From assembly GCA_964059195.1 (NCBI GenBank), contig CAXKWD010000013.1, positions 23,226,611 through 23,290,610 of the forward strand: a stretch of DNA of 64,000 nucleotides. Direction: 5' to 3'. This document shows, one piece after another, positions 1-64,000 of the stretch. Under the pieces are notes generated by a model. That model saw only the letters and a program-made list of their open reading frames with translations. It was not told where the DNA came from and made no database searches. The DNA is from Ectobius pallidus. Taxonomy: Eukaryota; Arthropoda; Insecta; Blattodea; Ectobiidae. How positions within the stretch are numbered: position 1 is the first letter of the stretch; every line of letters starts with the position of its first letter. The translations under genes and the position numbers were made by a program.

Positions 1-2283
1 AACTAAAAGAATATACCTTTAGGGTTCAGACAGTAAAATACTAATTGATATAAGGTGATAAACACTGATTTCTTATGGTGTGTATTCGCAGAGATTTTAA
101 ATATTACTTATTTTCTATATCAAATGCGTACTTAGCCTATACCGTCATATTAAAAAGTATTCAAAATCAAAATATTCAAATATGTTTACATCACGAAAAC
201 TTCCATTTCGTGTCCAGAATAGTTAAAAAAAATATAGGAACTTGAGAATCGATTAGACCTTTTTCTGTTTTATTGTCATTCCTTCTTATTCCTTGTATAT
301 CGGTATGCTAGACCATCGTTACATGATTTTTATTTCTAGTTATGAGACAAAATATTGTTAAGAATATTTCATTGCATAGCTGAATATAAAGGCAATTTAT
401 TTTAAATTTAAGAATTATCATACGTTAAGTTATATAGCCTATTAAATTAACAACGCTATTGTCACAATTTTTACTCGGGGCCGTCAATCTAACTTGGCGA
501 TTTAGAAATCACAGAATTTATATTTTGATCTCAGATGCAATAGAAGGCTACACTAACAGTAGGCCTAGTATACACATATTTATACAGCAAAGTAAAATAA
601 ATAGGCCAAAAATAACTAAATTAATTAAATAGGGAAGTGATATTTAAATATAAAGGTGCACTAAAGATAGAATTGAACTAAAGTATAAAACTAACACAAT
701 GTACTGTAATCATCATTGCGTTACTACGTAATTTTAATTTATTTGTATTTTTTGCAATTTACGCTATTTTTAAATGGCCCTTAACATCTTCCGAATGCTC
801 ACGGCAAATTTAATATTAATTTAAAAATTATAGAATATCCAATCCCCACACTGCATATAAATATTCATAGATTCATAACATATTACTGCAAGTCAGGTAC
901 AAAGTAATGTTGTCTATATCGGAAATACAGTATCTCACAATATTTGTTAGTTAATCCTTCCTTTTTTGTGTTATTTAGAGCTTTTCTGCTCTAATTTTTC
1001 TTTCGTCTTATTGACACATAAACATTCTAGAAGAGCCCAGTAAACAAGGAAGTACGTTTAATAGCCTCGTGTCCTCTATAAAAATGGACAATTAAAAACA
1101 TATTTTTCGATTTGGGAAGATGGAACGCCACTTAAAAGCATGGTACCTGCAGACGACAACTGGAAAAACAAATGACGAACAGCTAGCGCATACCGGCTAG
1201 TACACCCACGCTATCTGTCGGAGAAGTTTGGCGAGCTACATCCCTATTGTTCCTTCCTATAGATGGCCAACACGTGCTCGTGCTTTGCAAGTGAGAACAG
1301 CCGCAGTGTAGCCAATATTAGAATGATTGATACGTATTCTGAATGTTTAATTTTACGAAACTGTATTTATGTATTAAATTATATTAAGCATAGACTATCT
1401 ACTTGTATTCTACCTTCCATTCGGTAAAATACCTTTGTTCTATGCTGCTGTTTCTTATTTACTTAGCATTACAACTGCTTCATTTATATTTGGCTGCCGT
1501 TGGCAGCATAAAGAACCGGATGAACGTGGTAAAAGTTTTAATTTAATACCTATATCCTTATAGAAAGAACAATATGTTCTTGATTTAAATTTGAGAGAGT
1601 TTGAAATTAAAAGTTATACGGAAAAATTAACCTATATTTTCACCTAATCATAACAGAGGGCAGGTCATGAAGTGTGTGAAGATGACCGTTAAACCTATTG
1701 CCTGCCCATTGGTCGATAGAATCCCACGTGATTTTTGTATACATTGAAAAACATGGCAGTTGAGATTACGTACGGTTTGGTAAATGTCGGGTTTTGAGAC
1801 AGTGGAGAGTTATTTAATCACTGAACGTCGGTTTAGTATCAAGTGGCATCAGTTAAGCGGGATATGTGGATCATTTCGTGTTTTCTGTGGTTTGGGACAG
1901 AGTTGTGTTTTAGCATGAAGTCGAATTGATTTACTATTGTGACCGTCGTAAATTTCTACCGTACGCCTACTTGCATTTTCCCGGCAAACTCGAAATTTCA
2001 TCAGATAAATCACAGGAGACAGTACTTCGAAATGGATATAATCTGATTCCATTGTAATTTTAATATCAGTTTATTTTTTAGTTTTGTATGTAACTACCTT
2101 TGTTACATAGTTATACAAATTTAAGTGCCCTATAATTGATATTTGGGTATCTTATTTTGATCAGCCAAATAACTCATATTTCTTGAGTTTATTGTTTTAA
2201 TTGCATATTTTACCTACAAATGTTATACGTTATTCGAGTGATTGTACTTAGGTCTAATAAAACGGTGAAGTAATTTCATTACA
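1..2283. other. AT-rich stretch without recognisable gene
   Basis: Both strands are broken by frequent stops and no protein family is recognisable. One TAGGCCTA octamer lies at 560-567. A somewhat less AT-rich patch occurs around 1120-1330. The right end could be promoter and 5' untranslated sequence for the candidate exon at 2354, but I see no convincing core promoter. Confidence 0.5.
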
Positions 2284-2353
2284 CTGAGTGTCGAAGATTT
2301 GTGTGCCAGTGGACTGGTGTTTTTCAATTGAGGAATAAACTATTTCGTACAAA

Positions 2354-2402
2354 ATGGATGAAGGAAACGAGGTTTTGGTTTGTGCGTCGGAATACGTGAA
2401 AG
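2354..2402 (+). CDS. Candidate first coding exon of a host gene
   Basis: An ATG in good context (AAAATGG) opens a 16-codon stretch, MDEGNEVLVCASEYVK plus one base, that runs into an excellent splice donor (AAAG followed by GTAAGG at 2403). The composition is balanced and unlike the surrounding AT-rich DNA, and about 100 bp of plausible leader precedes it. I do not recognise the peptide. A first exon followed by a very long transposon-filled intron would fit an insect gene of this genome type, but a 49-base exon can arise by chance. The exon ends in phase 1. Confidence 0.33.
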
Positions 2403-2683
2403 GTAAGGCATATGTCGGGTCTTAAAACAATTGTTTGGCACATAGGCCTACATGGTAGGTAAGGGAACCAGACAAGTAATTATTTCACAAGTCATGTTGT
2501 TGGTTTGCCTAGTAGCTAATAGCATCCCAATGTTTTCATATTCTTAAGAAAATTTAGTTTATGTTCCGGTCATTCATACAATAATTTTTGTTTAGGTTGC
2601 AATTCTATCTGAGGTATGGTCCTGGTTACCATATAGCCTATATTTTCCAAAAGTGCCACAATTATTATTATTAACTTATTCCC

Positions 2684-3200
2684 ACCTTGTGCGATCTTTC
2701 TAAAGCTTTCGATTGTGTCCTGCATGATATACTTCTCATGAAATTCGAACACTATGGAATAAGAGGTGTGGAGCTGGAGTTTTCTCTGATTTACTTGGCC
2801 AGCTGCACTCAAGTTATCTACAACAACAATTTTTTGGATGTTGTGGTTACGAAGAACGGTGTCCCTCAGGGATCAATATTTCTTTCTAGTTATGATAAAT
2901 GACTTACCCATTAATATATTAATATAACAGCACCCAGTTGTTCTTTACTATATGCTGACGACTCTACTAGTGCTATTGATATTCTGTAAATTCATAGCCC
3001 ATGACAGACTGCCTTTCAGAATGCAACAAATGGTTTGCACGTACATAATGCAGCCATTTCATAAAATTTGGGAATTTTTGCCTCAAAGAGAGAAGTTATA
3101 AAATTATTGTAATTGGGTGGTCAAAAATAAGTTTAAAACCTCAAATTCTCTGAATATTAAGGACTTAGGTGTAGGCCTATCTGAAGTGGTTTCATGTGTA
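2684..3200 (+). pseudogene. Decayed LINE reverse transcriptase fragment (family C)
   Basis: The plus strand encodes pieces of a non-LTR reverse transcriptase in order: a DLSKAFDCVLHD block near 2693 (RT palm, first catalytic Asp region), GVPQGSIF near 2860, then after frameshifts a LLYADD block near 2944 (catalytic YADD) and an NIKDLGV block near 3150. Endonuclease and C-terminal parts are absent. Frameshifts and stops show an old dead copy. A TAGGCCTA at 3172-3179 sits exactly where the LGV/YL segment should continue. It may belong to the same family as the remnant at 13001-13790, but both cover the LLGI/DLGV region, so they are probably two copies. Confidence 0.7.
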
Positions 3201-3771
3201 AAATCTGTCGATTTACTTATTTATTGCGTTGATTTATTTTTTTATTTTTTTGGCCATTTTTAGCATGATTTTAACACTCTTTAATACCAAGTAGTCAAGA
3301 GTAATCAGCTACCGGTAGGCCTATATCCATTTTCATTTGAGACAATATACATCTTAAGGTACTATTTGGTATAAGATTACGGTAACTTCAAAAAAATGTG
3401 TGGTTAATTACTATGTAAAATTTAACAAACATGTGACCTTTTTTCCCCCACTCTTAATGGTGTAGATGTAGATGTAGATATCTCGTCCTGTAGATCCTGT
3501 GTTGAGCGGGGCTCAAGGATATAGAACACGTCACATCAAAAAAATACATGCATGTTATAACAATAATATAGGCCTACAGAAACTGTAAGCTGCCAAATTT
3601 ATCCAAGCTGGAAATATTCCTCCAAATTGTAGAAGGTTTGAGTTATTAAAAATTCATTGACAGCTGTTTTGAAAGGTTTGCTCTTTCTTTGAATACATAA
3701 TAATTTAATGTTGTTTGGAAGCTTGTTATATATCTGTACTGCAGAATAATAAGGGCCCTTCTGAAAGAGTT

Positions 3772-4510
3772 GCCACATAACTTAAGTGACGAAACAAAGG
3801 TATTGCTTTTCGCGGATGACACTAGTGTTTTTGTAACAGGAAAATCCCAGGAACAACTGGCAAGAGTAGCTACAAAGGCTTTTCACGAATTAAATATATG
3901 GTTCCAAGCCAATAAAATGACGCTTAATATCGAAAAAACCCACTTTATTCAATTCAGAACAAAACAAAGATGTACCCAAAACCTTGTAATTAATTACCAA
4001 ACACAAAGCATAGAAGAAATTAGTAATATCAAATTTTTAGGATTACAAATTGATCAACATCTCGACTGGAAGTCACATATTGAAATGATAATTCCAAAAC
4101 TAAGTTCAGCATGCTTTACCTTAAGAGTCCTGAATCAGGTTTTAAAACAGGATGCCTTACGCATGGTGTATTTTGCAAATTTCCACTCGATAATGAAGTA
4201 TGGAATCATATTCTGGGGTAACTCGACCCATAGGGATAAAATATTTAAGCTACAAAAGCAAGCAATTAGAATAATGTGTGGAAAGAAAAGGAGAGAATCA
4301 TGCAAACCGCTCTTTGAAAAATTAAAAGTCCTCACTCTCACAGGGGAGTATATATACTCTGTTATGTGTTATATGGTAGATAATATTGAGAGATTCCAAA
4401 CTAATAGTAGTGTTCATGAACATATTACTAGAAACAGGAATGATTTACATAGACCGGTTAATGCATTAAAACTTTTTCAGAATGGCGCTTATTACTCCGC
4501 AATACAGATA
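3772..4510 (+). pseudogene. LINE A copy 2 RT C-terminal half
   Basis: The frame is open from 3772 into the inserted transposon (nominal stop at 4654). It carries FADDTSVFVTGKSQEQL (catalytic FADD), the NKMTLNIEKTHFIQF block, FLGLQIDQHLDWKSHIE and the C-terminal FWGNSTHRDKIFKLQKQAIRIMCG segment typical of Jockey-superfamily LINEs. The last 48 codons up to 4654 are transposon sequence, not LINE. True LINE coding resumes at 7491 with YNKLPNN in the same frame once the insertion and one TA are discounted. Confidence 0.85.
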
Positions 4511-4672
4511 TGGGTCATTCTACAGAAAACCTGCATTTTAATGTCACAGGACAATATATTGGAAACTAGTTATAATGTTTGCAATTTTTCAAAATCAGAT
4601 ATTAAAATACAATATTATCTATTAGTTAGTACTTTACTTTGGAGAAATTTTTAACTAATTAGCTGTAAAAAG

Positions 4673-5102
4673 TTGTCCACAGAAGGTGATATCTCACTTC
4701 CGTGGACTGTCACAACCCTCAGGTAGAGAACTTCCAAAGATCATAGATACTGTACTTCTTAACATTTTCACTTAAAAAATATAGTATCTAGTCAGAAAAT
4801 ACTTCAGTTTAGCATAATGATGAATGAAATATTTTTTTTTTGTCCCCACTGTCAATATTTTTCAACCTGAGTTCATGTCACAAGGTTTGCCATCACTTCT
4901 GTGGACACTCAAAAAATGCCTAAAATATTCACCAGTGTGTGCTAGTTACCTTTTTCTGAGAGTCAGCTGAAGAGCAAAGGCACTCATATTGCAGAGTGGA
5001 GTATCTTTTGTTCTTCTGGATTGGATTTTTTTCATGTATATATCAAGTTTCTATTCACTTTTTGCATGTGGCATAGCTCATCCAGTCACTTCTGTGGTCT
5101 TT
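4673..5102. repeat. Left subterminal copies of the TCACTTCYGTGGACA motif
   Basis: One inverted copy lies at about 4674-4689 (GTCCACAGAAGGTGATA) and direct copies at about 4692-4706, 4888-4902 and a partial one near 5087. Multiple subterminal copies of one motif are usually transposase-binding sites in other transposons; the role here is inferred. Confidence 0.7.
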
Positions 5103-5236
5103 ATTAAAGTTTAGTTTTTAAGTTAAAAAATAATTTTTAGTATACATGACTTTTAGAACGTGATAATCTCAATAACCTGAAGAGCTTTCGTTTCTGACCT
5201 CACAATGCAAGGCAGTTTGCAAAGAAACGTAACTTT

Positions 5237-5311
5237 TTATCACTTCCGTGGACATCACTTCTGTGGACATGTGGATTCCACGGAAGTGATAACTGTCCAC
5301 AGAAGTGATTT
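5237..5311. repeat. Palindromic cluster of four TCACTTCYGTGGACA motifs
   Basis: Two direct copies (one CCG and one CTG version) are followed within 75 bp by two inverted copies, giving a near-symmetrical block. C/T alternation at one position is the only recurrent variation. A further direct pair lies at 7267-7306 near the right end of the transposon. Confidence 0.8.
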
Positions 5312-5823
5312 GATTCATTATTTTTAAAATTACGCACTTGCTGTGATGTGTCCAGTTGACCACTAACATTAAATTTTATAACATGCTGAATAAAAAAAAA
5401 TATCTATTAATATTTTAGTTCCTTACCAGTATTGTAACATTTTATCTTTCATAAACAGTTAAGTCTTATTCAATGAGTACACTATCATTAACATGTCATT
5501 TTTTTAATTAATATTCTACATTAGGTCTCTTTAGTGCCTCCTGATATAGGTCTACTCCTGCCCATCATAATTAATGGGATGGCTTGGGGAGGCTACTTAC
5601 TAGCCTATATTATATCTTGAATGGTAGGTTACTTATTATTTTCAAAACAAATTATAGGCCTATTATCATGTATTTGTAACAGCATGGTTTAGAAAATTTC
5701 ATGACTAATATCACTATAATGTATATATATATATATATATATATATTATATTACCATGGACAATTGTAATGTTCATTTTTAAAGCATAGATTGAAAATTT
5801 TTGATATTTGTAGGCCTACCAGA

Positions 5824-6510
5824 ATGGCAAGAGTAAAGAAAAATTATTTGAGGAAGAGAAGGAAACGAAAAAAAGGAAGTATGAGAAGAGCTAGAGTAAA
5901 AATGTAACAGGATTCAGCGAAGCATGAAGAAGAGAAATGAAAAGATAGGGAGTGATACCAAAGGGGAAAAAAAGCAGGAAAGGAAACCTGTGTCACAGCT
6001 GACACACAGGGAGAGAAGGAAAGTTCAAAAAGAGTGGAGAAAACATTCAACGAATTACAGACAGTTGAAAGAGCAAAATAATCATACTAGTTGATTTCAC
6101 TGAGAGTCATACTCCGCCTACCATTCCAGAAATTCAAGAACCGATGCCAGGCTCCACTACTACTCCTGATTTCGTTCAGTCACACGATAAGAGCCCTTTA
6201 CATTCACCAGATATAAAAATGAGGCTCAAGTAGAAGAGAAAGGGGTGAGAAGATAGTAAAAATACAAGACAAGAGATTACTTGAAATTACAGAAAGGAAA
6301 AATGCGAAGCTTTGACAGCAGAACCATTGTTTAAAAAAGCGGAAGAAAGGTAAAGAAGTGGTGTAAAAAATTTTCCAAAGTTGTGAGGAAAAAGCTAATT
6401 TATGCAGAAGTGCTACAATCACAGATTAAGTCAAAATACATACAATAAAAATCTGTGAAGGAAAAGAGAATATTGAAATTAATTACATGTTGAACATTTT
6501 TTGAAAAATA
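5824..6510 (+). pseudogene. Decayed basic protein of the TA transposon
   Basis: Stops and frameshifts break a strongly Lys/Arg-rich coding stretch. Recognisable blocks are REWRKHSTNYRQLKEQ (about 6020-6070), FTESHTPPTIPE (about 6094-6130), RKEKCEALTAEPLFKKAEE (about 6295-6355) and KLIYAEVLQSQIKSKY followed by KSVKEKRILKLI (about 6390-6480). This order of a basic WR.NS.RYR block, a TPP..PE linker and a late EKRILKLI helix resembles an unnamed multicopy arthropod transposon protein that I recall but cannot name. The catalytic core is not recognisable. Confidence 0.5.
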
Positions 6511-6733
6511 TCAATGCCAAGGTTATTTTATGTCACCTCACAATGGAGAACTACGCTGTCATATGGACAAACTTGGAGAAAAATGAAACTGAAATAGATA
6601 CGAGAAGATGTGATAAGTTTCGTAGAAAAATATGAATCTAGCAGACGTTAACTGCAATAACTGTTCACTGAAAGTGACAAATTGTTTTCGTTTCCTGACA
6701 TGCCTGATAAAGATATGGTTCCTAAAGAGAACA

Positions 6734-7014
6734 TTATAAAGAAATTCCGGCGTGCGTAGGCAAAGAGAGTTAAGTCCACCATCCTAAAAAATTGAGATAG
6801 GCCTATGTCCAAAGAGTTATAGATAAAAATGTTCTCTACATTTGTGTTAAGTCTAGTAAGTCTTATTGAAAATTGTACGGTAGTTATGGATGTGTGCCTC
6901 ATGGGTTTATCCATCTCTAAAGCTATGTTGGGCTGGTATAGTGTGTTAAGTCACTCTAATTCTCAGTAACAAGAAAGTGGACTTAACTCTCTTTGCTCGC
7001 GCACCCCGGAATTG
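6734..7014. repeat. Inverted repeat of ~37 bp inside the TA transposon
   Basis: Arm one (about 6738-6775) holds AAAGAGAGTTAAGTCCAC and arm two (about 6972-7010) its complement, with matching AATTCCGG outer ends and about 195 bp between. It may be a nested MITE or a hairpin of the host transposon. No target duplication is clear. Confidence 0.6.
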
Positions 7015-7757
7015 AAAACTCCAAACATGAACACTAGGGGAGGTTATGTATTTGAGAAAGACCTGTATCTTTTTGTAAACTTTTAATAATCTCTAAGTTT
7101 TTGTTTTATTTTTTAGTGACATCTTTTTTTATGACATCTTGTGTATGTTATACAAGTGGTTACTCTGTGGCAGTAAGTTAATTTCTTGAATAATAAACCT
7201 AAATCTGTTTTACCTTTAGAAAAAAAATGTGTCACAAGCATAATTGATAACAAAAGTCCATTATTATAACCAAAAGTCACTTCTGTGGACATGCAATCAC
7301 TTCCGTGGACAGCATCTTTCTTTTAGATTTTTTTTAAAGAAAACCAAAAAGAGATGACCTATGTCACTTAAACCACAGGTTAAGTACTTTAAAACTAGTG
7401 CTGTAAATATTTTTTTAGGACATATCTGATAAATTCGTTTTTTTATTATTCTTCCATCAAAACTGCAGGGTTTCTGTAGAATGACCCATATACAATAAGC
7501 TTCCAAACAACATTAAATTATTATGTATTCAAAGAAAAAGAAAATCCTTCAAAGGATCTCTCAAGAAATTTTTAATTACTCACACCTTCTACAATATGGA
7601 TGAGTATTTCCAGTTTGAATAAGTTTATAGTGTAGTATATTATATATCATTATTTATTACTTGCTTGTATATTGTAATCTGACGTGTTCTATATCCTTGA
7701 GTCCCACTCAACACAGGATCTACAGAACGAGATAACTACATCTACATCTACATCTAC

Positions 7758-9760
7758 AGTTTTAACGAGTTATTTGGTCTGTGTAGATCATTCATGTTTC
7801 TGGTAGTACGTCCGTGTACACTAAAATTAGTTTGAAATTTATCAATATTATTCACTACATAACACATAACAGAGTATATATACTCCCCTGTAAGAGTGAG
7901 GACTTTTAATTTTTCAAATAGCGGTTTACAAGATTCCCTTTTTTCTTTCCACATATTATTCTTATTGCCCACTTTTGTAATCTAAATATTTTCTCCCTAT
8001 GGGAAGAGTTGCCCCAGAATATGATCCCGTATCTCATTACCGAGTGAAAATATGCAAAATATACCATAAGTAATGCATCCTGTTTTAATATATTATTCAA
8101 AATTCTTAAAGCAAAGCACGCTGAACTCAGTTTTGGACCTATCATTTCTATGTGTGTCTTCCAGTCAAGATTTTGGTCAATTTGCAGTCCTAAAAATTTT
8201 ACATTGCTAATTTCTTGTATGATTTGTGTTCCATAATTAATTTCAAGATTTGAGATACCGGTACATCTGTTTTTTGTTCTAAATTGTATAAAATGGGTCT
8301 TATCAATATTAAGTGTCATTTTATTAGCTAGAAACCATTTGTTTAACTCGTGAAAAGCCTTTGTAGCTATTCTTGATAAATGTTCTTGTGACGTTCCTGT
8401 TACAAGTACACTAGTATCATCTGCGAAGAGCAATACCTTTGATTCGTCACTTAAGTTATAGGGCAAGTCATTAATGAAAATTAAAAAGAGCAAAGGTCCT
8501 AGTATTGATCCCTGAGGTACCCCATTCTTAACAACCCCTAAGTTAGATTATTTCCATTTATTATTACCTTTTGAGTTCTATCAGAAAGATATGATTTGAA
8601 CCACTTAAGTGTTAAATTATCGAACCCATAATGATCCAATTTTTGAAGTAATATTTCATGATTTATACAGTCAAACGCTTTAGCTAAGTCGCAGAAAATT
8701 CCCAGAGCATATTTCTTTTTATCTAACGCTTCCAGTATTTCTGTAGTAAGTTGAAATGTAGCATTCTCAGTGGACATGCCACTTCTAAATCCAAACTGAG
8801 ATGAAGTAAGAATGTCATTCAAATTAAGATAGTGTAAGTTATTGTGCGTTTGTACATGACTTTTTCAAAAACTTTTGAAAATGAGGTTAAGAGCGATATA
8901 GGTCTATAATTTGATGGTAGATTTTTGTCACCTTTTTTGAAGAGGGGCTTAACAATAGCATGCTTCAGTCTTTCTGGAAATATTCCATTTTCTAATGAAC
9001 AATTGCATATGTGACTAAGAGGTTTACTGAGTTCCGATGAGCAACTTTTTAATAACCTACCACTTATCTCATCCCATCCAGACGAGCTTTTACTTTTGAG
9101 AGACTTGATTATATTTTCAATTTCTTTGTGAGAAGTCAGGTTCAATTGAAATCTATGGTTCCAAACTGTAGATTTTGTTAGTAGGTCTACTGCCTTAATG
9201 TTAATATTATTTATAGGAATACATTTCTCTGCAATATTTATAAAGTGACTAGCCCTATTAAAAGCATTTGTAATGTCTGATAAATTATCTAGTTTTATGT
9301 CTTGGTATATTAATGATGTACAATCATTGTTTCCCTTTGTTCTCCCTGTTTCGTTTTTTATTATATTCCATACAGTCTTAACTTTATTATTTGATTTATC
9401 AATTACTTGTGAAAAATGCCTACTTTTTGCTTCTTTGATTACTTTCTTCAGTATGTTGCAATACTTTTTATAGTATTCCTTATGAGTTTGGTTGTTACTG
9501 GTTCTATATTTTAGGTAGAGCTCTCTTTTGTTTGCACATGATATTTTAATACCAGCAGTTAACCATGTGTTATTCCTTGAATTAGGTAAATTAGCAGTTT
9601 TCTTTTTTGGAAAATTTGCCTCAAAATGTCGTGACACTATGTTTAGGAATTCACTTAATTTACTATCTACTTTGTCATAGGATAACATAGATTCCCAGTT
9701 TTCATTTGCAAGATCTTGTTTGAAATTTAAAATTGAATCGTCATTCATTACTCTAGTCAT
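7758..9760 (-). pseudogene. LINE A copy 1 ORF2 (RT region), frameshifted
   Basis: Reading down from 9760 it encodes the linker between endonuclease and RT, then RT motifs NYRPISLL (near 8900), a frameshift at about 8850, FCDLAKAFDCINHE (near 8690), a one-base frameshift at about 8540, GVPQGS, FADDTSVLVTG (catalytic FADD near 8420), the thumb segment FLGLQIDQNLDWKTHIE, and another frameshift in an A-run near 7935 before CKPLFEKLKVLTLTGEYIYS. The breaks are simple one-base indels. Relative to copy 2, copy 1 carries six extra bases at 8256-8263 (TACCGGTA), adding two codons. It lacks the endonuclease, so the copy is dead. Confidence 0.85.
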
Positions 9761-10207
9761 ATTACTATAGTCATATTACTATGAGCATGTTTACTGTTCG
9801 AATTTACTTTAATATTGTTCAGCACTAACATTTGTGCATCATAAATGGTGATAGTTTTGTTAAATTATTGATGAGTTAAATAAATGTTCTGACAACCTGG
9901 AAAGAGTTTATAATTTGTATTTAATCCCTCATACCTTCATTAATAAAAACATTAAGACCCTAACAGTAATAGCAGAACAGCAAATGAACTTTTGTTTTGC
10001 ATCATTAAAATCAGTGTCCAAATTATGTCCTACCCGTAATAGATTTAAACAAAAAAATTTAAATTATTTAAAACAAATTTTAAATAGGCTAACTTAATTC
10101 TTTGCATGCAGTGTGGAGGAGAAGGCATTGTAAATTTTACAAAATGTGAAGAACCAATTCTAGTTTATTATTTATGATATGTAATAAACAAAAATAGTTT
10201 TTATAAT

Positions 10208-11043
10208 TTGCAATGTCTTGGCGAATACGTATTTTGAAATGCCAGATCGCAGGCTTTATACATGGACATCACCAGATAGAAAGTAGGCCTACAGAAATCA
10301 AATTGATTATATAATTGGTAGGAAACGCTGGAAGAGCTCAATACGGTCAGTAAAAACAAAACTTGATGCCGACTATGGCTCTGATCATGAGCTGCTGATC
10401 GCAGAACTTAAAATGAAGTTGAAGAAGACACAAAAAACAGAAAGTCGGTGGAAACCAGAACTAACCAACATCCCAAAGGAATACAAGTGTCAAATACAAG
10501 AGGAACTTGGTAAAATAAACCTGCAACAAGAAAACTCAGAAGAACTGTGGGAAAGCATTAAAAATACTTTCAAAACAGTATCCAGACGTACTATACCTAT
10601 CAAAGAGAAGAAAAGGGGACCACACTGGATATCCCAGGACACACTAAAAGCAGTAGAAGAAAGACGCAAAAGAAAAATAGAAGGGAACTTGATTGTGACT
10701 AGGAATCTAAACAGTGAGATACAAAGAAGAATAAGGAAAGATAAAAGTAAGTATCTAAAGGAAAAATGTGGTGTCCTAGAAGAACTAAACAGGAAGGGTA
10801 GAACAAGAGACTTATACAAAGGAATAAGAGAAATAACAGGAAAGCCAGTCATAGGCTAGGTACAGGAACACTGAAAAATAAAGAAGGGATAGAACAGATT
10901 GAAAGAGAAGAGATAATAAAAAGATGGGAAGAATATACTAAAGAATTGTACAAGACAGATCCCACAAAAGCAGTGGATTTTAATGACCTGCCTTACTCTC
11001 TGGAACCAATGGTGATGGAATCTGAGGTTAAAGAAGCTTTAAA
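10208..11043 (+). pseudogene. RTE-BovB ORF, endonuclease end and linker
   Basis: Translation begins with NVLANTYFEMPDRRLYTW and the TSPDRK block. It is broken by an in-frame TAG inside TAGGCCTA at 10284-10291, resumes with YRNQIDYIIGRKRW and GSDHELL (APE-type endonuclease C-terminal His motif), and continues through a Lys-rich linker open from 10413 to 10859. A second break is the five-base excess at 10852-10858 (TAGGCTA), after which GTGTLKNKEGIEQIEREEIIKRWEEYTKELY is readable up to the LINE A insertion. Discounting six and five bases respectively gives one continuous frame with conserved spacing. Confidence 0.85.
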
Positions 11044-11399
11044 ACTACCAGAAACATGAATGATCTACACAGACCAAATAACTCGTTAAAACTCTTTCAG
11101 AAGGGTGCTTATTATTCTGCAGTACAGATATATAACAAGCTTCCAAACAACATTAAATTATTATGTATTCAAAGAAAGAGCAAACCTTTCAAAACAGCTG
11201 TCAAGGAATTTTTAATAACTCACACCTTCTACAATTTGGAGGAATATTTCCAGCTTGGATAAAATTGGCAGCTTACAGTTTCTGTAGGCCTATATTATTG
11301 TTATAACATGCATGTATTTTTTGATCTGACGTGTTCTATATCCTTGAGCCCCGCTCAACACAGGATCTACAGGACGAGATATCTACATCTACATCTACA
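11044..11399 (+). mobile_element. LINE A copy 3 (3' end only) inside the RTE LINE
   Basis: It starts within the ORF at ACTACCAGAAACATGAATG, encodes HRPNNSLKLFQKGAYYSAVQIYNKLPNN to the stop near 11262, then 3' UTR and a TACATC tail. The target duplication is TAAA at 11040-11043 and 11400-11403. Its 3' UTR matches copy 1, including a shared TAGGCCTA (11285-11292 here, 3569-3576 in copy 1), so this octamer was already present in the source element. Confidence 0.85.
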
Positions 11400-12882
11400 T
11401 AAAGCACATAGCGGTAAATAAAGCAACGGGGGTAGACGAGTTACCCATAGAACTGATCAAAGAAGGAGGAGAAGTAGCAATCAAAGTGTTGACAGCTCTC
11501 TGTAATCAGATTTGGAATAGTTGTGAATGGCCTCAGGAATGGAAAAGATCTATATTTCTACCACTCCCAAAGAAAGGAGATCTCAGTTTATGCTCTAACT
11601 ACAGAACAATTGCTTTGATTCCACATGCTAGCAAGGTATTGCTGAGGATAATACAAAGTAGACTGGCAATATACATAGAAAGAGAAGTAGCAGAAGAGCA
11701 AACTGGCTTCAAAAGGGGCAAGGGAACAAGAGATCAGATTGCAAAAGTAAAATGGATCTTAGAGAGGGCAGCAGAATATGGGAAAACAATATTTTTATGC
11801 TTTATTGATTATAGCAAAGCATTTGACTGCATTGAGCATAGTAGAATGTGGGACACCTTGAGAAGCATGGGAGTGCCAGAACATCTAATCACACTGCTGA
11901 AGAGCTTATATAACTTTCAAGAAGCAATAGTACGAACATCATACGGAAATACACAATGGTTTGGAATTTCCAAAGGTTTAAGACAAGGTTGTATACTATC
12001 CCCATGCCTTTTCAATATGTATAGTGAACAAATCATAAGAAGAGCCATATTTGAAGAAAGTCAAGGAGTCAGAATCGGTGGAAGGATGATAAAAAATTTA
12101 AGATACGCAGATGATACGACCATACTCACAGAGGATGAAGATGAAATGAAAGATCTGCTGAGGAAATTGAAAGAAGAAAGTGAAAAGGCAGGACTCATGC
12201 TCAATTTGAACAAGACCAAAATAATGACCACAGGAATGATAAGAAAATTTCAAATTGACGGGACTGAAATAGAAGTAAAAAACGAATACAATTTTCTGGG
12301 ATCCTTGATAACGAAAGATGGTTACAGTCGGAAAGAGATTAATAGAAGAATATCAATAGGAAGAACAGCAGTGACTAAATTGGACAATATCATAAAAGAC
12401 AAGGATATTAGTGTGCCATTGAAAGTCAAACTAATTGAAACGTTGGTGTTCCCCACCGTTACATATGGTTCGGAGAGTTGGACTGTTTTGAGAAGAGACC
12501 GGAAAAGAATTGATGCATTCAAACTCTGGACGTGGCGCAAACTCCTGAGAATTTCTTGGACAGAGAAAAGGACGAACAAGTCGGTCCTGGAAGACATAAA
12601 ACCCACAAGGTCGCTGGAAGCCATGGTAGTTAGAAGGAAGCTTCAGTAGGCTACTTTGGGCATGTCATGAGAAATCAAGGATCATTGGAACATGACATCA
12701 TGATTGGACTTGTCGAAGGATCTAGGAAACAAGGAAAACCTCGAACACGCTGGATAGATGATGTGAAGAAAACCGTCAATTTAAGTTGGGAAGCCATTAC
12801 CCACATTGTAAAGGACAGGAAAGAATGGCGGAAATTGACAGAAGTGAGAACCAGGAACAGGGAACGCACAAACGTCCACTAA
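11400..12882 (+). pseudogene. RTE-BovB ORF, reverse transcriptase and C-terminus
   Basis: After the LINE A insertion the frame resumes at KHIAVNKATGVDELPIELI. RT motifs are PLPKKGDLSLCSNYRTIAL, QTGFKRGKGTRDQI, CFIDYSKAFDCIEH (first Asp), GLRQGCILSPCLFN and NLRYADDTTIL (catalytic YADD near 12110), then FLGSLITKDG and the thumb. The frame stops at 12649 because of TAGGCTA at 12647-12653; without five bases it continues directly into YFGHVMR, ending at 12882 with the GKPRTRWIDDV domain. Apart from that block the RT is uninterrupted, so the copy is only moderately old. Confidence 0.9.
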
Positions 12883-12978
12883 GCACGGGAGAAGGCAATG
12901 GCAAACCACTCCTGTATTAAACATAATGCCTAGTAAATCCAAATAAGGATCACCAGGAGTCTACACCCAGACTCGAAG

Positions 12979-12999
12979 GACTACTACTACTACTACTAG
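12979..12999 (+). repeat. (ACT)n tail of the RTE LINE
   Basis: About seven ACT units terminate the RTE element, as is usual for RTE 3' ends. Immediately after it, ATGTCCCACCCGTAAT (13001-13016) resembles 10025-10040 at 15 of 16 bases, a possible but uncertain target duplication. Confidence 0.8.
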
Positions 13000-13000
13000 A

Positions 13001-13790
13001 ATGTCCCACCCGTAATTATGAAGAGGCTGAATGGCTTATTATTAAATGATGAGAAGACTCAATTCTTTTCAGTCTAAATAATCATCAGAATGTCAGTATT
13101 AAACTTTTAGGAATATAGGCTATTTAGATGCTAAACTCAACTGAGGTGCCCACATAAACATTGTCTGAAATAGGCTGTCATGAGTGATATATTTACTTCG
13201 TAATTTAAAGAAATATATCCCGAGAACATATCTACGGATGGCTTCCTATGCATTTTTTAATAGCATTATAAGCTATGGTATTTTACTCTGGGGTTGTAGT
13301 CATGATTTGCCTAGGATTTTATTGCAATAGAAGAAGGCTATTAGAATTATAACTTTCTCTACTTTTTGAGCTGACTGCAAACCTTTATTTATCCATGGAA
13401 AAATCTTGACCGTCTTATAATTTGTAATTTAAGTGCCTTGAATATGTGAAAGTAAATCTGACAACTATTCCTTTTAAGAAGCGATACTCATTCACATTCC
13501 ACCAGACAGATGAACATAATTGATGTACCTCGTGTTAGGCTTACAAAAACTCAAGAATTCTATTCACATGTTGGTCTGAAAATGTTCAATAGGCTACCTC
13601 CTGAGGCACATCTTGTGAACTTGAAAACATTTAAATCTAAAATTTATAATTGGCTAATAGATAATCCTTTTTATAACCTAGATGAATTTTTTAACCTCCC
13701 CAACAGTGATATATATTTCTAAAACATAGCCTAATTGTTTGTTTAGTCTGTAAGGATATTGATGTATCTACTCTTATACAATTCAACGGC
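13001..13790 (+). pseudogene. Decayed LINE 3' half (family C)
   Basis: The plus strand holds broken RT C-terminal coding: DEKTQFFSLNN and SIKLLGI near 13090, then YLDAKLN and GAHI if the five-base excess in TAGGCTA (13116-13122) is discounted, ISYGILLWG near 13275, KKAIRIIT near 13333, CKPLFIHGK near 13380, and a final open stretch from 13510 (VGLKMFNRLPPEAH... NPFYNLDEFF) to the stop at 13720. This is the usual Jockey/CR1-type C-terminus. Several stops make it an old copy. Confidence 0.75.
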
Positions 13791-13794
13791 CCTA

Positions 13795-14526
13795 AATAGC
13801 GTGCTTGCTCGCCCGCTTCGTGAGACATCGGGTATACTCGGCGATGTTCGTATCTCTCAGTCTAAACTTTCATGACGACTACAAGATTAGGAAAACCGTT
13901 TCTTTATTATATAAGGCCTAAGTGAAATGAACTCAATGAACAAATATTCTAATTTTATTTTTACTTACAATTTTCATAGCTCTGAACCACAAACATTTTT
14001 AATAATCTACCAGTGTAAATTTCTTAAAATTCCTGGAGTCAATGAATAGTGGCGGGCGCAGCCGGGGGCACCAGCAGTAAAATATTGATGATTTAACTCT
14101 TGAAATATCGCTGATAATAATAATCCAAATCAATCACTCCTTCTCTTGAAAAATTATATAATTTCTTAAAATTACACTGAATTTATCAAATAAAATTCAC
14201 ATCTCATTCATCTGTCAACAAACGTTGAAAAACGCCATTATCCACCGCCGTCTCGAGAATTAGCCTATACAGTTTAGAAGGCAGTGGATCACAGTTATCT
14301 TTGGAACTACATAATCGAATCTGAGATCGTTTTCCCAGGTGGCAATTTCTAATCGTGGAATGTACTCTAAAGCCGGAATTTTAGCTGTTTCATTAATTAT
14401 TAATGGTTTAGTTTAAGAATGATTCGCGTGCAAGTGTTAATAAATATAATGCTTTAATAATTATTATACTATTAATTTCTAATTTTTCAGTTAATTATCG
14501 TGGGCGAAGCCGCGGGCACATCCTAG
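13795..14526 (-). repeat. REP1-family copies, minus strand
   Basis: The segment 14280-14526, reversed, matches the head of the REP1 repeat at 18904: CTAGxATGTGCCCGCGG at its start, then the CACGATTAGA and ATCTCAGATTCGA blocks. A second GC-rich head-like block (GGGCGCAGCCGGGGGCACC) sits at 14053-14071, suggesting two tandem partial copies. The family is unclassified; its GCCCGCGGCTTCGCCCGCG head and GACAGACGGA tail are seen in many arthropod repeats. Confidence 0.6.
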
Positions 14527-16032
14527 TGTTTACGTCTGATGTCAACTATACAGGAATTAAACTTGTAACCTGTTGAAAATAAATTTGGATTTGGTTTGAT
14601 CTTAAATTTTTCTTTTAATTTAGTCAACAGGATCGGTATCAGATCCGAGAATAAGCAAACAATAGGCCTACTTGTTTATGTCTGTGTCACTCTGTTTTCT
14701 CTAGGCTACATTCTATAATATCTGCTTGAGTCTTGAATGTAGCCAGCTGAATTTTTAAAATTTGTAAAATGGGGATACTGAGGCATGTTTTTATTTCAAA
14801 TGAAGGTAATTTTTTTCACTTAGGGAAAATCCAGTGAACCATTTTAATCATGAATTTCAGAAACTCTACATGTCCAGTTTTTTTCACAAAATTACTTTTC
14901 TTTGAAATTGCAACCTTCTTTCATCTACTTTACCTATCATGTAGTACAGTAATGCCATAGATCCATCACTTTGCATTGGTTTTATACAGTCTTGAAGTTT
15001 GGGTGAATTGCAGAAAGCCCAAATGTCCTAATTCATCCGGAACACATTCAATGTAAAACAACCAAAATCATAAGTTTAGTTTGTTGGCCTGCCTGTTCCC
15101 CTACATTTTTAATTATACATTGTTGGTAAACCTTGTGTATTGTGTAATACAACTAACTGAACTGAACCCGAACACAAGCACTTGCTTATTCGGGTAGTAA
15201 TTTCATGTATCTCTCTTGTGTTTCATGGCAGATATGTATAAAAGTGAGCATAAAGGGAGAGTCTTTACTTGCTGAGAACTGTAGTCACTCACAAGTCGTA
15301 TGCAAAAAAAAAAATCGCAACCACAGAATAGATCTCACTTACAGCCGCAGAGTTTATACTCCGGCTACCCACGCAAAAAATGCACCTGCGTCTGCACGTG
15401 CTATGAAAACAACAATGGTCTTCAATTAAATCACAGCCACGTCGGCGTTAAGAAAGAGGAAGAAAATTAATTTATTATATCAGTCTCGAAGGGACTACAT
15501 AGAGACGTACAAAATGGAAGGACAGGAGCACAGCCTCACCAGCGCTATAGAAGAAGAAGAAGAAGAAGAAGGGCCAGGAATTCCATTCAATTTTCATTGA
15601 AATTTTGAAACAAAACAAAATTCTGTTCTCAAAATCCCAGTTACCAGTAGTTCGTCTAAAAAAAGAAGCTACGAAAGCAGTTGTTACACACACAAACTCA
15701 AAATTTAATGTCAATTTCACTGAAACACAAGTTTTAAAAAATCAAAAAAATGAAAACCAGAATAAACAAAACATATATGAAGAAAACACGGAACAAACCC
15801 TTCCTAAATCTGTAAAGCTCCCTGTAGTTCACACCAAGAGAGTCCCTACGTTCTTTGTAGGTTTTCACCGTTTCTGGAATGTCCATATAGTATTCCATAA
15901 TCCAACGAATCGTCCTCCCACCTAACTGTCTCGCCCGTATAAGTTAGTCCGTGCATTTAGGCGTGAGCACTGTAAACACAATGCGCAGTGGAATCAGTCA
16001 TCACGTAATGCATACTATAATTGATCCCATTC
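14527..16032. other. No recognisable gene; short (GAA)n at 15551-15571
   Basis: The stretch contains open frames of up to about 100 codons (15605-15925) without recognisable domains and with low-complexity Lys/Asn-rich content. I treat them as chance. A TAGGCCTA octamer is at 14663-14670. Confidence 0.5.
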
Positions 16033-16192
16033 TAGTTTGATCCTAGTCAAAACAAAGGGGAGGAGAACTCACAGGGAGTTCGCGGAAAATTCTCATCATG
16101 TGACAAAACGTGATTGGTTAATGTCATTAGCATGCGCCATTAGCAGGGTGTGGCTAACGAGTGCTCGTAAGTTCATGCAACAATAATATCAC
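16033..16192 (+). repeat. One arm of the 358-bp MITE family
   Basis: It matches 39851-40018 almost base for base, starting TAGTTTGATCCTAGTCAAAA and ending in AACAATAATATCA. The opposite arm is absent, so this is a truncated copy. Confidence 0.75.
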
Positions 16193-17050
16193 CTTTTAGT
16201 CACTCTAAAGGCATATAGGCTATCCATCTAAGGTTGAAATCTTTTAAACCCCTTTTAATTGCAATAACCTCTGTATGATTAAAAAAAATACTTTTATGTG
16301 CAAAATAATTTAGCTTAGACTTATTTTCCAAATTTGCATTATTGTGGTAGTTGGTTTTCTTTGGAATTTCATACAGCGTAGATTTATCGTTCTTCGTGTT
16401 GATGTTTTCATCATACACTCTTCTATATACCGGTAAGCCTATAACCTTTATGAGAATCATTCTAGTCGTGTGTATTCATAAGCATAGGTTTGACAGATAT
16501 AGGAATATGCTTGTGTGGTGCCAGGGAAGGGGCGTGGGCACCCTCTAATAGGCCTATAACTTAAATTATCAAATTACCAGTGAAAAGCAGATCATTAAAA
16601 ATGAAAATACAATATTAACTCATTTCTAAAAAACCAGGGCATTTTAATTTCTTTCTTCACATAACAATACGAAATTGTTTATATACAAGCAGTATGCTAA
16701 TTTCCGATAGTAATCAAGGTGGACGGAAATCTGTTTTGACAGTAGCCTATATCAACAGACGGTCAACGATTGTCGATTTCATTTGCACCAAATCCATTTT
16801 AAAGGCCCTGTTAACTTAAAAAATGCATTTTTAGGTGAAAGCTGGTTTAAAAAGAGGATATTTAGAGATTAGTTTGTGCGAAAACCCGAGCTTTCTATGT
16901 TTAACCGTTCGCCTGCAATCCAAGTACAGAAGTTCCGCCTATAGTGCAGTATGACGTCACCGCGCCAAGCCAGCACTGTGAGGAAGCATTGGAATGCCAG
17001 CCATATGTAGCCGACACATCAGTCTGTGTTTGCTAATTCATTGCTGGTGT

Positions 17051-17360
17051 CATAGGCGTAACGAGGGGGGGGGTTGGGGTTTGAACCCCCCCCCCCCCCC
17101 CATTGATTTAAAAAAGGAAAATTGTATAATTTTTAAGTCTGCCCATAAATTACTAAATAAAAGTATAAAGCGTGGGAAGCTTAAAACTCGTTATTGTGCG
17201 TCTTAATTTTTAAAATTTCCGGGGGAAGGACCCCCGGAAGCTTAAAACTCGTTATTGTGCATCTTAATTTTTTAAATTTTCCGGGGGAGGATCCCCGGAC
17301 CCCCAGACCCCGCGGATGTTATAACCCCCATACAGTATGGTCGGCCTGGTTACGCCTATG
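17051..17360. mobile_element. 310-bp hAT-type MITE
   Basis: The terminal inverted repeat is CATAGGCGTAAC and its complement GTTACGCCTATG. The 8-bp target duplication GCTGGTGT at 17043-17050 and 17361-17368 is perfect. The interior has a poly-G/poly-C hairpin (17065-17100) and a ~62-bp unit repeated twice (about 17174-17300, beginning AAGCTTAAAACTCGTTATTG). It has no coding capacity. The 8-bp duplication and CA start are hAT hallmarks. Confidence 0.88.
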
Positions 17361-17499
17361 GCTGGTGTCATCTCGTGTGTTGAAATTATTATAAATTTAA
17401 AGTTTCTCGTGTCATGTCTGGAATCAGGCCACATCAATTCGAGCCGAAATTATAAGGTCAGATGAAGAAAATACTGGGAATGCTGACCGTGTAAATAGT

Positions 17500-17926
17500 A
17501 CTGATCAATGCAACTGTGGTGAATGTGTTTTTTCAGCGATTCATAATGAATGTTTCTGCTGTTCTGAATGTGTTCTGAAAGTGTTATGATAAGGGAAGTG
17601 CTGACTGCATTACATTCTGATAATTCCCTTCGTTCTGTTGTATTAAATAGGGACACATTGAACACTGCTAGGCCCTTATGATGGTGAGAGCTGAATCCAA
17701 TTTTGAAAGGGAACAGTTACGAGTAGCGAACAATAGGAACATGCGTTATGTAGCTTACAGACAATTCGTCTACTGGATTAATTCTTGGAAGCCCTTCGGA
17801 AAAGGCAATAGAAAAATCATACCTTCATGCATAGTTAAACAGATTAGGGACGAATACCCTGAGCCTAACAAAGAGTACAGACAATTTCAACCTGCTGACG
17901 GAAGAGACATTTCGTATTTTGATTAA
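17500..17926 (+). pseudogene. P2X7-receptor C-terminal (ballast) zinc domain-like protein
   Basis: The translation contains, in order, the features of the cytoplasmic ballast domain of vertebrate P2X7 receptors: CNCGEC, then ECFCCSEC, then CIT, VVLNRDTLNTA, and NNRNMRYVAYRQFVYW with IPSCIVKQIRDEYPE and YRQFQP. The last 82 codons (17678-17923) are open and end in a natural stop; the upstream third needs at least two frame changes, one at 17671-17678 where GGCCCTTA follows TA. No P2X channel (transmembrane) part is present. It lies inside the TTAA transposon, convergent with the transposase. The domain binds zinc in P2X7; its role in a transposon is unknown. Confidence 0.75.
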
Positions 17927-18212
17927 TTGAAATTTTAACCCTGAATCCACAACTACGGTGAGGTTAAAACATGTTATACAGAGTTTTTAAAGTCAACTCA
18001 ATCTTCTTTTTACAGTACTAGGCTTATGTCTGTAAAATATTTACTTTGGTCATTTATTTTCATGCAAGTGAAAGAAAAATTAAATCCTAGAAAAAAAAGT
18101 ATTTAATTTAAATTTTGCTGTAAATAAGATCAAAGTTGTATACTAAATTTAAACTAATAATTAAATACCGGTACTGTAAATATATATCGAAAGTTACTAC
18201 TGGACAAAGTTG

Positions 18213-18903
18213 TTACTGCGGTATCTTTAAAGTTCTTGGAATCTCGAAAGAGAATCTCTCCAAAGCTTCCAGCGATTCAGGATGGGCCAATGGAGCGATA
18301 CATCGTGGAACATCTTTAGCCAGGTAGGGATCTTCCACAAATTCAATGTTTGAATTATTCACGTAATGTAATACCCTGTTCACTATGTCATTACGCCACT
18401 CGTTACTTTTACTTTCATAAACTGAAACCATTACCCACTTTTTTTTGTTGGTTTTGAGTATTTAAGTTTTTCACTTGTAACGTTTCTGTTTACATTATAG
18501 TTATAATCCATAGTCGCCAACATCGATTGTAGTACCATTCCGTCGTAACTAAAGTGAATCTTTTTCGGCTTGTATTTTAGTGCTACATTATGATAAGACT
18601 CTAAATGTCCTGTATGACAATAGTTCTTTGCGTGCTTCAAATCTTCAATGAAATTCCTGTTTTTATAACAGATGACAGTAACATGTAATCGTTTGACTCC
18701 GGTCTGATCCATTCACTTGCTTCATCTTCAATAATTTTTTCATGTTCGCACTGATTAATTACGTTATTTCCAGTCCAGCTATGTACATTGGAAATATGAA
18801 ATAACACCGATTGAAATTTTTAAACCAACACGGTTTGTCCCCTCCACAAGTCTGACATGACCACCATAGGTGGTTAACAATGCTGTCTTTCCAATAATAA
18901 TAA
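18213..18903 (-). pseudogene. Kolobok-type transposase, C-terminal part
   Basis: Read from 18899 downward: SIVNHLWWSCQTCGGDK, FHISNVHSWTGNNV with QCEHEKI, then, after a frameshift at about 18660, HAKNYCHTGHLESYHNV, KPKKIHFSYDGM and LATMDYNYNVNR, then a Ser-rich link and the frame 18431-18213 (VMVSVYESKSNEWRND). The NHLWW, H..NVHSW, C-H and HTG.LE.YHN blocks are shared by Kolobok-family transposases that I recall. The preceding segment lies across the REP1 insertion at 27960-27879. Frameshifts make it inactive. Confidence 0.72.
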
Positions 18904-19214
18904 CTAGCATGTGCCCGCGGCTTCGCCCGCGATAAAAAAGAGCATAAAGTTAGAGCAGAATAGGTAAATCATTTTATTTATTAACACCTAAATCACGTGG
19001 ACTACATGTCACGATTAGATAGCGTCGCCTGGTAAAAGCGATCTCAGATTCGAGTTCCTTGGCCCAGAAAATCCCTGTATAGTGAGTTTCGTCCAAATCG
19101 AACGATGTTTAACCATATTTAGGTCTATGTTGATTATCCCTCTTCCGTGTAGGTTGAAAAATTTCATATGTCTACGGGCCTTGACATTCTAAACAATGAA
19201 TCGACCAGCGTGGG

Positions 19215-20151
19215 TGTAAGGGACGGCCGGAAAATATATCCGGTCCGAGAGGGCAATGTAAGTCTTTAGGACCAATGTTAGGGTCAGGACCGTAAGGAGC
19301 AAATGTTAGGTTAAGGTACTTCTCAAATAGGAAATAAAACGTTGCTTTTAGGTTTGGAAGGGACTTCAATTGGAAGTGCATAAGATAGGAAAGATTAGCC
19401 ACCTCTGAATAGCTAGTGAGGACCAGATTCGAAAGAATCAAAATGAGAGCAATAGACTGTAACCTCAGGACACTGGTATCAGGAATCCACGGACTACTTA
19501 AGGAAAACAATCGAAACGTGAAATAATCACAACTTACTAGATTCACACACAATAATTATTTAAACTAATTGAAATAGAAACACTGATACATAAGATGCAA
19601 GAGTACGTTATCACACGTGGTTGAAAATATTAATTTCTTGAAAACCTTGACAAATAATATCTTAAAATGCGTAGATTAACTTGCTCTTGAAGTTAATACT
19701 AAACTTTTGCATGTAGTTTAGTCGTAAAAGCTGATATAAGCACTGGAACATGTAGCGTTGGTTGCACAACTGTTGCGTAATATCAAACTTCTGTAACTCG
19801 GAGAATTCACTCGCGAATTTGATGAATTATATGTAATTATGTATGAATAATTACTGAGAGCCACAATTGCGCACAATTGTGTCTAATTCACCGCTTCCAG
19901 AGCAAGTTTAATGAAACTTGGTAGAAAAAGCGGGAATTCCTCGAGCCTACTAGATACACTGTTATCTGCGTGAGGTCTCGTTCAATACTAACTGGCGTGA
20001 CGCTACACCACCACATATAACAAAAGAAATTAGCAAGTCATGCATGATCCCACAATGCTTTGAGGCGGGAATAAGATGACAATCAAAGCGGGACATTGCA
20101 AGCGGACAGTTTGAAACATTCTAAAGTAGAAACATGTTGCTTGCGCGAACA
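19215..20151 (-). repeat. 3' LTR of the BEL/Pao element
   Basis: The 937-bp repeat matches 25985-26921. On the minus strand it starts TGTTCGCGCAAGC and ends CCGTCCCTTACA. Confidence 0.95.
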
Positions 20152-20413
20152 TACCGACCCCTTTGAACTATTTAGTTCAACAAAATAGATAAAGAGCAAG
20201 CTATAAAAAATACATTCAAATGGACAAATAACATAAAGGAAAACACTTATTATATACATCACAATAACACAGTTTATCTCCGAAAAGTAAAACCTTATTG
20301 TGTAAGGAGGAAAACCAAATAACACTTATTACAATGTAACGGTTTGTCTACACTATAATTGCTTGTAAAACAATAAAGAGATATGAAATATTAATTGCAC
20401 TGTATTACACTTA
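20152..20413 (-). other. BEL/Pao 3' leader region and polypurine tract
   Basis: These 262 bp lie between the gag-pol stop and the 3' LTR. No reading frame is conserved. The polypurine tract adjoins 20152-20165. Confidence 0.7.
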
Positions 20414-23400
20414 TTATTGATCTGGCAATGGACATAATTTCACTACCGGGCGCTTGTATTCACCACTAGGAGTGCGAACTGTCGCCACACGAATTAGACC
20501 GTCTTCTCCCGGATGCACCTTGGTGATGACGCCTATCTTCCATTGAAGTGGGGCTACGTTGTCCTCCTTCAGAATGACTAAGATGCCTTCTCGCAGATTC
20601 TCACTGGAAGATGACCATTTTTGTCGCTGCTGAAGTGTATGCAAATACTCGGAAGACCATCTTTTCCATATATGATGCAAATGATTTTGTAGAATTTGCC
20701 ATTTTTCAAGACATTTCATATCATCTGTGGGAGGATGAGATGGCAGGGACGTGAGAGGCTCACCGATGAGGAAATGCCCAGGTGAAAGATATGAACAGTC
20801 GTTTGGGTCGTCACTAAGACGAACGAGTGGTCTGGAATTCAAACAAGCCTCGATCTGAGTGAGCAGCGTACAAAGCTGTTCAAATGTAAGGATTTGTGCA
20901 CCCATCGTTCTCCTTAGGTGAAACTTCATAGATTTCACCGCAGCTTCATGTAACCCACCGAAATGAGGAGATGACGGTGGAAGAAAATGCCAGGTATAAT
21001 CATTGGTTGCAGCAAAATCTTGAACTGACTTCTGAAATTCTTCGGATTGTAGTAGAATACGAAGATCTTTCAATTTGTGATTCGTGCCTATGAAATTAGT
21101 ACCGTTATCGCTGAAGATATCCTTGCATAGGCCACGACGGGAAGTAAATCTTCTTAGCGCGGCTAAGAAAGCTTCTGATGTGAGGTCTGATACCAATTCA
21201 ATATGAATGGCTTTAGTTACAAGACATACAAAGATTGCAGCGTATGCCTTGGCAATGATTTTACTTCTAGGCGATCCGTATCTTATGCTGAAGGGACCAG
21301 CATAGTCTACTGCTGTGCGTAGAAAGGGCCTAACAGGAGTTACTCTGTAGTTAGGAAGATTGCCCATTAGCTGTTGAGCAGATTGTGCCTTTAGTTTATA
21401 GCAAGTCAGACACTTGTGTAGAACAGATTTCACTAGTCTGCGCACGCAAGGGATCCAATATGCTTGTCTTAACGAGGCTATCGTAAGCTGATGTGACGCA
21501 TGTAAAAGCTTAAAATGTTCATGCTTTACAATTAGAGCAGTTAGATGGTGCTTGCTTGGCAATATGATCTGATGTTTAGCATCATATGCAAGATGAGATT
21601 TATCTATGCGACCACCAACTCGTAAAAGACCATTTTCGTCCAGAAATGGTGTTAATGTATGAATAGAACTTTTCGCAGAAGTTTCTTTCAGATTTTTAAG
21701 ATCTGCAATTTCACTCTTAAAAGATGAATGCTGAGCACTTTTAACACAAGTTTGTAAAGCCTGTTGAAGCTCTTCAGCTGTAATAGGTCCATGAAATTTT
21801 GTTTCATGGCGACATGCAGCAATAAATCTATTCATGTAGCATGTTACTCTTTGCAGGCGTCGGAGATCTGAGAATGTTGTAAGAAAATGTTCTCTCTCCT
21901 TTGTTGACACCAGACAGACATTTGCAAGTTGTTCTGATGAATCAGGAACACTTAATTGTTGTGGTTGTTTTGGCCAGGCTGTCTCTGGTGAAGATAACCA
22001 GTTAGGACCGTGCCACCACAAATCGATTTCAGATAACTGCTCACAAGAAATTCCTCTTGAGACAAGATCTGCTGGATTTTCATGTGTGGCAATGTGTCGC
22101 CATGTAGCAGTCTCCGAAAGTTCTTGTATCTGCGACACACGATTTGAAACAAAGGTTTTCCACTTTCGTGCATCAGTTTTGAGCCAAGAAAGTACCACTG
22201 TAGAATCTGACCACAAACGATTTTGTAAAGGTTGTACCTTGAGGTCACTTAGCACTTTGTTGTATAATTTAGCTAGCAGAAGTGCACCACAGAGTTCAAG
22301 GCGTGGAATGGTTTGCTTCTTTAGAGGAGAAACCTTAGATTTTGAACATAATAATTGAACAGTAGTTTCACCTTCACTATTTACAGAACGAATATATATA
22401 CAAGCTCCATACGCCTTCTCGGAGGCGTCACAGAAACCATGTAATTGAATGTCCTGCACTGTACCAGATGTAAGCACATATCTGGGAATACGCAAGGTGT
22501 GAATAGTAGCTAATGTTTTACAGATTTCCAGCCATTTCTCCACCAGATGCACAGGTACGGTTTCATCCCAGTCTAATTTCTCAATCCAGAGAGATTGCAT
22601 AAAGATTTTAGCATTTATGACAATAGGACTAGCCAATCCTAGCGGATCAAAGATAGATGAAATAAGTGAAAGGATATTTCGTTTGGTTAGTTTACCTTGC
22701 ACATGGGTTTGGAGTGAAGGATGTGATTGGATCTGAAATTTATCATTAACTGGGTGCCAAAGTAAGCCTAGGGCATGTATGTTTTCATTGTTATCAAGTG
22801 CCAGGGGCAATTGAGTTTCTCGATGTGAAGGAGGTACTGATTCCAATAAAGCTTCATGGTTGGAACACCATTTTCGCAGAGGAAATCCACCACAATTGAG
22901 CATATCTGTAAGCTCACTTTGCAGTTTCAGGGCTTCTTGGATGTCATTGTGGCCTGCTAAACAGTCATCAACATAAAATGATTCCCGTACTGCCTGAGCA
23001 GCAAGCGGATACTTCTCTTCTTCTTCTAGCGCAAGCTGATGTAAAGATCTTATGGCCAAAAATGATGCAGATTTGGTACCATAAGTGACAGTAGTTAGAG
23101 CGTAGTCTTGTATGGGTTCATTAGGACTTGAACGCCACACAATTCTTTGAAGATTCTGATCTTCTTTATGCATCCTTACTTGCCTGTACATTTTAGAAAT
23201 GTCTGCTGAAAATGCATACTTGTAGGTGCGGAACCGAAGTACAATAGATGAAAGATCGTCTTGTATAGTTGGCCCTAGTTTCAAGATGTCGTTCAATGAC
23301 TTGCCTGAAGACGACTTTGCTGAGGCATCGAATACAACTCGGGTTTTCGTGCTAGTTGAACTAGGCTTTATAACAGCATGATGCGGCAAGTAGTAACATT

Positions 23401-25633
23401 TTTCTCCAGGCTGAGGAAGTGAAACCTTCTTCATGTGGCCTAGATTTTCATACTCTTCCAGAAATTTGGAATAGTCTTCTTTTAAGCTAGGGTTAGCTTC
23501 AAGTTTGCGTTCCAGGTGTCCTAAGCGTTTTATAGCTTGTTGCCTAGATTCGCCCAGAGAATCTACAGGTTGATTCTTGGGGAGCTGCACTACGAATGCA
23601 CCATCAGTTGCACGAGTGGTGTTTTCTACGTAGTGTTCTTCACATTCACGTTCTTCTTTGGTGTGTACTGCGCTGGGGAAGTCTTCCAGCTCCCAAAATT
23701 GCCTTAGTTGCCTGTCCACGTTGTCGACAGTTACAAACAAGTTATGCTGTGAGAACGTCACCTTCTTGTTTTTAATGGCAGACTTAGGAACTATACCACT
23801 GATTATCCAACCAAGCTCGGTGTTGGTCAGAACAGGCTGATTTGGTTTAACTATTCTTTCGTTTGTGATTAATTGAAAGAATAAGTTGGCACCAATTAGC
23901 AATTGTACATCACCAGGTACATGGAATTTAGGGTCAGCTAATGGAAGTTCACTGGGAATATTGAATTTGTAGGGGTCAATTTGGACAGCAGGAAGCTTAT
24001 TTACAATGTGAGGTAGAACTAGGCAGTTTAGGTTAGCTTGGAAAGCGTGGATCCTGGATCTCATATTAATAGTGATGCTGTGACCACAAGCTGAGGTGCC
24101 ATTGATACCTCTTATGTGAGTCTCCACTGCGCTAGTTGGTAATTGTAATTTCCTTGCCAAATCTTCCGTGATGAAATTAATCTGACTACCAGAATCAAGC
24201 AAAGCTCTGCATTTTACAAGTTTTCCATTTTTGTCTTCTATTTCGACCACTGCAGTTGCAAGAAGAATTTCACATTGGCTAGCCTTTTCTTTTATAGAAC
24301 AGTAACTAGCTGGAATGTTTGTTGCCGTGCTGGCTGTAGAACTTTCTGAAGAGGGATTCTGTCGAGAAACCTTTTCACTTGACTGTGTGTCATTGTGTAA
24401 CCATTTACTATGAAAGCCTTTTCCACATTTGCAAAATGATTTTAGCTTGCACTGATCTCTTCTGTGGTTAGGAGAGAAGCAGTTAGCACACAAGCGTTTA
24501 GATTTAATGACATTCCATCGTTGTGATACACTTAGTTCTTGGAAGTTCTTGCAATTTAATAAGTTATGATTATCATCGCAGCATGGGCACTTGTCTTCTT
24601 TTGTCGCAACATAAGAATGACGAGTGTGTTTCTCTGACTTCTTCTTCGTACTTTGCTCACCTTTGTGCTTAGATGGGCTGGACGTGTTGTTTACATCTGC
24701 CAATACTTCAAGGGAATTTGCCTTAGCTTCTAAAAACTTGATGAGGTCTTGAAGTGGTGTGAAGTTCTGAGAATCAATTCTTCCTTCCCACTCTTTTCGT
24801 ACGCTCTCACAAAGGCTGTCCAAGATTAACTGCATGAGTATAATATCTTGTAATGGTATCTCTACATGTAAAGCTTCCACAGCATATATGTTGCTTTGGA
24901 ATTTGTTAAGAATACTACGAAGATCATTCACATTTTCACTCTTCATCGTTGGTAAAGAGAGTAGATTACGTACGTGAGCTGTGGCAATAATTCTTGTATT
25001 ATCGTATCTGGAACATATTAGATTCCATGCTACACTGAAATTTTCACTAGTCACTGGTAGATTTTTTATCAGTGCGTGTGCCTGGCCCTTTAATGATGAC
25101 AGAAGGTAATGCAATTTCTGTATCGGTTCTAAGGCTGCATTATTGGCTACAAGACTGCCAAACGTGTCTTGGAAATGTTTGAACGTTGTTATGTCCCCAG
25201 AGAAGGTTGGAAGCTGTATGGCAGGAAGTTGTATTGGCCTATTGTTGCACTGAGAAACAGCTGAATGACAAGTATGATGTGAATTGGCACTGTTATGAGA
25301 TCGCTGACTGTTCACAGAGTTTGCACTATGCACTTGCTGCTCGTGATGACATAGGATTGCACTGAGTTTAGCTTTTAACTCGAAGTAACCATTCATCATA
25401 CCTTCCTTGTATTCTGCATGTTCATCCAAATCTTCTTCTGCTTCCACAAGAGATTCTATTTGTGTTTGAACAATATCAAATTTGTCCCATATTTCATTTA
25501 TCTTGTCAAATTTAACTTTTAATAAGAACACATCGGTGTCTTGATTTGCAGTTTCACAAGACTTTTGTAGAAAAGTAAGCTCTCGCTTAATAACGCCTCT
25601 ACGTCTAATTAAGGCTCGTAAATCACCTTCCAT
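20414..25633 (-). CDS. BEL/Pao Gag-Pol polyprotein, 1739 aa
   Basis: A single uninterrupted frame from ATG at 25633. The N-terminal ~330 residues are Gag with the LPTFSGDITTFKHFQDTF block (DUF1759 type). Cys-His clusters lie at about 345-410 (CPCCDDNHNLLNC to CKCGKGFHSKWLH). An aspartic protease is at about 480 (LLDSGSQINFI). The RT has the YVDD catalytic site at about 889. RNase H is marked by CDASEKAYG at about 1070. The integrase has an H2C2 zinc finger (HEHFKLLHASHQL to CLTC), DYAGPF at about 1443, SDNGTNF at about 1509 and FGGLHEAAVK with the catalytic Glu at about 1563; a C-terminal DUF5641-like domain ends near PVVKLCPLPDQ. Length and order are normal for BEL/Pao. All catalytic residues are present, so it may be functional. 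Confidence 0.96.
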   Translation of the reverse strand: MEGDLRALIRRRGVIKRELTFLQKSCETANQDTDVFLLKVKFDKINEIWDKFDIVQTQIESLVEAEEDLDEHAEYKEGMMNGYFELKAKLSAILCHHEQQVHSANSVNSQRSHNSANSHHTCHSAVSQCNNRPIQLPAIQLPTFSGDITTFKHFQDTFGSLVANNAALEPIQKLHYLLSSLKGQAHALIKNLPVTSENFSVAWNLICSRYDNTRIIATAHVRNLLSLPTMKSENVNDLRSILNKFQSNIYAVEALHVEIPLQDIILMQLILDSLCESVRKEWEGRIDSQNFTPLQDLIKFLEAKANSLEVLADVNNTSSPSKHKGEQSTKKKSEKHTRHSYVATKEDKCPCCDDNHNLLNCKNFQELSVSQRWNVIKSKRLCANCFSPNHRRDQCKLKSFCKCGKGFHSKWLHNDTQSSEKVSRQNPSSESSTASTATNIPASYCSIKEKASQCEILLATAVVEIEDKNGKLVKCRALLDSGSQINFITEDLARKLQLPTSAVETHIRGINGTSACGHSITINMRSRIHAFQANLNCLVLPHIVNKLPAVQIDPYKFNIPSELPLADPKFHVPGDVQLLIGANLFFQLITNERIVKPNQPVLTNTELGWIISGIVPKSAIKNKKVTFSQHNLFVTVDNVDRQLRQFWELEDFPSAVHTKEERECEEHYVENTTRATDGAFVVQLPKNQPVDSLGESRQQAIKRLGHLERKLEANPSLKEDYSKFLEEYENLGHMKKVSLPQPGEKCYYLPHHAVIKPSSTSTKTRVVFDASAKSSSGKSLNDILKLGPTIQDDLSSIVLRFRTYKYAFSADISKMYRQVRMHKEDQNLQRIVWRSSPNEPIQDYALTTVTYGTKSASFLAIRSLHQLALEEEEKYPLAAQAVRESFYVDDCLAGHNDIQEALKLQSELTDMLNCGGFPLRKWCSNHEALLESVPPSHRETQLPLALDNNENIHALGLLWHPVNDKFQIQSHPSLQTHVQGKLTKRNILSLISSIFDPLGLASPIVINAKIFMQSLWIEKLDWDETVPVHLVEKWLEICKTLATIHTLRIPRYVLTSGTVQDIQLHGFCDASEKAYGACIYIRSVNSEGETTVQLLCSKSKVSPLKKQTIPRLELCGALLLAKLYNKVLSDLKVQPLQNRLWSDSTVVLSWLKTDARKWKTFVSNRVSQIQELSETATWRHIATHENPADLVSRGISCEQLSEIDLWWHGPNWLSSPETAWPKQPQQLSVPDSSEQLANVCLVSTKEREHFLTTFSDLRRLQRVTCYMNRFIAACRHETKFHGPITAEELQQALQTCVKSAQHSSFKSEIADLKNLKETSAKSSIHTLTPFLDENGLLRVGGRIDKSHLAYDAKHQIILPSKHHLTALIVKHEHFKLLHASHQLTIASLRQAYWIPCVRRLVKSVLHKCLTCYKLKAQSAQQLMGNLPNYRVTPVRPFLRTAVDYAGPFSIRYGSPRSKIIAKAYAAIFVCLVTKAIHIELVSDLTSEAFLAALRRFTSRRGLCKDIFSDNGTNFIGTNHKLKDLRILLQSEEFQKSVQDFAATNDYTWHFLPPSSPHFGGLHEAAVKSMKFHLRRTMGAQILTFEQLCTLLTQIEACLNSRPLVRLSDDPNDCSYLSPGHFLIGEPLTSLPSHPPTDDMKCLEKWQILQNHLHHIWKRWSSEYLHTLQQRQKWSSSSENLREGILVILKEDNVAPLQWKIGVITKVHPGEDGLIRVATVRTPSGEYKRPVVKLCPLPDQ

Positions 25634-25984
25634 GTTGTGTGTGAAATGTGGAAATTACTTGAAATTGACAGTTGAATTCTACCACTGCTGCACGATAATA
25701 TGTGAGTCAGCTGTTCACTGCTTTCTTGATGTCTTTTGAGCTGTTGTGTTTTCTGTAGTACTGAAGCACTGCCGAATAGATGATACAGAGTTTATGTACT
25801 AGAAATCGTAGCTCTTGAATACGCGGATGCCGTCGCGGTTGAGTCTGCATACAATGAACGAGATCGATAAGACGAGACAAACCATATATATGTGTGTGAA
25901 TAATGAAATTGTTTCTAGTAGTCCGGTCCGTTGAGGAACCAATGTAAGGGACGGCCGGAAAATATATCCGGCCCGGAGGACCAA

Positions 25985-26921
25985 TGTAAGGGACGGCCGG
26001 AAAATATATCCGGTCCGAGAGGGCAATGTAAGTCTTTAGGACCAATGTTAGGGTCAGGACCGTAAGGAGCAAATGTTAGGTTAAGGTACTTCTCAAATAG
26101 GAAATAAAACGTTGCTTTTAGGTTTGGAAGGGACTTCAATTGGAAGTGCATAAGATAGGAAAGATTAGCCACCTCTGAATAGCTAGTGAGGACCAGATTC
26201 GAAAGAATCAAAATGAGAGCAATAGACTGTAACCTCAGGACACTGGTATCAGGAATCCACGGACTACTTAAGGAAAACAATCGAAACGTGAAATAATCAC
26301 AACTTACTAGATTCACACACAATAATTATTTAAACTAATTGAAATAGAAACACTGATACATAAGATGCAAGAGTACGTTATCACACGTGGTTGAAAATAT
26401 TAATTTCTTGAAAACCTTGACAACTAATATCTTAAAATGCGTAGATTAACTTGCTCTTGAAGTTAATACTAAACTTTTGCATGTAGTTTAGTCGTAAAAG
26501 CTGATATAAGCACTGGAACATGTAGCGTTGGTTGCACAACTGTTGCGTAATATCAAACTTCTGTAACTCGGAGAATTCACTCGCGAATTTGATGAATTAT
26601 ATGTAATTATGTATGAATAATTACTGAGAGCCACAATTGCGCACAATTGTGTCTAATTCACCGCTTCCAGAGCAAGTTTAATGAAACTTGGTAGAAAAAG
26701 CGGGAATTCCTCGAGCCTACTAGATACACTGTTATCTGCGTGAGGTCTCGTTCAATACTAACTGGCGTGACGCTACACCACCACATATAACAAAAGAAAT
26801 TAGCAAGTCATGCATGATCCCACAATGCTTTGAGGCGGGAATAAGATGACAATCAAAGCGGGACATTGCAAGCGGACAGTTTGAAACATTCTAAAGTAGA
26901 AACATGTTGCTTGCGCGAACA
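25985..26921 (-). repeat. 5' LTR of the BEL/Pao element
   Basis: It is the same length as the 3' LTR. Its inner edge is followed by a 42-bp near-duplicate of the LTR end (25943-25984), giving two successive TTGGT(T)CCTC starts that could each be the primer-binding site. Confidence 0.93.
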
Positions 26922-27412
26922 GTGGGCTTACAACATTCTAACGATCGCGATGCTTTTATTACCACGGTATGACAAAAATAGCCAAAGCCAACTGCAATTG
27001 ATTTGACATTGAAATGTATTACTGAAATCTGATGCTTCGACACCGCTAAAATCACGTTTTCTGCCAGTTTTTCACTCACAACTCGCGAACGAAAGCTAAA
27101 ATTAAAAATCCGGCTTCGATGCGCATTCGCCCACCTTTCAGCCCATCTATGTTTAAAATTTCAGATCTCTGCGTTCAGTAGATTTCGCTGGGCATCGTGG
27201 ACAAGACAGAAATTAAAAATTAAGAGTATAATAACTTAGTTAAATCATTATATTAACACCTAAATCATGTGGACCACATATCACGATTAGATAGCGTCAC
27301 CTGGTAAAAGCGACCTCAGATTCGAGTTCCTTGGCCCAGAAAACCCCTGTATAGTGAGTTTCGTCCAAATCGAACAACGTTTGACCATATTTAGGCTAAT
27401 ATTGATTACCCC

Positions 27413-27475
<63 letters not shown>
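27413..27475. repeat. (AAT)n microsatellite
   Basis: About 20 units, located inside the second REP1 copy; the same position in the first copy (near 19136) has none, so it expanded after duplication. Confidence 0.95.
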
Positions 27476-27878
27476 CCTCTTCGGTGTAGGTTGAAAATTT
27501 CATATTATGTTTGCGTGCCTTGACATTAAAAACAAATGAATTGACCAGCGTGAGCTACTACATTCAAGAGATCGCGATGCTTTTATGTCGAAGGAATGAC
27601 AAAAATAGCCAAAGCCTAGTGTAATTGATTTGTATTACTGAAAACTCATGCTTCGAAAACGCAATAAATGCACGTTTTTTGCTCATTTTTCACTCATAAC
27701 TCACGAACGAAAGCGAAAATTAAAATTCCGGCTTCGAGGTGCATTTTCCGACCCTTCAGTCCGCCTATGTATAAAATTTCAGATCTCTGCGTTGAGTAGA
27801 TTTTGCTGGGCATCGCGGACAGACAGACGGAGGACAGACAGACGGAGGACAGACACTTCCTTTTATTAATATAGATAA

Positions 27879-27960
27879 TGGTGAATTTTTTCCGATCTCT
27901 TTGAGCTTTTTAGCAAGAGACTTAGACAGATGCCACACATCACACTACAGCAACGGCGCG
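27879..27960 (-). pseudogene. Kolobok-type transposase, segment upstream of REP1
   Basis: On the minus strand this encodes WHLSKSLAKKLKEIGKNSP, matching the (D)xWHxxKxxxKKL block that precedes NHLWW in Kolobok-type transposases. Its continuation is at 18899, so REP1 inserted within the gene with ATAA duplicated (18900-18903 and 27875-27878). Only about 170 bp remain between this block and the right terminus, so the N-terminal half is deleted. Confidence 0.6.
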
Positions 27961-28139
27961 CGGGCTGTGAACAGCTAGTGCTCTCTGACGTCACTCCGCT
28001 GGAAGGTCACATCAGTTTTTCTTCGATTTCGCGAGAACGAAGCATCGTAGAAACATGGGGTTTTCACTGCTGTATTTTACTAAACAAACTCTTTATTCTG
28101 AGAGTCACTTGATTTTAAGTTAACAGGGCCTTTAATATT

Positions 28140-29249
28140 AATTGTACTATATTGGCAATATTACATTAAATATTAATTTAACGGTAATATTTTCTTACTG
28201 TAAGCTGTGAACTCAGCAGTACAGTTCTTGACCGCCCACTTTTCTTTAAAGCAACTTTTAAACACTGTCCGTTAGCTGCGGATCTTGAATTCATTAGATC
28301 TAAAAAATGATTCAAAGATGTGTTCAAACTAGAGTAGGCCTACAGTACTGAGTCAGTGTGTAACTTTCTAGAAAACATTACACTTGGTGCTATTTTTATT
28401 TCCTCTGCCCGTACCATAGGTAGGCATACTAATAGGTGAAGGTTTAGGTCATACCTGGGCAACTGAGGGGACACGTTTTAGTACCCCACTCATGCTGTGA
28501 CGTATGATACCTGCTCTTCATGTTCAGTGTCACGTCGAAACTGCTTTATACTGACGTCAAGGGCGACTGTAGTGGGAGACATTACCCCACCGCACAGTGG
28601 CACAATGTGAAGCAGTTGCGCACCCGTGGTTTAGGTTTATATACACGCAGGTTTAGGTTTATTTCGTCACCTGGATCATTACAAAATGATATGGGACACG
28701 TCTTGACAGTAGTGATATACAATAAAATTGAGATACAACAATGGAAAAATGGACAACAAAATAAGTAATACAATACAAATCATACAAGGAAATAATGTTT
28801 TCGACCCTCAAATTCGAAGTTAATTTTTAACATAAATACATGTTTTGAGGTCTCGTGAATCCAAAGATACTATTTTCGGAACCCTGTTTGTGTATCTGTT
28901 AACAGCTTAACTCGAGAATGAAAATCGTATGAAAGCAAAATTTTGTATTTGGGTTAAGTAGCCTACTTTCTGAGGATGTGACACGAAGATTGGTGACGAC
29001 TTTCTCTTATTTTTAAGGGACTTTACATGAAAAAAATTTAGTTTTTAGCGATTTTTTCGAAAACATCTCTAACATTTTCTTTAAATTTTGTACATGAGGT
29101 GCTTACGCCAAGATAAAATTTTATTTTCCAAAAAAAGAAACAATTATCTGAAGGATAGTTATAAGCCATTCACTGTTTGTGCAGTTTCTCAATTATTAGC
29201 CTGAAACTGTTCAACAAATTACACAATGACTGCAAACTTTTAGACTTAT
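28140..29249. other. No recognisable gene
   Basis: A TAGGCCTA lies at 28335-28342, and GGTTTAGGTTTAT occurs twice near 28630-28660. Old repeat-like text with TCGAAAACATCTC occurs near 29060. No coding family is recognisable. Confidence 0.4.
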
Positions 29250-29332
29250 ATACCGTGTGTCCGTAAAGTCATGGTGCACTTTTGACCAGTCACATATATA
29301 AAGTGCACCATGACTTTACGGACGCACGGTAT
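29250..29332. mobile_element. 83-bp mariner-type MITE (hairpin)
   Basis: Two 33-bp arms (29250-29282 and 29300-29332), differing at one base, surround a 17-bp loop. The ends read TACCGTGTGTCCGTAAAGTC, similar to mariner termini, and abut TA. It is short enough to be transcribed as a perfect stem-loop. Confidence 0.8.
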
Positions 29333-30105
29333 TCAAGGAAAGATAACATAAGTGACTATGCCTAAATCCGTTTTGTAGTATAAATTAGTATTTAGACTTG
29401 AAATCTGTAAAATTTTAAATATTTCCTTACTGCCATTTGTTCACGTTGTCTATTGCATAATTGTAAATGCTTAAGGACAATAAAAGGTTCTGAGTTCTGT
29501 AGAAACTCAGTCTTGCCTGGTGAAGAATAAAGCTATGCATCAGGTTCGAACAACTGAATACGCGCTCTTTGCAATATGACCACTTATTCTGTATCAGAAT
29601 TCTAAGTAAGAAAGATGTATTGGCCATGTGTAGAGTAAAGAAAGTTACGTGAATGCATAATCAGAATTATTTGTGTTATCTATTCTTCGGGGATGCGTTA
29701 CAATGTGGTAAATACATTCTCTTCATTGTTATAACCAATTTACACGAAGAGAATGTCATACAAAATAGGCTTATATTATACTAAGAGGCAAACTTATATT
29801 TCAGCAGAGGAAGTTAGGTGAGTTTCACATAATATTTTTTACTTATCTTCAGCATAACCAAGCTTTATTATCTCAGTGTAAGTTAACTGGAGCGTGAAAG
29901 CTCACCTCTATGAAGAACTAAAAAGTATTAAGTTGTCAACAAAGTCTGTCCTTAAGAGGATTAAAGATTTAAGATAGCCTTGTCTCCAGAGAGTCTCCTA
30001 CTATATACTAAAGTGTAGCTCTTGCTCCTATGCGGTGAGCTGTTCACATTAGGTCCCTTAAGAGGATAGTCTGATAAAAATACTAAAAATCTTTACTTTT
30101 TTTAG

Positions 30106-31214
30106 CAGGGTTGAAATGTTTAAAACAAAACGTTTAAAACAAGTGTTTAAAACAAGGGCTTGTGTTTTTTTTTTTAAGTTTGTTTAAAACGTTTTAAACA
30201 ATCTGTTTTAAACATGTTTTTTTTAGCATATGTTTAAATCATTTTTTAATTGTGTGTTATATTTAATTATGAAGACAATTTACATTTTGTCAAGTCAGTG
30301 ACACCCTGTTAGTGTTGTAAACAGAAAACAAACAAAAAACTAGGGCCAGAATACCAGAAAATCATGTGAGGTGATGTCTTATGTATCCTTTTCCTCCAGA
30401 CTTCTCTATCCTCTGTCACCAGCTTCCAGTTTCTGATTTCGAGTAATTGATTTCAATTTTTTCTGACTTCATCCTACCATCTATTTTGTGGTCTTCCTTT
30501 TTAAAGAAAGAGATTATTAATATTAAATATTGAATGTGTCAATTTGGCAACACTGTAGTAGGATATCCCTTGTAAGTTTGATAATGTAAGGCGGCTAAGA
30601 CCACGTAAAACATGGTGAAAGTCAATCATCAGTTGAGCAGTAAAGGCAGTAATTAAACAGTAGTTTGTATTATTTTTTTTATTAATCATGAACTATTAAA
30701 TCATAAACAAATAATACTGGTACAAAATGTATTTTCAAATACTATTAAGTCTACGACTCGTAAATTTTGAACATCTTAGCACAGGGTGTCATTCGATTGA
30801 CAAAATATAAATTGTCTGCATAATTAAATTTAACACCCAATTAAAAAGTGTTATAAACATATGCTAAAAAATGTTTAAAACAAATTGTTTAAAATGTTTT
30901 AAACATTTCAACTGTATATATATATATAAGTTATATACATATATATAGGCTACATATATATATATATATATATGTATATGAATATAATAGGCCCTATACA
31001 TTAAAATGGTTGATTTAAACAAAATGAACAATTTAAACTTTTTTTTAAACAAACAACATTGTTGTAAACATAAAAAACATTTAAAAAAACACGTTTAAAA
31101 CAACCAACATTGTTGTTCACATATAAAACGTTTTAAACAAAAAAAAAAACGTTTTAAACAAAGAAACGTTTTTTTTTGTTCTTTTTAAAAAAAACATGTT
31201 TTTTATCAACCCTG
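30106..31214. mobile_element. 1.1-kb non-autonomous hAT element with GTTTAAAC arrays
   Basis: The ends are CAGGGTTGA and its complement TCAACCCTG. Flanking 8-mers TTTTTTAG (30098-30105) and GTTTTTAG (31215-31222) match at seven bases. The arms (about 30106-30316 and 30775-31214) are imperfect long inverted repeats sharing the TTTAATTATG.AGACAATTTA and GACACCCTGT blocks, and are filled with GTTTAAAAC/GTTTTAAAC words. A (TA)n run interrupts the right arm at about 30914-30973. No transposase is present. Confidence 0.8.
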
Positions 31215-31526
31215 GTTTTTAGATGTAAGGTTGAAACTTGGCAAACCATTGCTCCATGGTGTTGTTCCATTCACCATTTAACATTTTTAAACTCTATTTT
31301 GACGACCGGTAATTAATAACTATTTTATTATTTGAATTGAAAACATAAATAGGCCCAGGCTTTTCTGAAGTTAATAAGATATTTAAAGCTAGTCACATAA
31401 AAATGTTCTAAGTCTCCATAACATTTATAATTTAATAGCTTGGGGGGGATTCGATTTACATAAACTGTTTTAAAAGTCGTGGATTCAACAAATGTCAGAA
31501 GTTTTTATCATTTTTCATCAGGCTGT

Positions 31527-32678
31527 AATAGTCCAGGCAACGAACGAAAAATAGAAAAAAAAATCGTGTAGTTTTGAAATTTTGCAGAGATGTCGGAGGG
31601 AGTGTCCCGAACAACATACTAAAAGTCCCCGAAGGTGGGGGGTGAGCGGGGGGCAGGGGGGCCCGCAGAAGGTCCCAGTTTTAGGTTTTTCGCTTATATC
31701 TAAACAACGGTGCATCATAGAGGAAAAATTGCTATATACAAAATTAAAGCTGATAAAATTTCCTACAAGACTGATCCTACACATTTCTTTCTATTTCCAA
31801 TAGTTTTCGAGATATCCGCCAACGAAAATAACAAATTTTCGAAGACACCTCTTTCGCCTCGCCCTTTTCGACACACTTTGCCTTCTAGCGCTTCAGCCCT
31901 TAGGTATACAGCAATGTTCTCATGAAAGAAGTTGTAGCGAAATAAATTCGCTTTAAAATGAGTAGTCATTTGTTTTTTTTTATTGAAGTGTTCAAAAGTT
32001 ATAACAATTTAAAGTTTCGGTCAAATTTCGAGATTTCGAAAGAAAACCGTACATCGCACTTTCTCTATATTTAGGGGTAATGTATTTGTATATAAACTGT
32101 ATATTGTGTATTTACATCATGAAACAAGTGGAGAAATATAAAAAAACCATTAAAGTTGAATTTATTAAAAATCCGATCACGGTACAAGCACAGGACATGT
32201 AATGGAAAATACATTATATTTTAGGCAAGAAAGGAAAAGTGGGCACAAAAAAAATCATGTAGTTTTAAAATTTGGAAGAGATGTGGGGGAAAGTGTCTTA
32301 AACAACATAGTAAAAGTCCCCATGGATAGGGGGTGAGCGGGGTGTGGGGGGAACTTTTGAATGTAATTTCTCGCAGTTTTCCCTAAACACACTAAGGCTA
32401 TGGGTTCTAGCAAAAAACAGTTTATGCACAAAATTAACTACATAAAAGTTCTTATAAAATTGATCTGAATAGTATTTTTGTGGATTTAATGGTTCAGGAA
32501 ATAGAAGGATATGAAGTATGACATAGTTCTGGATATTCTGTTTTACATACACCTATATATTATATTTTTTTTTTTAAATGAAAGAAGATGATAATTAAAT
32601 TAGCATGATACCAAGCAAGCAAACTAGTTCTTAGAAAAATATACTTACTAATGGTTAACGTCACACATAAAACTCATC

Positions 32679-32716
<38 letters not shown>

Positions 32717-34555
32717 CATCATCATCATCATCATCATAATTATTATTATTCTTGTTGTAAAGCTTAGCCGTTCTATGTTACGTTAAAAAAATTACCGTTA
32801 TTTTGAAAAATGGTAAGGAATTAGATATATTGAGATATTGTAAGAATAGTAGGCCTACCTATTACTTTAAATAAATGTTTACTTGTCTATGTGGCTTCTG
32901 AGAATATTTGAACATCATATTTTGTCACTGTGCAACTCGGTGTGGTGGCAGATATGGATGCCGAAAAGCTGGTATTAAATGTTCATCCGTTTGTGGAACC
33001 TGTCATGGTACATGCACCAACAAGTATACCATTAGAAGAAGAAGAAGAAGGAGTTTAAAATTGATGACGACCAAGCAAAATAAGTAATTGTTCAGGCACT
33101 CTTTAATTAATGTTGTATATGTGTATAAATGCTGAATGTTGATAGAACAATATAACCCTAAGTTATCATACGATGTAGGCCTACTAGGATTCCAGTGTTG
33201 GAGACTGAAAAAAATAGACAACTATACATTTATTTCAAGTATTATGTAGGCGTACTAGGTCTTATAATTACTAAATATATCTAACTCTTCACAATTTTTC
33301 CAAATGATATTTTATAAGAAAAATATAATGGATAATAGGCCTGGTTTATACTTCTTATAACGTACACTCATACCATGAGATTTTTGTAAGCTTTATAATA
33401 ATAATGAGTTTTATTTTTCTTGTTTACCTTTAGTACGAATATTATTCTAAGAACTAGTTTGCTTGCTTGGCATCATGCTAATTTAATTATCATCTCCTTT
33501 CATTTTTTTAAAAATATATAATATATAGGTGTATGTAAAACAGAATATCCAGAACTATGTCATACTTCATATCCTTCTATTTCCTGAACCATTAAATCCA
33601 CAAAAATACTATTCAGATCAATTTTATAAGAACTTTTATGTAGTTAATTTTGTGCATAAACTGTTTTTTGCTAGAACCCATAGCCTTAGTGTGTTTAGGG
33701 AAAACTGCGAGAAATTACATTCAAAAGTTCCCCCCACACCCCGCTCACCCCCTATCCATGGGGACTTTTACTATGTTGTTTAAGACACTTTCCCCCACAT
33801 CTCTGCCAAATTTTAAAACTACATGATTTTTTTTGTGCCCACTTTTCCTTTCTTGCCTAAAATATAATGTATTTTCCATTACATGTCCTGTGCTTGTACC
33901 GTGATCGGATTTTTAATAAATTCAACTTTAATGGTTTTTTATATTTCTCCACTTGTTTCATGATGTAAATACACAATATACAGTTTATATACAAATACAT
34001 TACCCCTAAATATAGAGAAAGTGCGATGTACGGTTTTCTTTCGAAATCTCGAAATTTGACCGAAACTTTAAATTGTTATAACTTTTGAACATTTGAATAA
34101 ATAATAACAAATGACTACTCATTTTAAAGCGAATTTATTTCGCTACAACTTCTTTCATGAGAACATTGCTGTATACCTAAGGGCTGAAGCGCTAGAAGGC
34201 AAAGTGTGTCGAAAAGCGCGAGGCGAAAGAGCTTTCTTCGAAAATTTGTTATTTTCGTTGGCGGATATCTCGAAAACTATTGGAAATAGAAAGAAATGTG
34301 TAGGATCAGTCTTGTAGGAAATTTTATCAGCTTTAATTTTGTATATAGCAATTTTTCCTCTATGATGCACCGTTGTTTAGATATAAGCGAAAAACCTAAA
34401 ACTGGGACCTTCTGCGGGCCCCCTGCCCCCCGCTCACCCCCCACCTTCGGGGACTTTTAGTATGTTGTTCGGGACACTCCCTCCGACATCTCTGCAAAAT
34501 TTCAAAACTACACGATTTTTTTTTTCTATTTGGTGTTTTTCGACGTTTATTGACT
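31527..34555. mobile_element. 3-kb foldback element with ~1.1-kb inverted arms
   Basis: The left arm (31527-32637) and right arm (about 33440-34555) are nearly identical inverted copies; the outer ends read AGTCCAG. The spacer of about 800 bp includes ATT/ATC microsatellites and a 34-codon frame at 32952 (MDAEKLVLNVHPFVEP). Within each arm, two diverged direct units start near 31560 and 32255 (both contain ATAGTAAAAGTCCCC-like and GGGGGTGAGCGGGG blocks). Short frames in the arms exist only because of the duplication. No clear target duplication or transposase is seen, so the class is unknown. Confidence 0.8.
32680..32750. repeat. (ATT)n(ATC)n microsatellite
   Basis: A compound triplet run lies in the spacer of the foldback element, just inside the left arm. 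Confidence 0.9.
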
Positions 34556-34594
34556 GGACTATAAGTATTAGGTATGTATGTGTGTGTATCTGCT

Positions 34595-34606
34595 AGAGAG
34601 AGAGAG

Positions 34607-34639
<33 letters not shown>
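34595..34639. repeat. (GA)n/(GT)n microsatellite
   Basis: A dinucleotide run directly follows the right end of the foldback element. Confidence 0.9.
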
Positions 34640-37600
34640 ATAGGTTAAAATCTTAATGCTTGACAAAGTGCAGAAGATTGCCTGATACAATATAAGATCT
34701 TCGAAGGAAACACAGGAAGTTAACGGATGGGGGAAAATAATGGGAGAGGGAGCAAGAGTGTACGAGAGAACGAGAAGAAAATAATAGTTAGCTAATTAGT
34801 CATGGTTATTGAATGACTGCCCTGTGCAGCCATCAGTGCCGATAAATCATCAGACTTTGGACTGTCGCTTTTACGCACACATAATGCCATCTACATAGCT
34901 GGGATGGATCCCACGAACCTAGAAACAGAAAACCAGTGCCTTACCAGGTAGACTGAAAAGAACGTGGTGGTGGAATTGAGAGAGAGGGGGAAGGGAAAAA
35001 GGAGAATAGAAATGTAATGGGTAAGGAATGGGAGTCCGTAGATGCGGGAAAGGAACGAGATTCATACGATGAGAGAGGAAGGAGCGAAATCGAGGATTAT
35101 AATACTATTTTTATTTATCGAGCGATTTCCTCATTTCTGAGGTTAAACTCCACCAACACAACACCTCTATTACAATAACATTTGTATAAAAGTTCAGTAA
35201 TTTCTAACCAAATTTTAAATTAAAATTTGCCCAATTTTTTACATATTTTAATAAAATTAACATATTTCCAAAGAATGTTCAATGTGTTGCATATGCTAAA
35301 GAGTATATTAATGAGAGCACTCATACTCTAGGCTTGAAATGTTTAATCACTGTTGGAAAATCAAGAGTACAATATATTTTATACAGCAATGTTTAGGGAG
35401 CAGGGGCGGATCCAGGGGGGGAGGAAATGGGGGAAATTTCCTCCCCCAAAATTTGTAACATTAAGCGCAGATTATTCAAACAGTCAGCCTTCTAATAAAT
35501 TTTGTAAAGACAACATAACCCAAATGCTTAAATTAAAGCATCGACATTCTTTATTTTGAAATACATTTGCAATAAAATGCTGAAATGTTCATTTTGATTT
35601 CAAATGTGTACTGGGAATAATTAATTTTTATGAGTAAAAACTTCCCTCTCTACTTTGGTTCCCCCCCCCCTCCCAAATGTCTCTCGAGGCCACGATTAAG
35701 TTAGCTTTGAGAGTGTGTGAGAAATGGAGAAGGTAGAATAAGTAGTAAAATCGAATGAGTGATACAAATGTTTCAATGTTATAAAAGAGAGGACTAGAGG
35801 AGAAGAACGGAGAAGAAACTGACACGGAATGGATTAGAGCAAATTGGGTTAAACAAATAAGTTAGCTGACAAGGGAACCGTACGGTTTGTCATGTCGAAA
35901 TCTACCCTCAAATTTTGCACATCGTTAGGTCTTAGTTATAGATGGACACATGCAAAAAAAAAAAAAAAAAAAAAAAATAGCTACTCATATCAACTATGAG
36001 TGAAAACTTTTGTTCCATAAGTAAACAACTGCGGGCACTTGCAGAGTTCGCTTGAGTAACCTTCATGCTGAAAACAAATGACAGCGGGGCGCGCTGCTGG
36101 AAGGGGAAGGAGCTGCCTTGTTACCCGCGGAATGTGTTTCACTAGATTATTTTTATATAATCATTTGTTCTTATCATTTCCGCATTACTAAAAGCACGGT
36201 CAAATATGCATTTATATGACCAATAAAACTGCTTCATCGTGGTTCACAAATGTTGGAAACATGCATAAATTAACATAGCCTAGGTGTGGAAAAATGAATC
36301 AAGATACAATATGTGTAGAAATCCGAGCCCTACTCCTTAATATTCGTAGCTTCTTCCTTCGTATTCTCCAACCTTATCTTAATGGACATAGTAGCCTACA
36401 CTCCAACACTCGAGTGACAAAATGATAGGATGGATAAGTGTGGAAGTGGAGGAGGTACAGACGAAAGGATTGGACTGGGGAGCAGAATTTTTAAGAAAAA
36501 GGGGATACTAGAGAGGGAAGAAATGTAGATTTAAGGAAATGATTATAGAGTTTGTTTAATGGAGATAAATGGAATGTGGGAAAACGGACTGAAAACAAGG
36601 ATACAGAACCATAGAGTTACGCATCCGTAATTACGTTAACTCTAGAGAATACAGGAGGACGGTTTAATTTTAAGAGACCAGAATGTTTGCTTTAAATACG
36701 CTAGTAATTTATAGAATAGCCTATGTTTTTGTATTGTAACTTCTACGTTTGGGCTCGATGTTTTCTGTTCATAGGCAAAGAAATCGACAGAAACATGACT
36801 TTTACTGTATATTTGCGTTTTTAGGCATTCTTTACGTAGCCTACTCCGGGAGCCACCGATTTCTTGGAAACTCCTTATCGAATTCATGTTGCATACAGCT
36901 CTAATACTGCAGTAGCTAGACAGAGAAAGTAATAAATACGATGCCTATATCAATTAAAATTAATTGACGTATTTATGTAGACCTATCTAACGTGACTAGT
37001 AACGATAGAAAACTAATTTATCTAATGAAAGCGGTTTTGAGCTGGAGTTGACAGAAAAGGAAACATAGTAGTGAATGTACAGTAAATTCCTGCAGTGCCT
37101 CTGTTCGTACGCGTCAATATGCATTAAATACGTATCGTAACACAGTAGACCACGAACTATTACTTTACCGGTGCATGGAGGATGTCGTTTCTCAATAAAT
37201 TCACGCATGTTTATCCTGATATCCGTCGTTTCTGAAATCGTGTGAGAGGGGGTGTGATGTTGACGATCCACGTAACATTCGTTACGGGCTATTTTGTTTT
37301 TCCTTATGTCTATATGTTTTGATATTTTCGCACATAGAGTTGAAGACAGGTAGAGAAATCAATTTCTCTAGTCCAGGGGTGCCGAATTGTGGTTCTCCGG
37401 AGAGACGCGATTGTGGCTTTTGCTGTGAAGAACGTAATTTCTTTTGATGGAAAGAAACCCAATGGACACCAGTGTTGATGGTATTCTATATCACATTCTA
37501 TAGACCGTCCCAACCTTAAAAAACAGTATTGGTCTTATGCAGCGCACTGATGCCAGATCTACTCACATCACAAGGCCCGGCACATGATGTGAAAAAGCTC

Positions 37601-37744
37601 TTAAACCTCGTGAAAACCTCGAAATTTGTTTCTTGTACATAATAATTATTGTAAATCATGCCCTGCAGATAGAACGACGGCACACCCTCCTTCCCTTATT
37701 TTCAACCCCCAGGAGTAGGCTAATATTTTCTCTATAGGCCCACA
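34640..37744. other. No recognisable gene; possible old hAT termini
   Basis: An (A)n run lies at about 35950-35976. CAGGGGCGGATCCAGG near 35402 and CAGGGGTGCCGAA near 37374 look like single hAT 5' termini, without a matched partner that I can find. Purine-rich tracts occur around 34980-35060 and 36420-36600. No coding family is recognisable. Confidence 0.4.
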
Positions 37745-38480
37745 AATCTACATGTTCTGACCAATGTCTACAAAATGTTACACATGTACCCTGTAGAATC
37801 AAGTAAAAATTCTACGAGACAATCATTCTCGAAAAAAACACCCCTTGCGAAATTTTCAATCCCTACTATGTGATCTTTTTACTAGTCTACATTCTTTGAA
37901 CGATTTTTACCAAACTTTACACACAGACCCTATAAAAACAAGGGAAAAATTAGGCGAAGTTAATTTTGGAAGAGCCACCCCTTAAATGTTTCTACCCCTA
38001 TTACATTACCAAAATTTAGATCTACATTTTTGACGTGTTTTTAACAGACTTTCTACACAGAACGTATAGAACCAGGAGAAAATGGTAGGAAAACTAATTT
38101 TGGAACAAACCACGTTTTAGATCTTTCACCCCAATTTTGTGATATATATTTATCTACATCTTTTGACCAATTTTATCAGACTTTATACCAAGAACCTATT
38201 GAATCAAGATAAATTTTTAACCAAAGTTTATTTGGATGAAACCACTCCTTAAATGTTGCAACCCCTATTATATAAATGTTATTTAAATCTACATTCTCTG
38301 ATCAATTTACCAGACTTTACACAGAGCTAATAGAACCAGGAGAAAAACTTAGGTAAAACTAAATTTTGAAAAAAAAAAGTCCCTTAAATTATTTAATCCC
38401 TATTAAATGACGTTTAAATCTACATTCTTTGGCTCATTTTACCAGACTTGACACACAGATAAGCAAGACTAATAGGAATT
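37745..38480 (+). repeat. Tandem array of ~134-bp units
   Basis: The word TCTACATT/TCTACAT starts units near 37747, 37886, 38020, 38153, 38288 and 38419 (spacing 131-139 bp). Each unit contains, in the same order, ACCAGACTTTACACA, AGAACCAGGAGAAAA and ACCCCTTAAATG blocks. Units differ by 15-30 percent, so the array is old. Confidence 0.85.
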
Positions 38481-38559
38481 TTTGTCTCTTCTTAGCCTAA
38501 CCCCATCATCCATGGTCTTTAGAAGTAATAGGGTCCTTGAGTATGACAAGTTGTGCTTT

Positions 38560-38675
38560 CTCTAGGGCCTAGATTTTGAAAATTAAAAGGGCTTCCTCCA
38601 AAATTGACTTCGAAGTACAAGTAAAATACAAAACCAGGTGACGCCGGGTCCTTTAAGCTAATAATTTATAAATGT
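38560..38675 (+). repeat. Repeat end with CCGGGTCCTTTAAGCTA
   Basis: This region matches 44860-44945 (AAAATACAA..CCAGG.GAC.CCGGG.CCTTT block). It adjoins the tandem array and may be the end of the same transposon. Confidence 0.55.
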
Positions 38676-38715
38676 TAAATTTAATATTAAATTTCATTTC
38701 GATAATATTACTTTT

Positions 38716-38793
38716 CATCATCATTATTATTATTATTGTTGTTATTATTATTGTTATTATTATTGCTATTATTATTACTATTATGTTGTGTTA
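38716..38793. repeat. (ATT)n-type compound microsatellite
   Basis: Imperfect ATT/ATC/GTT triplets; the open frame across it (38672-39007) is a by-product. Confidence 0.85.
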
Positions 38794-39850
38794 TAATTTT
38801 CAAGAATATAATTTAAAGGGAAGTAATAGTAAAAATACATTACATACCTTTAGGCCTGTTCACTATCCTCAGGGAATGGTATTATTCCTTCTCAGAGGGC
38901 CTTTCGTTTTTTATTTTCTTATTCTATACAGTAAACTTTCTGAACACCCGGTAGCTTCTGCTGTCTCCTTAATTGCCTGGGTAACGTTCATTTTCTTCAA
39001 GAAATAATTGAGTATATTTAATACTATAATTCGCTCTTTACTGCGCAATTTGTCAACACTACGATTTCTAGTTCCTCTATTCATAATTAATATAAAATAT
39101 TAATAAATATACAATTTAATTAAAAAAAACCCACAAGAACCACTTCACAACAAAGTTAAGCTTCACTACACAGCTACTATATAACAATGAGCTCTGAAGA
39201 AGACACGATGGTCTTAGAAACATGTGAGTACACAAAATCTCAAAACAACCAAGTCATGAGCGCGAGAATGCTGAGCTCGGGGAAACTGTGATAATTTATT
39301 AATGCTCTGGTTTGTTTTAAAAACTTTTTCAGACATCTATAAACATTTCTTCTCGCTTAGTCACCAACGTAAAGTCACTCACTGCCTAACTTTTCTGTGT
39401 TGCCGTCCGAGAATTTTCAGGCAGCACTTAATAAAAAAAATATAGAGCTTTCTTCTTATGTAAAATTTATTGCCGACGGAGAGGAAGTACTTTCTTTCAC
39501 CATCAGGCAGTCCAAGAAAAAAATCTTTACTTGTTTTGATTATTAGTTTTCTGTCTATCGCGTGATAAGTTATTAATGTGCAAAAATATTGACTTCCGCC
39601 AAAATAACGTAATTATGAAAAATAGGCCTCATATTAATTATTTATGGCTTTACAATTGACATCATTAGAAAGGGCGGAAAATTCCCTATAAGACCTCGCA
39701 ATCACATTATTACATTTATCACTTTCGGAAAATGGCAACATTGTCGGGATAGAAAGGGACGAAGCTAATTGCAGAACGTACGAGTGCAAGTGAGATGCAA
39801 ATACTACATTTAATCAATACGGTACTGTCTTTTAAGGCTGGGACGATCTA

Positions 39851-40208
39851 TAGTTTGATCCTAGTCAAAACAAAGGGGAGGAGTACTCACAGAGAGTTCG
39901 CGGAAAATTCGCATCATGTGACAAAACGTGATTGGTTAATGTCATTCGCTTGCGCCATTAGCAGGGTGTGGCTAACGAGTGTTCTTAAGTTCATGCAACA
40001 ATAATATCAACATTTACACGTGAAATAACAAACTCTCACTGGCATCGTCATCATTACAGTATATCAATTAGCAAACAAAACAAAGGATTCATTGTTCACG
40101 ACGACCCTGCGGATCAGTTGTACTGAGAATAAACAAACTAACATAAACACTATGAACACGTGCACTCTGTGAGTACTCCTCCCCTTTGTTTTGACTAGGA
40201 TCAAACTA
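39851..40208. mobile_element. 358-bp MITE with perfect 44-bp inverted ends
   Basis: Arms 39851-39894 and 40165-40208 are exact complements, beginning TAGTTTGATCCTAG; a TA duplication would fit. A truncated relative is at 16033-16192. No coding capacity. Confidence 0.88.
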
Positions 40209-43200
40209 GAATGGGATATAGAATAGGAAAAGTTATTCGGAGCTTTTCAAAGGAGAGATATAGAAGTACCGCTCTTTTGTGCCAAGAGTGACTGAAATTC
40301 AACAAGTGTTGTCCTTTAAATGGGAAAGTGCTTACTGAAATAATTAACGTATTTTTTGTCTGACATATTTGGTTAGAAATTTGACGAGTTCAAGTTCATG
40401 AATGTTTGCTTTATTTGCTTAATCGTCATTAGCCGAGACTATTAGGAAACTAATGTTTATCTGTCACTCTGCTATGGATATGAGTCTCTGGTAATCTCGT
40501 TAATGAAAATGCAGCCTCACAAACGTGACATGGACAGTAAACGTACGTTTGCAACAAAAAAGCACAACTTTGCAAACTTTTTTTTTTTGCACCGACTAGT
40601 CACGATTAGCTAATCTTTATTTTATTTCTTACCTTCAGTGAAATTTCGCACTGCAGTTCGATAACTCGCAAGTAAACTGAACCCAGTAATCGTGGGATAA
40701 TGGAACTGTTGTTTAAGATGAAATTAAAAATAAAATCTTACGTCATTTGACTGGAGTTTGAAATTGGCCTTTGAAATTCTTCAGATTGGGTGCGAAAAAA
40801 TGACAAGTTCATTTTCCTTTCTGGCTGATTCCAAAGGTGTCGGAAAACCATAGATTATTATTATCTGCATTTAGTCGCATACGGTACAACCATAGGATTT
40901 AATGTTCAGCAGTTTATCTCGTAAACTGGTAGCAGTACCAAAGAAAACTTTCCCTGAATTGTGGCCTAACAGTTTCTGAATTTATCAATAAGGAATAGTT
41001 GGTTTTACTTAGGTTGTCTTTGGTAAGCTTCCCCCGAGAGCGTCGCAACTTTTGACGAGTTTTGCGCCGGGCAAGAAATTCAGTTGATCCACCCTGTTCC
41101 AGGCCCCTGCACCTTTCTTGTTGCTTATTAATAAATGAGAATGCGCATTATGGAACTCTGCAATAAGATTTTTCGTTTAACATTTCTGTGTTTAATTTCC
41201 AGTGGTAATAATCACTATTTCTCAACTAGATCTCCCTTAAAGCGTTCATTCATGGGTTTGCTCAGCCTTAATGCTGGTTTGCTCCTCATATTATAGTTTT
41301 CCATCTTTCTCTGTTCGAGGTGAGATGCTTTAATGTGGCGCTATCCTTCTCCACAGTTGCAGCAAGCCTGTTCATCGCCATCCTCTTTTCTTATTTTACT
41401 GTATTTTTCCCGCGAGAATTATTCTTTTCAGCAATCCATCGTGCCTGATGTTGTAGCCAAACAATTTAAATCGTCTCATACTTACAAAATTGCTCCAAGA
41501 TTTGTCTAGGCTCTCCTATGCACTGGAGCCCCTCCTCATTCCTGACTCAATGGTTTGCCACATATGATTGTCCAATTTTAACCAATTATTGGGGGGGGAA
41601 TATTGTTCATTGTCTTAACCTAAGACTTGGTGTTATAAACTCACGTGGTGGATAGAGCCACACATGATTGTCCCATCTTAACCAGTTATGCAAGAGGTTA
41701 TAACTTACAATCGTGCATGGTGAAGCCATGTATGATTGGTTAACTGGGACACCTAGTGAACATTGTTTATTAACAGTTATTGGCCTGATAGTCTTATCTT
41801 TGATATTGAACGTCAACGAGGAAATGGAACGTACTGTACCAGCCAGTTGTGTTCCTGTCTAATGCGGGTTCAGGCACCCCTATGAATTAGTTCTTCTCAA
41901 GTTCAGAGAAAGTTCATTTCAATTGTTAGCGTTACTTTTAACTTTGGTACTTTTTTTTTTTTTAATCATGCCCCTAGCAATATTGGTTACAGCACCATGT
42001 GAGAAGGAAATGTCCTATGAGAGTCTTTAACGGGCCCGAATATTTCTTGACTGCTTAAACGCGTGGGGAATGCACGCAAAATATTGCTACGGGCCTTCCT
42101 GATCGTCTGCACGCGATCTTATTTACACTCTTAAGAGGTCGTGTATGCCATTGAGGGTAAAACATACGTATTTTTTATTTTTTTACTAAGCTTTTCTCGT
42201 TTAATAAAAATAATATAATATACCTCAAATATTCTACTAGTTATGAGGAAAACGTGAATGTCTAGATTCAATTCATGTACGATGGCCGCTCTTTTCAAAT
42301 TACCTAATTGAAATTTGTTTTTATATAATTTTCTAAATTGTAACAGGATGTGATATGTAGTGGATTAAATTCCAGTAAAGCCGTATGTAACAGCATTAAA
42401 AATACTTTTTTCGCTCTTAACTAGGACAGCTTTCAGGTGAATTAATTAATTTTTTTTCTACAGCTTCATTATACAGTATTTCATACCAAAGAACAAATGT
42501 GACTACTGTATTAGGGCCTATATTCATTACATTATAATTTCAATTTAATTTTCTATTAATATGTAAGGAATATAAAAATGGGAAATTTACAGCTCTTGAC
42601 AAAACTGAAGAGAATTTCTCTTTATTATAATAAATATTATTGTTTACTATTACTATTCATGTAGGCCTAATATGATGAATGTTGGGAATAAAATGAAGCA
42701 GAAATCATTAATACTGAAAATTTTAAGAGTTGTGAGCAAAATAGATTTTCTCTATCGTAATATGATATTATAGGCTTGCACTCGCTATTACTAAGTGAAA
42801 AATATCATATGACTTATTCAGAAATGTTTTATATTCATCGGCAAACTTTTAGTATCAAAGGATTAAAGGGAACGAATAGATTGCATTTCTACTTTTATTC
42901 TGTTTGTGCCGTGTAGAACGGTTTACGTTACTCGTAACCCATGTTTTGGTACTAACTTAGGTCTATACTATTTAGCAAAGTGGGAGGTTTTCGTCGCATT
43001 TATTTTACTTTTATTTTGAGACGTGGACAAGGAAAAATACGGGTTCAACTTAACCTCGACATGTTTCACTCTTTAAACAAGCAGGAATAATGTATACAGT
43101 AGCTATTGTCTTTCTTGGTTTGAATTAAATCCTAATTTGCTACCCTGTGTATTGTCTTACGGCTTTATTGTGGTTTTCGTGGTTTGCGTGTCCACTCCGA

Positions 43201-46047
43201 ACAGTATTTTAATGTTTTAATTATCCTATCGCTTTAAGTAGACCGCATGGATAACTCATAAATGTTAAGATTGTAAGTTACGGCTTTCCATTTTATTACT
43301 CATGTAAACAATGGAACCAGAGCGGATTTATGATAGGGTCAATTGGTTCTCCTATAGAGGAGACATATTATTTCAAACAATATTTATTGGAAAAATGCAA
43401 TAATGCCCTTCAAATTAGCTTCTAAGTGCCTTGATTCTCTACATGGCCGCGAAGAGTGCTGTGAGCAGCTATCTTTGTTGTAACAATGCTTGTAATACTT
43501 TATTTTATTATTTTGCGTGTTCTTTCCTTTAAGTCTGTTTCGTTTAAAATAAACGTTTATGTTCTCTGGCTAAAAGTTCATTTTAGTGTAGAGGTATATT
43601 TTACTTGGAACTATTATCGTTTAGTAAAGTTTGTGTTTTATAGCTACGAAGTTTATTAGTTCAGTTTAGAGGTTCATTTTATTTCAGAGGATTTTGTCTG
43701 CCCTATAGGCTATCCGAATATTAACGTGACTTAAGTATATTATGACTGGGGCTCAGAAGTTGATGACTTAAAAATGTATGAAAAGTTATCTATAAAATTA
43801 CTTTAAATTTATGAAAATGAGACATGAAACATTTTAAAAATGACTTAATATTTTTAAATATGTATTTAAGCAAAGGATATACAGTAATAACTACTTTGCA
43901 TTACTATATTTATTATGTTTATTAGGCCTATTACTATTATGTTTACTATGTATTTACATACATGAATGCCTCATAGCTAAGGAATTATAAGATTGCTTTG
44001 TCTGTAATGTTGAAAAAGTCCATTCTGAAGATAAAATAGGGAAAATTATTATTATTTATTAATTATTTAAATTACATTTACAAACTTATGTACAAATACA
44101 AATACAAAAATACACAAATAAACAAAAAACATTTACAAATTTCAAAATTAAAGTACAAATGCAACGAAAAAATGAATAACTCTTAAAAAAATGATCAGTA
44201 AAGAATAAAATGCCGAAAAATGAAAAACATTGCGAAATAAAATTAGGTTATTTTTGTTCGGTTTTAGGTGAGGCTACTTTATACTACATCCTGCGTTGTG
44301 TGTGATGTTTCTGAAAAAAAAATCATCATAGTTCCAACAACTGTTTTTACAGGTAGTAAACTGAGTTATTGGAGGTCCTGAGAAGCATTAGACGTTTTAA
44401 AATTATTGAAACCTAAATATACATTTTTTTCTCGCGAACAAAAGCAATTTAAAAAAGATAGGGTATGCTAGTCTTAAGAATAGCGTATCAATAGGATTGA
44501 ATGATTATTAAATGACATAATAAACTTTTCATTAATACTTTTTACGAGGAGAATCATTATAAACAACATTGAATCAGTTATTCTGCTACAAATTAGTGCA
44601 TATTTAGAGAACTTGTTACAATACCTTGTACAAATGCTACTCTTGTAGAACGCATTGCATTATAAAATGGCTAAAATGTAAATTCGTAAAGAACAAAAAT
44701 TCGTCAGAATAACCCAGAGAGTATTGGTCACTTTTAAATTAGGTCTACCGTACGGTAGAAATGTGGTACAGAGATATCGAAAGCAACAAATTCATAACGG
44801 GGTACGAGTTCTTCATCGTTTCAAATTCTACATAGGCCTACTTGTATAAGGACCTAGAGTTTGAAAATCGAGTTAATTTAAAGTTACAAAATACAAGACC
44901 CAGGAGACACCGGGCCTTTTAAACTAGTTATGTTTTAAAATACGTCTTGTATTTAGTAACTATGTCACATGTATTTCTTCAGAATCAACAAATTTGCTAA
45001 GGCAACGATAAAAACAAAATTAAATCTTGTTTGCTAGATATATGTTGTAAAACATGTATGGTATAAATACGAAAGCAAGGAACTCACTTAACAGAACTTG
45101 TGTTTTCATTATTACACAGGCGTAAGATATAAATAAATGTACGATGTGTGCGGAATGGAAGTAAACATATGACTGAGCTTGTCGCACTATCGTGAAGCAT
45201 GCACTGGTGCGATTAACCAATGAAATGACAGGACACGGCCAAGGCAAGTATGTTGTTTACATTTGCTCAGTACACATATTAGATCAAGTATAGTTTCATG
45301 AGATAAATTCGTAATTTCTCGCGAGGATTACCTATGATAAATCGACCGTGATTGGTCGAATTCGAGGCATTGCTAAACGTTATTGGTCAATATGAAATGT
45401 GATAGTCTACTTAAAATAAGTTATACTAATAGTAGTTACTCAACGGTTTTTTTCTTCTATCCGATCAGTTATATAATTTTACATGTGTGTCATTCAGTGA
45501 TGATTGCTGTGTTACAAGTTTGTATTGCTATGCATGCAGTTGGAATAAGATACACATCGATGATCATGAAATTGTTACCCTCACGGGTAGAAGTATTTTC
45601 AGTCATGCGAATGCAGATAAAATCAGGCATGATGCCGGAAATAAGCTCTGCTTCTGATTAGTTCTGTTAATCAAAACTTAACACGTTAGTGAAATAGAAG
45701 GGATGTAATGCTCGCAAATACAGTTGTGAACGGTTAAAAATTCCAATGTTCATAAAAAAAATTCCATGGCAATCGGATGTCGTACTTTTGGCTCTGACAT
45801 TCATGTAACCTAAGTTCGTGCGTTCAGTAAACATAATAATATTGACTTCGTACTAGATGGGCAATAAGCCAACAACTTCCACAACCACAACTCGCACATC
45901 TGCTTTCTATATATAGAAGTATTAAAGGAGCATTTCTGTCAGTTACTGACGTTTTTTTGTCTTAAGCGTTTTTTTGCGACATTGTAACTTTGTCTACTTA
46001 CTCGAAATTTACTTATAATTATTCAACTACAATGTATATTTTGACAG
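40209..46047. other. Mostly unique AT-rich DNA without recognisable gene
   Basis: TAGGCCTA octamers are at 42662, 43923 and 44833. A degenerate local repetition of CATGATTGTCCCATCTTAACCA occurs in 41555-41790. A REP-end relative lies at 44860-44945. LINE-tail-like AAAT/ACAAAT text lies at 44040-44170. The 45498-45656 stretch is open and Cys-containing but unrecognised. I see no supported gene. Confidence 0.45.
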
Positions 46048-46149
46048 GAATTAGACGCCGCTGTCATAATGCTTTCCCCGTATGAAACAGATTTAGTCGC
46101 GAAAGCTTACAGGAAAATTATTGAAGAAAGTAAATTATCATTGAATTAA
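46048..46149 (+). CDS. Candidate terminal coding exon of a host gene
   Basis: A good acceptor (TATTTTGACAG, pyrimidine-rich upstream) is followed by 33 codons ending in TAA, beginning ELDAAVIMLSPYETDLVAKA and ending in IIEESKLSLN. Composition is balanced, with a clear third-position pattern. I do not recognise the protein. The exon starts in phase 0, so it cannot be joined directly to the phase-1 candidate first exon at 2354 without an intervening exon; the two may belong to different genes. Confidence 0.35.
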   Translation, partial: ELDAAVIMLSPYETDLVAKAYRKIIEESKLSLN

Positions 46150-46204
46150 AATATTTTAAACTTTACATTTATGAATCATGGTTAAATTGACCAGTATTTG
46201 AAAG

Positions 46205-46600
46205 GATATTTAGGGAATGCCTTCGCAGTGGGCCCGGGTTCGATTCCCCGTTGGAACAACTTACCTAGGTGGGGGTTTTCCGTGGTTTTCTTCACCTTTT
46301 CCTTATCTTCATCCCATCCGTAGTTTGTTTGGTATGAGTGTGTGAGTGCGACTTGGGTTTCTCGTTCTGTGTGTTCGTGTTTTCTGAGAAGTGGCCCCAG
46401 CATTGTGCTAATCACCCATCCGGGGAGGCTGTCCACGTTTTTGTCGGGTCAAACGAAGTACATCTGTGATCCAGTGGTAGGCCTAATCCCTCTACCGATA
46501 GGTCGCGGCCCTGTAAGGCCCGATTGGCGTGAATGGCATAAAAGTCAGCGCCAAAGTGGTTGGTGTCAAAGGTTCAAGTCCTGAGTTGTTCTTGATCCAC
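46205..46600 (+). repeat. tRNA-derived SINE-like fragment
   Basis: A pol III B-box-like sequence, GGGTTCGATTCC, is at about 46229-46241, followed by TTGGAACAACTTACCT and GTTTTCCGTGGTTTTC as in common insect SINE bodies. A second tRNA-like B box, GGTTCAAGTCC, lies near 46571. No clear A box is seen. A TAGGCCTA at 46478-46485 interrupts the body. Confidence 0.55.
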
Positions 46601-47152
46601 CGACTGAGCAAGGTATGATTTTATAGGCAAATAGAATCTACTAACTATAGAAATGTAAAAATCAAATCCGGGCCCTAATTAGGTATTTTATTAACTCTTT
46701 TAATAAAGAGGATATAACTGAATTTGTGTATTGGTAAAAGCAATCAAGTGAAGTATTCAGTGGGCTCTAAGTTCGAAATCGATTAAGAAAGTTTTAGCAA
46801 ATTATAGTCTATGGTTTCTATGAATGGCAATTCTAACATGTGGCTAAAAATCCGCACATTTTAAGTAAATCATTATGCTGTTAACCTATATCTCTATACT
46901 ATTATACAATCTTTTGAATTAAGCGAATATACGTCAGAAATGTATAAATCAAATTTAACAGAAAAGATTACTATGATCATAATAAAATAATGACCAGATT
47001 GATGATTAATATTCTGTAGGTTAAAGAAGCTAGGAGGATGTTTCAGTGTGCTGTTCTTGGTGAATTAACGTAAAGAAATGCAATAAAATGAAAGTGATAA
47101 AAAGAAAACGATAAAAATGTGTGTCCAGCTGTGATTGAATAAAACTGCATAT

Positions 47153-47705
47153 TTATTTATTTATTTATTTATTTATTTCTTAAAGGTCCCAAAGAGCACA
47201 TATGGCTCGCATAAAGGGACAGTCAAAAGTACATCATAGGCAGACTTTACAAAGTAATAGAATAGAGACTGCACAGATTATAAGAAAAATATATATATAC
47301 AAAACAAACAAAAATATGTCAAAAATACATGGAAAAAACAAAGGAGAGTATTAATATATAGAATAGAACCGGAGTTCAATACTTATTAATAGACTAAAGA
47401 TAAAACAAATTAATTTAAGAATACAAGTAATACTCAAACATAAGTATAGAATATAATACAAGGGAGAAGAGCAATTAAGAGAAAGAAATTTAATTAAGTA
47501 AAATTAGATTAATTAAACATTAAATATAATCTACTTGCTACCCAGAAGTTTAAGCCATTAAACAATTTACTTAATACTAAAAGCGTACAAAGAGTCACAA
47601 ACAATGTTTCTTCTTAAAACTAAATTTACAATAATACAATTTACTTAATACTAAAAGAGTACAATAAGTCACAAACAATTTTTCTTCACAGAAAGTTATA
47701 TAAAA

Positions 47706-47708
<3 letters not shown>
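47153..47708 (-). repeat. LINE 3' end with (AAAT)n tail
   Basis: On the minus strand an AT-rich 3' UTR ends in CTTTGGGACCTTTAAG and (AAAT)n at 47153-47180. A 50-bp segment (CAATTTACTTAATACTAAAA...) is repeated at about 47567-47618 and 47637-47690. It has no coding sequence. Confidence 0.5.
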
Positions 47709-47742
<34 letters not shown>

Positions 47743-47809
47743 TTCCTACAATTGCTATTGAAATTATTCTTTTGAGATGTTACAGAAAATAAAGATGAAG
47801 TTATCAGAG

Positions 47810-50716
47810 TTATAGACAGTTATTGAAATATTCATTAAGCAGGTGGGCTTTAACCTGTTTTTTGAAAACTGTTAATTTGCTTGCTTTTTTGATATCCTGA
47901 GGTAGATTATTATATTGTTTTGTCATCATGCTAATAAAACCCTTTAAACCGTATTTGGATGTTTCAGTAGTATTTACTATGAGGTTATTTTGACCTCTTG
48001 TATTATGATCATGTATATTATTGAATTTAGGGATGTAAATCTTACTATGGAACAGATCATTGAGAACTTGAAAAGCAAAAGTAGTGATTGATAGTTTTAG
48101 TGATACTACCAGGGGAGTAATTCCTGATTCCTGAAAAATCTGCTTCGTGGGAGTTAGGAAGTCTAAGTTAAAAATTATCTTTATAGCCCTGTTTTGTAAT
48201 GTTTCAAGTTGTCGTAGTTGAGCCTTATTACAGGATTGCCACACTATATCCATATATTTAAGATGCGAATGTATAAGTGCATAATAAACATTTTTTAAAA
48301 GAGGTCTGGGTAACCCATTGTCTCTCAGTCTAGCAAGAACCCCAATAACTGATATTATTTTTGTTTTTATTTTTTCAATATGGTTGTTCCAACTAAGGGT
48401 AGAGTCTAAAATAAGTCCTAGAAAAGTGATGTTATTTACCTCTTGAATTATTACATTGTCAAGTATCAGATGTTGATGTTGGTTATGGATAAAGCTAGGT
48501 TTCCTGAATAAGATATATTTTGTTTTATTAGTATTTAGGACCAATTTGTTATATTTTAACCATTTATTTAGAAGATTCAGGTCTGTTTGCATGTCATTAA
48601 TAATAGATATTTCAGAAGTTCCAGAGTAAAAAATTGACATGTCATCCGCAAATAAGGTGATTTTACCTATTAATTTAAGGTTAGTGATATCGTTAATAAA
48701 TAGTAAAAATAGTATAGGACCGATAACCGAACCTTGTGGAACACCAGATTTTAATTTCAGCATATTCGATTTAACATTATTAGTGGAAACATATTGATAG
48801 CGATTTTTAAGGTAACTTTCAAACCATCTAAGAGGAATACCTCTAATACCTAGATTGTTCATCTTACTAAGAAGCAAATCATGATCTACCATATCGAAAG
48901 CCTTTTTCAAGTCAATGAACAGGCCAGCTGCAATCTGATTATTATCTAGTGCTTTCTGTATGGGGACAATTGCATCAATCACTGCATTTACAGTGCTAGA
49001 TTTTTGTAAGAATCCATATTGGGCAGAGTTGAGAATTCTATGTTGGGGATTGTTTATGAATGATAATAACCTTTTTTTCATAACTTTCTCTATTATTTTT
49101 GAGAGTGTTGGTAAAATACTAATAGGTCGATAATTGTTTGGATCCATTTTCTCCCCACCCTTATGTATAGGAATAATTTTGGCGGTTTTAAAAATGTCAG
49201 GCATTATGCCTTCACTGAAAGAATCATTTATAAGTTTGACTAGGTGTGGGAGCAGATGTTGTCCACAACGTTTGAAGGTAAGGCTTTGGATGTTATTATC
49301 AGTCATGCTGCATTTATTCTTAAGTGTTGAAATTATGTTATTCACTTCATCTACATTAGTAGGTAATAGGAAAAAGGAATTTTCATTAATATTTATGGTG
49401 TTTATCTCATCTGTAATGACTTGTGGATTAGGTCTTAAAGATATCGGAATATTGACATAGAAGTTATTTAGTATGTTACAGACATCATGATTGTCAGATA
49501 TCACTTTATTGTCATATTTTAATTTAATAATTTGAGCATTATTTGGTCTACTTTTATGTAATAGATTGTTAGCAATATTCCACATTTTTTTTTGATCATT
49601 AGTATCTTTAGTTAATCTAATAAAATATTGCTTTTTTAGTTGCTTTTTCAATCTAACGACTTGCCTAGATAGATTTTTGTAATCATTGTGTAAATTTATA
49701 GATGTATTGATTTTTTTTGTTTTGGCAAAGAGGATATCTCTTCTTTTTACTAATGCTAGCAATTCCTCATTGACCCAGGGTTTGCGAGGTTGATGGGCTA
49801 CTTTTATTATTTTTTTTACTGTACAATCAATTTCCCCTGTTTTTATATAATTTACCATATGTTCCGCTAATTTATTTACATTTTCAGTATCATAGTTGAA
49901 GGGTGTATTGGCATAATATAAGTTCAACTTAGGGTAATCAACTTTAGTACAATACTTGTTGTTGCAAGTGGTTTGAGGTGGAGCATCAATAATAGGATTA
50001 ACATAGAGAATAAGTAAATTGTGGTCACTTATATCAGAACAAATGTTGGCCAATGTTAATTTAACATCGGTGAAGTCGGTGAGAATATGATCTAGAAGTG
50101 TAGCTGAGGTGGATGTTACTCTAGTAGGTGATCTGTTGCAGAGTTTAAGATTATAACTATTACAAAGATCAAGATATGCTTTCACAAAGTTGTTATCCCT
50201 ATCAAGTAAATTGATATTAAAGTCTCCAAAAATAAAAGTTTGACACTTTGGTTTGTGTAATAATATTGCTTCCAAATCAGGTAAGAATTCAGGTGTGTTA
50301 TCAAATTTCGGGTTGTATACCCCTATAATATTAAGCAATATATTATTGTGCTTTTTAATAGTAAGGCACAATATACTGTGGTATTTATTGACATTAACCT
50401 CTTTTTCCACAGTTAAAGAGTCTTTGATATATATGGAAATACCACCTCCTTCTTGAGTCCTTGTTATATGTGTTGGGGTGAAGCCACATATATTAAAGTA
50501 TTGTATTTCATTTTGTTTAAGCCAGGTTTCAGCAATTATGATGATGTCAATATAACCCAATCTATCCAGCATAAATTCCAATTTCTCTAGCTTATGTCTA
50601 AGGCTTCTTGCATTGAAATAGAGAAAACTTAAATTAAATCTATTAGGGTATTTAGATTGACATATGAATTGATCCATATGTTCATAGCTTGATTCAGAGA
50701 TGTCTAGGAAATCCAT
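47810..50716 (-). CDS. LINE D ORF2: endonuclease and reverse transcriptase, 968 aa
   Basis: An ATG at 50716 opens an uninterrupted frame. Residues ~30-245 form an APE-type endonuclease (NARSLRHK, AETWL at ~62, GDFNIN at ~163, DHILTDF, SDHNLLI at ~232). A linker with KPWVNEELL is followed by the RT at ~480-760: NYRPISILPTLSKI, DLKKAFDMVDHD (~604), GVPQGSVIGPILF (~655) and FADDMSIF (~689, catalytic FADD). The C-terminus has FLGLILDSTLSWNNHI and LPQDIKK. Length is typical. The endonuclease nicks the target and the RT performs target-primed reverse transcription. All catalytic residues are visible, so the protein could be active. Confidence 0.93.
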   Translation of the reverse strand: MDFLDISESSYEHMDQFICQSKYPNRFNLSFLYFNARSLRHKLEKLEFMLDRLGYIDIIIIAETWLKQNEIQYFNICGFTPTHITRTQEGGGISIYIKDSLTVEKEVNVNKYHSILCLTIKKHNNILLNIIGVYNPKFDNTPEFLPDLEAILLHKPKCQTFIFGDFNINLLDRDNNFVKAYLDLCNSYNLKLCNRSPTRVTSTSATLLDHILTDFTDVKLTLANICSDISDHNLLILYVNPIIDAPPQTTCNNKYCTKVDYPKLNLYYANTPFNYDTENVNKLAEHMVNYIKTGEIDCTVKKIIKVAHQPRKPWVNEELLALVKRRDILFAKTKKINTSINLHNDYKNLSRQVVRLKKQLKKQYFIRLTKDTNDQKKMWNIANNLLHKSRPNNAQIIKLKYDNKVISDNHDVCNILNNFYVNIPISLRPNPQVITDEINTININENSFFLLPTNVDEVNNIISTLKNKCSMTDNNIQSLTFKRCGQHLLPHLVKLINDSFSEGIMPDIFKTAKIIPIHKGGEKMDPNNYRPISILPTLSKIIEKVMKKRLLSFINNPQHRILNSAQYGFLQKSSTVNAVIDAIVPIQKALDNNQIAAGLFIDLKKAFDMVDHDLLLSKMNNLGIRGIPLRWFESYLKNRYQYVSTNNVKSNMLKLKSGVPQGSVIGPILFLLFINDITNLKLIGKITLFADDMSIFYSGTSEISIINDMQTDLNLLNKWLKYNKLVLNTNKTKYILFRKPSFIHNQHQHLILDNVIIQEVNNITFLGLILDSTLSWNNHIEKIKTKIISVIGVLARLRDNGLPRPLLKNVYYALIHSHLKYMDIVWQSCNKAQLRQLETLQNRAIKIIFNLDFLTPTKQIFQESGITPLVVSLKLSITTFAFQVLNDLFHSKIYIPKFNNIHDHNTRGQNNLIVNTTETSKYGLKGFISMMTKQYNNLPQDIKKASKLTVFKKQVKAHLLNEYFNNCL

Positions 50717-50765
50717 TATGAAAATTATGCAAGAAATTAGGTTAGGTTACATAGTGTAGTCCTAT

Positions 50766-50937
50766 TTGTTAAGTTTCAAATTTAGGTTAAGTAAGTCCTT
50801 TTCATTCCTTATTTGTTTAGCACTTTCGCCTGGTTTTAATCTTATCATTATTTTACAATTCCTAACCCATGTAGCATCTATGATTCCTTCGTGCTTGAGA
50901 TCTCTCGCTTTTTTTGCTATGTTCTTAAACGGGATCG
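50766..50937 (-). pseudogene. LINE D ORF1, C-terminal fragment
   Basis: About 56 codons on the minus strand read KNIAKKARDLKHEGIIDATW, then NCKIMIRLKPGESAKQIRNE and DLLNLNLKLNK before a stop, 50 bp upstream of ORF2. This resembles the C-terminal domain of the baculovirus FP-protein-like ORF1 proteins found in many insect LINEs (RNA-binding chaperone role). The 5' part is missing. Confidence 0.65.
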
Positions 50938-50942
50938 GTAAC

Positions 50943-51292
50943 TACGAGGTGTGTTTTTAAAGTACCTGTATTAGGAAAGAAAATAATTGAACATTATTTT
51001 CCAAATACTGTATCATTCATTACCTTACACCTTACACCTTACACCTTACACCACTTCTCATAGTTACCGCCGTTATTCAGGAACTTTTCCCGGGAAGCCA
51101 GTTGACATATTATGCCTTCTTCGAAGAATAATGCTGCCTGTGATGAAAGCCAAGTCTGCACTTCTTGTTGCACATCATCATCGTCGTTGAAAAGTTTTCG
51201 ACCAAGTAACTTCTTCAGATAAAGAAACAGATGAAAATCGCTTCCTGCCAAATCCGGACTGTAGGGAGAGTGGTCGAATTGTCCCATGATCG
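50943..51292 (-). pseudogene. mariner transposase 3' end with terminal repeat
   Basis: The minus-strand frame 51287-51039 carries HSPYSPDLAGSDFHLFLYLK (third catalytic Asp of the mariner D,D34D triad) and a normal C-terminus with FEEGI and FLNNGGNYEK. The terminal repeat TACGAGGTGTGTTTTTAAAG begins at 50943. Everything upstream of the last catalytic Asp is missing. Confidence 0.85.
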
Positions 51293-51412
51293 CATCATTC
51301 GGTTGGGAACAATTCTACCACCCTCCCTACAGTCCGGATTGGGCACCAAGCGATTTTAATCTGTTTCTTCATCTGAAAAAATTCCTGATACTTTCCAGGA
51401 CTTATTTTTCTA
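51293..51412 (+). pseudogene. Second mariner fragment, head-to-head with the first
   Basis: The plus strand encodes EQFYHPPYSPDWAPSDFNLF and HLKKFL, the same segment as the minus-strand fragment, only a few bases away. About 15 percent differences from the neighbour suggest a second, related copy rather than a recent inverted duplication. It ends abruptly near 51412, and a TAGGCCTA follows at 51421. Confidence 0.8.
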
Positions 51413-51429
51413 CCGTTACATAGGCCTAT

Positions 51430-53690
51430 ACACTGTCTAGATTAGGGGTGGGTAACCCATTAAGACATTCGATTTTTTGGAGGTTCATGTTCAATATGCT
51501 AAATGAATGAGGCCCTGTAGGAGAAACATACGATTTCTTAAAGGAATTAGTTTTATCTAATATAATACTATGGAAACTAATAGTGAGGAGTTATTCGATT
51601 GAATTTTGACGGAATGAATATCACAAGTTAAACAATATATTTCAAGTTCTAATGCAATACACGCTACATTTACAAAGCTCAAGTATTTGTCATTAGAAAG
51701 TTTATTCAATATGAAGAATAATATTTTTAATTTTAACAAACATATCTGAAATCTGGATCTAAATTTGTGCAATCTTTTTAACAAGTAGTCGATTTTAAGT
51801 GTTTATTCGTTAATTTTGAACTATATTTGTTGTTTATAAACCTAGTTTTTTAATGCTGATTCACTAGTGTACGCCTATGTTGATGAACTGATATCGTATA
51901 TTGCTTTATTTTCAATTTCTGAAGCTCTGAAAATAAGATTTTTTTACATGTAAATTGAACATCGTTATTTAAATTTGTAAAAACAGTATAGTGAAGAAAA
52001 TGAGTTACTATAATTAAGTTTTAATTCAGTTTCCAGATTAGATCTAGTTTGATAGTATGGATTTGGTATCTCAATAATAACAACAACAACAATAATAATA
52101 ATAATAACAATAATAATAATAAATCTAGATAGGCTTAAGTCCCAGCGTTTCTTAATCAATTATTTTACTGCGTTAATTGCAACAGCTATTGCACGAGCTG
52201 CCAGTTTTAGTCTCTTTTCCTTAAATATGAACATCTCATAAGTCATAAGCACAGCACAGACAAGATTCCTAGACAAGAATCTTGTCATAAAGATAATTTT
52301 GCAGAACAATCTAATCGATCGAAAGCCTGTGCCCAGCTCGTTGACAGCAATTCTGATGAGACGTTTATTAGAGGTTATTGCACCTTATCGATTACTGGAT
52401 TAGGGTCACCCAATCTCTGTTTCACAAAACGCTGATTTGTTCGGTACTAGGCAAGCAAGATGAGATCTTCAGCATAGTGGCTCACAGATCAGCAGTATTA
52501 TTTCCGCAGCAGTCGAGTTCGCGATTTCTTCGCCTTCAAGATCTTGTAGCATAGCTGTGAAAATATTAAGTTCGTCGTGTTAGATGCAGTTTTGCCATGC
52601 TTGGCAAACGTTTGATATTGAAATCTATTCATTTTATTAATAGTTGCTTTATTCTTATGAAAAGCTGCGGTATGGTCAGTAGAATTCATTGTGTTGCGTT
52701 GCTATTGATTTTGTGGAATAGAACACGGCGTCTTGAAAGCCAACGACCTATAGTGGAATACAATGTTAACACACTGTTCGTACTTATACTGACATTTCCT
52801 GAAGTCTGTTCAATTTTTGCTTTGTGTGAGTGTGAGTTGACCAAAGGAAGTGAACTGTAGATCGTGTAGGCTACGTTGCTTTCAAGTCTAATTACTAGGG
52901 CAAGGCATTTGATGATTTCGCATTTTTATTATATGAAGGCTGAAATATAGCTCGAATAAATACAGATGTGTATCATGAATTAATTAATGAAATAAAGGCA
53001 ATTTGTTTATGCTTTTTTCATCTTTTGTCATTTTCAAAAGATAGGTCATTTTTCTGGCATTTTCAGGTCATTTTCGGCATTTTTATAGCTTTTAAATGGA
53101 GCATTACATTACGTTAAAAACTATTTTGAAATGTTAATTATTTTTGATGCTTGTTTATAAGCATATAACGATCACAGGAATGAAATAAGACTTGCTTGAT
53201 AACTATTGATTTATTTATTATTCGTTTATTTATTTACATATTACTACAACATTTACTATTTCAAAAAAAATATAAACAAAACACAACAAAACTTACATTT
53301 TCTAGTACAAGAAAATAGGCTTAAATATTAATATTAAGAAGTACACCCGAAGGAGCAAGACTGCTCGTGTGCAGTTCCAAAAAGCATCAGAGTTAAGAAA
53401 GAGGAGAGACAAAGCACGGAATGAAAAAATGTGTACAGTATACATATAAATATAAAATATAACTGCTAACCGTATATCTTGAATGTGCATTTTGAACGCT
53501 ACTACATTTCCAAGAAAACGTGTAGTGGAGGTACAAAACAATACCTTCACGCCTCACTCCTCTAAACGCATTTTAAACCCTGCCAAAGGAGATGAGCTAT
53601 CCTGTCGTAAATAAATTTTTGATGATTCTCCTGTAAAGACTTGAATGTTGGAATGGAATCAGAGTTTCAGGATCGATTAGAGAACCCGAA
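51430..53690. other. No recognisable gene; AAC/AAT microsatellite at 52078-52125
   Basis: AT-rich sequence with short open frames only. A 17-bp inverted repeat around AGATTCCTAGACAAGAATCT lies near 52262. LINE-tail-like TTTATTTATTT runs occur near 53210-53240. Confidence 0.45.
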
Positions 53691-53697
53691 GCATAAT

Positions 53698-53849
53698 CTC
53701 TCCTCTCTCTCCCTCCCCTCTCTCTCTCATCTCTCTCCCCCCTCTCTCTCTCCTCTCTCTCTCCCCCTCTCGCTCTCTCCTCTCTCTCTCCCCCTCTCGC
53801 TCTCTCCCCCTCTCGCTCTCTCCTCTCTCTCTCATCTCTCTCTCCTCTC

Positions 53850-53906
<57 letters not shown>
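53698..53906. repeat. CT-rich compound microsatellite
   Basis: Repeated CTCTCTCTCC and CTCTCTCTCCCCCTCTCG units, then pure (CT)n. Open frames on both strands here are low-complexity artefacts. Confidence 0.95.
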
Positions 53907-53909
<3 letters not shown>

Positions 53910-54915
53910 CTTCTTTATTAGTAAACTGTTTCAGCAATATTGTAGTTTATGTGATAAACATTTCGTTATTTTAACGTTGCAATAACTGATTACAGAGAGA
54001 CGCTTGATGTTTCCATTCAGTATCCTTTTTTGATTGCAAAAAGGTTTAATATAAGCAGGAAAAATTACAAGACTTTTAATATCTCCACCCAGTAAACGAA
54101 AAGGTATGACATCTAATTTGTGGAAAAAATGCCTTATTCCTATTTTTATCCTTCGATACCCTATAAAAGCGAAATAAATAAATATAAAGCAACTCACAAT
54201 TTAAAATAAATACAATGTATATTTGATTCCAGAAACTAATTTTGATTTTTTGCCTAGACCTTAATGTTATTTTCAGGTCATCTTCTTATGCTGGCGTTGA
54301 TGTATTTATAATTAAAACTTAAAACGGCATTGAATTGTACTCTTGTCAAATTTAGTTTTAAAAAGTTATATTAAAACACCAGCACCTCCATATCTTCCAG
54401 TTCCCTTCTTCTTGCGGTGAAGTCTCATGAAGAAGACGGAAGCTGGAAATAAAAATTGAGTTTATGCTTTCAAGTATCCAGTTTATTTATTTTATTGATA
54501 TAGGTCAAACCTTCAAAAAGTTATTCTTACAAGAAATGGATAAAAGCCTCCATGCCGAAACCAACCATCAAATATTCATGACAGAATCGATTTTCTAAGT
54601 CCATAAGCACATATAAATCTACCTGTTTGCAGGGCAGTGCTATGCAATTGAAGCAAGAATCGTTGAAGAGTGTGCAGTAATTGAAGACTCCGTCAAATAA
54701 GGATGTAGCCAGCAATATGGAAACTTTTAAGGAGGAAGGAAACAAATTCCGTTCCCTTATAGACTAATATTTAATAGAATCATACAGTTGCATATATCTT
54801 CGTCGTAGACTGAGTTTGACGATGGCACTACTAGATAGAGGATTGGTAATTTCTTTATTCAACCAAAGTAAGCACTTTCTGCAAAAATGTTGGTTATATC
54901 TTTATTGGAGGAAGG
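53907..54915. other. No recognisable gene
   Basis: Neither strand has a convincing coding stretch or a recognisable repeat. Confidence 0.4.
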
Positions 54916-55265
54916 TAGAGTGCGATTACTTCCACAACGTCTCTGGGTTTTTACGTATATACCTTAGGAGCGAGTCTCACCGTTCCTGGAGTTCCTGCCT
55001 AGGGGAGGTAGCTGCACCCTGATTGGCTCAGCTCTTCTATCCCACTCCACGTGTTGTCTGTCTCTGTCTCGCTGTGGCATTATACCTCCACTCAACTATT
55101 ATAGTATTTTCTACGACTGGCAACGTGCTGCATGATCTTCACTCTGTGCTCAACAGTAGCTAAGTGATCTTACGCGCATGCGAGTCTGCGCCAGCTGGTA
55201 ACGAGAAGCTCGCTGGCTGGGTTAGTCTTCAAGGCCAGAGACTTTGTGGAAGTAATCGTACTCTA
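54916..55265. mobile_element. ~350-bp MITE with ~32-bp inverted ends
   Basis: The left end TAGAGTGCGATTACTTCCAC (54916) and the right end, complement of TAGAGTACGATTACTTCCAC (to 55265), extend to GTCTCTGG with few mismatches. TA at each edge fits a TA target. The interior is GC-richer than the flanks and non-coding. Confidence 0.8.
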
Positions 55266-58157
55266 TTCAATTGTCCGAAGATAACTACTCAACTTCAATA
55301 GATATGAATAAAGACTAAATTGAGGGGTTTTACCGTATGTTATGGGAATAAAGGAAATTGGATAACGAGTTAATTACGTGGGTAAAACTAGCATTATCCA
55401 CCAACTTTTGATAAAGCTTGGAATTCTATAGAAACTCAGTTTCATTCCGGGCTCTACACTGGTAAAGAATGAACTACTGAATGGTGCTTGGATAATGAAT
55501 TTCTTCACAATATACATAGAACTAATTAAAATAAGACCTAAAAAAATACATATTTAATTAGGTAATTCTCAATCAATTTCAGGGGGGCTTGGCTATAAAT
55601 GGTTCATCTGAATACTCAAATGTGAGGCAAAACGTAAACGCTGAGGTACATGCACCCTATGGAACTCAAAGTTTCATTCCATCTTTTGTTCGAACAAGCG
55701 ACTGAAGCATAATTCAAAGTTTTAAACAAGACGTGTTTTATTGTTATTGGTCTATATTTATTCCCATTGTGTGTGTCAAGAATATGCCACAAAATTGCCG
55801 TGATCATTGTAAAGTCAGTTTCCTTCGTTTGCTTTTGTGCAGTTTTTATTCGCATTGCGGTGTGTGTTACTTTCATTGCATAAATTATATGAATATTGAA
55901 AGTGCAACAAATAAAATAACTACTTTAATCGCGGTGTTATGCGTATCTTGCAGACTTCGTGGGAAAAGCTGCGAAGCACATGAACTTAGCAGCTTTACCA
56001 TAGTGACCGCATTCTATCCTATGTGTGGGCTTTGCCAGTGACATAGACATTGGAAACTGGTGGGATATGGGATTGACATAGACATTGGAAACTGATGGGA
56101 TATGGGATTAATTTATACATTTTAAATGTCTGTTTCTTGTTGCCGGTACTTTGCAGGATCAAGCAATTCAAATCAAATCAAATCAATAATATTTACTGTA
56201 GAAACTCCAGAGAACATCAGAAGCATTACAATCGTCAATATTAATATTATATTACAGGTCCTAATGTATAAATATATGACAGAAACAGTACAAAATATTT
56301 ATCAATTGAGACAATATCTCTACAAAAAAAAAAAAAAGACCTAGTAATACTTCAAATTAGTTAGTATTGAGAACATTGAGAACATATTTTAAGTAGCCTA
56401 ATTCAAAATACTGTTGGCCTCGGTAGTGCGGAGGTATTTGTTCCTGCGTCTAGAACCGAAAATGCGTGTTAAATGGATTTTTCAAAAAGTAAAAATCATG
56501 GGAACGGAGTCCTACAGGAGGCACTAGCCTATAAACCATGGGGCCCTTGTCGTAGATTTTCGGTACTTTAAATTATTAACTCCAAGCCAAGATAAGAGCA
56601 TCTGGATCAAATTCCGCGGCCCTTTTATGTCCGTATAATACTTTAGTTTCCTCTAGAAAACTGTTTTCACCTGCGGCCCTCTGCTTTGTTGCGATCCCCG
56701 AACTCAGTAGGCCTATCAAAAATAGAATTATTTAAAGTACTTTTAAAATATATATGTTATATTGTTCCTGAAGGAACGGCAAGATTTGTGGAAAAAGCAA
56801 ATTCACTAATAAGCATTGAGTTTAAGTTAAGTAAATTTTAAATATTCAATTGTAACTTGTAATTACATTGCTTTTAGCTACTGCCTAAGTTTAGAAATTC
56901 AGATCATGTTAAGGTACAGAACTCGGTGTTTATATGTAAAATAATGGTAGCCTACATGGTATAAGCAAAATAAGTTTACTTCAAGACTTCTTAAAAATAT
57001 CTTAAAGGAAGCAAAGTTACATTCCAATTTAAAATTATTTTCACCTCATTGCAGTTTTTTTCTAATTTTAACCCAGAAGATTGTGCCGGCCACCAGTCAG
57101 ATCCTGGACATAATATTGGCTATTGGCCCACAGAACTCTTAAAAGTTGGAGAAGTCTGCTTTATACGGTCGTCGAGGTGCTGGATTTACCACTCTCATTC
57201 CTCAATAAGACTGCTCCACTCATACGGCGTGTATTTTACATTCACCAGTATAATTTAGCAATGCCTCGGATATCCACCAGTTGTTTTTCTTATAATGTGC
57301 TTGTAAGGTTCGCAAGGATGTAATTTTGTCTGATAAAATGTCAGCCCGTTACTGAATATGCCAGGGTATCAATATGCAGTGATTCGCACGTCACATAATT
57401 ATTGCTGTCAGTGAACTGGACAAAAACACATTTATTTTATGCTACATAACTTATTTATAAATTGTAACAATTTAAGTGTGCATTGATTAAAAATCCAAGT
57501 TCGATTCTTTTTTAATCTGTTCTGATTTTAGCTTATCTTGATTAGGTTGACTTTCTGATTTCCACCGTTGGCAGCATTGTGTAGTATCTGGTTTGTTCAT
57601 TCTTTTAGTGTGCCGTGATCTGACATCTGTCACAATGGTGATTTGATTTTTAACCACACAAGTAAAAAAGTAATTATTTATATAATCTTATACATTATAT
57701 TCATGGAATAGTCTTAATAAATCCCACACGAGATAATTCACAAGCGCGAAAATCCGCGCTTGCGAATATATCGATAAACTCGTAATCTTTCGTAGGATTG
57801 CCCATGGAAATCAGTTAACTAATTGTCTTCGGTAAATTAATCCTCCACCTGGAGATCTTATGGTCCATGCTCGGAGTAGGAAGAATAATTTTAGTTTAAT
57901 GTAAAATATTTATTTCTAACCAGTATTTATTATTATCATCCTCGTCAATTAATTAATTAATTTATTGAATTTATGTGATACCTTGGTGATCTAATGTGAT
58001 ACAAATTGACAGTGCTAAACATGAGTTAAGGACCGTGAGTTGGGAGAGATCCCTGAATGTGTAAGGTTACTCTTTAGAAGAGCGTGGAAATTATTAATGA
58101 AGAACATCATGCACAACAGAAAACACACCTCATCCATCATGAAATAACTTTTCGTGC
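55266..58157. other. No supported gene; small repeats
   Basis: A 36-bp unit beginning TGACATAGACATTGGAAACT is repeated twice at 56040-56110. A small GC hairpin CAAGCGCG/CGCGCTTG is at about 57743-57765. TAGGCCTA is at 56708-56715. Open frames at 55733 and 57049 have no recognisable domains. Confidence 0.45.
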
Positions 58158-58203
58158 CTCCTTCTCCTCCTCCTCCTCCTCCTCCTCCTCCTCCTCCTCC
58201 TCC
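58158..58203. repeat. (TCC)n microsatellite
   Basis: About 15 TCC units; the Ser-rich open frame 58084-58392 is its by-product. Confidence 0.95.
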
Positions 58204-58844
58204 ACGAATCTAACCCTCCATTCGGTCGATTCTCTGCGTCAAGTGCATACCTCCCTGCTCTTCACTTCCTTTTCTTCTTGCCATCCTTTTCCGGCTTATT
58301 TTCAGCTCTGTATCCGTGGATTTTGTCAATACTTTCTTTCACTTCTACAAGCATGGTATGTGTGCTTAGTCCTTTCTTGCTTTGCTGACTGACGGACTCC
58401 CCTCCCCCCACCTTAAACTCTTGTACGTTCGAGGTGTGTCCATAGTGTAATCCAAGAAATTTGCTGACAAGGTGTCGGTTTGCTAATACAAAGACATTTT
58501 CTGGGGAACTTTAAGAAGTGAGTAGGGGAAGTAAATGGTTGGTCAAAATGAAATCATTTATTGTCATGGGGACTGGGGAGGCATCCCATTGGCTTGAAAT
58601 TAATTGTTATTATTAGCTTAATTTAAACTTAATTAAGAGATAAGACCATCAGCCTTCTCTTCCCCTTTACCAGGAATCCAAAAAATACAATTACAAAAGA
58701 AGAAACACGAGAAAATTCAATAAAAATAAAAATAGCACAGACACTAAAAAAGATATGAAATTACAATAATAAACACTGTGCAATAATGAAAATTAAATCA
58801 AGCCCTTGTCATTTTTTATATTATTTACTTTCTTAAGCAGTTAG

Positions 58845-59450
58845 ACCTAATATTTTATGTTCAAAGCTATAAGCCTGAATTAGGTAGGGTTTTTGTTCGA
58901 ATTGTCTGAAGTTTTGACAGTTCCTGACATTGAATGGCAAAGAGTTCCGTAACTTACTCGAATTAGAGCCGTGGAGCGACTGTGGCCAAGACTTGGAAAT
59001 TTGGATCCAATTTCTTAGGTAGAATTAATATAACTGGAATTTTTATATAATCCAATGTAATGGACTGTTTATAATAGGGAGTATGTAAAAGTAACTTAAA
59101 AACAAAAGTGAAAAATTTTGCTTTACCATTGCTAAAGGAATGGTGTTCTCTGTAAATAAACTCTACTGGTTGCAATATATAAAGATCTCGACACAGCGAA
59201 CCCGATTTCTGAACATAGCTGTGAAACTGAACCTAAGAAAATACACCATATAACATCTGTAAACGCTTTGTAGAATAAATATCTTTAACCCAATATTCGT
59301 CGTAATGTACAGTAATTTTAGGCGCAAGTGTACAAATACCAATAATAGTCACACCTCACATAGTGCAAATGTAAGTTGTTATGAAAAAATCCTAAAGATA
59401 GCCTATTCTGTATTTTCCTTTCTATTGCAAACCTCTCCGTATAAACTACT
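58845..59450 (-). pseudogene. Decayed LINE C-terminal region
   Basis: On the minus strand, blocks typical of the end of LINE ORF2 are readable: RDLYILQPVEFIYREH (near 59190-59145) and SSKLRNSLPFNVRNCQNFRQ with FEQKPYLIQ (near 58960-58870), the latter ending in a stop at 58845. Several frame changes separate them. The RT catalytic region is not preserved. Confidence 0.5.
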
Positions 59451-61157
59451 TTCTCGAATGCTTAGCATATACTTCTTAAGGTAAAATACATATATGTCTT
59501 AAAACTCGTAAGTTACCACATACAATCCTGGAAATTCATGTGTCGATATTCATTAGCAAGAGGCCATCACATTTTCACGCTGCTAAAAAGGTTGTGAAAT
59601 CACTTGTTTCACCAACTCTTGATGATTTGACACAAATAACTCAACGTAGTTTTTTTATTTACATATGGAAGTGGAATCTTAAAGTTCTCTTACTAGAAAA
59701 TTACTTGTCAATCAGATAGTGGAATTTTTACCCCTGTCCATTGAATATGTGTGAATTTTTCTGGTTTTTTCTTCTTCAAAAGACTGGACTTCTTTTTCTT
59801 GTATGATAGCTTGCATTAAATCAAGTTTTGTCAACTTCTGTGGCATTAATCTTTAAAATCATTCTGTACTAAAACCATCAAGTTTAAAGCTAAGGAGTGT
59901 AAATCGTTCAATAGTTCCTCTAATTATATATGAAAATTTGAGTGATTATGCAAAATGTTTTGAAATATACCTAGGTATATAGTTCTGTAAAGGTAAGCAG
60001 GGAAAAGGTATACAGTTGGTTCCAAAGTTGTTCGCAGTATGAAGTTTTTGTATATACTTCATTCACTGCCTTTTCGACGGCAGGAAATTTCCCTTCAGTG
60101 GTATCTTATGGTTTGGTGAAACCTTCTCGTTACTAAGTGTGCACCAAAAAATCTGTTCTCAAGCTGTCAAATCAGATACATCTATCCAGATTGTCGCGTG
60201 CCAGTTACCTTAACATTTTTTAGCCTTGCACGCGGCAGAAGGAAGTTGCTCTAACACCTAAAACTGGTTTTAAGGTAACTGAGAATATCTCAGATGAATG
60301 CTTAATTTATGCTATAATTCAGAGACATTGGACACTTATTGACCAATGGCAAGAGAACATTTCTGCGGCAAAACGTCATGATGGCGACGCGTTCAAAAAA
60401 ATTAAAATTGTTATCAACGTATAAAATTTATTTATAGCCCTTTCTTTGAAAAAGGTATTGTGTTCCACGGTATAAAACTAATCGTAAGCTCAAACTAAAC
60501 TCTACTCCAAAGTTAGAGCAATAGAGGCTTTGCTGGAAATACTGCTTCTAGCATGAACATTTATGTAGGTCTGTGCTGTATGAGGACCAGTGATTTGCGT
60601 CAAGGTGTCATTCACATACACCTTTGATAATAGGATTCTGTATCCTGGTTTCTGACTTTCTGTCGACATCATTTTGGAATCAGGGTACGATAATTCTCAA
60701 AAATTGACGATCCTTGTCAAGATTTCTTCTTTCGATTGGTATTGGAATGTATAGGGTTATAATTATTCTTTATTGAAGGCAAATATCCAGTTAGTATTAC
60801 ACTGTTCTACAAATAAAAATGAAATTCATTTTTCTGGGTATAACATTCTTGATTAACATGGAAATTCACCCCCTGAATTCAAATCTGTAATTAGTTTCTC
60901 TGTGTCACGCATAGTTTTCAAGTTATATGCAATTTCATGTTTTAAATAATTTTCGTTTCCACGCTACGTATTTATGTAGGCAAAACATGTAACTATAAAT
61001 ATTTTAGTCACTTGCAAAATTATTTACAAACATGTTATGCACTATAAAACGAAATAAATGTACACAAGCCTTAATATAATAATTATATTATGTGGAAAGA
61101 CTTATTTAAGTTTAGAAAATATGAAAAAATACACTTTTCTCTAAGAATTTAAAAGTC
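59451..61157. other. No recognisable gene
   Basis: AT-rich sequence dense in stops on both strands, with no repeat or coding family that I recognise. Confidence 0.4.
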
Positions 61158-62109
61158 TTATTTTTTTCTCTTGTGTTCAATTTTGCAGTCTCTGATAATG
61201 TTCCAGCAGTAGTCAGCAAGCATCGCAGGTATCCATTTCCCTTCATACCGCTTTTCCATGGACATTATATCTTTATGAAATCTTTCACCATGTTCGTCGG
61301 AGACATCACTGCAGCTCTCAGGAAAATAATGTAGATGTGAATCTAGAAAATGCACTTTTAAAGACATGTGACATCCTAGATCCCTATATGCATTTACCAT
61401 TTGTTGAACCAGTTGTTCGAAGTTGTTAGCTCTTTTTCTTCCCAGAAAATGTTGCTTTACATTCTTGAAACATGACCACGCTCTTCTTTCTTTTGGAGCA
61501 AGGCATTGTTCAAAATCTGAGTCCTTTTGAAGTTCTCTAATTTGGGGACCCACAAACACGCCCTCTTTTATTTTTGCTGCAGAAAGACGAGGAAACTTTT
61601 TTGAGAGGCACATAAATCCTCTTCCAGATGTGTCCATGGCCTTAACAAATTGTTTAATAAGGCCTAGCTTGATGTGAAGAGGGAGCAGCAGAACATCTTC
61701 ACTGGCTACCAATTTCTCATTCAGTAATTTTTTTTTCCAACTTTCCACTTACGTTCAGGCCAAATCTTTCTTTTATAATGGGAATTTCTATCGCGACTAT
61801 CCCACTCGCACAGAAAACATCCATATTTGGTGTAGCCTTGTTGCATACCTAATATCATGGCAACTATTTTCAAATCACCACATATTTTCCACTTGTGCTC
61901 ATTATATTTTATTAATCTCAGCATATTTTTCAAAAAATCATATGATTCTTTAGGCATACTTGCATAGAAGGCATTATGTTCCCATTGTGGAGGAGAACTC
62001 CCTTTAGACTGTATTTTGAGGCATCTATAAAAAGTCTCCACTCCTGTGGCTCGTATTTGAAGTTCAAAGTATTAATTAGTCCACAAACATCATTGCAGAA
62101 TGTCATCAT
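61158..62109 (-). pseudogene. Multicopy arthropod transposon-type protein, two frameshifts
   Basis: Three consecutive frames give one protein: FCNDVCGLINTLNFKYEP with QEWRLFIDASKYSLKGVLLH (62107-about 62000), then MPKESYDFLKNMLRLIKYNE, CGDLKIVAMILGMQQGYTKY and CFLCEWDSRDRNSHY (about 61957-61725), then ASEDVLLLPLHIKLGLIKQF, KFPRLSAAKIKEGVFVGPQI, KVHFLDSHLHYFPESCSDVS and DEHGERFHKDI to a stop at 61158. The second break is in an A-run at 61730. I recall this family as abundant uncharacterised proteins in many arthropods and cnidarians, probably transposon-derived; conserved Asp, Cys and His-Glu positions look enzymatic, but no function is established here. The breaks could also be assembly errors. 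Confidence 0.65.
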
Positions 62110-63170
62110 TATAATTATAATTATAAGTTTTACATATTTTATTTACCACAGATGTCTGAATGTTATGGTCAAAAATGAATATTTACTCACATGATAAAGA
62201 ATGTCTCCACCATCCAAATAATGCCAGTTTAACGCTATAAAACTCAATTTTAAATCCTGTAACAATGACTTGCTAATTAACATAAAATTTTACTAGCAAC
62301 AGGAATGCCACAATCTGAAAATGAAAATAAATGAGGACAAAATTAACTATTGCCAGCTGTTGTTAAGCAAAGTTCACCAACTTGATTACAAACTTAAAAT
62401 GTCAGTTAAATGAGACATATATTCTCGTATAACTTAAAAACTGTGCCTGATAGCGAATTTCTGTTTTCAGATTTGAACGTACCATATGGAAATCCTTTAG
62501 AAACACATATTTTCATATAAGAAAAATTACCCTTGTAGAACAGTGTTATTTAAAATGTTGATAGTTCGTCACCTACACAACGCGACGTATTGTGAATGAA
62601 GTCCGCGACGCGATACTCACATACACAATTATTGTAATTCGGTTATGAGCTGTTCACCTGTCCGAATGGATTTAGTTTGTGAACACAAAACAGATTAATC
62701 TAGCATTTTAGTATTAATTTTTCTACAGCGTTGAACCTTGAAACTCATCGATGTTTCTTACTTGTGTTTAAACGCTGCACCTTCCCTGAAAATTACATGA
62801 ATATTATATTACAGTATAAATGTGTACATATAAATTGTTTACGTTGACTGCGTAATTATTTGTACTCAGTCATGCATAAACTATTCCATGCCTCTGAATA
62901 ACATTCCCGTATGTAGTAGGCTAGTGGTTCCCAACTGATGGTATTGGAGCGAAAGCATTTGGCGTGGTACGCAGAAGGGTTTAATAATAATATACACCAA
63001 AAGTGCTGTGATTTCAAAGCTAATATTTGTGAAAAACAAGAAGTCTACAGGAATACACTGCATGGAAAACGACTTGAGATTAAAGACAAGCCCTATTGAA
63101 CCTGACCTAGAAGCTGTTGTGGGAAGCTATTCACATGTGTGTAGACCCCTTAAAAAGTTATCTTATAACT
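62110..63170. other. No supported gene; possible hAT terminus
   Basis: CTAGTGGTTCCCAACTGATGG near 62920 resembles the 5' end of a common hAT subgroup. No partner end is seen. Confidence 0.35.
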
Positions 63171-64000
63171 AGGGACCGGATTCTTAGGTTTTAACCTATT
63201 TTTTTCCTTACTTCCAAAACAAAAAGCGCTTATACACTTTTTCGAATCATGTCCATAGGATTCGCCCACATTAATTCTATGGCACCTAAAAATACCTAAA
63301 TGGGGTATAAATACCTAAATACACCTACAGGCTACGGGATATAAAACCTAAATTATCTAATTTAGACTACTTGTTTTGCCTTTTATGTTTGTCAATTGAG
63401 AAATCGATATTTTGCGGAGAGACAATTTTTGTCAGGTTGAAATTAATACCACCAGCGTTTCGTTCAACCCATTGTCGTCTAGGATGGACAGTGTCTAGAG
63501 AGGAAGCGTAAGAGTACCGGCTTATTCCTTTAAAAATATTCGTACGAACAATCATTGTTGCCGTGTATGAACAAGGATATAGATTTCTGTGTTTTAAAGC
63601 GCTTGTTTGCCTTTATTACTGCCCTGTTATTCATACTTAGTGGTCACACTGTGAGTTTTAAGTAGACGTGTTAATTATGCCGAAACAAATTAAATCGAGT
63701 TTATTACGGCAGTGGATTGGCAACGACCTGAATTTCACTACAGATTGGCAAAGTAATATTTTTTCAAGCCTGCCAGAAACACGTACAGTGAGTCCCACGC
63801 AAGAGTTGGCCAACGACGCAGGTTCCTGCGGCGCGGCGAGCACAGTTCTAACTCCCGAGCGATCGGGTGAAATATTTACGCTAATAAAGCCGCGATCGGT
63901 GTAATAATTTAGGTTCTCACATTTACAGGTAAAATTACAATGAAAATAAACACGTACCTCATCACAAGAGGTGTTGGAAATGTTCTCCTCTTGGATCCAC
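63171..64000 (+). mobile_element. Possible hAT element, 5' part, running off the window
   Basis: The sequence TAGGGACCGGATTCTTAGG, followed by TTTTAACCTATTT and several ATACCTAAAT words, looks like a hAT 5' terminus and subterminal region. The short frame at 63677 follows. The right end lies outside the window, so the assignment cannot be confirmed. Confidence 0.35.
63677..63904 (+). CDS. 75-aa hypothetical protein, possibly hAT-encoded N-terminus
   Basis: An ATG at 63677 opens 75 codons beginning MPKQIKSSLLRQWIGNDLNF, ending in ERSGEIFTLIKPRSV. The start is basic and reminiscent of MPK-type N-termini of hAT transposases, but no BED zinc finger or other domain is visible. The region is much more GC-rich than its surroundings, which argues that it is not random. 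I do not recognise it. Confidence 0.35.
   Translation: MPKQIKSSLLRQWIGNDLNFTTDWQSNIFSSLPETRTVSPTQELANDAGSCGAASTVLTPERSGEIFTLIKPRSV

Follow-up and report, generated by a model that had tools for sequence, protein, structure and literature searches.

Transposons of the Tc1/mariner superfamily are cut out 3 nt inside the element ends. Excision of mariner-type elements leaves the target site duplication together with a few nucleotides of the element end, as set out in the relevant passages of PMC4561436, and the Sleeping Beauty footprint is given as TACAGTA or TACTGTA in the corresponding part of PMC4378557. This study concerns small insertions of related form in a 64,000-nucleotide stretch of the genome of the insect Ectobius pallidus (hereafter the window), located on contig C13 of a host assembly of 2,124,618,226 bases (2.12 Gb). 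The insertions occur at TA in two forms, are recent and absent from sister copies, and are found in unrelated repeats and in genome-wide excess. As in the Sleeping Beauty footprint, TA flanks 3 nt in two reverse-complementary forms (PMC4378557, in that part); however, the core here is GGC/GCC rather than CAG/CTG, a second form of 4 nt (GGCC) exists, the natural number is very large, and the class is known from scars alone. Footprints of Mariner/Stowaway MITEs likewise keep the target duplication with a few nucleotides of the element end (PMC4561436, same passages), but the elements are known there, whereas here scars alone have been seen. A further likeness is to ISL2EU elements of the PHIS group, whose ends usually begin with GG, resembling the putative GGC ends proposed below, although in ISL2EU the duplicated dinucleotide is AT, within the target A-AT-T (the sections of PMC4482050 on these elements), and here it is TA. 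Among the literature matches listed, no publication describing a TAGGC(C)TA insertion class was found; PMC522874 and PMC4729461 were set aside, as the word occurs there in primers. A zebrafish sequence in part of a soat2 paper contains GTTAGGCCTATG and TTGTAGGCTACG (PMC5147938), and a trout paper appears to contain both words (PMC2275977); a wider spread in fish is a lead, not a test.

Three blocks interrupt a BovB-like RTE LINE copy, and further sites in the window lie in LINE A and in another repeat (window coordinates):

10216..12880, + strand: BovB-like RTE copy, extent taken from alignment to sister copies; a LINE A piece interrupts it at 11044-11399
10286..10291, unstranded: break 1, GGCCTA after the TA at 10284-10285; frame kept, TAG stop introduced; block absent from 14 of 14 copies reaching the site
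10854..10858, unstranded: break 2, GGCTA after the TA at 10852-10853; frameshift; no block in any of 31 other copies judged by span or of 2 read as sequence
12649..12653, unstranded: break 3, GGCTA after the TA at 12647-12648; frameshift; no block in any of 39 other scored copies judged by span or of 8 read as sequence
11285..11292, unstranded: TAGGCCTA in a LINE A 3' end; site matches the LINE A copy at 3569-3576
3569..3576, unstranded: TAGGCCTA in another LINE A 3' end; site matches 11285-11292
27234..27238, unstranded: ACTTA extra after TA (TA-ACT-TA); absent from a copy in stretch L017, one comparison only

The words TAGGCCTA (10284-10291) and TAGGCTA (10852-10858 and 12647-12653) lie exactly where the preliminary description had placed them. 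All three had been read as frame breaks; breaks 2 and 3 are indeed 5-bp frameshifts, but the 6 bp inserted at break 1 keep the frame and introduce a TAG stop. The RTE copy has an RVT_1 domain match within 11348-12646, and its reverse transcriptase is 49-68% identical to the best 120 of 4,571 relatives. A tblastn comparison with 56 BovB-like relatives of at least 560 aa, drawn from these best 120 and covering breaks 2 and 3 (the relatives stop short of break 1), bears out the earlier statement that removal of 5 bp restores the frame: exactly 5 extra nucleotides are needed by all 51 relatives aligning on both sides of break 3 and by 45 of 51 at break 2, with the remaining six needing 8, 11 or 14, i.e. 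5 plus whole codons. The damaged copy is a substrate only, and nothing suggests that the RTE itself makes the insertions.

Sister copies of the RTE family examined at the three breaks contain none of the blocks, so that an ancestral or consensus origin is ruled out and the blocks are, as had been proposed, insertions that turn TA into TAGGC(C)TA; among the copies examined they are private to the window copy. The block at break 1 is missing from 14 copies read as sequence (L033 and 13 of 20 short stretches, the other seven being flanking DNA; L035 ends just before the site). At break 2, where all candidates were scored and gave 39 matches, 28 of the 31 other spanning copies are exactly 5 bp shorter, one is 4 bp and two are 9 bp shorter, and sequence was read for L033 and L035 only, both without the block. 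At break 3, a 501-bp query matched 39 other scored copies at 97-99% identity, with spans of 496 bp in 36, 495 bp in two and 494 bp in one (5, 6 and 7 bp shorter than the window copy); this count covers the best 40 of 196 candidates, scored in a best-first order that disfavours gapped copies, and the eight copies read as sequence were drawn from the same set. The LINE A piece splits the eight pairwise alignments at 11044-11399, and they show no other indel private to the window copy. They do show that copy L034 has an insertion of its own, tcaatatgTA-GGCTA-tagtgaac, at the place of window position 12022, which is absent in the window copy. Four distinct GGC(C)TA insertions versus three single-base indels were counted in the eight alignments; without the window copy, which was chosen for its insertions, the count is one versus three. 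Nine copies compared over 535 columns have 19 singletons and no shared variants, or approximately 0.4% per copy by our own arithmetic. The family is therefore young and star-shaped, and the three insertions are recent because RTE copies are only about 1% different from one another. The window copy is unusual in its insertions, as none of 31 other copies has a net gain of 5-6 bp across approximately 340 bp.

The same change recurs elsewhere, as had been suspected, both as filled and empty sites in other repeats and as an excess of the words across the genome. In a 254-kb sample (19 random 10-kb stretches plus the window, with satellite stretches L023 and L024 dropped before counts), 350 gaps of 1-12 bp between repeat copies were tabulated. 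TA was duplicated in 11 of 29 insertions of 5 bp and in three of nine insertions of 6 bp; the cores were GGC/GCC four times (at three sites, L017:9394 and L029:5225 being one), GGCC twice, ACT three times, AAA twice (one site), and TAT, TTC and CCGG once each. The AAA and TAT gaps may be ordinary local duplications. For L010:9113, L012:7167 and L017:9394, an empty site is seen in copies from two or more other stretches, while L011:5579, L029:9948 and the ACT sites have one comparison each, which alone does not tell insertion from deletion. TA-ACT-TA was also found at L012 2341 and L014 6920, making three unrelated sites with one other copy each, and is a possible second footprint class, sister to GGC(C).

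A satellite at the start of contig C1 provides a further case: ctaacTActatgg is the usual reading of its units of approximately 50 bp, and three stretches each contain one unit with ctaacTAGGCCTActatgg. Stretches L001-L008, in the first 40 kb of this contig, all belong to the one satellite, with the scarred unit recurring along the array. In addition, the two LINE A copies that share a TAGGCCTA site are 97.7% identical, so the scar was inherited through retrotransposition, which supports germ-line inheritance. LINE A is also the target of an insertion of about 3 kb at 4513-7492, which has inverted ends TGGGTCATTCTACAG beside TA, contains four of the TAGGC(C)TA motifs, and corresponds to an empty site in L027. 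None of the 51 motifs of the window lies in its young elements, a BEL/Pao-like element at 19215-26921 and a LINE frame at 47810-50746, where approximately ten would be expected at outside density (own arithmetic, with coding constraint uncontrolled). The former, which we take to be BEL/Pao, is recent, with LTR copies 99.9% identical and a 1746-codon frame at 20414-25654 on the - strand; the latter has 978 codons.

Counts of the words point to insertion on a very large scale. The window contains 21 occurrences of TAGGCCTA (0.52 expected) and 30 of TAGGCTA (6.0 expected). Across the whole genome, TAGGCCTA occurs 520,230 times compared to 14,707 for its reversed word, and TAGGCTA (318,704) and TAGCCTA (321,427) together 640,131 times compared to 142,758 for theirs (71,487 + 71,271), although the reversed control words contain CG and may run low, which may exaggerate the excess. 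The near-equality of GGC and GCC cores is a weak feature, as strand symmetry alone would give it. In the 254 kb, GGCC ranks top among TA-N4-TA words (57 vs 2.4 expected, order-1 model), and GGC/GCC ranks top among TA-N3-TA words by order-1 ratio (81 vs 24.4), followed by CAG/CTG (95 vs 40.9 by order 1 and 54.8 by order 2). Candidates for the source of the CAG/CTG excess are TA-flanked inverted-repeat elements of 518-604 bp beginning CAGGG (L014 3977-4587; L017 2105-2647 and 5359-5876; L019 5922-6478). The motif excess persists against order-1 to order-3 models, which rules out composition as its cause. It amounts to roughly 0.9 to 1.0 million sites by either yardstick, about half in each form, by our own arithmetic and with some sites being copies of one event. 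The genome carries several hundred thousand or more micro-insertions of TA to TAGGCTA or TAGGCCTA, likely as transposon scars.

The reading that we favour, at a probability of about 0.62, is that the blocks were left behind as footprints when a cut-and-paste transposon of Tc1/mariner type, which duplicates TA and has inverted repeats beginning 5'-GGC, was excised. Such an element would insert at TA, mostly at R-TA-Y, and duplicate the TA. At the three breaks as well as in L034, the satellite and the repeat pairs, the empty site reads TA, as for insertion at a TA target, and filled sites hold a GGC/GCC or GGCC core between two TA, the duplication typical of a Tc1/mariner-type footprint. The target looks like R-TA-Y: in 114 flanks on both strands, the base before the first TA is G 0.44, A 0.41, T 0.12 and C 0.03, compared to G 0.17, A 0.33, T 0.34 and C 0.15 before all TA. 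Excision would cut 3 nt inside each end, leaving each flank with TA and a 3' overhang GGC; end joining over a 3-nt overlap with a mismatched middle base would then yield TAGGCTA or TAGCCTA (5 bp more than the empty TA), and joining over a perfect 2-nt GC overlap would yield TAGGCCTA (6 bp more). By enumeration, only four of the 64 possible 3-nt starts (AAT, CCG, GGC and TTA) are compatible with a mismatched 3-nt join as well as a perfect 2-nt one. An ACT start allows the 3-nt join only, and all three ACT events are 5 bp. Two other accounts were rejected: a 2-nt stagger (GG plus CC) fails to explain TAGGCTA, and telomere-like joins do not fit a T before the TA in only 12% of cases.

Because no GGC-ended element was found, the mechanism (the former element, its ends, the 3-nt stagger and the end joining) is one that we infer. 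Three kinds of scan of the 254-kb sample, in which such an element was sought by k-mers, inverted ends, large insertions and repeat boundaries, revealed no GGC-ended repeat. Repeated TAGGC words were discarded as element ends, being mostly in satellites L023 and L024 or, in L029, inside a dispersed repeat, as was a GGC end pair at 32224/33857 that sits within the arms of a long inverted repeat. This inverted repeat (31549-34531) is large, with arms of approximately 1.3 kb that are 92% identical. Neutral scars accumulate at copy number times excision rate per generation; therefore, a few hundred copies excising at 1e-3 could build up about a million scars within a few million generations, and with such a modest number of high-turnover copies, intact ones would not be expected in 254 kb. 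Tc1/mariner-superfamily transposases are present in the genome, as seen from DDE_3 (PF13358) matches (best 150 of 6,151 candidates scored), which include several open frames of at least 360 aa, any link of these to the scars being hypothetical. Three DDE_3 families were probed: family A has readable ends, TA followed by CCTTTTCAACTTC, and is excluded as the scar source as these begin CCT and not GGC, while families B and C (the latter at two loci) showed no ends within reach of the probed DNA. The family with these CCTTTTCAACTTC ends, seen at C6:87819585 (L038, L039), is Tc1-like and has tandem repeats just inside the ends.

There are several potential alternatives to excision footprints. The scars are abundant, yet no GGC-ended element occurs in 254 kb, and the inserted core is almost constant; both observations would suit a direct micro-insertion, in which an enzyme makes a 2-nt staggered cut at TA, fill-in duplicates the TA, and GGC or GGCC is added with no element ever involved. 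We know of no enzyme that makes such insertions, and the process predicts neither the linked GGC/GCC and GGCC forms nor a separate ACT class. We regard it as possible but doubtful, and hold equally tentatively its corollary that an element-free enzyme acting at R-TA-Y produced scars numbering several hundred thousand or more, with very recent activity, and may also be at work in fish. It is also improbable, more so than direct insertion, that a TA-duplicating superfamily other than Tc1/mariner left the scars. The superfamily assignment draws on the two features seen, the TA duplication and the GGC core, which leaves room for another source; however, ISL2EU is rejected by its duplication of AT, and PIF/Harbinger duplicates TWA and mostly leaves precisely (on these superfamilies, the pertinent parts of PMC4482050 and PMC4561436).

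Programmed removal, in which the germ line retains the element and the sequenced body tissue loses it by excision in the manner of ciliate internal eliminated sequences, would account for many scars without elements, but the scar site common to two LINE A copies and the recurring scarred satellite unit indicate inheritance through the germ line and make it very unlikely. Least credible is that the blocks are an artefact of sequencing or assembly, or that composition or selection maintains a common word: no point in its favour was found, the excess holds against order-1 to order-3 models, and the blocks are private to one among many near-identical copies in the RTE family, with a site shared within a LINE A subfamily.

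The preliminary description had also raised the possibility of a novel class of insertion. That the insertions occur at TA and are recurrent stands; a wholly new class is less likely because excision of a TA-duplicating transposon would be expected to leave just such a duplicated TA, paired products of 3 nt (GGC/GCC) and 4 nt (GGCC), and TA-ACT-TA. If no element existed, the insertions would represent a new mutational process. If they are footprints, they record the past excisions of a transposon even after its copies are gone, and copy-based repeat annotation would miss them. With so many scars, a single mobile element or enzyme would rank as a major source of stops, frameshifts and small indels in a genome.
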